From a virus, in the IMG/VR virus record IMGVR_UViG_3300032323_000801, positions 1 to 47,101 of that record: a stretch of 47,101 nucleotides of DNA, one strand, 5' to 3'. Numbering within the stretch: position 1 is the first letter of the stretch; each line of letters starts with the position of its first letter. A model generated the notes under the pieces. That model was not told the origin of the DNA and ran no database searches. It worked only from the letters and a program-made list of their open reading frames with translations. Position numbers and translations under genes: made by a program. Below are positions 1 to 47,101 of this stretch, one piece after another.

Positions 1-2
1 AA

Positions 3-95
3 GCATTTAAAATATTTAAAGCAGGGCAAGAATCAATGGAAGAAGGTGGAAAATCGTTCGACCAATTTTGGAAAACATACGGAGGTAATAAATGA
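3..95 (+). CDS. Small YGGN-tail family protein, 5'-truncated
   Basis: The reading frame is open from the first bases of the window and stops at 93-95. It encodes the last 30 residues of a protein ending TYGGNK. The same ending (YGGNQ, YGGNK) closes the next two genes, so this is the C-terminal part of a third tandem copy of that family. Its stop overlaps the next start (AATGA), and the codons for GGN carry the ribosome binding site GGAGGT of the next gene. The function is unknown. Similar small acidic proteins are, to my knowledge, common in Bacteroidota phages. Confidence 0.7.
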   Translation, partial: AFKIFKAGQESMEEGGKSFDQFWKTYGGNK

Positions 96-124
96 GCAAC
101 AATAAACAACAAACGGCAGTAGAG
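75..124 (+). repeat. Direct repeat at gene junction, copy 1
   Basis: Roughly 47-50 bases spanning the end of one small gene, its GGAGGT site and the first ten codons of the next. They recur almost unchanged at 287-333, differing mainly by one inserted AAC-type codon and two bases after GGAGGTAA. The repeat marks the border of the tandem gene duplication. Confidence 0.75.
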
Positions 125-307
125 TTTTATGCTGAGGAATTTGCAGAGCATTTAAAAGAAAACTACGGTATTAAGATAACAAATCTGACCTTATTGAAAA
201 AATCAAAAGAAATGGAGAAGGAGCAACACGTTAAAAGTTGGGAGGCTGGTTTAATGAAGGTTGATTTTAATGAATACTACGAACAAACATACGGAGGTAA
301 CCAATGA
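92..307 (+). CDS. Small YGGN-tail family protein, tandem paralogue 1
   Basis: A 71-residue soluble, charged protein starting MSNNKQQTAVEF and ending YYEQTYGGNQ. It is a clear paralogue of the next gene: the N-terminal KQQTAVE block and the C-terminal YY-x3-YGGN block match, while the middle differs. No catalytic motif, signal peptide or membrane segment is seen. The start is preceded by GGAGGT seven bases upstream, and both ends overlap neighbouring genes by four bases, so the cluster is translationally coupled. I do not recognise a function. Tandem copies with diverged middles suggest a small accessory protein that varies its target, which is inference only. Confidence 0.8.
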   Translation: MSNNKQQTAVEFYAEEFAEHLKENYGIKITNLTLLKKSKEMEKEQHVKSWEAGLMKVDFNEYYEQTYGGNQ

Positions 308-333
308 GCAATAAACAACAAACGGCAGTAGAG
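287..333 (+). repeat. Direct repeat at gene junction, copy 2
   Basis: Second copy of the junction repeat at 75-124, again covering ACATACGGAGGTAA, the start codon and the KQQTAVE codons of the next paralogue. Confidence 0.75.
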
Positions 334-519
334 TGGTTAATCGATAAACACTTTGGTGGTATTGAAAACGTAACACCTGATTTTAAAAAACATATTCAAC
401 AAGCCAAAGAAATGTTTGAGGAGCAGATGATTGATTTTGCAAATGGATACTCGGCACAAGACCAATACAAAATATCAGCAAAAGATTATTACAAAGAAAA
501 TTACGGAGGTAACAAATGA
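304..519 (+). CDS. Small YGGN-tail family protein, tandem paralogue 2
   Basis: A 71-residue protein starting MSNKQQTAVEWL and ending YYKENYGGNK, homologous to the gene just upstream. It has a predicted helical, amphipathic middle with the sequence QQAKEMFEEQMIDFANGY. The KEM-x-EEQ region is shared with the upstream copy (KEMEKEQ), so the homology runs beyond the two ends. The start overlaps the previous stop in ATGA and is preceded by GGAGGTAACC. Function is unknown. The conserved C-terminus doubles as the Shine-Dalgarno sequence of the following gene. Confidence 0.8.
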   Translation: MSNKQQTAVEWLIDKHFGGIENVTPDFKKHIQQAKEMFEEQMIDFANGYSAQDQYKISAKDYYKENYGGNK

Positions 520-851
520 GCGGAGGACAATTTGATTACGATCAATACAAGATAGGTTATATAGCAGAAACCATAGAAGCCCAAATAGAAAAGAGCGGTA
601 GAAGAAAGACAGATGAAGAACTCATAGAAGAGTTCTGGATTGATAAAGAATGGCTAGAAAGAAATCCTGAAGACATAAACCACTATGAATATCCTCCAGA
701 GGTAATAGAGAAATTCAAGGAAGCAGTCAATATTTTGCGTAGGGCTCAGATATACGCACATAGAATAGACTGGCTATTGTCTTCAGACGATGGAGAAGAA
801 TCTTTTCTAAGTAGACTACAAGAGGATTTGTCTAAAGTAAAAGATTTGTGA
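516..851 (+). CDS. Conserved hypothetical phage protein (MSGG-FDY type)
   Basis: A 111-residue acidic protein beginning MSGGQFDYDQYKI. Small proteins with an MSGG-x-FDY start followed by an acidic helical body recur in many unrelated tailed phages, and I recognise the pattern but know of no assigned function. No enzyme motif, signal peptide or membrane helix is visible. The gene overlaps the preceding stop by four bases and uses the GGAGGT inside the previous coding sequence. It is the last gene of the tandem small-gene cluster. The next 91 bases are A/T-rich, hold at most a very weak hairpin, and lead into the primase gene. Confidence 0.8.
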   Translation: MSGGQFDYDQYKIGYIAETIEAQIEKSGRRKTDEELIEEFWIDKEWLERNPEDINHYEYPPEVIEKFKEAVNILRRAQIYAHRIDWLLSSDDGEESFLSRLQEDLSKVKDL

Positions 852-942
852 AAAAATCACAATAACTGGTAATAAAAATCGCAAAAACGCGCATTTAAGT
901 CCTTTTTAAGGGGATTTTTTACATTATTTAAAAATAAAAAAA

Positions 943-3333
943 ATGAACGCAACAATATTCAAATCAATTAGAGAGACAGACGCTCCGTTTTACAGGACCA
1001 TTGATTACGTAATCAATAGGATAAGAGAGGGCAAGTCAAAAGAACTAGTAAAGAAAATAAGAGAAGAGAAAAGCAAGGAGGAGAGGAACAGACTTAAGAA
1101 GGAATTGCCAGCAATATGTTTCTCCGGAGAGTTTACTAGAAGAGAAGACAACGCTATAATTAAGCATTCTGGATTCATATGCCTTGACTTTGATGGCTTT
1201 GACAAGAAGAGCGAGATGCTTGCCAAAAAAGAGGAATTAATGAAAGACAAGTTTACGTACTCTGTCTTTATATCTCCTTCAGGCGATGGACTAAAACTTC
1301 TAGTCAAAATACCGTCAGACGAAACAAACCACAAGTCATACTTCAAGGCACTAGAGAGGCATTATGGCTCTGATCATTTTGACCGATCTTGCAGTAATGT
1401 AAGTAGGGTTTGTTATGAGTCTTATGACCCGCTAATATATCACAACCCAGATTCAAAAGTATGGGACAAGATGGACGAGGAGGAGGGTAAAACTATAGAC
1501 CACCCACAAGACAAGTACACAATCGTGGTTTCTGACAAGAACGAAGTCATGAGAAGGCTTCGCCTTTGGTGGGATAAAAACTATGGCATGGTTGTAGGGG
1601 AGAGAAACAGAAATGTTTATATCCTAGCGGCTGCATTTAACGATTATGGCGTACCTAAGGAGTTGGCCCATTATGTTATTCAAGAGTTTCAATCACCTGA
1701 CTTTACGTTATCAGAGATAAAGACTACCGTTGAAAGTGCATACAAAAAGGAGCACAACTTTAACACTAAGTTCTTCGAAGATAAAGAGGCGATAGACAGC
1801 GTAAAGAATAAGATACGGAAGGGCGTGCCAAAAAAGGAGATACGTTCTCAACTGCGAGAGTCTAACGTTGGGGACGCTGCCATAGAGGCTGTAATATCTA
1901 GAATTGAAGAAGACTCAAGTGTTAATGAATTTTGGACAAAAGGAGACAAAGGAAGTGTTAAAATTATACATTACCAATTTAAGGAGTTTCTCGAGGAGAA
2001 TGGCTTCTACAAGTATTGCCCGCACGGCTCAACGAGTTATGTATTTGTTAAGGTTGAGAATAACCTTATATCTAATACTACGGAAGAAGAGATCAAAGAC
2101 TTCGTTCTAGAGTATTTGATGAGACTTGATGACCTGTCAATATACAATCATTTTGCCGACAAGACTAGGTACTTTAAGGAGGACTTTATGTCTATGTTGT
2201 CTACGGTTGACGTATACTTTATCGATGACGACAAAGAGAATAGCTATATCTATTATCGCAATTGTGCTGTAAAGGTAACTTGTGATAGTGTAGTTCCTAT
2301 AGACTATTTAGATTTAGGCGGTTACGTCTGGAAGGATCAAGTTATTGACAGAGATTTTCAGATATGCGAACACTATGACTGCGACTTTAAGAAGTTTATC
2401 TCTAACATCGCCGGATCGAACAAGGATAGAATTAGGTCTGTTGAGAGCACGATAGGTTTCTTGCTTCACCAATATAAAAACCCAGGATACTGCCCAGCGG
2501 TTATTATCAATGACGAGGTTATATCCGAGAACCCCGAGGGTGGTACTGGTAAGGGTCTATTTGTTAGTGCGGTGTCTAAGTTAAAGAAGTCTGTGTCTAT
2601 CGACGGTAAGTCATTTACATTTGAGAAATCTTTCCCATACCAAACGGTATCGGCAGACACTCAAATAATCGTTTTTGACGACGTTAGGAAGAACTTTGAC
2701 TTCGAGAGGTTGTTCTCTATCATTACAGAAGGGATAACGCTTGAGAAGAAGAATAAAGACGCAATACGCATACCATTCTCAAAGTCTCCGAAGGTTGTTA
2801 TCACAACAAACTACGCCATCAAGGGCAAGGGGAACTCTTTTGAGAGACGTAAGTGGGAGTTAGAGTTCAAGCAGTTCTACAACAAAGACTTCACACCTGA
2901 GCATGAGTTTGGTCACAGATTGTTTGACGACTGGAACGAAGACGAGTGGTGTAAGTTTGACAACTACATGATAAATTGCCTTAAGAACTTCTTATGCTTT
3001 GGATTTATTAAGAGCGACTTCAAGAACTTGAAAGTTCGTAAGTTTATTGCCGAGACTGACCATAACTTCTGGGACTGGATGAGTGATCCACAAAACCATT
3101 TAGTTAGGTTTGACGAAAGGTTGTACAAGCAGGCGCTTTATGATGGGTTTGTCACAGAGAATCCAGACTACGGTTTAAGGGGTAAAACGTCCATATCCAT
3201 GAACCGCTTCTACAAATGGCTTCATACGTATGGTATATTCTCGACGGGCGCAGAGCCAGAAGAGGGACGAGACCACATGGGTCGTTGGATTAAGTTCACA
3301 AAAATGGACGACATAGATTTAGAAGAAATATGA
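943..3333 (+). CDS. Primase-helicase: BT4734/VirE_N-type primase fused to D5-like SF3 helicase
   Basis: A 796-residue replication protein. The N-terminal part resembles the BT4734/VirE_N domain found in Bacteroidota elements, an archaeo-eukaryotic-primase-like fold. It carries the acidic motif CLDFDGF at residues 80-86 and the SPSGDGLK motif at 111-118. The C-terminal half is an SF3/D5-type ATPase, with Walker A GGTGKG at 533-538 (catalytic K537), Walker B IIVFDD at 575-580, and sensor-1 VVITTN at 618-623. This order, primase then helicase, is usual for one-piece phage and plasmid replication initiators that prime and unwind at the fork. The start follows an A/T-rich leader without a Shine-Dalgarno site, as is common in Bacteroidota. 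Its stop overlaps the next small gene in ATGA. Confidence 0.9.
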   Translation: MNATIFKSIRETDAPFYRTIDYVINRIREGKSKELVKKIREEKSKEERNRLKKELPAICFSGEFTRREDNAIIKHSGFICLDFDGFDKKSEMLAKKEELMKDKFTYSVFISPSGDGLKLLVKIPSDETNHKSYFKALERHYGSDHFDRSCSNVSRVCYESYDPLIYHNPDSKVWDKMDEEEGKTIDHPQDKYTIVVSDKNEVMRRLRLWWDKNYGMVVGERNRNVYILAAAFNDYGVPKELAHYVIQEFQSPDFTLSEIKTTVESAYKKEHNFNTKFFEDKEAIDSVKNKIRKGVPKKEIRSQLRESNVGDAAIEAVISRIEEDSSVNEFWTKGDKGSVKIIHYQFKEFLEENGFYKYCPHGSTSYVFVKVENNLISNTTEEEIKDFVLEYLMRLDDLSIYNHFADKTRYFKEDFMSMLSTVDVYFIDDDKENSYIYYRNCAVKVTCDSVVPIDYLDLGGYVWKDQVIDRDFQICEHYDCDFKKFISNIAGSNKDRIRSVESTIGFLLHQYKNPGYCPAVIINDEVISENPEGGTGKGLFVSAVSKLKKSVSIDGKSFTFEKSFPYQTVSADTQIIVFDDVRKNFDFERLFSIITEGITLEKKNKDAIRIPFSKSPKVVITTNYAIKGKGNSFERRKWELEFKQFYNKDFTPEHEFGHRLFDDWNEDEWCKFDNYMINCLKNFLCFGFIKSDFKNLKVRKFIAETDHNFWDWMSDPQNHLVRFDERLYKQALYDGFVTENPDYGLRGKTSISMNRFYKWLHTYGIFSTGAEPEEGRDHMGRWIKFTKMDDIDLEEI

Positions 3334-3479
3334 ATCATAACGTAGCAAAATCAATAGTAAATGGCAAGCAAGTATGGCGTGCCTACTATGACGGAGTAAT
3401 TGTCTGCACCGTATTCACGTATGCAGAGGCTGTTAACTTTTTAAATTCATTAATATATGGTACTGAAAGCGCGATATAA
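3330..3479 (+). CDS. Small hypothetical protein (49 aa)
   Basis: A 49-residue frame starting inside the stop of the primase-helicase gene (ATGA overlap) and ending within the next small gene. The sequence starts MNHNVAKSIVNGKQVWRAYY and reads as coding: aromatic residues, few rare codons, a helical C-terminal half. The four-base overlap with a real gene argues for coupling. There is no recognisable domain. It may be one of the small phage proteins that accompany replication genes. Being short, its reality is less certain than that of its neighbours. Confidence 0.55.
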   Translation: MNHNVAKSIVNGKQVWRAYYDGVIVCTVFTYAEAVNFLNSLIYGTESAI

Positions 3480-3687
3480 TTACGGAAACGTAATGTGGTG
3501 GGCGTGTGTAGATTCTAACGGATCGGTAATGGCCCTTTTCTTGAATGAAGACCACACGGATATATTTATATCCACAATGAATTTAGGAATAGAAAAATCA
3601 AAACAACAAAAAGAGTATGTCGATTACACTGAGGCAGTACCAGGAGGAAATCTCAAGGGAGGCACAACAGAAACTACTTCAGAATAA
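3457..3687 (+). CDS. Small hypothetical protein (76 aa)
   Basis: A 76-residue frame starting MVLKARYNYGNVMWWACVD. It overlaps the preceding 49-residue gene by 23 bases and the following helicase gene by 71 bases. The first two thirds look like a compact beta-rich domain. The last 23 residues are read from DNA that also encodes the helicase start and are Gly/Thr-rich, which looks like a by-product of the overlap. No family is recognised. The gene fills the space between the two replication genes, and without it about 140 bases would be non-coding in a dense region. Confidence 0.5.
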   Translation: MVLKARYNYGNVMWWACVDSNGSVMALFLNEDHTDIFISTMNLGIEKSKQQKEYVDYTEAVPGGNLKGGTTETTSE

Positions 3688-4855
3688 GTTTGTTTATTTA
3701 TCCATGGAAGTGAGGTGTGGTAAAACTCTTACCGCACTTCATTGCCTAGACAGTTTCTTCTTTTCTAAAGTCTTATTTATAACCAAGAAAAAGGCTATTT
3801 CATCTATAGTTTCTGACTACAAGGCGTTGTCTCCGGCATATGATTTAACTGTTACTAACTATGATCAGTTGCATAACATATCAGAAACGTTTGATGCGTT
3901 CGTAATCGACGAGGCGCATAGCTTGGGTTCATTCCCTAAGCCTTCTTTAAGGGCTAAATTAGTCAGAGATGTTATAAGTAGATGTGAGAACCCATTTGTC
4001 ATATTCTTGTCTGGTACACCAACGCCAGAGTCTTACTCTCAAATGTTTCATCAAATGTGGGTTCTAGGTAGGCTGTCTCCATTTGCAAAGTACATAAACT
4101 TTTATAGGTGGGCGAATGACTATGTAAAGGTGTGGCAACGCGTTATCAATGGCAATAGGATTAATGTGTATGACAACGCAATACAAGAAAAGGTGATGGG
4201 CGACATGTCTAAACACATGATATCGTTCACGCAGTCTCAAGCAGGTTTTACCACGTCAGTAAACGAGAATGTTCTGCATGTAAAAATGTCTGATCAGACA
4301 TATCAAATGTGCGACAAGCTAAAAAAAGACTTAGTTCTTGAAGGAAAGGGAGATGTCATACTTGCAGACACGCCAGTTAAGTTAATGCAGAAGCTGCATC
4401 AGATGTACAGCGGAACTATTATTTTAGAGTCCGGGAATCGACTGGTGTTTGACACAACAAAGGCTGAGTTTGTCAGGGAGAGATTTAAGGGAAAACGCAT
4501 AGCGGTATTCTACAAATTTCAGGCAGAGCTAGATTGCTTACTGTCTGTATTTCAAGAAGATATGACCACTGATTTAGGAAAATTTCATGCAGGTGACTGT
4601 GATAATTTTGCTATACAAATTGTCACGGGGCGCGAGGGGATATCTTTAAAGCAGGCCGACTATTTGGTTTACTATAACATTGACTTCTCTGCTACGTCTT
4701 ACTGGCAAAGCAGGGATCGTTTAACTACGATGGACAGGCTTTCAAACGAAGTGTTTTGGGTTTTTGCAGAGGATGGAATTGAGGATAAAATATACAAGGT
4801 TGTGCAATCAAAGAAAAATTTTACAATTAGTCATTTTAAGAAAGATTTTCTCTAA
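3617..4855 (+). CDS. SF2 DEAH-type DNA helicase
   Basis: A compact 412-residue superfamily 2 helicase. It shows the Q-like motif LRQYQ (residues 5-9), a Walker A variant VRCGKT (32-37), DEAH at 98-101 and motif III SGTP at 132-135. The second RecA-like domain has VTGREGISLKQAD and WQSRDRL near the C-terminus, corresponding to motifs V and VI. The family comprises ATP-driven DNA translocases of the SNF2/RAD3-like phage helicase type, which act in replication or recombination. I chose the start at 3617 because a later ATG would remove the Q motif. The short length, with little beyond the two core domains, is normal for phage members. It overlaps the upstream small gene, and a VRR-NUC nuclease follows 12 bases after it, which suggests a helicase-nuclease pair. 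Confidence 0.88.
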   Translation: MSITLRQYQEEISREAQQKLLQNKFVYLSMEVRCGKTLTALHCLDSFFFSKVLFITKKKAISSIVSDYKALSPAYDLTVTNYDQLHNISETFDAFVIDEAHSLGSFPKPSLRAKLVRDVISRCENPFVIFLSGTPTPESYSQMFHQMWVLGRLSPFAKYINFYRWANDYVKVWQRVINGNRINVYDNAIQEKVMGDMSKHMISFTQSQAGFTTSVNENVLHVKMSDQTYQMCDKLKKDLVLEGKGDVILADTPVKLMQKLHQMYSGTIILESGNRLVFDTTKAEFVRERFKGKRIAVFYKFQAELDCLLSVFQEDMTTDLGKFHAGDCDNFAIQIVTGREGISLKQADYLVYYNIDFSATSYWQSRDRLTTMDRLSNEVFWVFAEDGIEDKIYKVVQSKKNFTISHFKKDFL

Positions 4856-4860
4856 ATTTG
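4853..4860 (+). promoter_or_regulatory. Possible -7 box TAAATTTG before the VRR-NUC gene
   Basis: Matches the Bacteroidota -7 consensus TAnnTTTG and ends seven bases before the ATG at 4868. No good TTTG -33 box is seen 19-21 bases upstream, so the assignment is tentative. Confidence 0.4.
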
Positions 4861-4867
4861 TGCCCCC

Positions 4868-5131
4868 ATGTTAGAAAGCAAGCTACAATCTAAAATGATT
4901 AAACTTGCTGAAGAGTCTGGCTGGTATGTCCTAAAACTTATGAAAACCAATAAAAATGGTATACCCGATCTGTATTTGTACAGGTCTGGAAGAACTGTCT
5001 TTGTTGAAGTAAAAGCAGAAGGCAAAAAGGCTAGACCTCTTCAGGAGTTTAGAATTAAAGAGTTGATGGAAATAGGTGTCGAGGCTTTTGTCTGCGACTC
5101 AATCGAAGAATTTAAAAACATAATAAAATGA
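4868..5131 (+). CDS. VRR-NUC domain nuclease
   Basis: An 87-residue protein that is essentially one VRR-NUC (restriction-endonuclease-like) domain. The motif GIPDL lies at residues 31-35 with metal ligand D34, followed by VEVK at 46-49 (E47, K49) and Q59. These are the catalytic residues expected for the PD-(D/E)xK fold. Standalone phage VRR-NUC proteins are often found beside helicases, as here, and are thought to cut branched or flap DNA. A Holliday-junction resolvase role is plausible but not shown. The leader is very short, and the stop overlaps the start of a 14-codon frame that appears to be a broken gene start. Confidence 0.88.
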   Translation: MLESKLQSKMIKLAEESGWYVLKLMKTNKNGIPDLYLYRSGRTVFVEVKAEGKKARPLQEFRIKELMEIGVEAFVCDSIEEFKNIIK

Positions 5132-5172
5132 ACAACAAAGTAGAACTATTGGGACATTTAATTTGGATGTGA
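5128..5172 (+). pseudogene. Possible orphaned start of thyX left by homing endonuclease insertion
   Basis: A frame of only 14 codons (MNNKVELLGHLIWM) starts in ATGA overlap with the nuclease stop, the typical gene junction of this operon, and then stops. Its NKVEL codons resemble the thyX start MKVEL at 5957, and both share the DNA word AAAGTAGAA. I infer that this was the original start of thyX and that the GIY-YIG gene inserted behind it, supplying a new start. Chance similarity cannot be excluded because the match is short. Confidence 0.35.
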
Positions 5173-5193
5173 GTAGAAATGTCTTTATATTTG
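5162..5193 (+). promoter_or_regulatory. Candidate Bacteroidota promoter for the homing endonuclease
   Basis: TTTG at 5162-5165, a spacer of 20 bases, then TATATTTG at 5186-5193. This matches both parts of the known TTTG-N19-21-TAnnTTTG promoter. The ATG at 5197 follows three bases later, so the transcript would be leaderless or nearly so. Confidence 0.5.
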
Positions 5194-5196
5194 TGT

Positions 5197-5976
5197 ATGA
5201 AATCGGGAGTTTATGCTATTATTTGTAGAATTACCAATAAATTCTACATTGGTTCGTCAAAGAATGTGTCTAAAAGATTAAATCATCATTTTAGAAGTTT
5301 AAAAAATAAAACACATAAAAATCCACATTTACAAAATGCATGGAATTTGTATGGCGAAGATAGTTTTTATAGTTTAATTGTCGAACATGCCGAAAACAAC
5401 ATTGAAAGAGAACAGTTTTGGATTGAGCAAACGCAATGTTATTTAAGAGAGGTTGGATTTAACAATACTAGAAAAGCAGATGCTCCCTTTGGATATAGAC
5501 ATACTAAAAAGGCTAGAGAAAAAATGTCTTTAATAAAAAAAGAACAATACGCTAAAGGTGTTATTGTTTCAAACTTTAAAAATAGAAAAGAAAGAAAGCA
5601 CTCTGAAGCAACAAAAGAAAAAATTAGGCTAGGCAAATTAGGGGAATTAAACCCTATGTATGGAAGATCTTTGACTAAAGAACAACGGAAAGTAAAAGGG
5701 ATAAACTTAAACTCAGTGCCGCGTTGGAATAAAGGTAAAACTTCTAAAGATGATCCTCGAATAGCCAAATTGGCTACCTGGAAAGGTAAATTGCCGCCTA
5801 ATGCTAAAAAATGTTGTTTAGTAAATAAACAAACAAATGAAAAAGTTTTTGCTAATTCACTAAAAGAATTAGCCCAAAAGTCTAATATACCTTTGGTTTC
5901 AATTAATAGAATTACAAAAGACAAATCACCTAAATATAAACATTACAAAATTATTTATGAAAGTAGAATTGATTAG
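5197..5976 (+). CDS. GIY-YIG homing endonuclease with NUMOD3 motifs
   Basis: A 259-residue protein (265 if read from the upstream ATG at 5179). The GIY-YIG nuclease domain starts at once: GVYAI and FYIG with the conserved arginine in SKRL, then a glutamate in NIEREQFW. Next come NUMOD3-type DNA-binding repeats (YRHTKKAREKMS; GELNPMYGRSLT) and a C-terminal NUMOD1-like stretch around SLKELAQKSN. This is the order of free-standing phage Seg/I-TevI-like enzymes, which cut cognate DNA lacking the gene and spread by repair. The gene is richer in A and T than its neighbours, consistent with transfer. I chose 5197 because the domain begins there and a -7 box overlaps the earlier ATG. Its last 20 bases overlap thyX, a likely target or neighbour of the homing site. 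Confidence 0.88.
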   Translation: MKSGVYAIICRITNKFYIGSSKNVSKRLNHHFRSLKNKTHKNPHLQNAWNLYGEDSFYSLIVEHAENNIEREQFWIEQTQCYLREVGFNNTRKADAPFGYRHTKKAREKMSLIKKEQYAKGVIVSNFKNRKERKHSEATKEKIRLGKLGELNPMYGRSLTKEQRKVKGINLNSVPRWNKGKTSKDDPRIAKLATWKGKLPPNAKKCCLVNKQTNEKVFANSLKELAQKSNIPLVSINRITKDKSPKYKHYKIIYESRID

Positions 5977-6613
5977 TGTATTTGGCGACGACAACATGAT
6001 TGTTGATGTGGCCAGGGTTAGTTACGGAAAAGAAGCCTCAAACTACTCCAAAGAACAAAATAGTAAGTTGATAAATTACCTATGGAGGCATGGGCATACA
6101 AGTCCATTTAGACATCCTCAATTACAATTTAGAGTACAATGCCCAATATATGTTGAGCGTCAGCTTTTTAAACACAATGTAGGTGTATCTGTCAACTCTA
6201 TTAGTGGAAGGTATGTTGACTTTTCTGACCAGTATTTTGAGATTCCGTTTTTGGGATGGAGAAAACAATCTGAAAGCTCAAAGCAGGGAAGCGAGGGTTT
6301 TGTAGGTTTCAAAGAACAGGTTATTGCTGAAGAAATACAACGCAATGTTATAGCTTATTGCAAGAAGGCTTATAACGAATTGACAAGCATGGGTGTGTCG
6401 AAGGAGCAGGCTAGGTCTATTCTTCCTATGAATCTTATGACAGAATTTATTTGGACTGGAAGCTTGCAAGCTTTTTTACATATGTACGCACTTAGATCTA
6501 AAAAAGACGCGCAACAGGAGACAAAAAGCATTGTATTGGAAATGATGAAACAACTAGAGGAAACAAACAAATTTGAACAAACTTTAAAAAATATATATGA
6601 AACAACTAATTGA
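5957..6613 (+). CDS. thyX: FAD-dependent thymidylate synthase ThyX
   Basis: A 218-residue flavin-dependent thymidylate synthase, which methylates dUMP to dTMP using methylene-tetrahydrofolate, NADPH and FAD. Seen in the sequence: RHGHTSPFRH at residues 44-53, typical of the family, and the signature region ERQLFKHNVGVSVNSISGRY at 67-86. This keeps N80, S83, R85 and Y86 but has KHN where the classic motif has RHR. Near the C-terminus ALRSKKDAQQE carries the expected substrate-binding arginine. Length is normal. The start lies inside the end of the homing endonuclease gene, and the stop overlaps the MazG-like gene by 17 bases. The setting is a nucleotide-supply cassette with ribonucleotide reductase. 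The variant signature probably marks a phage subfamily and not an inactive enzyme. Confidence 0.92.
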   Translation: MKVELISVFGDDNMIVDVARVSYGKEASNYSKEQNSKLINYLWRHGHTSPFRHPQLQFRVQCPIYVERQLFKHNVGVSVNSISGRYVDFSDQYFEIPFLGWRKQSESSKQGSEGFVGFKEQVIAEEIQRNVIAYCKKAYNELTSMGVSKEQARSILPMNLMTEFIWTGSLQAFLHMYALRSKKDAQQETKSIVLEMMKQLEETNKFEQTLKNIYETTN

Positions 6614-6995
6614 GAAGGCACATGGCGTTGCCAAAGAAAAAGGATTCTGGGAATCAGAAAGAAACGTATCAGAAATGTTAATGTTAATTGTGTCAGAGTT
6701 AGCTGAAGCGCAAGAGGCTTTGCGTAAAGACCACTTTGCAAAGATTGAGCACGTTAGAGGATTACACGCTGACGTGGTAATTAACCAGTATGACGACGAG
6801 TACAATATCATGGCTGGTCCGTGGAAGAGTGGGTTTGAAGCTCACATCAAATCAACGTTTGAAGACGAGTTGGCTGACGTTGCTATCCGCTTGTTTGACT
6901 TGTGCGGCGGTCTTGGTGTTGACCTTGAAAAGCATATTGAATTAAAGATGATGTATAACTCAATGCGTGGATATAAGCACGGTAAAAAATTCTAA
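6597..6995 (+). CDS. MazG-like nucleoside triphosphate pyrophosphohydrolase
   Basis: A 132-residue all-helical protein of the MazG/dUTPase superfamily. The metal-binding motif is seen as ELAE at residues 34-37 and ELAD at 91-94 (the EExxE...ExxD pattern). The family hydrolyses NTPs or dNTPs to monophosphate and pyrophosphate. In phages it is thought to clean up the nucleotide pool or alter host alarmone signalling. A strongly acidic insert lies between the two halves (residues 57-85). It sits between ThyX and ribonucleotide reductase, overlapping the former by 17 bases and ending three bases before the latter, which supports a role in deoxynucleotide metabolism such as making dUMP for ThyX. 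Substrate is unknown. Confidence 0.85.
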   Translation: MKQLIEKAHGVAKEKGFWESERNVSEMLMLIVSELAEAQEALRKDHFAKIEHVRGLHADVVINQYDDEYNIMAGPWKSGFEAHIKSTFEDELADVAIRLFDLCGGLGVDLEKHIELKMMYNSMRGYKHGKKF

Positions 6996-6998
6996 GCC

Positions 6999-8858
6999 AT
7001 GGAAGTAAATCATAAAATATTATCAGACATCGTTGTGTGGAGTAAGTATGCTAAACACATTGATAGCAAACAGAGAAGAGAAACTTGGGAAGAGTTGGTG
7101 ACTCGAAACATGGAGATGCATATTCGCAAGTTTCCACACTTAGAAAAATTAATTAGAACAAATTATGAATTGGTATTCGAAAAGAAAGTCCTCCCGTCGA
7201 TGCGGTCTCTACAGTTTAGTGGCAAGCCTATCGAAGTTAACAACGCTCGCTTGTTTAATTGTAGCTATTTGCATGTCGATGATTATCGGGCGTTTAACGA
7301 AACTATGTTCTTGCTTTTGTCGGGGACTGGAGTTGGCTATTCTGTTAGCAAAAACCACGTTTCTAAACTTCCTGAGATTATTCGACCTACGAAACAAAGA
7401 AGGTATTTAATTCCCGACAACATTGAGGGATGGGCCGACGCCGTAAAGGTGTTGATGAAGTCTTACTTTGGATTGAGTGCTTGGAAGCCTAACTTTGATT
7501 TCAGGTCTATCCGCGCTAAGGGAGAGAAGTTGATCACCTCTGGTGGTGTTGCTCCGGGTCCAGAGCCTTTAAAAATTTGTTTAACCCATATCGAAGCGAT
7601 CCTTGAGCGCAAAAAAGATGGTGAAAAGTTATCGTCATTAGAGTGTCACGACATCTTGTGCCATATCGCAAATGCCGTATTAGCTGGAGGTATCCGCAGA
7701 TCTGCAATGATTGCGTTGTTTGACCATGATGACGAAGAGATGTTAACATGTAAGTCCGGAAGCTGGTGGGAAACAAATCCGCAGCGAGGTAGAGCGAATA
7801 ACTCTGTTAAAATTCTGCGTAACGGGGAGGTGTCTAAAGATATGTTCTTAACACTGTGGAAAAAGGTTGAGGCTAGTAATGCTGGAGAACCTGGGTTTTT
7901 GTTTACTAATGACTTAGAATTGGGTACTAATCCATGTGCGGAAATTAGTTTGAATTCGTTTCAGTTCTGCAACTTAGTTGAGATTAACGCATCTGATATC
8001 AAAGACCAGTTTGATTATGAAGAAAGAGTTGCTTCTGCTGCTTTTATAGGAACTTTACAAGCGTCTTATACAGATTTTCATTATCTGAGACCCGAATGGA
8101 AAGAAGTAACCGAGCGTGAGGCTTTGTTGGGTGTTGGTATGACGGGTATTGCCAGTGGTAAAATATTTGATTTAGACATTGCGGAGGCAGCCGAGGTTGC
8201 AGTTCGTACCAACAAGTTATTGGCTCAACAACTAGATATTAGCGTATCTGCGCGTATCACTACAATCAAACCTAGCGGAACTGCTTCAATTGTATTAGGA
8301 TGTTCTTCTGGAGTACACGCTTGGCATTCTAAGTATTACATTCGCAGAATGCGTGTGGGTAAATCTGAGGCATTGTATACTTACTTGTCGATTAATCATC
8401 CAGAACTTTTGGAAGACAGCGTGTACGATTCAAGAGAGGCGTATGTATCTGTTCCCATCGCTGCTCCTGAAGGGGCTTTGACAAGGGAATCAGAATCAGC
8501 AATTCAATTCTTGGAGAGAGTAAAGTTACTCCACGAGAAATGGATTAAGCCTGGACACGTCTATGGGGAGAATACACACAACGTATCTGCCACCGTTACT
8601 ATGAAACAAAATGAATGGTCAATGGTAGGTGAATGGTTGTGGGAGAATCAAAATCACTACAATGGTTTGTCATTCTTACCCGAAGATTTAGGATCGTATG
8701 AGCAGACTCCCTTTGAGGAAATTGATGAGGCTAAATATCTAGAGTTATCAAAGGTTCTCAAAGGAATTGACGTCGCAAATATCATCGAGATCAACGATAA
8801 TACTAGTTTGATGGGGGAAGTGGCGTGTGCTGGAGGCACAGGTTGTGAAATAGTTTAA
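6999..8858 (+). CDS. nrdJ: Class II (adenosylcobalamin-dependent) ribonucleotide reductase, monomeric type
   Basis: A 619-residue reductase that makes deoxynucleotides without oxygen or a second subunit, using vitamin B12. It resembles the monomeric Lactobacillus-type triphosphate reductase. Visible key residues: C88 in LFNC; the active-site loop NPCAEISL with C313 and E315; C324, spaced 11 from C313 as in the Lactobacillus enzyme; KPSGTAS, a phosphate-binding loop; and a C-terminal redox pair C610 and C616 in CAGGTGC. Nothing is missing, so it should be active. It is somewhat shorter than cellular homologues (about 700 residues or more). The B12 must come from host uptake or synthesis. It ends the nucleotide cassette and is followed by a strong terminator. 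Confidence 0.93.
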   Translation: MEVNHKILSDIVVWSKYAKHIDSKQRRETWEELVTRNMEMHIRKFPHLEKLIRTNYELVFEKKVLPSMRSLQFSGKPIEVNNARLFNCSYLHVDDYRAFNETMFLLLSGTGVGYSVSKNHVSKLPEIIRPTKQRRYLIPDNIEGWADAVKVLMKSYFGLSAWKPNFDFRSIRAKGEKLITSGGVAPGPEPLKICLTHIEAILERKKDGEKLSSLECHDILCHIANAVLAGGIRRSAMIALFDHDDEEMLTCKSGSWWETNPQRGRANNSVKILRNGEVSKDMFLTLWKKVEASNAGEPGFLFTNDLELGTNPCAEISLNSFQFCNLVEINASDIKDQFDYEERVASAAFIGTLQASYTDFHYLRPEWKEVTEREALLGVGMTGIASGKIFDLDIAEAAEVAVRTNKLLAQQLDISVSARITTIKPSGTASIVLGCSSGVHAWHSKYYIRRMRVGKSEALYTYLSINHPELLEDSVYDSREAYVSVPIAAPEGALTRESESAIQFLERVKLLHEKWIKPGHVYGENTHNVSATVTMKQNEWSMVGEWLWENQNHYNGLSFLPEDLGSYEQTPFEEIDEAKYLELSKVLKGIDVANIIEINDNTSLMGEVACAGGTGCEIV

Positions 8859-8866
8859 AAAATTTT

Positions 8867-8906
8867 TGCAAAAGGTATTGGTTTTCGATACCTTTTGCAT
8901 ATTTTT
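8867..8906 (+). terminator. Intrinsic terminator after ribonucleotide reductase
   Basis: A perfect 12-base-pair stem, TGCAAAAGGTAT (8867-8878) with ATACCTTTTGCA (8888-8899), a nine-base loop, and then TATTTTT. It lies nine bases after the reductase stop and should end the left operon. The right side overlaps a promoter for the next genes. Confidence 0.8.
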
Positions 8907-8907
8907 G
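8878..8907 (+). promoter_or_regulatory. Promoter of the anti-defence operon, nested in the terminator
   Basis: TTG at 8878-8880, a spacer of 19 bases, and TATTTTTG at 8900-8907 fit the Bacteroidota promoter. The start codon at 8927 lies 19 bases after the -7 box. The -33 box is in the hairpin loop border and the -7 box uses the terminator T-run. Confidence 0.55.
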
Positions 8908-8926
8908 CTTTATAAATTAAATAAAT

Positions 8927-9193
8927 ATGGAAGACAATTCAGCACCAATGAGAGAGTTGACACTCGGAGAAAAGAGATGTCACATTAACTTCAATCCGTC
9001 ATCTCATGATAAGATTGGGCAATTCAAACGTATGATGGCTGACGCTATCGACTTTTGCGATAGCGAAATTGAACACTCCTCACTAAGGGGGGATGGATAT
9101 TTGGAGCAAGTAAGATGCTTTAAGATTGCAATGGAGCATTTAGAAACAGCACAAATGTATGCGGTAAAAGGAATCGCTAAAGGGTTAAAGTAA
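8927..9193 (+). CDS. Acb2/Tad1-family protein, probable anti-CBASS cyclic-nucleotide sponge
   Basis: An 88-residue protein. The start MRELTLGEKRCHINFNPS, a helical middle, and an end of the type R-x5-A-x2-HLETAQMYAVKGIAK match my memory of the Acb2/Tad1 hairpin family common in Bacteroidota phages. Known Acb2 proteins form hexamers that bind and sequester the cyclic di- and trinucleotides made by CBASS, and some bind Thoeris signals too. No enzyme motif is present, as expected for a sponge. The next gene is a Tad2 protein joined by TAATG overlap, so the two form a counter-defence operon with its own promoter. The assignment rests on sequence pattern and context, and the ligand is unknown. Confidence 0.68.
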   Translation: MEDNSAPMRELTLGEKRCHINFNPSSHDKIGQFKRMMADAIDFCDSEIEHSSLRGDGYLEQVRCFKIAMEHLETAQMYAVKGIAKGLK

Positions 9194-9468
9194 TGGAGCA
9201 GCAATTAATGGATTTTGGCGGTGCGATTAAGGCAGCCAAAGAAGGTAAAAAAGTAGCCAGAATCGGCTGGAATGGTGCAGGGATGTTTGCTTACATCGTG
9301 CCAGCTGCGTCTTATCCTGCGCAAACAGGTGCTGCTAAGAGTTATTGGGGAGACCAACTTGTGCCTTATAGAGCATACTGGGCTTTGAAGACCGCACAGC
9401 AAGACGTGGCAACTTGGGCTCCAAGTGGCAGTGATTCTTTGGCTGAAGACTGGGTAATCGTAGATTAA
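9193..9468 (+). CDS. tad2: Tad2-family (DUF2829) anti-Thoeris protein
   Basis: A 91-residue protein of the DUF2829 family. Diagnostic features are FGGAIKAAKEGKKVARIGWNG near the N-terminus (residues 8-28), GMFAYIVP, and AEDWVIVD at the end. Some members, named Tad2, bind and sequester the signalling molecule made by the Thoeris ThsB protein, blocking activation of ThsA. The length is typical. It is joined to the Acb2-like gene by a TAATG overlap, so both are probably translated together early in infection. Not all DUF2829 proteins have been tested, so the anti-Thoeris role is inferred from the family. Confidence 0.85.
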   Translation: MEQQLMDFGGAIKAAKEGKKVARIGWNGAGMFAYIVPAASYPAQTGAAKSYWGDQLVPYRAYWALKTAQQDVATWAPSGSDSLAEDWVIVD

Positions 9469-9473
9469 AAAAT

Positions 9474-9718
9474 AATAGCTCCGTTGGCCAGGAGATCGTA
9501 AAACACAGATCGGCCTCTTAACAATGCCCAAAACATCTGTTCTCATCGTATAGGAGATAGGGTTAGCCTTCCCGACGTCGTTCAAAAAGGCAAACATAGT
9601 CAGATAGAGTAAAAGTAACTCGTGGGTGACGATGTGTAACAGAGGGGCGTTGATGTCCCTCTGTGAAATCAAAAGACCAAGAACCAGGTGCAGTACCTGG
9701 TCTGGCTGCAATTCTATT
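9474..9718 (+). ncRNA. Candidate structured RNA, multibranched, about 245 nt
   Basis: The 389 bases between the Tad2 gene and the next start hold no convincing gene but fold well on paper. A long-range closing helix joins AATAG (9474-9478) to CTATT (9714-9718), TTG (9484-9486) to CAA (9709-9711) and GCCAG (9487-9491) to CTGGC (9702-9706). Inside lie a perfect 8-bp hairpin (9639-9646 with 9657-9664) and a perfect 7-bp hairpin (9683-9689 with 9695-9701) that abuts the closing helix. Weaker hairpins lie at 9492-9517, 9541-9557 and 9562-9595. I do not match it to a known RNA class. It is probably transcribed with the anti-defence genes. Pairing was found by eye without energy calculation. Confidence 0.5.
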
Positions 9719-9774
9719 TACTGAAAACCTTGTTCTTGTGTAAAAAATGTTTATATAAAAACTTTTTTAGAACG

Positions 9775-9782
9775 TAAATTTG
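9775..9782 (+). promoter_or_regulatory. Possible -7 box TAAATTTG
   Basis: Matches TAnnTTTG, 75 bases before the start of the 54-residue protein. The -33 region has only a poor match (TGTTT near 9749). A transcript from here would begin about 9789 and carry the hairpin at 9818-9843 in its leader. Confidence 0.35.
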
Positions 9783-9817
9783 TTTCGTTGTTTTGATTAA
9801 TGTTGATTTTTGGTGGC

Positions 9818-9845
9818 AGAGGGCCCAGGAAACTGGGCTCTTTTG
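9818..9845 (+). terminator. Hairpin with GAAA loop and T-run: terminator or leader attenuator
   Basis: An 11-base-pair stem (9818-9828 with 9833-9843, including two G-T pairs) closed by a GAAA tetraloop and ending in TTTT. It would stop transcripts coming from the anti-defence/RNA region. Since it lies 15 bases before the next start codon and after a possible promoter, it could also attenuate that gene. Confidence 0.6.
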
Positions 9846-9857
9846 CTTAAAAATAAA

Positions 9858-10022
9858 ATGGAAAAATACGTAAATAGCGTTATGCAGGAAATAAACGAGC
9901 TCATGACTGAGCTGTACGAAGCCATGATGGACAACGATAGCAAGGAAGTTCAAAAGATAATTGACAAAATTATTCCTCAGCTAAGAGACATAAAATCTAC
10001 TTATACAGATGAGCAAGTTTAA
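9858..10022 (+). CDS. Small helical hypothetical protein (54 aa)
   Basis: A 54-residue acidic protein starting MEKYVNSVMQEINELMTEL, probably two alpha helices. The start at 9858 follows an A-rich leader (AAAAATAAA), as usual in Bacteroidota. A longer reading from a TTG at 9810 would run through the terminator hairpin and is rejected. It overlaps the metallophosphoesterase gene by 14 bases. No family is recognised. It may be a partner of the downstream enzyme. Confidence 0.7.
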   Translation: MEKYVNSVMQEINELMTELYEAMMDNDSKEVQKIIDKIIPQLRDIKSTYTDEQV

Positions 10023-11127
10023 AAAAATGGCTCTCGAGATGTTCGAGGCTGGAGAAACTAATAAAACTAAAATAGCCAAGGCATTAAAGGAAAAGCTAGA
10101 GTTAGACGCCCCTGTGGAGTCTATACGTAGAAACGTATCCAATTACATTAATAAGAGCCTCCACAAGGGACTTATAGAGCAGTGTGATAGTGTAGGAATA
10201 CCCGTAGACAATGTCAATCATTATTGGCATAAAGGCAAACACTATTCCATTCATGTGGCTGGAAGCAAAGCTATAGGATACGAAGAGATGAGAGATGATA
10301 TTGTTGCGTCCATGAACGAACACTCTCCATCATATCCAATAATAAAAAGAGAGTTAGGCAATAATGGCCACTTGCTCGTAATAGATCCGGCAGATGTGCA
10401 TATAGGTAAGCTTGCTAGCTCTTTTGAGACTGGAGAGGATTACAACAATCAAATGGCCGTAAACAGGGTAGTTGAAGGTGTCCATGGGATACTCAACAAG
10501 ACGTCTGGTTTCAATATCGATAAAATATTATTTGTTGCTGGAAACGACATATTACACATAGATACGCCAAAAAGAACTACTACTAGTGGAACCCCGCAGG
10601 ATACAGATGGTATGTGGTATGATAACTTTTTAATAGCTAAGAAGTTGTACATAGAGATTCTAGAGTTGTTAATTGGTGTTGCGGACGTTCACTTTGTGTA
10701 TAACCCATCAAACCACGACTATACAAATGGATTCTTTCTTGCTGATGTTATACAAAGCTGGTTTAGAAATTGCAAAAACATTACGTTCGACTGCTCCATC
10801 GCCCATAGAAAATATTTTAAATATCACAACAATCTAATTGGCACGTCTCATGGCGATGGGGCTAAGTTGCAGGACCTTCCACTACTTATGGCTCAAGAAT
10901 GCGCATCTGAATGGGCTCAAACAAAGCATAGGTATGTATACACGCACCACGTACACCATAAAACATCTAAAGATTACATAGGTGTTACAGTAGAGAGTCT
11001 AAGGTCTCCGTCTGGTGCTGATGGGTGGCACCATAGGAATGGATATCAGCACAACCCAAAAGCTGTGGAGGGGTTTTTACATCATCCACAGCATGGGCAA
11101 ATTGCTAGAATAACTCACTTGTTCTAA
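10009..11127 (+). CDS. Calcineurin-like metallophosphoesterase with N-terminal helix-turn-helix region
   Basis: A 372-residue protein. Residues 1-50 resemble a helix-turn-helix (NKTKIAKALKEKL followed by VESIRRNVSNYI). From about residue 120 it is a calcineurin-like phosphoesterase: DVH at 129-131, GND at 178-180, NHD at 235-237, H281 in SHGDG, and HHVH at 313-316, the two-metal ligand set. Family members hydrolyse phosphodiesters or phosphomonoesters. The fused DNA-binding segment suggests a nuclease or DNA-repair-like role, but the substrate cannot be read from sequence. Similar HTH-phosphoesterase proteins occur in other Bacteroidota phages. It is the last plus-strand gene, and its stop overlaps the stop of the giant virion gene on the other strand. 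Confidence 0.85.
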   Translation: MSKFKKMALEMFEAGETNKTKIAKALKEKLELDAPVESIRRNVSNYINKSLHKGLIEQCDSVGIPVDNVNHYWHKGKHYSIHVAGSKAIGYEEMRDDIVASMNEHSPSYPIIKRELGNNGHLLVIDPADVHIGKLASSFETGEDYNNQMAVNRVVEGVHGILNKTSGFNIDKILFVAGNDILHIDTPKRTTTSGTPQDTDGMWYDNFLIAKKLYIEILELLIGVADVHFVYNPSNHDYTNGFFLADVIQSWFRNCKNITFDCSIAHRKYFKYHNNLIGTSHGDGAKLQDLPLLMAQECASEWAQTKHRYVYTHHVHHKTSKDYIGVTVESLRSPSGADGWHHRNGYQHNPKAVEGFLHHPQHGQIARITHLF

Positions 11128-14100
11128 AGTCCCTCTCTCATTCTCTTTCTTTCTTCTTCTAATTCTTTCTTTCTTTTTTTATAGTCATCGTACTCTTTCT
11201 TTCCAACCGCCTTAAATATCATTAATTCTTTTTCGCTAGTAAGATCATTTTCCATCATTATCTTAGCGTCAGCTGGTCCAACTTTTTCAATTATCTTCAT
11301 TTGCTTAGACGTCATTGCCCTGCTTTCTATTGTCTTGTTATTTTTTCTAATTATAGCATCTATATCAGCTGGAGCTCCTATTAAATATGCGGCATACAAA
11401 GCTGCATTTAAAGCTGCTAATTGCTGGTCGTCTTCGCTTAGATATTTGATGGTTTCTTTTCCAAATACTTCTTTTTTAACTTCACCTGTAGCTGCTGTTG
11501 TAGCGTATTCAGCAAGAGTTGATATTTTTGATGGTAAAATACCAATTACACCAAACTGATCAAACCAGTCATCTGAAGGCTTGTCATAGATCCTGAACGG
11601 GTTTTTCTCTGGATCAAGCCCTAATGACTCTGGAACGGAAGCGTTTAATCCAGTGGCCTTAAACATCTCGTTCATTGCCTTGTACGCCATTATATCTAGT
11701 CCTGGTACAGGGGGCACAAACAAATCATTAACTATGTTTCCGGCAGTATTTGCCGCAGCATTCATAACTCGCTTGTTCTTCTTCTCTTCGTCATCCTCTT
11801 CGCCTGTAATCCAGTCAGACATCATCTGCCACATTTCAGCAACGTAGAACATAATAGCGCGATACACCAATAATTCAGCTACTGTAGCAGCCAATCCAAG
11901 ACCAGCGTCAACCTTCTCTTGGTTAGAAACTTTACCGTCTACAACGGTTCTTGCGTCTGCCCATATTCTTGACTTGGCATTAATAATGAATCCCATCATG
12001 GGGAATATTACCTTACGCGCTATAGCTACACCAAATGTAGGGTTTGTCATAAACTCTCCCAGCATGTCCGTGTCGTTCACGTTTTGATGTGCTGTCTGCT
12101 GCTGTTCTGCAAACTCTGCTGCGTCTTTATCGAACTTGTGTTCGTTCCAGTTTATGTTGGACACGTCAACACCTTTTCTCTTTAACGCTTGCTTATAGTA
12201 TGCAATCCACGCCGCTCTAGCTGCAAATGCGTCAGGCTTCTGTAGTGTGATGTCTAACAACATTGAGTTCCATTTACCAATAGCATCAACGCCCTTCATT
12301 ATCATATTGTCCTGAGCTGCACGTATCATCTTATTTAATGACTGCACTTCAGCTCTTGATCCTATGTTACGGTTAGATATTGGAAGTCCTGAGTTAGATA
12401 ATGCCTCCCACGACTTAAACACCTCTGTTAAGCCAGTTCCTCCAGTCTTAACTATTGTATAGATAAGTGTAGGCATTGTCTGTACTAATGGCATTGTTAA
12501 CTTAGCCAAGGCCTTGGTAACACCCAATGAAGATAGCCTATTGATAGCACGCATTACTGGTACCATTGATCTTTCTGTTGCGGCTCCCTTTCCCTTGCTG
12601 CTTTTAACGTATCCAATTATACGTGCTCTGTACAGGTCCATTGTCTCAGTGCTGGCAAATAACTTCTTAAATGACTTAGATGTCAAGAAACCTTTAATCT
12701 GCTGCACGCTGTCGGCTGTATAAATATCTACAAGAGCTGAGTTAAGGGCTGTAGAGTTTACCATGTCAAAGTCAAGGTTGACTACTCTGGTCTTCTCGCC
12801 AACTGCATTAACTGGCAATGCGTTAACTCTCTTGTTCTTCATTAACGATCCAGATCTTTCAGTATTAACAACATCGTTATTTGCTAAGAATTCTGAATCG
12901 AACACGTTTTCTTGTACAATGCTCTCTGCCAAATACTGGAATCTATCTGGAGTGTAATTACTATCTCTGTCAAGCAGCGTGTTATACACAGCTCTTGAAA
13001 CCTCAGACATTTTCGCGTAGTGCTTACCCCACTCTTCTATCCACCAATTTACTGCGTCTACATTTATTTTAGATGCTTTTGCCTGTACCTCTTCGATGCT
13101 ATTTGATCCACTTAATACCTTATCGTAGATTTCTTGGTACACAGCAGCCTTGTCTCTTAGGCTGTCGTCAGTTCTCTGATTTAATCCTTCAATCGTCTGT
13201 TCTATTAATTCCTTGCGTCTGTTGAATTCAGCTTGCTTCTGGAACTGGTCTCCCTCTACAGTTCTTGACATGAACGCAACCATGCCACGCTCAACAACGT
13301 TCTTGCTATCGAAGAATCCTTTGATATCTTTAAACTTATCTTCATACGCCTGTATGGCTTTGTTTGCTATGTTTACTGCCTGTGCTTTACCAAACATAAA
13401 GTCAGTTAGCCCCATGGCCTTGTTAACCTGACTGATAACTGGTCGGCTGCTCCACATTAGCTTATTTAGGATTGGAAGTGGTGCTAAGTATCTGGCCCAT
13501 ATGCGTCCGTATCCTTTTATTCCAACTTTCTTAATGTCATTAGACTTAACGCCTGCCTCTGAAAGCAACCTAGCATTTTCATCGCCAAGTTCCATTCTAA
13601 CTACCGAAGCCAGTCCATCAACAACGCCATTTGTTAAGAAGTTATTAGCCGCCTCTACTATTTTATACATTGTTGGCAATGACAGGTTTGAGAAGTCTAG
13701 TAACAACATCTTCTTCAATAACTTAATCTGCTCTGGAGATAAGTCTAAACTTTCTCCTGTAAGCGGATCTTCGTTTAATTGTGCGGCAACATACAGATAA
13801 GGCTTCATGTTTTCATACATAGCAGTAAGTGCCTCTATAGTCTTAGCTGCCTTGTCTTCTGATGCACCTTGATTCTCGATAGCCTCTACAAGTTTTCTCA
13901 TCTCGTTAAGGGTCATAGACTTGTCAATAATCCCAGCCTCAACTAAATAATCATGAGACGCCATAAACGCTTCCTTGGCCATCTCCTCCTGTTCTGCAAG
14001 TCTGTTATTCACATAGGTTGACATCTCCTGTTCGTTGAAGGCGACACGCGGTCCAGCTTTTCTAGTTACAGCAGATAGAACCATGTTAGCCATCTCTATG

Positions 14101-17100
14101 TACTGGTCTATATTCTCTACATACTGAGGTATAATCTTGGCAAAGTCGCTAGCAACGTTAGCCATATTAGCTGCGTTGTCTTTGCTCTTCGCTGCCTTTC
14201 TTATCTGTGACTTTAATTTATTTGCCTCCTGTACTCTATCCAAGTAATCAGCTCTGTCAAACGCCTTCTTAACATAGTCAAAGAAACGCTCGCGCATTAC
14301 TGGGTTAAGTACGTTCATGGCATCGTATCTCTTTAAAATCATAGCCACCTTTGACGCGTTTATTTTACCACGTTTAGCGGCTGACATCAATGCCAAAGAT
14401 ATAGATTGTCTCAACTCTTTTACAAATGCAATAGCGTCTTTAGCTGCTTTTGCCTCTGCTCTAATCTGGTCTATTAACGCCTTCTTTTCAGACACCGTAA
14501 CCTTCTTGTCGTCAATACCAAATAGACGTTCTACAGATGGAGCTGACTTTAATCTGGCCTTTACCATCTTCTTTAAGTCTCTTACCATCTGCTCTCTCTG
14601 AGAGTCGTTTGCCCTTTGATATACCAATGACTGAGTTTGTAGATACTGCATTGCATTTTCTACTGCTTGGTTCAAAGTATTTCCTCTTTCTATGGACTTA
14701 GTGATAATACCATCGATTTGGGCCATAGCTCTTTCGTATCCAGGGATTGATTTTACGTCAATTTTTTGAGCCTTGGTGCTTACCTTTTCAATTTGCATCG
14801 TCTCTTTATTGACCATAAAAGGACCTTTTTCTATGATCACCGGATAGTTCGATGGTTTGAAGTCTCCTTCTTTTACAAGTCTAAATCCTCCAGATGAATT
14901 AGGCGTCTCATATCTAACCTTTCCATCTTCTGTAACTTCTGTAACTACAGAATCTCTTCCATCGGCTACTATAAGGTCTCCAACTTCGAATGTTTGATCT
15001 ATTTTCTTGAAAGGAATATTTTCATCTATAGGTGTAAGGGATTTGTTTGATTGGGCTCTAAAATCTGCGTTGTTTCTCCATTTGGTTACAACCATGTCAA
15101 ATCCATTCTCATTGGCAACTTTTGTTATCCAAGCCGTTTGATAGTTTGGACTAAAAGCAAAGTTCATCCACTGGTCTTTAGGATTATCCCTATTCATATA
15201 CTCCGTGAACCTTTGCTTAGCCTCGTCGTAAAAGTTCAATGGATCTTCATTCATGTAGTATACCTTATCTTTAGGCACTACAACGGTATGTAGAACTGGA
15301 CCAACTCCAGCTTCAGCTTGGTTATCTTGTGTGTAATACATTCCAAGACCACCTACAGTAGCTAATGCAGCCGCCTCTTCTTTACTTGTAAATCCTTTTT
15401 CGCTTCCAGACGACGGTTTTATTTTGTCTCTTCTATCAAAAGAGTAATGGTGGAAAACATAGTTTCCATTTTCATCTTCTGTCAAAAATCTACTAACAGA
15501 ATCTGGTACATATGGAGCTTTCTGTGCTTTGGTGGTTACTTCAGGGATAATTTTTTGGCCGCCTTTGCTAGCGACAACAGCAGCTGCTCTTTCTGCGGCA
15601 TTCTGCCTTCTTTTTTCAGCTGCTGAGAGATCTGCTTCAGCTGCTCGTAGTTTTGTTCTTGTTTCTTCATTTACTTTAAGTTTTTCTGTTAATTCATCAA
15701 TCGCTGTTACATAACTAAAGCTAGGAGAATCATTTCCTGATTTTGTCCAAAGCTCTTGTTCAAAGTACCAAATAGCAGCCTGCAACTCGCTTACTTGCAA
15801 ATTTAAGTCTTCTGCCACCATTTTAACAGCTTCTCGCATAATATTTCTTTCGCGATCGCTTCTTGGAACTTCTTGAATTTCTTTTTTCCCAGATACGGTA
15901 TTAATCATGGTACCCATATAACGATTCCATGTTCTAGACCACCACAAATCCATGGTAATAGTCTCTCCAATACCAATCATATTTTGGTAAAATGATCCTA
16001 TTTTCTCTCCGAATATAAACGCCCCGTTTCTTTCTCCTTCTGCATTCTTTTTAGGGTCGTATTTATTATTTGTTTTCCCGGGCCCTTTTCCGTTTACATC
16101 TGGAACTGATTCGTTATACTTTCTAAGCTCAGCAATAGGGTGTGGCGTTTGAAGCCAATTTACCACGGCATCTATAGATTTTAAATCAGTATATAATTTT
16201 TCAAGTTTTTCAAGTTGACCTACGATTATTTTACCTCTATTTGTATAGCCAGTTGGTTTGGGATATCCATCTTTCATTGAGGATTTAGAAATTTTTTCGT
16301 ATTTCTTATTACCTTTACTATCAACCTCTGGCTTTCCAAGAGAGTCAACTAATTCTACAGTGTATTCTTTAGCTGTTTCTTTTACGATAGTACCACTAGC
16401 TACTGACTTTCCCTTCTTGTCGATAAAAGAAAGTTTCTTGTCTCCCCAGTTTTTTGAAAAATCAAAGTTTTTTGGATCTTTAGAATTGTTCCAAAGATTA
16501 TACGCGTAAAATAAGTTTTGATTTGGATTAGTTCCAGAAGAAGTAAATGCCAATATGGACAAAAACAATTTATATTGACTTTCATCTAGCAGCTCTGGAA
16601 GTATAACCTTTATTTTATTTTCAAATTCTACCATATCTTCTATATACCAAGTTAAACCAGCAGCCCTTGGGTCTGGTTTACTATATAGATAATACCCAAC
16701 TTCTTCATATACGTTATTTATAAATCTCTCAATCAATTCTTCTCTGGTAGAATTCGGTGGTATTTCGGAATCTCTGAGAGTGTTTAGAAATGACGCTACA
16801 TCTTCTTTAAGTTTATTATCAAACTTAGGCCCATCAAGTATTTCAATGGCAGCTTTTTGAGCTTTAGCACTGATATCGGATAACAAATTGTTTTCACCAT
16901 CTGCAAAGAATCCACCAATGTCCTCACCCTTAGCCATTGACTGAGATATCTCTGTCATAAAGCTTAAGATGTCTTGAGGAGTTGCGTCCTCTAAGAAAAC
17001 TGGTCGTCCAAGTATCTTGTTTGCAAACTGATTGATTACATCTTTTAACTGTTGCAACAACGTCTTCTGCTGTGTTGTCAAGTTGTTGACATCTATATTA

Positions 17101-19904
17101 GCAGATGTAAGCATACCGCCTAATTGAGCTAGCCACTCTTCTGCCATAGTGTCAGTAGAGATATATTCTTCGTTCAGTACAAACTGATCTAACTTATCGG
17201 CAATGTCAGAATATCCATTATTTCTAAGCGTATCAGAAATAGAGCTTCTGAATGTAGAGAATAAATTCTCATCTTGACCAAATGCTTTCGCTAATATAGC
17301 GTGCCAAACTTCATGTGGCAGAGATGTTTCGTCAGATAATTGCTTGTTGATATAAATAGAAGAAACTTTTCCGTCTTTGAAAAACACCCTTGCCGCATCA
17401 TTTTCTTGAACCTTTTGAGATACGCTTGATCCAAACTCCTTGTTGACAGCCTCTCTCATTTGCTGTGTATTCTCAACTTCTACGATATTTAGATCTGGGA
17501 ATACGTTCTTTATAGATTTTGATATGTTTGAAGCCAAAGATGGTTGCGCTGTTGGGGTTAAGAATTGAGGGACCCTATTCTCTTTAATAGCCTTTGATAT
17601 TTCTTTAAATTGCTCAGGCGTAGGCATTATAGGGTTTTCTCCAGTTGCTCCAGTCTTTACATTCTCAAATGTATCTAAGTCGAATAAAGATTCCTGGCCC
17701 AACATTCTGCCAATCTCTATAGCAGCTTCTCTATTGTTCCTAGGAGCAACAATATTAATGTCTATAGACGCCTCTCTTTTGTTTGGGAACTTATAGATAC
17801 CAACCTTTACGGTCTGGTCGCCTATTTTGTCTGAGTGTTCTTCCACAAAGTCGGCTATAGCTTCAGGCGTAAGCTCGTCCAATGGCAGGTTCTTTGATGT
17901 CAATGGAACGACAAGGCCACCGTCAGCGTACACAGTTCCATCAAGATTGAACGTTTGTCCTGTCTCGTCTTCTATATTTGAAGATGTAACAATATCAATC
18001 TCTGGCTTAGTATTAGCGACGATCTTAGGTCGTTCTATAACTACTTCTTGGACACCTTCTTCGGTAACGACTTTAGGTTCTGTTTGGGGTTTTCCTTGCG
18101 CCATCTCTTCGCCAACTCTGGCTTCTGGCTGTACAGGAACTTCACTTGTTGTTTGCTTTTGAATGGCATTTGTAAAATCCTCCTTTTGTTTTTTTAATAC
18201 TTGTTCTAAAAATTGTTTTTCTTTTTCGCTTGTTGCTTTATTTCTGTCTTCTATAGTTTGTTCAATCTCTTTTTTTCTGCGTAATAGCTCTTCTCCCTTT
18301 GCCTCGTCTATAGGGCCATATGACTCGATAGTCTCATTTTTGATTCTATAATACTCTTCTCTTAGATCGTTTATTCTCTTGTCTGCTTCACCTTTAGTTG
18401 TTTCGCTTACAGACTCTTCTTTTATCTTGGTCAACTCATCGATCTGCTTCTTTACTTTGGCAATCTCTGGATTTGTAATCTTAGCGCTAAAGTCTTTTAC
18501 GTCCACGTATGGGTCGGTTTCTGCAATATCAACAAATTTAGCCTGTGATGGAGTCTTAGCGTTGCTCTTCATGTATTGATACGTTAATGAAGGTCCGCCG
18601 ACAACAAACTCAGATAAGCCCTCTAATGCGATATCTCTTACATTAATTTCTTCTCCGGCTGATATTTGTCCAGCAAGTTCACCAGTTGCTCCTAATAAAG
18701 ATTCTGAAACCAATTCAGCAGACGCGGCAGCAGCTTTCTTTTTAGCCTCAGACATTGTAGACGTAGCCAGCGACTTAGTAACGGCCTTGTATGCCTTACC
18801 AGCAACAGCTCCAGTCAACGCGTCAAATGTAGCGACTGGAATACCACGACTAAGCGCAAGCTCTCTTGCTTTGCTAACAACGCGATCATCAGACAGCGCG
18901 TTAATTAGGTCGTATTCGTTTGTTACGTCGTATCCGTTATCTGCCAGTGCTTGGCTAAACGTTCCTGAGTATTCTAATCCCAAAGACGTACCTCCGGCAA
19001 TACCACCAAAGAATCCAGCAGCAGTACCTACACCAGGTAAAACTGTTCCAGCCGTAGCACCAACTACACCTTCTTTTATTTTAGATGGAGCGGTAGCGGC
19101 CATTGAGATAGACGAAGATATAATACTACTAACCAAGTCTTGCCAAAAAGGCCTTTGTTCTTTAGGTGTAGACTTTTGTAACACTCTATTAGCTCTAGCA
19201 ATTTCTGCAACGTCAATATCCCCGAAATCTCCACTGCTAGCCGTCTTTTCTATTTCTCTTAATTTATATTGAGCTACGCCAGTTTCAATAGCGTCGTTCA
19301 CAAACTTAACAGTCTCCGGAGCCTCTCCAAGTAACGACAATGTACCTGTGGGCAAGCTGCTCCATATACCAGACAAATAACTGTCTTCGCCTTTCTTCGG
19401 TTCGAATTGCTCGATAAGCGGAGTTGATGTAACCGCTTTGCCCTTTTCTACTGACTCGAGTCCAGACTCTGCTTGAAACTGTAATGTCTCCTTGCTGTCA
19501 AGGGCTCCGAGAGCTTGTTTTTTAGCTGCTGTCTCTCTAGCTGGTTTTACCTGCTCTGTCTGTTGTAGTCTTTCTTGCTCAGCTCTTTTAAATGCAGGTC
19601 CTAATGTCTCTCTAAAATCTGGCGTACCCAAAGAAGGACTTGGCGCCTTCTGATTTGTAGCCAAAGAAGTGGGTTGACTTTCCCGTTGAGATGGAGAAGC
19701 CATAGGTTCTTTTTTTTTTGAATCTGAGAAAAACTGATTTTTAAAAGATCCAAGGTCCTTAGTATACAGCTTGTCTTTTGCTAGAGCTCCATGCAATTTT
19801 TCTATAGCTTGATCGTTACTAAATTGACTTTCAAACTCCTGAAAGGATTTAGTGTATAATCCATCCGCATTAAGCGTTTCCCACAATTGTTTTTTTGCTG
19901 GCAT
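11124..19904 (-). CDS. Giant internal virion protein (polyvalent, 2926 aa) with HEXXH protease motif
   Basis: A 2926-residue protein, last in the late operon, probably packed in the head and ejected into the host. Residues 7-58 hold two copies of an L-x10-YTK-x4-F-x2-QF repeat. A Gly/Ala-rich hydrophobic stretch (about 281-306) could insert in membranes. A zinc-protease motif HEVWH lies at 864-868 with a possible third ligand in EEW at 922-924. Three short linkers ending KAQK occur near residues 1012, 1458 and 1709. The first encloses a helical module with DLWWSRTWNR, the second a module (from about 1485, HHYSFDRRDKI) that may be an ADP-ribosyltransferase-like PolyVal domain. A long coiled-coil-rich part and a C-terminal region like other phage polyvalent proteins follow. 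The role of each domain is inferred. Confidence 0.82.
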   Translation of the reverse strand: MPAKKQLWETLNADGLYTKSFQEFESQFSNDQAIEKLHGALAKDKLYTKDLGSFKNQFFSDSKKKEPMASPSQRESQPTSLATNQKAPSPSLGTPDFRETLGPAFKRAEQERLQQTEQVKPARETAAKKQALGALDSKETLQFQAESGLESVEKGKAVTSTPLIEQFEPKKGEDSYLSGIWSSLPTGTLSLLGEAPETVKFVNDAIETGVAQYKLREIEKTASSGDFGDIDVAEIARANRVLQKSTPKEQRPFWQDLVSSIISSSISMAATAPSKIKEGVVGATAGTVLPGVGTAAGFFGGIAGGTSLGLEYSGTFSQALADNGYDVTNEYDLINALSDDRVVSKARELALSRGIPVATFDALTGAVAGKAYKAVTKSLATSTMSEAKKKAAAASAELVSESLLGATGELAGQISAGEEINVRDIALEGLSEFVVGGPSLTYQYMKSNAKTPSQAKFVDIAETDPYVDVKDFSAKITNPEIAKVKKQIDELTKIKEESVSETTKGEADKRINDLREEYYRIKNETIESYGPIDEAKGEELLRRKKEIEQTIEDRNKATSEKEKQFLEQVLKKQKEDFTNAIQKQTTSEVPVQPEARVGEEMAQGKPQTEPKVVTEEGVQEVVIERPKIVANTKPEIDIVTSSNIEDETGQTFNLDGTVYADGGLVVPLTSKNLPLDELTPEAIADFVEEHSDKIGDQTVKVGIYKFPNKREASIDINIVAPRNNREAAIEIGRMLGQESLFDLDTFENVKTGATGENPIMPTPEQFKEISKAIKENRVPQFLTPTAQPSLASNISKSIKNVFPDLNIVEVENTQQMREAVNKEFGSSVSQKVQENDAARVFFKDGKVSSIYINKQLSDETSLPHEVWHAILAKAFGQDENLFSTFRSSISDTLRNNGYSDIADKLDQFVLNEEYISTDTMAEEWLAQLGGMLTSANIDVNNLTTQQKTLLQQLKDVINQFANKILGRPVFLEDATPQDILSFMTEISQSMAKGEDIGGFFADGENNLLSDISAKAQKAAIEILDGPKFDNKLKEDVASFLNTLRDSEIPPNSTREELIERFINNVYEEVGYYLYSKPDPRAAGLTWYIEDMVEFENKIKVILPELLDESQYKLFLSILAFTSSGTNPNQNLFYAYNLWNNSKDPKNFDFSKNWGDKKLSFIDKKGKSVASGTIVKETAKEYTVELVDSLGKPEVDSKGNKKYEKISKSSMKDGYPKPTGYTNRGKIIVGQLEKLEKLYTDLKSIDAVVNWLQTPHPIAELRKYNESVPDVNGKGPGKTNNKYDPKKNAEGERNGAFIFGEKIGSFYQNMIGIGETITMDLWWSRTWNRYMGTMINTVSGKKEIQEVPRSDRERNIMREAVKMVAEDLNLQVSELQAAIWYFEQELWTKSGNDSPSFSYVTAIDELTEKLKVNEETRTKLRAAEADLSAAEKRRQNAAERAAAVVASKGGQKIIPEVTTKAQKAPYVPDSVSRFLTEDENGNYVFHHYSFDRRDKIKPSSGSEKGFTSKEEAAALATVGGLGMYYTQDNQAEAGVGPVLHTVVVPKDKVYYMNEDPLNFYDEAKQRFTEYMNRDNPKDQWMNFAFSPNYQTAWITKVANENGFDMVVTKWRNNADFRAQSNKSLTPIDENIPFKKIDQTFEVGDLIVADGRDSVVTEVTEDGKVRYETPNSSGGFRLVKEGDFKPSNYPVIIEKGPFMVNKETMQIEKVSTKAQKIDVKSIPGYERAMAQIDGIITKSIERGNTLNQAVENAMQYLQTQSLVYQRANDSQREQMVRDLKKMVKARLKSAPSVERLFGIDDKKVTVSEKKALIDQIRAEAKAAKDAIAFVKELRQSISLALMSAAKRGKINASKVAMILKRYDAMNVLNPVMRERFFDYVKKAFDRADYLDRVQEANKLKSQIRKAAKSKDNAANMANVASDFAKIIPQYVENIDQYIEMANMVLSAVTRKAGPRVAFNEQEMSTYVNNRLAEQEEMAKEAFMASHDYLVEAGIIDKSMTLNEMRKLVEAIENQGASEDKAAKTIEALTAMYENMKPYLYVAAQLNEDPLTGESLDLSPEQIKLLKKMLLLDFSNLSLPTMYKIVEAANNFLTNGVVDGLASVVRMELGDENARLLSEAGVKSNDIKKVGIKGYGRIWARYLAPLPILNKLMWSSRPVISQVNKAMGLTDFMFGKAQAVNIANKAIQAYEDKFKDIKGFFDSKNVVERGMVAFMSRTVEGDQFQKQAEFNRRKELIEQTIEGLNQRTDDSLRDKAAVYQEIYDKVLSGSNSIEEVQAKASKINVDAVNWWIEEWGKHYAKMSEVSRAVYNTLLDRDSNYTPDRFQYLAESIVQENVFDSEFLANNDVVNTERSGSLMKNKRVNALPVNAVGEKTRVVNLDFDMVNSTALNSALVDIYTADSVQQIKGFLTSKSFKKLFASTETMDLYRARIIGYVKSSKGKGAATERSMVPVMRAINRLSSLGVTKALAKLTMPLVQTMPTLIYTIVKTGGTGLTEVFKSWEALSNSGLPISNRNIGSRAEVQSLNKMIRAAQDNMIMKGVDAIGKWNSMLLDITLQKPDAFAARAAWIAYYKQALKRKGVDVSNINWNEHKFDKDAAEFAEQQQTAHQNVNDTDMLGEFMTNPTFGVAIARKVIFPMMGFIINAKSRIWADARTVVDGKVSNQEKVDAGLGLAATVAELLVYRAIMFYVAEMWQMMSDWITGEEDDEEKKNKRVMNAAANTAGNIVNDLFVPPVPGLDIMAYKAMNEMFKATGLNASVPESLGLDPEKNPFRIYDKPSDDWFDQFGVIGILPSKISTLAEYATTAATGEVKKEVFGKETIKYLSEDDQQLAALNAALYAAYLIGAPADIDAIIRKNNKTIESRAMTSKQMKIIEKVGPADAKIMMENDLTSEKELMIFKAVGKKEYDDYKKRKKELEEERKRMREGL

Positions 19905-19908
19905 TTTA

Positions 19909-21297
19909 TTATAAGTTATCTAGTTTTCCAGTAGATGTTTTTTTGTTTTGTGTTTTTACTGTAGGCGCTCCAGTTTCAAATACCTCTTCAATACCATAAT
20001 CAGTTCTTGTCCCTGAATTCAATGTCTGGTTGTAAACGCTGTAAAGTTGACTACTCCTTCTATTTATGGTCTTTAAACCAGGAAGAAACTGCCCCTTTCT
20101 TAATGGGTCTGGAACCCTATAGCTCACAATAACATTAGGGTCTGATTGTCCACCTGTTCCAGAGGAAGTAAACTCAACCTTTTCAATTACACCCCCAGTG
20201 TCAGGCATCACAAGTCCCTTTAAATTAATGGTTGCTTGATTGGGGTCAGATACCATCTTGTTTAACAACTCTCTCCTGTCTGCTATTTTTCTTTGTCTGA
20301 TACCGTATGAAACCTCTTGCCCTGTAGGTTGTCTTTGTGTAGGAGTTTTTGGCTCAAAAAAATCTATCTTTTGTTCAACCTGAGAATCTATGATAGGCCC
20401 AATGGCGTTTTCAAAATCACTAACTTGGCTACTAGTCAGTTGTGGCTCTAAAACCCCCATCTTGTTTTTAACAAGTTTTATGGCTTTTGATTTATCTTTT
20501 ATCCCTTTTAATTGAGCCTCTGTTTCATAAAACTCATATCCGCCAACGCTATTTGCCAAGAAACTAGCAACTTTCATAGGTTGGTTTTTTATAGACTCTA
20601 TGTAAGTTTTTCTAGCTGGCATGTATGATGGGTTTTGAAGAGCAGATGTATATACATCCCCGGTTCTAGGATTTTTTATCATCCTTGGCCCAAGTACTTT
20701 GGTAAACTCTTCTGTTTCTTTTAATACATCAAATTTAGGTGGTAAAAAGTTCTCAGGCAATAGCTCACTCCTAAAATCTGCAAATTGTCCAGTGTTTTTA
20801 TTGTACAGTAAAAAAGAATTGCTATTAGGGTCCATGGTAAACTCTACGTTATCCATATCTGCTAGATCTGCGTATCTTTTACTTATATACTGCAAATAAG
20901 AGTCTGGCTCTTTGCTTAACGCATCTATCTGCTTTCCAAGTATGCCGTTATATTCCTTTGTAAATTGAGAAAAATTCTTCCAATCAGAAGAAATTCTATT
21001 AACAGCCATCTTGTAGTCGCTAGGGTTTATTTGTCCAGCTTTCAAAGCTCTATTAAGCTCTAATATTCTACTCCTTCCAGTGTCAGCACCTTTCAATACT
21101 AAAGTATTAAAATCTTTAGATGGACCAGGTTGAAAATCTTTTAACTGGGTTTTTGCATTTTCTGCTAATTGGTCTAGCTGTTGTCTTTGTTCCTCTCTCT
21201 TTTTTTCTTGGTCAGTTATTTTCTCAATAGCCTTTGATAATGGCGTAGACCAATCCACTGGAGTAGTATACCCTAAAGAACCTGAATATTCTACCAT
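19909..21297 (-). CDS. Internal virion (cargo) protein, 462 aa
   Basis: A 462-residue protein with no recognised enzyme motif. The N-terminal part is strongly helical and Lys/Glu/Gln-rich (DQEKKREEQRQQLDQLAENA). The middle contains a motif-like stretch PNSNSFLLYNKNTGQFADF, and the C-terminal third is beta-rich. It lies between two other putative ejection proteins, four bases upstream of the giant gene and overlapping the previous gene by one base (start ATG shares a base with the stop). Position and composition resemble the internal core proteins of podoviruses (the T7 gp14-gp16 block). The identification is by context, not by clear homology. Confidence 0.65.
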   Translation of the reverse strand: MVEYSGSLGYTTPVDWSTPLSKAIEKITDQEKKREEQRQQLDQLAENAKTQLKDFQPGPSKDFNTLVLKGADTGRSRILELNRALKAGQINPSDYKMAVNRISSDWKNFSQFTKEYNGILGKQIDALSKEPDSYLQYISKRYADLADMDNVEFTMDPNSNSFLLYNKNTGQFADFRSELLPENFLPPKFDVLKETEEFTKVLGPRMIKNPRTGDVYTSALQNPSYMPARKTYIESIKNQPMKVASFLANSVGGYEFYETEAQLKGIKDKSKAIKLVKNKMGVLEPQLTSSQVSDFENAIGPIIDSQVEQKIDFFEPKTPTQRQPTGQEVSYGIRQRKIADRRELLNKMVSDPNQATINLKGLVMPDTGGVIEKVEFTSSGTGGQSDPNVIVSYRVPDPLRKGQFLPGLKTINRRSSQLYSVYNQTLNSGTRTDYGIEEVFETGAPTVKTQNKKTSTGKLDNL

Positions 21298-22121
21298 TAC
21301 TTAGTACCTCCAAAAGAACTAAAGCTTCCCATAGGAATCCCATATATTGTTTCTAATTGCATCTGCGTAAGACTTGGGCTACTAATAGTAGTTGGTTGAA
21401 TGACTCCAACAGGAGACACGCTAGGAACTTGCATTGGCATTTGTCCAACTGTAGGTGGAATTGTTACGCTAGATGGAGAAGTTAATCCACCTCCCATAGA
21501 TCCTGATAGTCTATTTGTTAATCCAGCTGAAGCGCTATCAACACCAACACCAGGAGCACCTGTCGTTTTTGCGGTTTCGTACAATGGTTTGCTAGCATCA
21601 TACCCTACCGCTCCTTGAGCTGCCAAATCTATAAATCCCTTAGCTGCTTGATTTCTATTTTGTGTAGCAGAAAGCGCACCCAACTGCGCACCTTTTAGTC
21701 TTGATTCTGCAATGTCTTGCTCTCTTTCAACTCTCCTAGTCTCTATACCTTGCTTTGCCTTGGCCTTTATTAGTTCATTCTGATATTCGGCTTCTCCAAG
21801 AGCTGCTGCTATTTGTAGGTCTTGCTGCATGCCTTGTTGAACTACCGATGGGACTCCACCCAATACAGCCTCTGTTCCAGCTCCCTGTAATGCATTGATA
21901 GCCTCAGCACTTCTAGCCATTGCAGCTTGTGATGCTAAATCATAAGCTAACATAGGCACTTGCATTGCAGCCATATAATCAGTCTCTTCTACTTGTGATA
22001 ACTTAGCCGCTTGGTTTTTCGCTTCGAATTCAGATTCTTGCTTCTTTTTCTGAGCGTCTACCATTTGTATTGCGTTGGCCGCCATACCCGCTGCCATTAA
22101 CGCCGTTGTTACTCCTGCCAT
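21297..22121 (-). CDS. Internal virion protein, Ala/Gln-rich (274 aa)
   Basis: A 274-residue protein. Its first 20 residues (MAGVTTALMAAGMAANAIQM) are small and hydrophobic, followed by a long Ala/Gln/Glu-rich helical part up to about residue 165 and a Pro/Ser/Gly-rich tail. This matches the build of T7 gp14-like ejection proteins, which leave the head first and form part of the channel across the envelope. It overlaps both neighbours by one base, so it is translationally coupled. Function is inferred from gene order before two larger internal proteins. Confidence 0.6.
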   Translation of the reverse strand: MAGVTTALMAAGMAANAIQMVDAQKKKQESEFEAKNQAAKLSQVEETDYMAAMQVPMLAYDLASQAAMARSAEAINALQGAGTEAVLGGVPSVVQQGMQQDLQIAAALGEAEYQNELIKAKAKQGIETRRVEREQDIAESRLKGAQLGALSATQNRNQAAKGFIDLAAQGAVGYDASKPLYETAKTTGAPGVGVDSASAGLTNRLSGSMGGGLTSPSSVTIPPTVGQMPMQVPSVSPVGVIQPTTISSPSLTQMQLETIYGIPMGSFSSFGGTK

Positions 22122-22519
22122 TATAATATTTTTATTAGTTCTACACAGCCCTCAGACCCAGTCTGAAAGCCACAGTTTTCATATCTTTTTATTAACGATT
22201 TGTTATTCAATGAGGTATATACGTATTTTGTTCCAGCGTTCTGTGCATAAATACACATTGAATTGATCAAAAACTCTATAGCTTCTTTTCTGTCTTTTTC
22301 TCTATAGTTAAAATTGGACACTATAAACTCTATCCAAGAAACCTTTGAGTTTGTAACGTACAGATATCCAGCGCAAATATCAACACCTTTTTTACTAACC
22401 ATTATTCCTAGGTTAGGTAAAAAGTCTTTTGATGGTGGTGTCCATCTCCAGTCTTTCCACCAGTTTACGAGCACTTCGTCGTACTCAACATCAGTTATGG
22501 CCCTAAGCTTAAAAGACAT
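22121..22519 (-). CDS. GNAT-family N-acetyltransferase
   Basis: A 132-residue protein with the GNAT pattern. The core beta strand GYLYVTNSKVSWIEFIVSN is followed by the acetyl-CoA loop region NYREKDRKEAIEFLI and the C-terminal signature SLNNKSLIKRYENCGFQ. GNAT enzymes move an acetyl group to an amine. Small GNAT genes inside phage structural operons are frequent, but their substrate is usually unknown. A virion protein or host target is possible. The start follows a -7 box by exactly four bases and the stop overlaps the next gene by one base. Confidence 0.75.
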   Translation of the reverse strand: MSFKLRAITDVEYDEVLVNWWKDWRWTPPSKDFLPNLGIMVSKKGVDICAGYLYVTNSKVSWIEFIVSNFNYREKDRKEAIEFLINSMCIYAQNAGTKYVYTSLNNKSLIKRYENCGFQTGSEGCVELIKIL

Positions 22520-22523
22520 TACA

Positions 22524-22531
22524 CAAAGATA
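22524..22531 (-). promoter_or_regulatory. -7 box TATCTTTG, four bases before the acetyltransferase start
   Basis: On the minus strand TATCTTTG is followed by TGTA and then ATG. No TTTG -33 box is seen at the usual distance. Confidence 0.5.
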
Positions 22532-22536
22532 CTAAT

Positions 22537-23301
22537 TTAAGGATAACTTTTAAATACCTCAGACCCAATAAAAAACAATTCTGTAGCTACTGTCTGGTTA
22601 CTTATTAACTCAACCTCCATATAATATCCTCTTGCTCCATAAGATTCAGCTACTGAATTCTTAACAGCAAACGCAAACTGAGTTGTCAATGGTGTAGACA
22701 ATGCCGTGGCGACTACTATGTTAAATGAAGTAGCAGACAGTGTGTTTATGGCTGTTATTGTCCCAGCATTTGTTGGTGTTCCCGATACTGGAACATAGTA
22801 CAATCGATCTCCAATCGCAACGGAGCTAGGTCTGGCGGTGTTAAACGTCACAGTCAACTGAGATCCAACCAAAGATACAGTGGCTATTGACCCTATCCCT
22901 TGGTTGCTAAGTGCTTTATAATCAACAGTATTGTCGAGTCTTCTGATATACGTAAACCAACCGCCCTCCTTCTCGTCGTAGTACGAACTCTCCATTCTAC
23001 CAGATGACATGTCTGTAACTACATTTGTAAGCCATGGATGAATAGCTTCTAATTCCAATGTCTTAAACAACTTAACGTCCATTGCAGATTCATTAAATAC
23101 TGTGACCATCTTAGATGGGTCTGGAGCCGCTGCGTACCACTGGTTTCTAGTTGCGTTGGTGTTGTGCTTATAAAGCTCTCCGCTTTTGAACGAATATAAA
23201 TAACCATTCATGCTGGTCATCCAGTCTGGGTAGAAGGTAAAGAAAGATGTCCAACCGTTTGGATTGAATAAAGGGTTGAATTTTAGGGTATAGTTAGCCA
23301 T
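22537..23301 (-). CDS. Virion structural protein (254 aa)
   Basis: A 254-residue protein starting with MANYTLKFNPLFNPNGWTSF. Aromatic-rich, beta-strand-rich sequence, with a Ser/Thr-rich middle containing a repeated T-x-AINTLSATSF type strand, is typical of tail or head surface proteins. A similar NPLFNPNGWTSF-YPDW start is, to my memory, found in structural proteins of crAss-like and related phages after the tail stabilisation gene, matching its position here. No enzymatic motif. The start lies four bases after a -7 box, and it overlaps the glycosyltransferase stop by one base. Confidence 0.7.
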   Translation of the reverse strand: MANYTLKFNPLFNPNGWTSFFTFYPDWMTSMNGYLYSFKSGELYKHNTNATRNQWYAAAPDPSKMVTVFNESAMDVKLFKTLELEAIHPWLTNVVTDMSSGRMESSYYDEKEGGWFTYIRRLDNTVDYKALSNQGIGSIATVSLVGSQLTVTFNTARPSSVAIGDRLYYVPVSGTPTNAGTITAINTLSATSFNIVVATALSTPLTTQFAFAVKNSVAESYGARGYYMEVELISNQTVATELFFIGSEVFKSYP

Positions 23302-24176
23302 TACACAAAATTACGATTTTTTAAGCCAGCCATCTTAACCCAAGAATAATATCCGTAAGAACAACGATTTTTATCTAGGGATAGAACGTCACTATATGGA
23401 AGCGTATCTATATAGTCGGACTTCATAAACATACCTGAGCTATTATTAACCACACCAGCGTTGTGCATAATGCCAACATCGTTCCATTTGTGTATACCAC
23501 AAGTGGCCCAACAGAAGTCCAAATCTTTCTCCACTATCACACTTTCTTCTCGCTTCCACAAGCACCAAAGCTCTGCCCACATAGATGCAGTCCATATCTG
23601 TAAATCTGTCCCACTGTTTAGCATTCCATTATAAAGCCTAACGCTAGACTCTTCAACGTCCTTCCAGTAATCTGCGCCTATATTTTTCAATATCTTGTGT
23701 GCACCGCCCACATTTTCATCGTTGCGCCTAATAATCTCAGGATCAACACCAACTAAAGACGCCATCCTGCCCAATACCCATTCGCCTTTTGAGTCGATAT
23801 ATTTTACGCCCATATAAGATGCCGTGTTTGACATGTGGTTACCAACTGGTTGAAAATCAAAAGGCTTTGTAAATACTATGTCACAATCATTGAAAAATAT
23901 GTGACACTTCTCTATACTTGGATTAGCGATCCAGTACTTATGCATTATGTGCCCCTGTATGGACGGAGCATAAGATTTATCTTTTCTAGTGTCTTCTGCG
24001 TGAAAAAACTCAACCATTGGATACATTCTTTTAATCTTGTCAAAGTATGGGTGATTTCCAGCCAGAACAACAATAACATCATTCATGGGCACGCCCATTA
24101 ATTGAAAGTTATTTAAATATGTCTCAACCTGCCACCCATAATACTGAGTGGCAGGCTGAGCTGAGATATATTTCAT
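23301..24176 (-). CDS. GT-A-type glycosyltransferase
   Basis: A 291-residue protein. The N-terminus (MKYISAQPATQYYGWQVETYLNNF) and the nucleotide-sugar-binding DxD-type motif FFNDCDIVFTKPFDF (about residues 92-106) point to a GT-A glycosyltransferase. The C-terminal part is rich in Trp, Asp and His, with a possible acceptor or metal site in GIHKW and MHNAGVV. Such genes recur in Bacteroidota phages beside tail genes. The enzyme could glycosylate a virion protein, such as the adjacent Thr-rich tail protein, or a host surface glycan. It shares a base with both neighbours, so it is an integral late gene. Sugar donor and acceptor are unknown. Confidence 0.72.
   Translation of the reverse strand: MKYISAQPATQYYGWQVETYLNNFQLMGVPMNDVIVVLAGNHPYFDKIKRMYPMVEFFHAEDTRKDKSYAPSIQGHIMHKYWIANPSIEKCHIFFNDCDIVFTKPFDFQPVGNHMSNTASYMGVKYIDSKGEWVLGRMASLVGVDPEIIRRNDENVGGAHKILKNIGADYWKDVEESSVRLYNGMLNSGTDLQIWTASMWAELWCLWKREESVIVEKDLDFCWATCGIHKWNDVGIMHNAGVVNNSSGMFMKSDYIDTLPYSDVLSLDKNRCSYGYYSWVKMAGLKNRNFV
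23306..23313 (-). promoter_or_regulatory. -7 box TAATTTTG, four bases before the 254-aa structural gene
   Basis: Minus strand TAATTTTG-TGTA-ATG, the same TGTA spacer as at 22524-22531. The box lies within the last codons of the glycosyltransferase gene. Confidence 0.45.
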
Positions 24177-27100
24177 CAGCAGCTTGAGCTAGTTGTCCAG
24201 AATGCTCCGTTCCAGTTGTACGCTACTGCACCTCCGTTTTCTCTGTACCATCCTGGAGGAGCTATTGTTAATCCCATCGCATCCGCATATAGGGTACCGT
24301 TAATTCCTACTATACCATCAGTCCAACGCGTAGCGTAAACATCCTTACCACATGCTATAACGGCAGATGTTGATACCGTAGTGAGAGAGACTGGAGCCAA
24401 TGGAGGAGCAGTCGTAGTAGTAGTTGTAGTTGTCGTGGTACACAAGTTAGAAATTATAACCTGTCCAGAGTCGCTTATTTGCAACGTGTATTTGCTAGGT
24501 CCTACTGTTATTTGATACCACTGTCCACCACCAGCAAACGGGAACAAGCCAGCTGCGTCGTTATATACAAAGTCTCCAGCGACTGGATTTGCTCCAGCTC
24601 CGTTGTGATACATTGTAGTGTAGGAGTTGGATGCAGAGCAAGAGCTAGTCGGACTTCCATAACCAACTCCATCCATAGAGAACGACGTAGTAGGGGATGT
24701 TGTTGTTGTCGTGGTCGTGGTGGTAGTCGTGGTAGTAATTGTCGTACAAGACGTACAACTCAAATACGTTGTGAAAGTATTTGGAATAGTATCTGCGTAA
24801 GCAGTAGATGACGCTATCCCGGTTATAGTCCAACAGTTGCCATTTGTACTTTTTAGTATTGTACCGTTTGGTATATCTACAATACCACCATAGAATAATA
24901 CGCTGCTATAGCTAGTTCCACAAAGTGTCGCCGAGTAGTATATACCAGATGGCAATGTAGTGGTAGTAGTTGAAGAAGTGCAATTGATTACAGTCACTAC
25001 AACTCCATCATTGTCTATTCTTATGGCCTGGCTGTTGTCCATTTTATACCACAAGTTTGAACCAGCAAACACGGTACCACCCCTTGACTCTGAGTATATA
25101 ATATCTCCAACAATTGGATATGTGTAGTATCCGTTATGGAACAATGCGCTGTTAGCCGTCATACCACAAGCTGAAGAGCTAGACCCCTGTCCAGATTTGT
25201 TAACACCAAACCTAGTAGCTGGCGTATCGTTTAGGTCTACAAATATTTTGAACTTAGTGTTTGGACCAGTTCCTACGCAGTTTGTTGCATTTATAGAAAC
25301 TTCGAATACACCCTGCTCATTAGCAACACCACTAATTACCCCGTTTGACAAGTTCATGTCTAAATCGCTTGGCATGTAGTAAGAACCACAGCCTCCAATA
25401 TTATAGAATGTAGCATTTGCAGATCCAGACAACTTACTAACAGTTCCACTTAAAAAGCAATTAAATATTGTGCTATCTGACGACACTGTAACCTGTTCGT
25501 AGATAGACGTCTCGCAATTTGCTCCGTAAAACACAGCACCGTTACTTCCACCAAAAAGCTCGTAAGTATTACAGTTTCCTGCAATAGCGAATGAGCTAGG
25601 GCTATTTGTTGCATCTACCTTTATGTTTACATACTCTCCAAGTGGAATTCGTATGTCTGATTGTATAACAATTGGAGTAGCGCTTTGCGAACAAGTACAG
25701 CTGCCTGTCTCTAAAACAACGCCAGTCGTACTTATTAATGCGTAATTGCTTGAACCCATTTTATGGTACGCATTATTACCATTGAAAGGCGTAGTCCCAG
25801 TAGAGTTTGTATAAATTACATTTCCAGTCCCTGGAAGTGAATTTGGACCATTATGGTAAACAGTTGTCGATGGACTCTGAGCACAAACAGTTGCTAACGT
25901 TCCATTGGTCGTGTCTATAACAAACGAAGATAAAGACGTACATGTAGTTTGAACGGTCCAAGTCGTAGCGTCAAGCGGAGAGTATACCGTAACTATTGCC
26001 TCCTCTATAGATGAAACCCCTTTTACAAAGCTTAACGATTGGTTTCCATTATTTACACTGCCATTATATGGGAATGACAAATTGATCTCCTCATCGGTAA
26101 TTCCCGCCGCTATCAACGCGTTGTAGTTGGCCAGTGAGTTCAATCCAACGTACTTAGTATCTGCAACTACATTGCCAGCGTATGATATTGTAACTCTAAC
26201 TGGCTTTGTTATTCCAGAGCTATTCACAGTACCTATACCAACAGAAGAGCCATAATCAACTACCGTCTCTATATTGGTTTTATTTCCAGAATACGAGAAA
26301 CCACTACCACAAGAAACTAAGTTTCTATAGTCGTAAATCAAATATAAATAGTCCTGATCTGGTGCAGGATTATATATAAAACTACCTGTGTATTCTCCTG
26401 ATGAAAGAGAAACTGGAACTGGAATAGCCAGCCCGATAAGTGTTGCAATTTGCTCATCTGAGTATTGTGTATTTGACGCTAAATAGTATAATTTATTTCC
26501 TGTTCCTGGATTGAATGGATTTATTTTTTCTCCATTTGGTCCAACAGTCACTGTAGATGCTGCAATAGTAACTGTATCTCCTGGTGCTGGGATGCCGGGA
26601 GTACCACCAACTCCTTCATTAAATGAAAACAATGGCACTGGATTTCCATCAAGAACAACATTTGATATTTTTTGTTCTGTAGATGGAGATGACGATGCTA
26701 CATATTTTTGTTGAGTGAAGCTGCCAGAACCTGTTGATCCACTAACAACTACAGCACCTACAGATTTGATACCAGTCATCCTTTGTGTAAGTACGTATGT
26801 TTTAGCGACACCACAGCTATTAGTTATTGTCAAATTAGCCGTTCTGTTAGACAATCCAGTGTTCTTAGTCGATGTAAGTGTTACTACTTGATTTCCAGTA
26901 CCACTTGCAGGAGAAACAGTCAACCATCCAGGAGCCCCAGTTATGGTCCATCCAGAAGACGAGAATATACTTATAGTTGTACTCTGTGCGTCTAAGCTTA
27001 TTGTCTTTATGCTAGGGCTTATAGACAACTGACAAGGGACAGCCGTAAAGTCATTAGACGCAAGTACATATTGTTGATCGTATGGATCAAATGCACCTAT

Positions 27101-30100
27101 ACGCTGCTTTGTTGTACTATCTCTAAACAAGTCCTTAAACCAGTCTCTCATGCCATAGGCTGAAATCTCTTCAATAGAATCGCCCAAAAGTCTAAGTACA
27201 ACTCCCTTTCTAGCGTCAGTAAAAAACACCTGTTCTCCCCAAACAGCAAAGCTCTCAGGGTTGTTGCTTATGCCATACTCACCAACAAAAGATATCTGAG
27301 TTCCAAGAACCTCTGGTATTGACACGATCGATCCACCACCAACGCTATCGCTAATAAGGTTCTTTCCGTATAATATTTTAGATATCTTATCTTCTTGGAA
27401 TACTAACAAGTTGGTATCTCTTGCGTACAACTTCTCTATGCTACCAAAGAACAAGTCTATGTACCTAAAGTTAGACTGAGATAAGTTAAACTCGTTCAGC
27501 CTGTTTACGTTAGAGCTTTCTCCGTACACGCCACTATAGGTAAGTCCATTTATCGCTTCTTCCTGTTGGTAGTTTATTACAGGGGCTAAAGCTCTTGGGC
27601 TGTACTGCATTGTAGCCTCGTTGAAATCGTCTTTAATTCTGTCTGACTCAACACCGTTTCGAAACTGGAAGCAATTAAACGTGTTTAGCTGAACAGTAAG
27701 CGGAGTCGAAGCATTCTGTACAGTTCCGGCAGCGTTAACGTGCCAGTTGTTCCCATTTACATCTCTGCTAGTTGGAAGTGTCAAGGCCTCGTGAAACACA
27801 TCGCTGTCGCTACTATCTGGTACGCTTTCAAGTATTGTCGGATAATCGGCCTGTGTAATCGATAACTCAACAGTAAGGAACGCACGAGTACAATCAAATG
27901 TTGGATCTGTCAACTGGTTAGCGTGTCCAGTTATGAACATCCTAACCTGTCCATTGAACTCGTCATTGTTCTGTACGACAGTTAAATCTCTACCATCAAC
28001 ATTAACTGTTCTCCAGTTATTGCATCGTCTAAACCAAACAGTCAAAGGACCCTTATTGTTGCCATCAGCAAACATTTTAAACTTAGAGTACGCACCATCC
28101 TCTATAAACCACTCCTCTATGTTGTCATAGTTTCTTGAGGATATAAATATTTGTTCGTCTTGGTTTGACGCACCAGCTGTTTTTGTTTCGTCTAATTTTA
28201 TCTTTATAATAGCCCCCTGCTTGATAACCAAGTCGGAAGTTAACACGCCGGGGACAATAGCTGTTGCACCAAAAGGTGTTTCAGCGGCAGGGAAACTTGC
28301 GTGAGATATTTGGCCATTAAAATAACCAAAGGCATTCCTAGGAGTCCTATCGTCAGATACTCTTGCTCTTACGTTTACCCTCCAGCTATCTCCAATTGTG
28401 TGCCCAGAAACAGAACCAAACTTTACAGATATAAAATTATTTCCGTTTTTATCCCTAAGACTCTGATTAGCTCCTGTTATGGCAACTCCTCTTTGTATAA
28501 CACCTTGGTTAAATATAGAATACTTAAATGTATTTACACCATCTATCTCAACATTGTATCTAACATCCTGAACAACAGTAGAAGCCACAAATCCAACTTG
28601 AACCAAATCGTTTAGACCTGTGCCATAAAAAATAGGCTTTTCTATAGTTTGAGCTGGAGATGTAATTGGTATGTTTGCTTTTGGAGCTCCCAACCCACAT
28701 GTCTTTACGCCACTTGGAGACTTCTTGGATCTTGGCGAGTTTGCCCCAACAGCCGTAGTTTTTATGGTAGTTAAAGAAGATGGCTCAAACGCAGAGTTGT
28801 CATCTATCTTCATTTTAATGTAAACCCCAGCCATTTGAGATGCACCATTGTTTAAGAAGTCTTTTGGCTTAGCCTCTACGTCAAGTATCTTATACTGCTG
28901 GTTGCTGTGCGTAACTCCTAAAGGACTAGACTTTATCACAACATAATCATTCTCTTTCACCTTGTCTATGTCAGACTTGTTGACTAAGAAGTACTTATAT
29001 ACTCCATCAGAATAGAATATTGTAGGATATATAGTGTAGTACCCCTTTGTGCCCTGCTTAATCATTATGCGATAAGCCTTTGCAAAGCTAGGAGCCTGGC
29101 TGCCAATAGTAACAATTAACTTGTTCTCAAAGTCAGACTTTGACGCTGGAATGTATATCGTGTTCTTAAGTGAAGTAAGAACAGTAGACATCCTTCCATA
29201 TTCGTCAAGATAACATATACCAACCTCATAATCCCTGTCACTTTTCATACTCCTCGTCGGAGTTCCTATTTGAGCTGGAGTTGGACCAGCTACAGGCTTC
29301 AACGAAACAGTGTATGATGGGTTAATACTCTCACCATTTAGATTTGTGATATTAAAGAATTGAGTGTAGTTACCATATACAAGTCTTGTCCCAACAAACT
29401 CTTGAGCTTTTGCCTTAAGAGGAACATTGTCAAATAGCCTTGTCACCTGGCTTATTGGCAACACAGAGTATATCTTGTTGTTGTTAAAACCAGTAAATGT
29501 AGCCACGTTTGTAGATGAGTTGTAGGATACAGATGGAGACAACTTATTTAAAACAATATCATCAACTCTCAATGTGTCAATTATACTAACGTTTCCGCTT
29601 CTGGTGTCTCTAAACAAAAGCTGTACCTCTACAACATTCCTTGGTAAATACGGAGCTTTTGTAGGGTTTGTCGTTGGTACGGGGAAAGATATGTCTATCG
29701 TGTTGTACTTATTTTGCATCGCCTCGTTTTCCCCAGATGTATAATCGTAAGAAAAATCAGAAGGATCAAATGCAACATCGGTAAACGGGGAGATCGAACT
29801 ATATTCATTGTTTATATATTTATACCTGTATGCGAAGTACAAAAACTTAGTAGATATGTTGTCACCAATTTCAATGCTAGGGTTATATTTCGGCGTAATT
29901 GTTGGAGGATAAAGAGGTGGCTTTACAATAACTGTAATCTCATCTTCAAGAAAAGTATTAGGCGCATACTTTTTCCCAGTATCCATGCACCTAGGCTGAT
30001 TCAAGTTATCAGTCCAAAACAACAAACCGTCAATATAATTAACGCCTGTAATTAAATATTGTTTGTTAAAATTAAGAACGTTAGGAGTTCTGCTATCAAA

Positions 30101-30445
30101 CAGATGTATTGTAGTTAATCCAGTTTGTTCATTATACGAAGCAACTACATTTGCGTTGTCAGCTGCAATCATCCAATACACAACAAACATATCAGGAACA
30201 GTACACGCTCCGATAGCAGTTGGATTTGTTAGATTAAATGAATTGTTAGATATAAGGACTCTGATAGCATCTCTTACGCTTCCTCGCTGGGTGTTTCCAA
30301 GTACATTCGCTACAGCACCTACGTCTGAGGACTCAGAAAAGCCCACGCTAATGTTTTCTGCGTGACGGTACTGTCCGTCAGGAATAAGTCTTTCGTCAAG
30401 GTCTTTGTTCATTATACCCGACGTAAAGGTTCTAGTAAGTTTCAT
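24176..30445 (-). CDS. Large tail protein: stabilisation/hub-like with BACON domain and Thr-rich repeats (2089 aa)
   Basis: A 2089-residue virion protein. Residues 1-1120 start MKLTRTFTSGIMNKDLDERL and include aromatic motifs such as FGEYGIS-like VGEYGISN and FTDARKGVVLRL, resembling the tail stabilisation (T7 gp12-like hub) proteins of crAss-like phages. About residues 1135-1220 form a BACON domain (GWTITGAPGWLTVSPASGTG, then NRTANLTITN), a mucin- or carbohydrate-binding fold typical of Bacteroidota. From about 1525 there are three related 60-residue repeats (YHNG or FHNG ... GN/GD-x-IY ... FxG ... WY) near 1525-1585, 1762-1820 and 1938-2000. Thr runs of 5 to 13 residues follow repeats 2 and 3. 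It probably joins tail structure and host binding in one chain. Confidence 0.8.
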   Translation of the reverse strand: MKLTRTFTSGIMNKDLDERLIPDGQYRHAENISVGFSESSDVGAVANVLGNTQRGSVRDAIRVLISNNSFNLTNPTAIGACTVPDMFVVYWMIAADNANVVASYNEQTGLTTIHLFDSRTPNVLNFNKQYLITGVNYIDGLLFWTDNLNQPRCMDTGKKYAPNTFLEDEITVIVKPPLYPPTITPKYNPSIEIGDNISTKFLYFAYRYKYINNEYSSISPFTDVAFDPSDFSYDYTSGENEAMQNKYNTIDISFPVPTTNPTKAPYLPRNVVEVQLLFRDTRSGNVSIIDTLRVDDIVLNKLSPSVSYNSSTNVATFTGFNNNKIYSVLPISQVTRLFDNVPLKAKAQEFVGTRLVYGNYTQFFNITNLNGESINPSYTVSLKPVAGPTPAQIGTPTRSMKSDRDYEVGICYLDEYGRMSTVLTSLKNTIYIPASKSDFENKLIVTIGSQAPSFAKAYRIMIKQGTKGYYTIYPTIFYSDGVYKYFLVNKSDIDKVKENDYVVIKSSPLGVTHSNQQYKILDVEAKPKDFLNNGASQMAGVYIKMKIDDNSAFEPSSLTTIKTTAVGANSPRSKKSPSGVKTCGLGAPKANIPITSPAQTIEKPIFYGTGLNDLVQVGFVASTVVQDVRYNVEIDGVNTFKYSIFNQGVIQRGVAITGANQSLRDKNGNNFISVKFGSVSGHTIGDSWRVNVRARVSDDRTPRNAFGYFNGQISHASFPAAETPFGATAIVPGVLTSDLVIKQGAIIKIKLDETKTAGASNQDEQIFISSRNYDNIEEWFIEDGAYSKFKMFADGNNKGPLTVWFRRCNNWRTVNVDGRDLTVVQNNDEFNGQVRMFITGHANQLTDPTFDCTRAFLTVELSITQADYPTILESVPDSSDSDVFHEALTLPTSRDVNGNNWHVNAAGTVQNASTPLTVQLNTFNCFQFRNGVESDRIKDDFNEATMQYSPRALAPVINYQQEEAINGLTYSGVYGESSNVNRLNEFNLSQSNFRYIDLFFGSIEKLYARDTNLLVFQEDKISKILYGKNLISDSVGGGSIVSIPEVLGTQISFVGEYGISNNPESFAVWGEQVFFTDARKGVVLRLLGDSIEEISAYGMRDWFKDLFRDSTTKQRIGAFDPYDQQYVLASNDFTAVPCQLSISPSIKTISLDAQSTTISIFSSSGWTITGAPGWLTVSPASGTGNQVVTLTSTKNTGLSNRTANLTITNSCGVAKTYVLTQRMTGIKSVGAVVVSGSTGSGSFTQQKYVASSSPSTEQKISNVVLDGNPVPLFSFNEGVGGTPGIPAPGDTVTIAASTVTVGPNGEKINPFNPGTGNKLYYLASNTQYSDEQIATLIGLAIPVPVSLSSGEYTGSFIYNPAPDQDYLYLIYDYRNLVSCGSGFSYSGNKTNIETVVDYGSSVGIGTVNSSGITKPVRVTISYAGNVVADTKYVGLNSLANYNALIAAGITDEEINLSFPYNGSVNNGNQSLSFVKGVSSIEEAIVTVYSPLDATTWTVQTTCTSLSSFVIDTTNGTLATVCAQSPSTTVYHNGPNSLPGTGNVIYTNSTGTTPFNGNNAYHKMGSSNYALISTTGVVLETGSCTCSQSATPIVIQSDIRIPLGEYVNIKVDATNSPSSFAIAGNCNTYELFGGSNGAVFYGANCETSIYEQVTVSSDSTIFNCFLSGTVSKLSGSANATFYNIGGCGSYYMPSDLDMNLSNGVISGVANEQGVFEVSINATNCVGTGPNTKFKIFVDLNDTPATRFGVNKSGQGSSSSACGMTANSALFHNGYYTYPIVGDIIYSESRGGTVFAGSNLWYKMDNSQAIRIDNDGVVVTVINCTSSTTTTTLPSGIYYSATLCGTSYSSVLFYGGIVDIPNGTILKSTNGNCWTITGIASSTAYADTIPNTFTTYLSCTSCTTITTTTTTTTTTTTTSPTTSFSMDGVGYGSPTSSCSASNSYTTMYHNGAGANPVAGDFVYNDAAGLFPFAGGGQWYQITVGPSKYTLQISDSGQVIISNLCTTTTTTTTTTAPPLAPVSLTTVSTSAVIACGKDVYATRWTDGIVGINGTLYADAMGLTIAPPGWYRENGGAVAYNWNGAFWTTSSSC

Positions 30446-31344
30446 TATTTAATCCAGTTATCTTTACCTCTTAATGCCATTAACAATCTGCCAGAATGTA
30501 TGTTAGACATTCTTATTTTTGTATTTCTCAAAAGAGCAGACTTTTCTTCTCTGTATCGACGAACGATGTATTCCTGAATGCCAAGCCTGTTTTTTAATAT
30601 ACACCACATTATGTATGCATAAAGATAGTCTTCAGCCATCTTATTTATCATAACTTTTGTGTCATCACCATTTTCAAGCCCATCAGAGATGTACTCTAAC
30701 ACAACTTTCCTTCCACTCATGTCAGAGCTGAAGTGTATCATCCCCATATCCTTGTCAACCCTAAATGTAGGGTTCACATTTGCAGACTCAGCATTTAATC
30801 CATAGTAACCACCCATGTTGTGAGTGAAATACCAGAAACCATCTACGTAATACCCCCATCTTCCGGCCGCCCATCCATTTCCGTTAAACACGGTTCTTGG
30901 ATGGCCTAATATTCTTTGCTTATCTAACTCAGAAGACCCCAACAGCGCATTACCATCACTATCATACAATATTTCATTATTGGCATCTTTTAAGTAAGCT
31001 CTAGCAAAATTTGTAACTCTATCCTCTGTCAATGTATACAAAACCCCATTTACATCCATGGATATTCTAGCATAGTTCACATAATCAGGTGGCAAAATAA
31101 AACTTATAGAATCGTCAACATCAAGTTCTAATACTTTTATGTTTTTACCAGCATCGTAATTAAGTTCTTGTATTCCTCTTTTTGCGTGAAATAAAACATT
31201 ATACCTATCAACATTGGAAACAATCTTATCATCACCAACATACATAAGCATAAAGTTGTTTACTACATCAGCGAGGCTAACGTATTGATAACCACCGTAT
31301 TCACTAGGGGTTGAAAAATATTCTTCGTCTGATATATATGCCAT
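30445..31344 (-). CDS. Head-tail adaptor/ring protein (299 aa)
   Basis: A 299-residue protein with a helical N-terminal part (VSLADVVNNFMLMYVGDDK), a beta-rich centre (VLELDVDDSISFILPPDYVNY) and a helical C-terminus ending in ALRGKDNWIK. The pattern of a short helix bundle, a PPDYV-type strand and a C-terminal helix bundle is that of adaptor proteins under the portal (T7 gp11-like, crAss ring proteins). It stands between a second adaptor-like gene and the tail hub, overlapping each by one base. The identification is by architecture and gene order. Confidence 0.68.
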   Translation of the reverse strand: MAYISDEEYFSTPSEYGGYQYVSLADVVNNFMLMYVGDDKIVSNVDRYNVLFHAKRGIQELNYDAGKNIKVLELDVDDSISFILPPDYVNYARISMDVNGVLYTLTEDRVTNFARAYLKDANNEILYDSDGNALLGSSELDKQRILGHPRTVFNGNGWAAGRWGYYVDGFWYFTHNMGGYYGLNAESANVNPTFRVDKDMGMIHFSSDMSGRKVVLEYISDGLENGDDTKVMINKMAEDYLYAYIMWCILKNRLGIQEYIVRRYREEKSALLRNTKIRMSNIHSGRLLMALRGKDNWIK

Positions 31345-32042
31345 TAGCTTTGTTTATTTTGTTCTAAGTTGTCGGAATTTGTTGCAAAATTTGCGACATC
31401 CATCTCTCTTATATTCACACCACAATAAGTAACAATCTTGTAAACCAAGTCATTAAAATTACTTAATGGCAATTCAAAATCGTTATAATCGACAGCAGTA
31501 GAGTTAAATATCGGAGATCCGGCCACAGTAGTATACGTCCAATTGGGATCGCTTGGATATTTGATATACCTAGCCGAAACACCACTTATAATACTAGTTG
31601 GATATACTTTTATATTGTCCTCTAATTGATAATATGCAGGATACGTAACGCTTGGTGCAGTTAGCTTTGATGCATTTAACATATCTATTTTATGTGGCTG
31701 AACAAATTCTATCTCCTTAGAATTATAGTACACATAGTTCAAATAGTATGCGTTTGCAGGCAAATTAAACTGGGCATTAATAGAGTCATAGGTTAACGCA
31801 GCCTGAACATGAAATATGTCAATGGTTTCTCTTATTTGTTTCTGAATATTAGAGTATCCATCCCTGGCTAAATTAGCGTTTTTCTTATTGATCCAATTTG
31901 TATAGTCGTAAAATAACTGCTCAAATATTTCTAGCTGTGCCTGCTTAGCAAACAAGTTGAATTCAGCAGGTGTAATATACCCGTTGTTATCCTTGTTTAG
32001 AATAAACATAACCGTCTTTCTAACGTCGTCTATCATATCCAT
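31344..32042 (-). CDS. Head-tail adaptor/ring protein (232 aa)
   Basis: A 232-residue protein from the ATG at 32042 (a further ATG at 32036 is also possible). The N-terminal region MIDDVRKTVMFILNKDNNGYITPAEFN, then AQLEIFEQLFYDY, resembles the first ring or adaptor protein of crAss-like phages, with a beta-rich C-terminal half (NIKVYPTS, RYIKYP). A GTG start eight codons upstream would place the -7 box and terminator tail inside the gene, so I reject it. It lies directly after an intrinsic terminator and a -7 box and overlaps the next adaptor gene by one base. Confidence 0.7.
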   Translation of the reverse strand: MDMIDDVRKTVMFILNKDNNGYITPAEFNLFAKQAQLEIFEQLFYDYTNWINKKNANLARDGYSNIQKQIRETIDIFHVQAALTYDSINAQFNLPANAYYLNYVYYNSKEIEFVQPHKIDMLNASKLTAPSVTYPAYYQLEDNIKVYPTSIISGVSARYIKYPSDPNWTYTTVAGSPIFNSTAVDYNDFELPLSNFNDLVYKIVTYCGVNIREMDVANFATNSDNLEQNKQS

Positions 32043-32043
32043 A

Positions 32044-32051
32044 CAAAGATA
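32044..32051 (-). promoter_or_regulatory. -7 box TATCTTTG before the adaptor genes
   Basis: Minus strand TATCTTTG ends two bases before the ATG at 32042 and seven bases before the ATG at 32036. It follows immediately after the terminator T-run, so it probably starts a new transcript for the adaptor and tail genes. Confidence 0.5.
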
Positions 32052-32052
32052 A

Positions 32053-32082
32053 CAAAAAAAGCCCACCTCAACCGAGATGGGC
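32053..32082 (-). terminator. Intrinsic terminator after the decoration protein gene
   Basis: On the minus strand GCCCATCTC (32082-32074) pairs with GAGGTGGGC (32069-32061) around a GGTT loop, nine pairs with one G-T, followed by seven T. It lies 24 bases after the stop of the 93-residue gene. Confidence 0.85.
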
Positions 32083-32105
32083 CCTCTTTTAAAACGTTAA
32101 ATCAA

Positions 32106-32387
32106 TTAGGCTACAGCTATACCGCTAACTGCATAAGGCAAATTAGTCACAGGGCTCAAAACATGAGTCCATGAAGTTTGTAAAGCAGCAATAACAGCAT
32201 TTTGAATTGCATCACGCTCGGTCTCATCGCCTGAGCCAGCAGTTGCATGAGTAATAGTAACAACTTTACCGCCAGCGTAGGTTAAAGTAACAGTAGTTGT
32301 AGATGCCTGTTCAATTAGGATAATGCCATTAGCAGAAACCAATTGAGATTGTTCGTTAGTAACGGGAATGCTTAAAAATTTTTCCAT
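32106..32387 (-). CDS. Small virion protein, likely capsid decoration (93 aa)
   Basis: A 93-residue protein, Thr/Val/Ala-rich and mostly beta: MEKFLSIPVTNEQSQLVSAN at the start, a strand-turn TVTLTYAGGKVVTITHAT, and a central helix DAIQNAVIAALQTSW. Small beta proteins of this kind follow the major capsid gene in crAss-like and related phages and are presumed capsid decoration or head completion proteins. It has its own -7 box four bases before the start and its own terminator, so it can be expressed at a high level, as a decoration protein would need. The role is inferred. Confidence 0.65.
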   Translation of the reverse strand: MEKFLSIPVTNEQSQLVSANGIILIEQASTTTVTLTYAGGKVVTITHATAGSGDETERDAIQNAVIAALQTSWTHVLSPVTNLPYAVSGIAVA

Positions 32388-32391
32388 ACAG

Positions 32392-32399
32392 CAAATATA
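32392..32399 (-). promoter_or_regulatory. -7 box TATATTTG, four bases before the decoration gene
   Basis: Minus strand TATATTTG-CTGT-ATG. The 18 bases ATAAAATAGTTATATTTG here differ by one base from those at the promoter at 45007-45014. Confidence 0.55.
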
Positions 32400-32405
32400 A
32401 CTATT

Positions 32406-33146
32406 TTATGACAATTTTAATTTAACCAACTCAAGAAGTTCCCTACCTTCTTCAATGTCCATGAAATATGACAAATACCCTTCAGCAGTTTCATTTACTG
32501 GAACAGAAGCAATCTTTTTCTTGTTGTTTGGCAAGTTATAGTAAAGATCTCTACCGTTATTCTTTGTTACAATAATACCTTCGCTCAATGCCTTAGAAGC
32601 TAATGACATAACAGCCAATGCAGGATCGTTAACCAAAGATAAGAATTCTTTTGGGTTATTTCTTGCATAAATCAATACATCTCTCTTTAACTCAGGAGTG
32701 GTCATCTTATCTACAGCATGGCCCATAACGACACGACACACGTGCTCTAACTGCTCAATGCTAAGATTTCTAGCAGCCAACTGGGCGTCTAACTCGATAT
32801 CCAACTCTTCGATCTCATCTGCGGCTTCTTTCTCTGGGTTAAACTCTTCGAATGTGATACCATTTAATGGATGCAAGTCTAAAAACTTTACCAATACTGG
32901 ATTTGTCTTAGTTACATTTAAAACACCGTCAGTAAACATGATGGGCTCTAAAATAGGGTTTTGATCTTGCTCGTCCTCAAATACCGACTTCTGATTAGAA
33001 GCGTATCTCAAAGCACGGTTTGAAGTACCATCAAAGTGTAACAACGGGAATCTGCGAGTGTGTCTTGACGGCAACACATATGTTAATGGTGCCGAACTTC
33101 CTTTAAGGATATAGACTCTATCCTTAAGTTCTGTATTCTTTTTCAT
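32406..33146 (-). CDS. Virion-associated hypothetical protein after the capsid gene (246 aa)
   Basis: A 246-residue acidic, mainly helical protein starting MKKNTELKDRVYILKGSSAP. The middle has a strongly acidic helix (EKEAADEIEELDIELD) and the C-terminal part contains a winged-helix-like stretch (ALSEGIIVTKNNGRDLYYNLPNNKKKIASV). It lies between the major capsid terminator and the decoration gene, with its own -7 box 21 bases before the start. I do not recognise the family. The position suggests a head-completion or virion-associated protein. Confidence 0.65.
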   Translation of the reverse strand: MKKNTELKDRVYILKGSSAPLTYVLPSRHTRRFPLLHFDGTSNRALRYASNQKSVFEDEQDQNPILEPIMFTDGVLNVTKTNPVLVKFLDLHPLNGITFEEFNPEKEAADEIEELDIELDAQLAARNLSIEQLEHVCRVVMGHAVDKMTTPELKRDVLIYARNNPKEFLSLVNDPALAVMSLASKALSEGIIVTKNNGRDLYYNLPNNKKKIASVPVNETAEGYLSYFMDIEEGRELLELVKLKLS

Positions 33147-33166
33147 ATTAGATTAAATTAACGTCA

Positions 33167-33174
33167 CAAATATA
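33167..33174 (-). promoter_or_regulatory. -7 box TATATTTG with TGACGT leader
   Basis: Minus strand TATATTTG followed by TGACGTTAATTTAATCTAAT and ATG. The leader closely resembles the one before the scaffold gene (35756-35763). It lies just after the capsid terminator. Confidence 0.55.
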
Positions 33175-33207
33175 ATAAAAAAAAGTGGGGCTATTAACCC
33201 CACTTTT
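33173..33207 (-). terminator. Strong intrinsic terminator after the major capsid gene
   Basis: A perfect stem AAAAGTGGGG (minus strand 33207-33198) with CCCCACTTTT (33190-33181), loop of seven, then more T. It lies 23 bases after the capsid stop. The symmetric A/T flanks would let it work on either strand. Confidence 0.88.
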
Positions 33208-33229
33208 TATAATCTAACTTATTGACTTA

Positions 33230-34624
33230 TTAGGCTTTGAATAAGAAGAAGTTGTTAGCTCCCATTACACACAAAGCACGCTCAGACAAGAAGTTAACCT
33301 GCATAGCATCAAGATCGCTAGTAGCAGCACCACCAGCAGAACCAGTGATCCAAGTCTTGTAACGACGATCTTCAGTCTCAGACGCTCTGTAACGAACGTG
33401 CAAGAAAGGACGCTTAGCATTTTTACCTAACACTTGATCGTAAACAGTAGTAGATCCAGCAGGAACTAATACACCGTTTACAGCTTGAGCAGTAACACCA
33501 CCACGAGTAGTAATATCGTTCAAGTATTTCCAGTCAGTCTTGTAGAAGTCATATCCACGACGGAATCCAGTGAAACCTAAGTTCAAGGCCATCTTCTCGT
33601 CGTTGTCGAACAAACCATAGCTAGTTCCACCAGAGCCATAGCTGTTTTGGCTAGCCAACATATCGTCGATATCGAAACTGAACTGACGATTCAAGAAAAT
33701 AACGTTCTCTTGGATTGCACCTTGCTTGTCCAAACGCTGAATAACAGCATCAAAGTCAGCCAAAGTGGTTGGGTTTCCACCAGCCCATACGTTACCTCTG
33801 TTTTCGATAGCATGGAACAAACCTTCAGAACCTTTGTTACCTAAGTCACCAGAAGTCAAAGCAGCAACACCGGAACCAGAGTCAGCAGGAACTGCTTCGA
33901 TCATAGCCATTTCCATATAGTCTTCGAAACGCAAACGAGTCTCGTGCTCAGACTTGATGTACCACAAGTATCCAGTAGCACCATTTTCAGACGTAACTTC
34001 AACCCATCCGATCTGAGCCATGTCAGAACCAGATACTTCGTACTTATCTTTAATGATGATAGGACTGTTTTGATAGATGCTATCTTGAGCTTCCAAAGAT
34101 CCAGACATACCGTTAGACCCTTTTTTGAATTCAGAACCGTAAACGAAAGCTACGATGTCTGAGCTAGGGTTAGTAAATCCAGGAGAAGAAGCACTATAGA
34201 AAGCTACAGTGAATTGGTCAGCAGCTGGCAATGCAGTGATGATACCTTTTTGAACCTTGTTACCAGCAGCAGAGCTCATGATAACAGTTTGTCCAACACG
34301 GAATACACAAGTTCCAGTTCCGATGTCAAATGTTTGAACACCTGAAGAAACTGCACCAGTAGTAGACACGCCAGTGTATCTGGTGTGTAAACGACCTTGT
34401 TCTGCCCATTTAATAAGGTCAGAGTTAGAAGGAAGCTCAGCGCCTACCAAACGTAGGAACGAAGCGATAGAGCGATTACCATAACGCTCGAATTCTTTCT
34501 CATAAGTATCAGGAAGATACTGATTCAAGAAATCGAAGTTAGTAATGTAGTTAGTTGGTAAAGTAGCCTTTACCGAGCTCGGGGTGATTGCTACACCCGG
34601 AGACACTTGAACTGATCCAGCCAT
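33230..34624 (-). CDS. Major capsid protein
   Basis: A 464-residue protein identified as the HK97-fold-type major capsid protein. It begins MAGSVQVSPGVAITPSSVKA, has a long N-terminal helical region (TYEKEFERYGNRSIASFLRLV), a beta insertion of about residues 90-160 and a helix-rich core. It ends RALCVMGANNFFLFKA, a pattern I associate with capsid proteins of crAss-like and other Bacteroidota phages. The codons are more regular than in neighbouring genes (favouring one codon per residue), fitting very high expression. It lies between the scaffold gene and a strong terminator, and its leader is A/T-rich without Shine-Dalgarno. No maturation protease gene is seen nearby. Confidence 0.87.
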   Translation of the reverse strand: MAGSVQVSPGVAITPSSVKATLPTNYITNFDFLNQYLPDTYEKEFERYGNRSIASFLRLVGAELPSNSDLIKWAEQGRLHTRYTGVSTTGAVSSGVQTFDIGTGTCVFRVGQTVIMSSAAGNKVQKGIITALPAADQFTVAFYSASSPGFTNPSSDIVAFVYGSEFKKGSNGMSGSLEAQDSIYQNSPIIIKDKYEVSGSDMAQIGWVEVTSENGATGYLWYIKSEHETRLRFEDYMEMAMIEAVPADSGSGVAALTSGDLGNKGSEGLFHAIENRGNVWAGGNPTTLADFDAVIQRLDKQGAIQENVIFLNRQFSFDIDDMLASQNSYGSGGTSYGLFDNDEKMALNLGFTGFRRGYDFYKTDWKYLNDITTRGGVTAQAVNGVLVPAGSTTVYDQVLGKNAKRPFLHVRYRASETEDRRYKTWITGSAGGAATSDLDAMQVNFLSERALCVMGANNFFLFKA

Positions 34625-34645
34625 TTTTTATTTTTTTGTTAAGGG

Positions 34646-35734
34646 TTATTTTTTTGCTTTTATAACTAACCTTGAACCGGAGTCATTGTCAACAGCTGAA
34701 ATCTTAAAGCCACTTGCGCTTACACTCTGAGGAGCCTGTCTAATATCCATTTGAATATTTTTACTCTCCTTTGATATTTCTTGTACTGCCTCTGCCTTCC
34801 CCATTTCATAGAAGAATTTTGCAAACGCATCTGGATTTCTTGCTGCCGCAATCGACTTGTGGTAAGAGGCCGCATCTCTGATCATTCCATTTTCATCCAA
34901 AAATCCCTGGATAAACTTAGAAAGATCCGACTGTTCCATTTTGAGCTGCTCTGGTGTACCAGGCTTGTAAGAAACTGACTTTTCTCCAATGTTAAATTCA
35001 AAACCTTTGAATTGCTCAGAGAAAACTTCATTTGTTTTCTGTACAAAATACTCGGAACGTTTTTTTTGCACCTCCTGCACGCTCTGCGATTCGGATAAGT
35101 ATTTTTTATATGCCTCGTAAACTTCTTTTTCTGCCTCTGGAATAGCCGATTTGCTTGACTCAAGCGGAATCTTGTACTGTTCCTTTTGACCTTCAAAGAA
35201 TTCACGAGCCTTTGTTAGCTCTTTCTTAACTGCTATCTTTTTTCTCTTGATTTCTTTTTCATCATCATAATCTTCATTGAATGCATATTTACTTTCAATT
35301 TCAAATTTAATCTCATCTTCATCAAGCTCAGGATTAGTCTGCTTCATGTACTCAGCAAGAAGTTGGTTGGAATCCATTTTTGAGTAGTCCCTACTCAATT
35401 GAATGAAATCATCAATACCCCTTCCAGTTTCGCGTTTGTACTTCAAGAATGCAGACACATCCTCTGGCAAATCTTCAGTTTGTGACTTGGTCTCAAACAA
35501 CTCGTCCAAAGAATTGATCTCCTTTTGATAGCGATTCTTAATATAAGAAAGAACGTCTTGGTCTTTAATCTCTTCCTTTGGCTCCTCTTCTACAGGGGCT
35601 TCAGGGGTTGGCGGTTGTTCGAGTAGATCTTGCTTGTTCTCTTCTTCGTGCTTGTTTAAAAGTTGTTCTTCTATTTCTTGCACTGACTTTTCTTCTTCAT
35701 ACCCAATCTCACGCACTTTAAATTCATTTTCCAT
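34646..35734 (-). CDS. Scaffolding-like protein (362 aa)
   Basis: A 362-residue, very acidic and helical protein. Residues 1-65 are dominated by Glu and Pro (EEEKSVQEIEEQLL; PPTPEAPVEEEPKEE), the middle is coiled-coil, and the C-terminal part is basic (VDNDSGSRLVIKAKK). This polarity, with an acidic head and a basic tail that touches the coat protein, is the usual build of phage scaffolding proteins. It lies directly between portal and capsid genes, where scaffolds are found. There is no protease motif. A -7 box with the TGACGT leader precedes the start. Confidence 0.78.
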   Translation of the reverse strand: MENEFKVREIGYEEEKSVQEIEEQLLNKHEEENKQDLLEQPPTPEAPVEEEPKEEIKDQDVLSYIKNRYQKEINSLDELFETKSQTEDLPEDVSAFLKYKRETGRGIDDFIQLSRDYSKMDSNQLLAEYMKQTNPELDEDEIKFEIESKYAFNEDYDDEKEIKRKKIAVKKELTKAREFFEGQKEQYKIPLESSKSAIPEAEKEVYEAYKKYLSESQSVQEVQKKRSEYFVQKTNEVFSEQFKGFEFNIGEKSVSYKPGTPEQLKMEQSDLSKFIQGFLDENGMIRDAASYHKSIAAARNPDAFAKFFYEMGKAEAVQEISKESKNIQMDIRQAPQSVSASGFKISAVDNDSGSRLVIKAKK

Positions 35735-35755
35735 ATTAAATTAGATTTTACGTCA

Positions 35756-35763
35756 CAAATTTA
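35756..35763 (-). promoter_or_regulatory. -7 box TAAATTTG with TGACGT leader before the scaffold gene
   Basis: Minus strand TAAATTTG followed by TGACGTAAAATCTAATTTAAT and ATG. The leader shares TGACGT and the words CTAAT and TTTAAT with that at 33167-33174. Confidence 0.5.
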
Positions 35764-35781
35764 GTAAAAATTTGTTACATG

Positions 35782-38211
35782 TTATTTAGGCTCAAATTGA
35801 GACAAATCAAAGGAGTCTAAAGTGTCTTCGGTGCTCTCAAAATTAACCGGAGGTAAACCCTTTTGTCTTTGCTCTATCAGCTTTGATTGCTGAGAGTTTT
35901 GCATAGAAACCCTCTTGTCCTTTGCCTCTTCTTTCATCTTGTCTTTATCGATCAACATCTGAGTGTCAATACCCTTCAACTGCATATTAAACTGAAACTC
36001 CCTCTCCATCAATTGCAGCTTCAACTGTGCTTCCTGCTCCATCTTTTTCATCTCCATCTCTATTTCTACTTGTTTAAGTTGCGCCTTTGCGGAAGCCTCT
36101 GCTTGTATTTGCTGCAACTTTGACTCGGCGGATGCTTGAGAAGACTGAATATTAGACTGTGTCTGCATCTGCTGAATAGCTTGCTGCTTTTGCATGTCTT
36201 TCTTTTCCTTTTCTTTTCTCTTAACCTTCAACAACTGATTGGCCAACTTGAGGTTCTTTAACTCTCTAATGTCAATAGCATCTTCTAGGCTAATCTGGTC
36301 TCTACTCAATGCCATTTGAATATTCTGCTCTAGCATTTGCTTTTCCTCTTCGTCTGGAGACACCTCAATGAAAATACCGAATTCGTGCAAATAAAGATCT
36401 TTAATCTGTTCTATAATAGATACGTTATACTTTCCTATCTGATTAATAAACTCTTCTTTAAATGGAGCGTATTCAAGTATATCCGCAATTCTAAGTGACA
36501 AAGCCTCTGCAAGTTTTCTAGTGATGAAAAGACTTCCATCTAATATATGACGAGTAGCAGTATTTGAATTTGCGGCAGCCAATTTCTGAACACCAACAAG
36601 TGCGTCAGGATTTGGCATGCTTCCATCTCTAGCTTCGTTAAGTCCAGTTACATCTCTTATTTGTTGCAAGTAATGGTTATAAGAATTAACTAAACTAGCA
36701 AGTTTAGCCTGACCACTGTTGCTATTCAATTCCTGGATTGGAACTCTTGCATTGTTAAACTCACCGTCTGAGGTGTAGCTCCTTCCTATTACACTACCTG
36801 TCTGAAAATACAACTTTAAAGCATCTTCAGGAGTATAAGACCCTCCCGTTCCTAGATCAACATCATTGATACCGTCTGCATCAATAAATACACCATCTGG
36901 AACCATCTTCGCTAAAACTTGCTGTAACTTTAAGTGGGTAATCTGAATCAAGTCAGCGAACGGTATCATTCTACGAACCAACGACTCAATAATACCCTTG
37001 TACATCCTAGGAGCAACACAAATATAATTAGGCATTGCATTTTGAGACGCAGACTTTGGCCTAACCATGTTTTTGGAAAGCTCCCACTTCAAAAGATAGT
37101 TAGAACCAAGAACCATTATCCCGTCGTACCAAACATCAATTCTCTTCTCTATTCTTTCAAATCTTTCCTCTTCGTCTTGTGGTGGATTAAAGTTTTCATC
37201 TTTTCTTATAATCCGCTCGCCTCCGTTATCTAAATATTTCTTCTTGAATACAAAAGACTTATCAGTCTTATAGTTGAAATAAAGCAACGTCACTACATCT
37301 CTTGCGAAATAATCGTTTTGATATGATCTCAAGATCCCATAGTAGTTATACCAAGCAGTACCAAGGTCTTGAATCTCTTTCATCTCCTCCTTTGTAATGT
37401 CGGGCTTGATCTTAATTAACTCTGTAATTGGAACCTGCTTTACCTCTCCAAAGTAAAAACAATCATCAAATGTTGGAGACTCTGTGTAGCTATAAACAAA
37501 GTTAGCAGGGTCAACATAGTCTACCTTTACGCCAGCTCCTGGTAAGAACATGTGCTTTGCAACACCTATACCAGTAACGGTAATGTCATACTCTATTCTC
37601 TTTTTGGTGTCTTGATAATAGTTTTGAGCCAAAATAGTGCTTATCGCCTCTTCCTCTGCTATCTCTATTGCTGGCTTGTATTTTAGTTGCATGTATAACT
37701 GCAGCTCTTCATCAGTAGAAGGAAGCTCCTCTATGTCTGTGTTGAATGCATCTACACCAAAGTCTTCTTTAGTTTGTAACAAAAAGTCTTTAGCAACCAT
37801 ATCAGCCTCCAACATGTCTTGAAACATGTTTCTTTTTTCGGCAGCCATAGCGTCTTGGGCCTGTGCCTTTATCGAATAAAGACGATCGGCCATCCCATTA
37901 ACAACGATATCAACAAACTTATTAATGATAGGAACAGGCGTCCATGACAAATTCAAATAAGAAAGATCACCATCATAGGCCATCTCTTTTTTGTACTTCT
38001 CTACAGGCTGCTCACCACGAGCATATAAACGAAGTCGATGAAACTCAGACCATTGGTCATAAAACCTACAAGACCCAGAATTTCTACGAAACCACTCCCA
38101 CTGAATGGCGCTACCCACCTTTAAGCCATAATCTAATGATGCCTTCTCTTGGTCAGTAGCCAACTGATTAGGGAATGTTACGTTATCGATAATTATCTTT
38201 GCTTGATCCAT
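35782..38211 (-). CDS. Portal protein (809 aa)
   Basis: An 809-residue portal protein, the ring of twelve through which DNA enters and leaves the head. Features include the N-terminal FYDQWSEFHRLRLYARGEQP, then WTPVPIINKFVDIVVNGM, a pattern of crAss-like portals. The core (residues about 60-620) is mixed alpha/beta with VDYVDPANFVYSYTESPTFDD and RDVTGLNEARDGSMPN. A long Gln/Lys/Glu-rich coiled coil follows at about 670-770. The size is at the upper end for portals because of this C-terminal extension. It lies two bases after the terminase stop and before the scaffold, the canonical order. Confidence 0.88.
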   Translation of the reverse strand: MDQAKIIIDNVTFPNQLATDQEKASLDYGLKVGSAIQWEWFRRNSGSCRFYDQWSEFHRLRLYARGEQPVEKYKKEMAYDGDLSYLNLSWTPVPIINKFVDIVVNGMADRLYSIKAQAQDAMAAEKRNMFQDMLEADMVAKDFLLQTKEDFGVDAFNTDIEELPSTDEELQLYMQLKYKPAIEIAEEEAISTILAQNYYQDTKKRIEYDITVTGIGVAKHMFLPGAGVKVDYVDPANFVYSYTESPTFDDCFYFGEVKQVPITELIKIKPDITKEEMKEIQDLGTAWYNYYGILRSYQNDYFARDVVTLLYFNYKTDKSFVFKKKYLDNGGERIIRKDENFNPPQDEEERFERIEKRIDVWYDGIMVLGSNYLLKWELSKNMVRPKSASQNAMPNYICVAPRMYKGIIESLVRRMIPFADLIQITHLKLQQVLAKMVPDGVFIDADGINDVDLGTGGSYTPEDALKLYFQTGSVIGRSYTSDGEFNNARVPIQELNSNSGQAKLASLVNSYNHYLQQIRDVTGLNEARDGSMPNPDALVGVQKLAAANSNTATRHILDGSLFITRKLAEALSLRIADILEYAPFKEEFINQIGKYNVSIIEQIKDLYLHEFGIFIEVSPDEEEKQMLEQNIQMALSRDQISLEDAIDIRELKNLKLANQLLKVKRKEKEKKDMQKQQAIQQMQTQSNIQSSQASAESKLQQIQAEASAKAQLKQVEIEMEMKKMEQEAQLKLQLMEREFQFNMQLKGIDTQMLIDKDKMKEEAKDKRVSMQNSQQSKLIEQRQKGLPPVNFESTEDTLDSFDLSQFEPK

Positions 38212-38213
38212 TT

Positions 38214-40430
38214 TTATTGACGCTTAACAATCTCACTTTGTAGACCATTATTGCTATACTTAGCAAAGTTAATGCTAATTTTGGACTTTTTTATTTCGGG
38301 TAAAAACGTGTGTTTATAACAAGCCATGAGTGAAAGTCCAGAACTAATAGATGCGTCAAACTTAGTCCTGTCGGTTATATCAAACCTAGCCCAGTCTTCT
38401 AATGTCCTGTTAAAAAACATGTTACCTATCTCTTCCGGATCTCTATACTGGCCCTCCATATCAAATCCAACGGACTTCTCGATATAAGTTTCAATCATAG
38501 ACGCGTGGGCTTGTTTTATGTCCTCAGAGGACGATGGTATACCACCTATCTCTTTCTCTGTTTTAGATAACTTTTCTTTAGGCTTGTCTGGCCTATCCAT
38601 CGCAAATGCACGATAACCCCTATTCTTAAAATGATATAAAAGTCTAGGCTTGTTGTTCTCCGCAAGTATAGGCATACCATAGAAATAACACGCCATCAAC
38701 ACATCCTCAAAAAATATCTCCGCAGTCTGCGGCCTTGACACGTACTCCAAGAAAAACATGTTTGAAGGAATCTTTGGGTCCATATTGAACTTAGTTAGAC
38801 CATGAAGGGCTCCATTTGAACCGCCAGATATAGCACCTGAAATGTCATACGGATCACACCCAAACGCGCCTAAGTGTTCATTTAGTGGATAAAATTTATC
38901 ACCTCTTTTTAAAACGTTATTCCTCAAGTTGACAGGAGGAACCCAAGACACCCAGAACCTTCCATTCTTTTCTGGAGTCCACACAACCTCCGTGTCCTGC
39001 TTTCCATCCTTCCAATGGAAATTACCACGAACCACATATCCATCTTTCTTAATAGAATCGTTATAATCAATTTGCTGATATAGCTTAGTCAAATTAAACA
39101 AAGACTGCTTGCTCTCATCCCTAAATGCGTGTGATTCTGTTCTTGGGTATTGACGATAGAATTCGTTAAGCGCGTCAGAATCATTCTTAAGGCCCGCCAC
39201 TTCATTATTCCAATACTCTATTACTCCAGTGTAGATCAATCCACCATCAATGCCTCTGACGGGCTTATCTGGAGTTTCTAGAACAGGCATACCATATTCG
39301 TCTATATAGCCCTCAAAGTTCCACTCCATAGGAATGAACAAAGAATACAACCCAGACTTAGTTTGTCCGTTTGCGTTTCTATTTGCCGGGTTGGAGTCGT
39401 AATATATGTCCTTAAACTGCTGGCCACCCTTTGGAAGCGCATTAGACGTAGAACCCATCATGCACTTGCCAATAATCTTAGCGCCAAGACGCAAACAAGT
39501 CTTAGCAATTCGCCAGTTAACCTCAATGCTTACAGGCTTCTCCCACTTACCGCTCTCATCGTGAATAAGCATCTTTAACTTTTCCCCGTCATAACTGTTG
39601 TCTGCCGTGTTCTTCCAGTCAATAGACGTGTCAAGACCCTCCATAAACTCATCCTCATCCCCCATGTTTTTACGGGTTATCTTTTTAGCCGGAACACGAT
39701 ATGCGAGCTCAGTCTTTGGACGATCCATACCGTCCTGTATAGGCTTGAAAAAGAATGGATAGTTTGACGAGATAGGTACAACCTTGTCAGTGAACATTAT
39801 CTTAGCGTCAGGACCAGTCTTGGAAAGTATACCAAACCTAGAGTTCTTAGTTATGGTAGCCTGGTTGACAATCTCGGCACTAGACATAAAAGAAAACCCA
39901 GAACGACGGTTTTTTAAGTAGCACATCCCAAAGCACCTTGGATCGGCCTTGCACGCCTCCCAGTATATGAAAAATATCCTGTTAGATTCACGAAACTCTG
40001 GTAAACCTATGTCTATCTTCGTCCACTGCAAGTACATGTAGTGAGCGCCCGTAATATATGTGGGTTTTTTATTGTTATAAAACCAATGTCCGTTGTCTCT
40101 TCGCTCGAACTCCTGCTCTATGTAGTCAATCCACTTTGACTTAAATGCGTTATCTCTTTCATTCCATTCAAATATGGTTTTTATCCTAGACAACTCTTTA
40201 GGGTATTCAGCTGGTTTCCATTTTGATGTCCTGTGTTCTATGCCAACAGGCTTCTCTGGAAGCGCTATCTTTAAGCTATTTATCAAATATATATCACCTA
40301 TAGTTCCGTCTTTTGATATTACAATTATGTCGTGATCTGGATCGTATCCATATTCCCACGACTTAGCCTTGTTCTTTTCAAGTATAACAGACTTTTTTAT
40401 TGGACTTACTATAGTATACAACTGACTCAT
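38214..40430 (-). CDS. terL: Terminase large subunit
   Basis: A 738-residue DNA-packaging motor. The ATPase has an atypical Walker A KNRRSGFSF at residues 173-181 (lacking the usual GKS/T, as in crAss-like terminases), Walker B MLIHDE at 287-292 and a coupling segment around SLFIPMEWNFEGYID at 363-377. The C-terminal nuclease begins near GAFGCDPYD at 521-529, with metal ligand D526 and a second acidic site expected near the C-terminus. It cuts concatemers and pumps DNA into the prohead through the portal encoded next door. Its start overlaps the stop of the small-terminase-like gene by four bases. Confidence 0.9.
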   Translation of the reverse strand: MSQLYTIVSPIKKSVILEKNKAKSWEYGYDPDHDIIVISKDGTIGDIYLINSLKIALPEKPVGIEHRTSKWKPAEYPKELSRIKTIFEWNERDNAFKSKWIDYIEQEFERRDNGHWFYNNKKPTYITGAHYMYLQWTKIDIGLPEFRESNRIFFIYWEACKADPRCFGMCYLKNRRSGFSFMSSAEIVNQATITKNSRFGILSKTGPDAKIMFTDKVVPISSNYPFFFKPIQDGMDRPKTELAYRVPAKKITRKNMGDEDEFMEGLDTSIDWKNTADNSYDGEKLKMLIHDESGKWEKPVSIEVNWRIAKTCLRLGAKIIGKCMMGSTSNALPKGGQQFKDIYYDSNPANRNANGQTKSGLYSLFIPMEWNFEGYIDEYGMPVLETPDKPVRGIDGGLIYTGVIEYWNNEVAGLKNDSDALNEFYRQYPRTESHAFRDESKQSLFNLTKLYQQIDYNDSIKKDGYVVRGNFHWKDGKQDTEVVWTPEKNGRFWVSWVPPVNLRNNVLKRGDKFYPLNEHLGAFGCDPYDISGAISGGSNGALHGLTKFNMDPKIPSNMFFLEYVSRPQTAEIFFEDVLMACYFYGMPILAENNKPRLLYHFKNRGYRAFAMDRPDKPKEKLSKTEKEIGGIPSSSEDIKQAHASMIETYIEKSVGFDMEGQYRDPEEIGNMFFNRTLEDWARFDITDRTKFDASISSGLSLMACYKHTFLPEIKKSKISINFAKYSNNGLQSEIVKRQ

Positions 40431-40711
40431 TTACTGTGTTTTTCAGCAAACCCCTTGTTAGACGCAACCTTCAACGGAGCGTCTACACCGTTAATTATAT
40501 TCTCCTCCTCCTCTATCTTCTTTAATATATCAAACGCATCCATAATTGCAATGCGCTTTGCCTGTGCGGCGTTTTTAAGCCTATCAGCAGAGATGTCAGA
40601 CTCCGGATCGTTTGTCAATATAGGCTCTTTTGCGACCTTTATCAGTTCGTCAACAGCCCTTCTACCAGCCTCAATAAGGTTTTTCTTTATTTCTGCGATG
40701 TTTTTTGACAT
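40427..40711 (-). CDS. Small terminase subunit-like protein (94 aa)
   Basis: A 94-residue helical protein starting MSKNIAEIKKNLIEAGRRAV and including ADRLKNAAQAKRIAIMDAFDILKKIEEEE. Size, helical content and the four-base overlap with the large terminase gene suggest the DNA-recognition (small) terminase subunit, but no clear helix-turn-helix signature is visible. A TTG start four codons upstream gives a longer form and is less likely. It overlaps the preceding gene by 25 bases. Confidence in the gene is high, in the function moderate. Confidence 0.6.
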   Translation of the reverse strand: MSKNIAEIKKNLIEAGRRAVDELIKVAKEPILTNDPESDISADRLKNAAQAKRIAIMDAFDILKKIEEEENIINGVDAPLKVASNKGFAEKHSK

Positions 40712-41259
40712 AACGACACACAAATATTTCTAGTAAACATACGATACAGCCGCTCGCCATCAACAAGAAACTCATACTCACTGTCAGGCGTAAACGCTAC
40801 CATATCTCCATCAAATACACCCATCGACTCAAGCTCAGAATTAGAATACACCATCTCTCCAAGCAAAGGCCTTTCTTTTTCGGCGGCCTGCATCATGTCT
40901 TTACCGTCAATACGCAACGGCTTAACTAAGCAGTACGGGTCAACACACCGCATCTCCCCGTCGCGCTTATACAAAAACACGTCCTCAACCAAAAACAACG
41001 TGTCCCTAAAATGCGCAGGACCATAGACCTCCTTACCTCTAATGTCAAAATATTTTCTAAATGTGTTATGATGAACCATAACAACGTCCCCCTCTACAAT
41101 CGGCCCAGAATAACCAATAGGAGTAGACTTAACTACAGCAAACCTGTTCGTGGCCGTATGGTCTTCTTTTGAAGTGCTAACAACAAGTCCGTTTTCTCTT
41201 GTGCTAGAATAAAGCTTTCCACCAACAGGCTCTACCAAAAAGCAGAGCGGTGATTTCAT
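40687..41259 (-). CDS. Conserved beta-rich protein, possibly GroES-like (190 aa)
   Basis: A 190-residue protein starting MKSPLCFLVEPVGGKLYSST. The order 'VEP-x-GG' strand, 'VVKSTPIGYSGPIVEGDVVMVHHNTFRKY', and a later 'GDMVAFTPDSEYEFLVDGERLYRM' strand pair resembles the layout of GroES-like co-chaperonins (a strand, then a 'GD-x-V' turn, repeated). GroES-like folds of this sort are reported in phages, but the usual mobile loop is not obvious. It may help fold the capsid protein. It comes just before the terminase genes and overlaps the TerS-like gene by 25 bases. The fold assignment is inference. Confidence 0.5.
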   Translation of the reverse strand: MKSPLCFLVEPVGGKLYSSTRENGLVVSTSKEDHTATNRFAVVKSTPIGYSGPIVEGDVVMVHHNTFRKYFDIRGKEVYGPAHFRDTLFLVEDVFLYKRDGEMRCVDPYCLVKPLRIDGKDMMQAAEKERPLLGEMVYSNSELESMGVFDGDMVAFTPDSEYEFLVDGERLYRMFTRNICVSLCQKTSQK

Positions 41260-41263
41260 GTAT

Positions 41264-41485
41264 TTAAAAATCTAAATTATATTCAATTGCCATGGGCATA
41301 GTAGAGTTAAAACTCTTCCATTTTATTATTTCGCCCTTTTCGTTTTTCACCCATATAGACACGAATGAATCTTCCATCCGTATTTCACAGATACTCATTG
41401 TCCCGTTTTTAACAGGCTGACCATGCATGTAATGCATAGCACCACCCTTATAATCGGGACCAATGGATATCTTTCTAATTATCAT
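41264..41485 (-). CDS. Small conserved hypothetical protein (73 aa)
   Basis: A 73-residue beta-rich protein starting MIIRKISIGPDYKGGAMHYM with VSIWVKNEKGEIIKWKSFNS near the end. I have seen similar MIIR-x-IGPDYK proteins in Bacteroidota phages, without known function. The ATG at 41485 overlaps the previous stop in ATGA and is preferred over a start nine codons upstream. It lies four bases before the GroES-like gene, in the block leading to the terminase. Confidence 0.7.
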   Translation of the reverse strand: MIIRKISIGPDYKGGAMHYMHGQPVKNGTMSICEIRMEDSFVSIWVKNEKGEIIKWKSFNSTMPMAIEYNLDF

Positions 41486-41727
41486 ACTGCAGCCCAACCT
41501 GTAGACTTCCAAACATACAGCCCTTCAGTGGCATCGGTTTGGTATACAACCTGACCAAGCACACCAGTGATCGCCAATCTTTGAGCCTGTGTTACATTCT
41601 TAGTTCGTCTAATCTCGTCAATAGTTACCAAATAATTCTGTAAACCATACAATGGTGACGATATAATTATAGTCTCATTACCAACAACTGTAGTGGGAAG
41701 AGATGCGTATTGACTTATTATAGACAT
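41482..41727 (-). CDS. Small tail-fibre-like virion protein (81 aa)
   Basis: An 81-residue protein. The C-terminal part GQVVYQTDATEGLYVWKSTGWAAV is a motif often seen in phage tail-fibre and head-fibre tips, where short Gly/Trp-rich blocks fold into trimeric strands. The N-terminal half has Ile/Val strands and Gly turns. It probably contributes to a fibre. It has its own -7 box exactly four bases before the start and overlaps the next gene by four bases. Confidence 0.65.
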   Translation of the reverse strand: MSIISQYASLPTTVVGNETIIISSPLYGLQNYLVTIDEIRRTKNVTQAQRLAITGVLGQVVYQTDATEGLYVWKSTGWAAV

Positions 41728-41731
41728 ACTA

Positions 41732-41739
41732 CAAAGATA
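41732..41739 (-). promoter_or_regulatory. -7 box TATCTTTG, four bases before the fibre-like gene
   Basis: Minus strand TATCTTTG-TAGT-ATG. The spacer TAGT is the same as at 45007-45014, and the preceding bases (AGAATAATTA) resemble the other copies. Confidence 0.55.
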
Positions 41740-41740
41740 A

Positions 41741-41983
41741 TTATTCTTCTGAATACTCTCCAGTCTTCAAATCGATTTTTACGTTTCCGTATTTTTCGAA
41801 TAACTCAGCCTGAAATGTTTGCAGTTGATTTGCAGCATTTTCGATCTCAAACATAGTCGTAGACTTCTTGCTTTTTAACCTTTGCAAAGACACTTCAATT
41901 TCTGCAATTTCATACTTCAGATCATGAACATTTGAGTTTAAGGATCTTAAGGTTTCTAATTCAGTAGATTCTATTTTTTTCAT
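41741..41983 (-). CDS. Small coiled-coil protein (80 aa)
   Basis: An 80-residue, almost fully helical protein with heptad spacing (LETLRSLNSNVHDLKYEIAE, then VSLQRLKSKKSTTMFEIENA) and an end FEKYGNVKIDLKTGEYSEE. Similar coiled-coil proteins ending in a KYG-x-V-x-I motif occur next to lysis genes in Bacteroidota phages, in my memory without assigned function. It overlaps the spanin stop by four bases (ATGA). It could be a chaperone or regulator for lysis or fibres, which is speculation. Confidence 0.7.
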   Translation of the reverse strand: MKKIESTELETLRSLNSNVHDLKYEIAEIEVSLQRLKSKKSTTMFEIENAANQLQTFQAELFEKYGNVKIDLKTGEYSEE

Positions 41984-42378
41984 TTGAATACAAATCTAAA
42001 TAAAAAAATACAACAAATCAATAGAGCGAATAATAAAATGTTTTCAGACAAAGAATCTTTTTGAACAACAACCCTTGCAGGCATAGTTATAACTTCTTTT
42101 ATCCTAACCGTATCCCCCTTACACTTAGTGTACACCTTTATCTTATCCTTTATGCGTATAACCTTGGTGTAAACAAACGAGTCCTGCATAACAACCGTGT
42201 CATACTCTGTAGTTGTAAATGTATCGTAAAGAAACCTGTCCTTAAAAATAATCGTCGTGTCGTATTTCATCAACGTATCCGGACGCAATATTGACGGGTC
42301 TTTTTTAATAGCCCTGTCAATATGCCACTGCGCCGAGCAGGACGAAAACAGCAAGATAACAAAAACTAAATACCTCAT
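41980..42378 (-). CDS. Predicted unimolecular spanin lipoprotein (132 aa)
   Basis: A 132-residue protein with a lipoprotein signal at its N-terminus (MRYLVFVILLFSSC, lipidated C14) and a single transmembrane helix at its C-terminus (NILLFALLICCIFLFRFVF). This bipartite build, outer-membrane lipid anchor plus inner-membrane helix with an extended periplasmic part between, defines unimolecular spanins such as T1 gp11, which fuse the two membranes in the last step of lysis. The linker is beta-strand-rich (KYDTTIIF; TTEYDTVVM), as in known u-spanins. It lies among holin-like and fibre genes. No endolysin is visible in the window. Confidence 0.7.
   Translation of the reverse strand: MRYLVFVILLFSSCSAQWHIDRAIKKDPSILRPDTLMKYDTTIIFKDRFLYDTFTTTEYDTVVMQDSFVYTKVIRIKDKIKVYTKCKGDTVRIKEVITMPARVVVQKDSLSENILLFALLICCIFLFRFVFK
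41991..41998 (-). promoter_or_regulatory. -7 box TAGATTTG before the coiled-coil gene
   Basis: Minus strand TAGATTTG lies seven bases before the ATG at 41983, inside the spanin gene. Matches TAnnTTTG but could be chance. Confidence 0.35.
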
Positions 42379-42695
42379 AACTTTCTTTTCTGACTTTTCG
42401 GTGGCATCTTTTTATCTCCACTAGGACCTGACCAAAACATTTTGTTGGCCCAATACGCAGCACTCATCTTGCCTTTAGCGATATTAGACGCATGCCTTGC
42501 CTTAAAAGACGCACGCGCGTCGGCAGAGTAGTTATGACCCATTTTTTGATCGCCAAATCGTATAAGTTTCACCTTGTCGCCCTCTTTTGCAAGCACCATA
42601 CCCTTTTTAGTTGGGTGGGACGGAGTCTTCTTTGGCTTGTTAACACCCTCTAGGTTGTACCTGTCGAGCATTGTCTTTATTCTATTATTTTCCAT
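42375..42695 (-). CDS. Small basic virion-associated protein (106 aa)
   Basis: A 106-residue basic protein starting MENNRIKTMLDRYN, with the core KLIRFGDQKMGHNYSADARASFKARHASNIAKGKMSAAYW. The RFGD ... RASFKARH ... YWANKMFW pattern is a widespread family of small DNA-rich-phage proteins of unknown function found near structural genes. The ATG at 42695 is preferred because it directly follows the stop of the tiny holin-like remnant, although a start four codons upstream is possible. It overlaps the spanin start by four bases. Confidence 0.7.
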   Translation of the reverse strand: MENNRIKTMLDRYNLEGVNKPKKTPSHPTKKGMVLAKEGDKVKLIRFGDQKMGHNYSADARASFKARHASNIAKGKMSAAYWANKMFWSGPSGDKKMPPKSQKRKL

Positions 42696-42696
42696 G

Positions 42697-42777
42697 TTAG
42701 CTAACATGTATTATCGTAGCACTTCCACTTATTCCTGTGGCAATGGCTGCGGTGGTGTCGTTATCTAAGTGTTTCAT
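42697..42777 (-). pseudogene. Truncated duplicate of the holin-like gene (26 codons)
   Basis: Codes for a 26-residue peptide whose first 18 residues, MKHLDNDTTAAIATGISG, match the start of the holin-like protein at 46831-47019 (MKNLDNDTTAAIATGISG). The sequence then diverges (SATIIHVS) and stops before any membrane helix. The underlying DNA is 47 of 53 bases identical. The best reading is a remnant of a duplication or recombination. A functional micro-protein is possible because the codons have changed mainly at silent positions. It is packed tightly between genes, overlapping the upstream one by 17 bases. Confidence 0.6.
42725..42777 (-). repeat. 53-bp direct repeat, copy A
   Basis: Matches 46967-47019 at 47 of 53 bases in the same orientation. 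It covers the start of the holin-like remnant. The two copies bound 4.2 kb of fibre and small-protein genes. Confidence 0.8.
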
Positions 42778-43012
42778 CAAATGGGTTAGGTTGTATTACT
42801 TCAAATTCTGTTGGTTGCCCTAATATTGGTATAAGTGATTCGTCAAATACTATATACCAAAACTGCGGCTCGTTTAATTCTGCAAACCGATAATCTACCC
42901 AGTTTTGCGTTACGTCATCGGGCGTAACTGGAATACCATAATAAGCATCACACGCCTCTCGTGCGTTAATTGCGTCTTGTTCTGTAGTAAATTTATATCC
43001 TGTAACTGTCAT
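42761..43012 (-). CDS. Small acidic protein following tail genes (83 aa)
   Basis: An 83-residue acidic protein starting MTVTGYKFTTEQDAINAREACD, with FWYIVFDESLIPILGQP and an end QPNPFDETLR. Proteins with a KFTTEQ-x2-A start occur after tail-fibre genes in Bacteroidota phages and may help assemble fibres. The function is not known. It comes three bases after the arabinofuranosidase-like tail gene and overlaps the holin-like remnant by 17 bases. The partial gene at the right edge ends in a similar position before the intact holin-like gene, which suggests the two loci are related by duplication. Confidence 0.65.
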   Translation of the reverse strand: MTVTGYKFTTEQDAINAREACDAYYGIPVTPDDVTQNWVDYRFAELNEPQFWYIVFDESLIPILGQPTEFEVIQPNPFDETLR

Positions 43013-43015
43013 AAT

Positions 43016-43924
43016 TTAATATATGTTGTAGTATGAGTTGATGTTTGATTCGATGGCTGTTCGGTTGGAAGATTGGTCAGATGTATAGATTATTAATTCT
43101 GTAATTTTACCGTTAAAATATGGGCTGCCAATATCTTGAGCAATTGCTCTTACTATACAATTATTTACTGCAGCAGTGCCAGTTGTTAAATTTCCATTAA
43201 GTGATATACCAGTTCCAGTTGATGATACATAACCAAATTGAACATAGGGTACATTAGTTGTTATTGTATTTCCTTGTAAAACTCTACTTGTTCCATCTTC
43301 AAAATAAATTTGTGCTTTATTTTGTCTGCCTCCTATTGACATATCTCTTACAAAAGAACCTGTATAGGCTGTTAATGTATCGCTTCCTTCATATATTGTT
43401 TGACTTATTGAGATTGTTGTATAATTATGTATAGATATTAACGTCAATCCTGTAACTCCTGTGATTTCAGTGAATCCTATTCTATCATTAGTTCCATCAA
43501 ATTGTAATGTAGATTTACTATTTTCAGTAATTACACTACCACTACTAACAATTTGTGGTTGGTTTGTTGCTGTTGATTGTACTGCGTTATTAGAATTACC
43601 GCTCTGGTCATACCACGTTGTAACAAATCCATTACCACTTCCGCAGAATGATGTCAATGAAGATGTATCCAAAATGAAATCTGTTCCCACTTGAATAAAT
43701 CCTATATCTTGTTCAGTGTTATCACTTGACCGACGAACACGAATAGCACTACCTGTATATGCACTGCGTAATTTTCTCAATGAATACGCAGCGGCCGCAT
43801 TGGGATATGAATCAAGTATTCCTTCAAACCCAAAATTTTCGCTTCCAATTTTACCCAACTGCGTAGGCAATTGCCCTTGAAAAAGTTTATCGCCAAATCC
43901 TCGAAATTGTCCGAAATCTGCCAT
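43016..43924 (-). CDS. Tail protein with arabinofuranosidase-like/ConA-like carbohydrate-binding domain (302 aa)
   Basis: A 302-residue tail or fibre protein. After a Gly/Phe-rich start (MADFGQFRGFGDKLFQGQLP, a virion-attachment segment), residues 38-110 read AAAYSLRKLRSAYTG, then IRVRRSSDNTEQDIGF and TWYDQSGNSNNAVQ. This is characteristic of the alpha-L-arabinofuranosidase B catalytic-like (AbfB/laminin-G-like) lectin fold found in phage tail proteins. The rest is beta-rich and ends in the typical 'GKITELIIYTSDQSS' strand. It probably binds surface glycans of the host, and an enzymatic role is not evident. It shares a base with the previous gene. Confidence 0.75.
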   Translation of the reverse strand: MADFGQFRGFGDKLFQGQLPTQLGKIGSENFGFEGILDSYPNAAAAYSLRKLRSAYTGSAIRVRRSSDNTEQDIGFIQVGTDFILDTSSLTSFCGSGNGFVTTWYDQSGNSNNAVQSTATNQPQIVSSGSVITENSKSTLQFDGTNDRIGFTEITGVTGLTLISIHNYTTISISQTIYEGSDTLTAYTGSFVRDMSIGGRQNKAQIYFEDGTSRVLQGNTITTNVPYVQFGYVSSTGTGISLNGNLTTGTAAVNNCIVRAIAQDIGSPYFNGKITELIIYTSDQSSNRTAIESNINSYYNIY

Positions 43925-44328
43925 TAATAATCCCCTTTAATTGCAAAAATATTTACCCCGTTTGTAACTGCAACTGTGATACCTACCAAAACTTTTTGAC
44001 CGCTCTTTAATTGTAGGTCGCTATATGCCGTTACCTGTCTTTGTGAGGTTGTTGTTGTACTCGCAGTAATAGCAGGTAGTGCAATTTCATCAAATAACTT
44101 TGGGCTTGTTCCGCTTGTGTTAGTAATAAAAATCAATGCTATTGTCCCAGAATTACTCCCAGCAACCTTAGCCCCTATCTGTGTTATCTTAGTTCCGTCC
44201 GTTGCAGCAGTCAACAACTCCACTAAGTTAGTAGTAGTCGCCCCTGTTCTATCTGTTGTTGCAGCCGTAACCGTTACAATTTTAGTTTCGGGTACGAGTG
44301 CGAAAATTGGTGATGTATTTGCAGCCAT
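43924..44328 (-). CDS. Small virion/fibre protein (134 aa)
   Basis: A 134-residue Thr/Ala/Val-rich beta protein starting MAANTSPIFALVPETKIV. The pattern SPIF-x-L-P at the start, TKITQIGAKVAGSNSGTIALIFI in the middle and SGQKVLVGITVAV near the end is common among phage head-decoration or fibre-associated proteins, in which each domain is a beta-sandwich. There are no charged clusters, signal or membrane helices. It sits between two fibre genes and overlaps one of them by one base. Confidence 0.68.
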   Translation of the reverse strand: MAANTSPIFALVPETKIVTVTAATTDRTGATTTNLVELLTAATDGTKITQIGAKVAGSNSGTIALIFITNTSGTSPKLFDEIALPAITASTTTTSQRQVTAYSDLQLKSGQKVLVGITVAVTNGVNIFAIKGDY

Positions 44329-44330
44329 TA

Positions 44331-45002
44331 TTAGTAGTTATAGAATAAATATAAATCCCCACCCGTTGATGGAGGAATGTTTAAGTTTGTTAAATTAGAA
44401 CCATCCACCGCAGGAAGTTTAGCGTTTGCATCCAATTGCACCAACTTGTTAGCAGCATTAAATGTGTTGCCTTGTAAGGTCACATTTGCAGACAATCGAG
44501 CATCGTTTAAAGTACCGCTTGAAATGTTGTTTGCATTGGTTGTGTCAACATTTAACACATTACCCAATCCAACTTGTGCTTTTGTTACGCTATGCGGATT
44601 TGAGGTATTTGAAATGTGGGAAGTTAGTGTAGATAAATTAGCAGTTATCTGTGCTTGAAGTTTACCAAATGCGACTAATACGCTATCGGTTGCAGAAATT
44701 ATCGCGTTGGTTGCAGTACTTAACCCAGTTAACACAACGTCACGAACTCTTGTAGAAAATGGCCTGTTCTTCCACTTACTGGTAGAAGACTCATAAATTA
44801 ACACATCGTCATTCGACAGGGACGTTAACTGTACGTCGTCTAATGCAGACAACAGCTCCTCACCAGTAACCAGATTACCACCATATGTAACGCCGTCTCC
44901 AATATAAACTTTCTTCGTGTCGGTTACATAGACAATTTCACCCTGCGCGAACACAATGGGCATCCTGTCTATTTCAAGTCCACGCCTTAGCTTAATTGCC
45001 AT
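44331..45002 (-). CDS. Tail fibre protein (223 aa)
   Basis: A 223-residue fibre protein. The N-terminal part IKLRRGLEIDRMPI, then GEIVYVTDTKKVYIGDG is the tropism-determinant/hyaluronate-lyase N-terminal-like domain that starts many phage fibres. The part after residue 100 is an elongated repeat region (HISNTSNPHSVTKAQVGLGN, LNDARLSANVTL), typical of trimeric shafts. The end (PPSTGGDLYLFYNY) probably folds as the tip. It has a -7 box four bases before its start, so it may be expressed on its own. Confidence 0.8.
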   Translation of the reverse strand: MAIKLRRGLEIDRMPIVFAQGEIVYVTDTKKVYIGDGVTYGGNLVTGEELLSALDDVQLTSLSNDDVLIYESSTSKWKNRPFSTRVRDVVLTGLSTATNAIISATDSVLVAFGKLQAQITANLSTLTSHISNTSNPHSVTKAQVGLGNVLNVDTTNANNISSGTLNDARLSANVTLQGNTFNAANKLVQLDANAKLPAVDGSNLTNLNIPPSTGGDLYLFYNY

Positions 45003-45006
45003 ACTA

Positions 45007-45014
45007 CAAAAATA
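45007..45014 (-). promoter_or_regulatory. -7 box TATTTTTG, four bases before the tail fibre gene
   Basis: Minus strand TATTTTTG-TAGT-ATG, preceded by ATAAAATAGT exactly as at the promoter at 32392-32399. The box overlaps the end region of the upstream gene. Confidence 0.55.
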
Positions 45015-45020
45015 ACTATT

Positions 45021-45872
45021 TTATATGAAAGTGCCTCCATCGAAGTTAAACCCACCACCAGGCACCAAAAACGTGCCGCCGTCGATGTCCAACTCTCCAG
45101 TTCCACCAGACACCTCTGCCGTTTTATTCTCCCAAAGACCAGTTGCCTCGTTATACACTAAAAACTGACCCTCCGTTGGCGTAGATATATTAACGTCACC
45201 CAAGTCGCTCAAGTATTCAACAGACGATGAACCACCACCAATAGGTATTATATTAGCGATAATAGAAGGGGTTGCAGGATATACAGCATTAGCTGGTTCA
45301 TACTTTAAGCTAACCTGTGTGCTTGTAGCTTCCCAAAATAGCTCAATATAGTCATTGTCATTTAAAGACGTTCCATTGATTATTAAAGTCATTAACTGCT
45401 CCGAGGGCTGACCAGCGGATTTTCTTGGCTGAAGCACCATCTTAGTATTTGAATTTGGATACACAACCCCGTTGTATTTAATCCAAAATTCAGCGGTTTC
45501 TTGTCCGTTTGAGTTATTAGCCACCTGAGCTACATAAGAAAACTGATACGTACCAGCCTTGTCTAAATATATCCTACTGCCAGACGTAGACGTACCGACA
45601 GCCTCATAAGTATTTCCAATAATAACTGCCTGTGGCGTATTTACCGCAACAATTGGCTGAGATACATTTGAAAAAAATGACCCATATCCCGTTGGCTCAG
45701 GCCCTCCAGCACTAATGGTTACAACACCCGTTCCGTCCGATGGAGATATGGTTATGTTTGACCCAGCAACGATCTGAGACACATACTTAGCGTTAAGACG
45801 TTTAAGTATCCAGTCAATAGACTTGGGTATGTCTTGTACGTATTCTGAATATTTCCTTGGACCCCTGAACAT
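45021..45872 (-). CDS. Fibre/virion protein with C1q/TNF-like jelly-roll region (283 aa)
   Basis: A 283-residue protein. The start MFRGPRKYSEYVQDIPKSID and the segment SNITISPSDGTGVVTISAGG are typical of short phage fibres. Residues about 65-215 resemble a C1q/TNF-like jelly roll (YLDKAGTYQFSYVAQV, EFWIKYNGVVYP, DYIELFWEA), a common receptor-binding head. The C-terminus has Gly-rich repeats (GGTFLVPGGGFNFDGGTF). It is probably a receptor-binding or fibre-tip protein. It is followed by a promoter for the next fibre gene. Confidence 0.72.
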   Translation of the reverse strand: MFRGPRKYSEYVQDIPKSIDWILKRLNAKYVSQIVAGSNITISPSDGTGVVTISAGGPEPTGYGSFFSNVSQPIVAVNTPQAVIIGNTYEAVGTSTSGSRIYLDKAGTYQFSYVAQVANNSNGQETAEFWIKYNGVVYPNSNTKMVLQPRKSAGQPSEQLMTLIINGTSLNDNDYIELFWEATSTQVSLKYEPANAVYPATPSIIANIIPIGGGSSSVEYLSDLGDVNISTPTEGQFLVYNEATGLWENKTAEVSGGTGELDIDGGTFLVPGGGFNFDGGTFI

Positions 45873-45878
45873 TGGTGG

Positions 45879-46127
45879 TTATTTTTTAGTGCTTTTACCA
45901 TTGCTACCTTGGCGTCCACGATTGATCGATTTGCTCTCAAGCACCATCTTTCCATTCTTAGTATGGCTCAGGTCTTTACCCATCTTCTCCCTCTTACCAT
46001 ATATACCACGCTCGCGAGCTTCTTTGTTAAGTTCTGCACGGTAAGCCCTTCTTTCAGGTGTTGACTGATACTTTTTATCGTATGAGTAATCCCTTCCGGT
46101 TGCCTTTGTTGATCCTTTCCGTGACAT
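45879..46127 (-). CDS. Small basic protein with degenerate HNH-like end (82 aa)
   Basis: An 82-residue very basic protein: MSRKGSTKATGRDYSYDKKY, then RRAYRAELNKEARERGIYGK and SHTKNGKMVLESKSINRGRQ. The last part has the S/DHT-KNG-x-N-R layout seen in degenerate HNH-type and 'kDHxxSKGGS-N-R' phage proteins. Only one His of the usual set is present, so a nuclease role is doubtful. The high Lys/Arg content suggests a DNA-binding or packaged protein. It overlaps the DUF5872 gene by one base. Confidence 0.68.
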   Translation of the reverse strand: MSRKGSTKATGRDYSYDKKYQSTPERRAYRAELNKEARERGIYGKREKMGKDLSHTKNGKMVLESKSINRGRQGSNGKSTKK

Positions 46128-46504
46128 TACTTTCTAAATTTAGCTGTTTTCTTCGCTATTTTCTCAGGCTGCTTTACAAACTGCTCCCCCTTTGCATTGC
46201 CAGCAGCTTTAGCTCTATTTGTAGCAGCTTTTTCTCCAGAAGATAAAGCCTTCCAAGCCTTCTCAGGTAGATACCTCTTCTTGCCCTCTGACTTAGACCC
46301 GTCGCTCGTGGTCCACTTTTGTTTGGTCCACTTTGACAACTTATTGTCACTGCTCTTTTGGCCAGAGTATCCTCCGCCCTTCTCCTTGTATATCTTAACC
46401 GCAAGCTGCATAGCCCTTGCGGAGTGCTTGCCACCCATTTTATCTTTAGCCTGCTCCTTAGCACGCTCCCAAAGCTTTGGGTTCGTCTTGGTGGCAACAG
46501 ACAT
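46127..46504 (-). CDS. DUF5872-family basic protein (125 aa)
   Basis: A 125-residue Lys/Ala-rich protein. The pattern NPKLWERAKEQAKDKMGGKHSARAMQLAVK, then KEKGGGYSG and LSKWTKQKW, RYLPEKAWKALSSGEKAATN matches the DUF5872 family known in phages, large viruses and some bacteria, with no assigned role. The charge suggests nucleic-acid binding. It is part of a run of three small basic genes that overlap by one base each. The gene is certain, the function unknown. Confidence 0.8.
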   Translation of the reverse strand: MSVATKTNPKLWERAKEQAKDKMGGKHSARAMQLAVKIYKEKGGGYSGQKSSDNKLSKWTKQKWTTSDGSKSEGKKRYLPEKAWKALSSGEKAATNRAKAAGNAKGEQFVKQPEKIAKKTAKFRK

Positions 46505-46638
46505 TACTTCTTCTTCTTCTTGGCCATCATCTTTTCCTTCTTCTCCATAGACTTAGACTCAGACTTCTCGTGCTTCATCATAGCCTTTTTTGAAGAGTAC
46601 TTTTCCATTCCGCCGTATTCAGACATTTTCTTTTTCAT
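46504..46638 (-). CDS. Tiny lysine-rich protein (44 aa)
   Basis: A 44-residue protein starting MKKKMSEYGGMEKYSSKK and ending in five lysines before the stop. About a third of residues are Lys and nine are Met. It has its own -7 box four bases before the start and a TAATG overlap with the DUF5872 gene. A basic, disordered protein of this kind may be packaged with DNA, which is inference. There is no recognised domain. Confidence 0.65.
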   Translation of the reverse strand: MKKKMSEYGGMEKYSSKKAMMKHEKSESKSMEKKEKMMAKKKKK

Positions 46639-46642
46639 AATA

Positions 46643-46650
46643 CAAATATA
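46643..46650 (-). promoter_or_regulatory. -7 box TATATTTG, four bases before the Lys-rich gene
   Basis: Minus strand TATATTTG-TATT-ATG. It begins within the space just after the holin-like gene stop. Confidence 0.55.
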
Positions 46651-46651
46651 G

Positions 46652-46834
46652 TTATTCTACAGTAAAAAAATTAGACAAAAACTTACCAACGCCACCAACA
46701 ATCGCACACCCGATCATAACCTTTGGCTCGGACATGTTAAAACCAGCAATCATTATACTAGCCGCCGCCAAAGAGTCGCCAAAAATGCGAATTCTTTTGG
46801 GTGTTGGCGAAAAATAGGGCTTAAACTTAATCAT
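46652..46834 (-). CDS. Holin-like small membrane protein (60 aa)
   Basis: A 60-residue protein starting MIKFKPYFSPTPKRIRIFGDSL, then two hydrophobic stretches (SLAAASIMIAGFNM and VMIGCAIVGGVGKFLSNFF) that could be transmembrane helices. This basic N-terminal arm followed by two short helices recurs in Bacteroidota phages near lysis genes. A holin or antiholin role is inferred. The ATG at 46834 forms an ATGA overlap with the previous stop and is preferred over a start six codons upstream. Confidence 0.62.
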   Translation of the reverse strand: MIKFKPYFSPTPKRIRIFGDSLAAASIMIAGFNMSEPKVMIGCAIVGGVGKFLSNFFTVE

Positions 46835-47019
46835 TCTTTTATCTTTTTCCATGTCTTTATCAGGTGATACGTGAATGCCATCAAACCTGACAATATTGCA
46901 ACAAATCCAGCGGCAACAGACACAATAGACTGTATTTCAACCGCTCTCTGAGCCATCCACGTTACGCCACTTATTCCGGTGGCTATAGCTGCTGTGGTGT
47001 CGTTATCTAAATTTTTCAT
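46831..47019 (-). CDS. Holin-like small membrane protein (62 aa)
   Basis: A 62-residue protein starting MKNLDNDTTAAIATGISGVT. One clear transmembrane helix (SIVSVAAGFVAILSGLMAFTYHLI) is preceded by a weaker amphipathic or hydrophobic region and followed by a basic tail (KTWKKIKE). Size, topology and the neighbouring second membrane protein fit a holin or holin-associated pair. The ATG overlaps the stop of the partial upstream gene (TAATG). A reading extending upstream is rejected because that region encodes another protein in a different frame. The first 18 residues are duplicated at 42697-42777. Confidence 0.65.
   Translation of the reverse strand: MKNLDNDTTAAIATGISGVTWMAQRAVEIQSIVSVAAGFVAILSGLMAFTYHLIKTWKKIKE
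46967..47019 (-). repeat. 53-bp direct repeat, copy B
   Basis: The original or sister copy of 42725-42777, covering the start of the intact holin-like gene. Confidence 0.8.
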
Positions 47020-47101
47020 TATGGGAATGGTGGTGATGGTGGTGGTATATATTCTCCTTGTGGTAAATCTAACACCCAAGCCCATTCGGTTTGGGATACT
47101 G
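47019..47101 (-). CDS. C-terminal fragment of a protein ending PPPSPPFP, partial
   Basis: Open from the window edge on the minus strand to a stop at 47021-47019. It encodes at least 26 residues ending TEWAWVLDLPQGEYIPPP and a Pro-rich tail. The Trp-rich strand and proline end look like the C-terminus of a fibre-associated protein, and its position before the holin-like gene mirrors that of the 83-residue protein at 42761-43012 before the remnant. The rest lies outside the window. Confidence 0.55.
   Translation of the reverse strand, partial: VSQTEWAWVLDLPQGEYIPPPSPPFP

Follow-up and report, generated by a model that had tools for sequence, protein, structure and literature searches.

The DNA analysed here (the window) is a virus record of 47,101 bases, and all coordinates are window positions, with all features on the plus strand. 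Acb2 and Tad2 are genes known as blockers of bacterial immunity, and a member of each family lies in the window directly before the RNA studied here. The Acb2-like gene at 8927-9193 encodes 88 amino acids of the cyclic-nucleotide sponge family (Pfam PF24729, 33.2 bits against a cut-off of 27), and the Tad2-like gene at 9193-9468 encodes 91 amino acids of the Thoeris anti-defence 2 family (PF11195, 76.8 bits against a cut-off of 25); both genes, already named in the initial annotation, thus score above the Pfam cut-offs. The Tad2 start codon overlaps the Acb2 stop codon, and the RNA region begins a few bases 3' of the Tad2 gene. A terminator-like hairpin of 15 pairs, found by the terminator scan at 8867-8899, lies 5' of Acb2 and forms the upstream border of the anti-defence block. 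Another terminator-like hairpin, GCCCAG/CTGGGC followed by TCTTTT, was read from the sequence 3' of the RNA at about 9819-9843, and is graded as tentative because it is absent from the terminator scan listing. An Acb2-like gene is also found less than 1 kb from the RNA scaffold described below in L384, L207/L211 and L392, and a Tad2-like gene lies directly 3' of the scaffold in L236. One operon-like block made up of the abiF-like RNA, Acb2 and Tad2 is the best explanation of this arrangement. The nearest relatives of the window terminase belong to Flavobacterium and Cellulophaga phages, which points to a host probably within Flavobacteriia. Elsewhere in the window, a GIY-YIG endonuclease with NUMOD3 (5179-5976) is located immediately 5' of a ThyX gene; further genes of GIY-YIG-like type, T5orf172 among them, are found repeatedly close to the scaffold of relatives (L214, L239).

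The region behind Tad2 had been described as a non-coding RNA with one multibranched fold, closed by a long-range helix. The structured RNA is real, and the fold is a different one: a single multibranch structure closed by 9487-9491/9702-9706 was ruled out, and two modules were recognised instead, at 9474-9594 and 9598-9710. The complement GCCAG/CTGGC is indeed present at 9487-9491/9702-9706, and as a helix it finds no support in the relatives. Positions 9487-9491 belong to a 5' hairpin, and relatives have CTCGCGA or TTGATCA as its loop; the 3' partner region, moreover, is not co-conserved with the 5' half. The proposed closing helix and its expected covariation are therefore unsupported. Both perfect internal hairpins were confirmed, with 8 pairs at 9639-9646/9657-9664 and 7 pairs at 9683-9689/9695-9701. 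The second of these had been thought to abut the closing helix, a position that follows from tRNA geometry, as it is a T-arm stacked on a 7-pair acceptor stem (9598-9604/9701-9707). The region was also correctly called non-coding. No reading frame is open in more than 8 of the 61 distinct relatives of the 5' half, and coding on either strand was rejected because the frames are not conserved; the relatives differ in length by amounts that break the frame, and each frame contains stops, which means that the 5' half does not encode a protein.

By folding energy, the whole region is only modestly better than shuffled sequence (z -1.99; 6 of 200 shuffles equally good), and its minus strand folds better than its plus strand (z -3.19). 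The stability resides in the 3' half (9595-9712, z -4.37). The 5' half is no more stable than shuffles by minimum free energy (z +0.20), yet it is the conserved part. Rfam at gathering score gave no match over the whole window. Weak matches to rteR, U1A, FasX and similar families were judged to be chance or terminator likeness.

Module A, at 9474-9594, is a conserved phage RNA scaffold that displays an exchangeable hairpin, and TTCTCATCGTATAGGAGATAG is shared by 84 viral contigs. An earlier search pattern that required GCNTCT was biased and gave 62 viral contigs, while a scaffold-only pattern with the apical part unconstrained gave relatives in these 84 contigs other than the window. Among 80 related phage loci, one (L014) contains a version of this RNA that is 91.6% identical over 154 bases. 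Common to the scaffold relatives are GATCGTAAAACAC, the exchangeable apical hairpin, GTTCTCATCGTATAGGAGATAG and a pseudoknot. No close DNA match to the scaffold was found in cultured phages.

Compensatory changes occur in the helices and the pseudoknot of this module, and covariation supports the pairs 9479-9482/9491-9494, 9505-9508/9537-9540, 9560-9562/9571-9573 and 9566-9570/9587-9591. The first set forms the 5' hairpin (9479-9494), CTCC-GTTGGCCA-GGAG with the self-complementary loop TGGCCA. Its four pairs are kept in nearly all relatives, with the exception of the L158-type forms, in which a different stem is read, and its stem varies among CTCC/GGAG, CCCC/GGGG, CCAC/GTGG, CCCT/AGGG and TCCC/GGGA. 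A palindrome of at least 4 bases is present in all 8 distinct 5' loops compared with 3.4 expected from shuffled loops, which is weak evidence because the loops are related by descent; it suggests loop-loop pairing between two copies of the RNA. The base of the apical stem covaries as ACAG/CTGT, ACGG/CCGT and ACAA/TTGT. The scaffold hairpin TCTC/GAGA (9541-9557; pairs 9541-9544/9554-9557) is invariant in the relatives found, its bases having been fixed by the search pattern. The pseudoknot (9560-9591) consists of S1, GGG 9560-9562 with CCC 9571-9573, and S2, GCCTT 9566-9570 with AAGGC 9587-9591. In relatives, S1 appears as GAG/CTC or GGG/CCC and in the 6-pair forms GGGTGT/ACACCC and GGATAT/ATATCC, while S2 appears as GCCTT/AAGGC, ACCTT/AAGGT, GATTT/AAATC and GCTTT/AAAGC.

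AbiF is a HEPN RNase toxin and the ancestor of Cas13, and bacteria hold it inactive with a cognate hairpin RNA. The initial annotation had considered the region to be without a matching class; however, the apical hairpin of module A at 9505-9541 is the abiF RNA motif (Rfam RF03085), the AbiF antitoxin hairpin, and the 3' half is a tRNA-like element. The apical hairpin has the core GGCCUCUUAACAAUGCCCAAA, an outer stem at 9505-9510/9535-9540 and an inner stem at 9512-9514/9526-9528. It aligns with positions 1-37 of the family, whose consensus core GCCUCU-AAC-AUGC-CAAA, 3-pair inner stem and 6-pair outer stem are all found, with both stems perfect. The outer stem ACAGAU/AUCUGU replaces the consensus CCCGCC/GGCGGG and all six positions still pair, and RNAfold of the 9505-9541 piece alone gives the exact family structure. 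The match scores 27.0 bits, with an E-value of 0.019 over all 4,227 Rfam families at a permissive threshold and 2.4e-4 in a single-family search of the record; neither this score nor those of the best scaffold relatives (25-29 bits) reaches the Rfam gathering cut-off of 37 bits. No formal RF03085 membership is claimed, because the window match is below this cut-off, and the window RNA is described as one that probably works like an abiF antitoxin.

The best match of the window's own subtype is to AbiF RNAs of Bacteroidales. Two abiF RNAs of L270, a Paludibacteraceae locus encoding AbiF, have the same 20-base core as the window RNA, GCCTCTTAACAATGCCCAAA, with an outer stem that differs and still pairs. 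Searching 120 Flavobacteriaceae genomes with the Rfam model gave a match in the starting genome only, and most known examples of the exact window subtype are therefore from Bacteroidales. The same Paludibacteraceae locus, L350 and other bacterial loci contain several abiF RNAs each, some of them with no recognisable AbiF nearby, which suggests decayed or multi-copy AbiF islands in Bacteroidales.

The 3' module at 9598-9710 is a degenerate tRNA-like element with the 7-pair acceptor stem given above, a D-arm-like GAGT/ACTC, a T-arm at 9684-9688/9696-9700 with a 7-base loop, and an inserted hairpin at 9639-9664. It departs from the canonical tRNA fold in its non-canonical T-loop, TGCAGTA, and the window gave no tRNA with ARAGORN. 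An intact tRNA-like element, AGTCAGGTGGCG...GGTTCGANTCC...CTGACTAC, often follows the scaffold at the same place in relatives, and that of L263 scores 32.9 bits with RF00005, over the cut-off of 29. Several loci (L263, L246, L230, L245, L229, L374 and L387) have a second structured RNA block, ACTATTAGTAAACTTTAGTACCC...GGGCTAAG...CTAAAGAACTAATAGTAA, between the scaffold and the tRNA-like element. Other structured blocks are found in L014/L227 (CACCGGTAATGGGAAGG...) and L208, and these extra blocks may be further decoys. The hairpin ACAGAGGGGC..TGTCCCTCTGT is present both in the tRNA-like part of the window (9637-9667) and in L014 (2665-2695), where an unrelated ORF ends; it may be a small hairpin that is mobile.

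Relatives retain the scaffold but differ in the apical hairpin, which has been exchanged; these exchanged hairpins were compared with host sequences. AbiF was sought by protein family alone in 399 Flavobacteriaceae genomes and was present in 38 of them; the upstream sequence was read for 30. At least four variants of phage apical subtype recur 50-65 nt upstream of host AbiF, namely TGCCTCTTNACAATGCACACT, GCCTCTGATTCAAGCNCAA, CTTCCCGTNNGATCAG-GCGCTCAGG and TGCATACC-TGCAC. When five phage queries of different subtypes were compared with whole host loci on both strands, the best match always lay on the coding strand, 49-60 nt 5' of AbiF. Against 200 dinucleotide shuffles each, 15 of the 36 distinct apical domains matched at p<=0.01 and 19 at p<=0.05. 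The long-insert apical forms, CTCCTCTGATTTATCATGAAA and the bare loop in L385 had no match among the host AbiF RNAs found. In seven loci (L212, L219, L229, L225, L382, L384 and L388) a hairpin, ATCGTACCAGC...GCGAA or ...GACGAA, is inserted into the apical domain; no host counterpart was found for this form, which is possibly an AbiF-RNA subtype not yet sampled. The variant core GCCTCTGACANAAGCTCAA had no exact match in 395 Bacteroidota genomes, and its near variant GCCTCTGATTCAAGC adjoins AbiF in hosts. AbiF is encoded, within the fetched stretch, in 64 of the 108 bacterial contigs having the core GCCTCTTAACAATGCNCAAA. A representative AbiF from the matched bacterial loci is closely related to the protein solved as 8VZ6 (E 3e-119).

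The same hairpin also exists in phages as a solo RNA. With the looser core GCCTCTNAACNATGCNCAAA, it was found in at least 120 viral contigs, counts with this core being lower bounds from a non-random sample, and none of these contigs has AbiF within the locus. Searches of the window and of about 120 whole viral records, seven cultured phages included, detected no AbiF gene; as a positive control for the toxin search, Abi_2 was found in 12 of 17 whole bacterial genomes carrying the RNA. The adjacent AbiF (Abi_2) gene that defines an AbiF type III-like toxin-antitoxin system is therefore absent from the window and the related viral records. In the seven cultured phages, Acinetobacter Acj61, Synechococcus S-SZBM1 and S-CREM1, Mycobacterium DmpstrDiver, Roseobacter CRP-143, Aeromonas T7-Ah and Salicola CGphi29, the match is above the Rfam cut-off at 50-58 bits. 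Acj61, S-SZBM1, S-CREM1 and DmpstrDiver have the RNA within or close to tRNA genes, and T7-Ah and CRP-143 have it between head genes. It is unannotated in most of the cultured-phage records, which have no AbiF gene (for example GU911519.1 77198-77234, MF919504.1 93344-93380 and MT740748.1 20552-20588). No abiF-like RNA was found in lactococcal phage sk1, which, going by the title of the paper cited for it, protects phage 712 from AbiF. In L314, L327, L342 and L357, the first three titled Synechococcus, the core is followed by an identical AGATTTGTGTTACGCTTCGCA with varied upstream flanks and no AbiF nearby; this is possibly a different, perhaps mobile element.

Among the matches listed, a tRNA gene lies within 500 bp of the solo abiF RNA in 73 of 120, compared with 27.8 expected for random positions in the same loci. 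Most of the tRNA-near viral RNAs are 12-40 bp from the tRNA, while only 1 of 108 bacterial loci has a tRNA gene within 500 bp. This tight linkage to tRNA and tRNA-like genes, the position of the window RNA against Tad2, and the relatives whose apical hairpins are without a host match or reduced to a bare loop speak for another explanation, in which the RNA serves the phage programme, for instance in the processing or attenuation of the tRNA-like array or the Tad2 transcript, and the abiF-like hairpin is just a convenient stable element. That explanation is unlikely, as it does not account for the base-level match of the exchangeable apical domains to AbiF-adjacent host RNAs at the same position, nor for the same motif in phages without the scaffold. 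Very improbable is the reading of the RNA as a functionless relict of an AbiF toxin-antitoxin system acquired by an ancestral phage. The degenerate tRNA-like half of the window and the drift of the outer stem from the Rfam consensus are in keeping with such a relict; however, the core bases and stems are kept via compensatory changes across many phages, and no trace of the toxin gene exists in any viral record searched.

The preferred interpretation, considered highly probable, is that the RNA of this locus acts in trans as an antitoxin mimic and neutralises host AbiF. Among the three roles suggested in the initial annotation, that of a decoy for a host defence system is now the best supported, and its target can be named as AbiF. 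Like a pseudo-ToxI-type mimic, the RNA resembles the host antitoxin RNA in sequence and structure, and the toxin is absent from the phage. The C. difficile abiF RNA carries two motifs and binds AbiF directly, which neutralises the toxin both in cis and in trans; broken stems abolish neutralisation and compensatory changes do not, so that pairing rather than stem sequence is needed (PMC12373285). PbAbiF is a dimer with one antitoxin RNA per monomer (review PMC12737573). Because of the trans neutralisation in C. difficile and the RNA binding of PbAbiF, a phage-made hairpin of the abiF class should bind host AbiF and keep the toxin inactive. According to the proposed mechanism, the AbiF-binding hairpin 9505-9541 would be made by the phage on a stabilising scaffold formed by the 5' hairpin, the small hairpin and the pseudoknot. 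The RNA would probably form the 3' end of a transcript shared with Acb2 and Tad2, from which it would probably be released by cutting at the adjoining tRNA-like element, and it might form a dimer via the self-complementary 5' loop. During infection it would occupy host AbiF and hold it inactive once the host antitoxin is lost, and related phages would swap the apical hairpin to fit the AbiF-RNA subtypes of their hosts. The AbiF toxin itself processes its cognate RNA (review PMC12737573), and therefore a bound mimic need not inhibit it fully; the RNA might then hijack AbiF rather than silence it, for instance in a complex cutting host RNA for the benefit of the phage. This possibility is judged quite improbable, as bound RNA neutralises the toxin in the sole system tested in trans (PMC12373285). 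A more elaborate version of the mimic reading is doubtful: a modular display scaffold, self-paired via the 5' loop, would show two exchangeable AbiF antitoxin hairpins to the AbiF dimer, within tRNA-punctuated cassettes of several structured RNAs that each act as a decoy for a different RNA-based host defence.

RNA mimicry against defence is already documented for ToxIN and CRISPR, and the window RNA can be compared with several known systems. It is like the abiF RNA (RF03085), RCd22 of C. difficile and AbiFr of Prevotellaceae (PDB 8VZ6) in the conserved core, the 3-pair inner stem and the 6-pair outer stem of free sequence. RCd22 acts in trans as an antitoxin, which is also the proposed role of the window hairpin. 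The latter is found without a toxin, in a phage, and is the apical domain of a larger scaffold with a pseudoknot and a tRNA-like element. Pseudo-ToxI of phage PhiTE (PMC3475682) is likewise a phage-encoded RNA antitoxin mimic and suppresses abortive infection; it imitates ToxI of ToxIN in the form of antitoxin repeats, whereas the window RNA is a single hairpin on a scaffold with the HEPN toxin AbiF as its proposed target. Racr RNA anti-CRISPRs (PMC10651486) are likewise solitary copies of a host defence RNA in phages, often near anti-defence genes, and they mimic CRISPR repeats, whereas the proposed model of the window RNA is the AbiF antitoxin. The 5' hairpin of L263 has a weak likeness to a CRISPR repeat (16.8 bits, E 0.94) that is not taken as evidence. 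The abiF sRNA of cyanophage S-CREM1 (PMC9964418) is likewise solo, inside the tRNA cluster of a lytic phage; it was reported as an Rfam hit only, with no link to AbiF antitoxin function, and has no scaffold. In the open-access literature, no paper was found that describes RNA mimicry against AbiF or connects the solo abiF RNAs of phages with inhibition of this toxin.

The presence of a solo abiF RNA in many unrelated phages, easily grown ones included, suggests that AbiF serves as a genuine and widespread defence against phages, one that has so far been hard to show directly. Additionally, part of the unassigned RNA in phage tRNA clusters is accounted for by abiF RNAs. The swappable antitoxin subtypes on the scaffold would provide a readout of the AbiF variants that a phage meets, and the scaffold RNA is a small part that might silence AbiF or related HEPN RNases.
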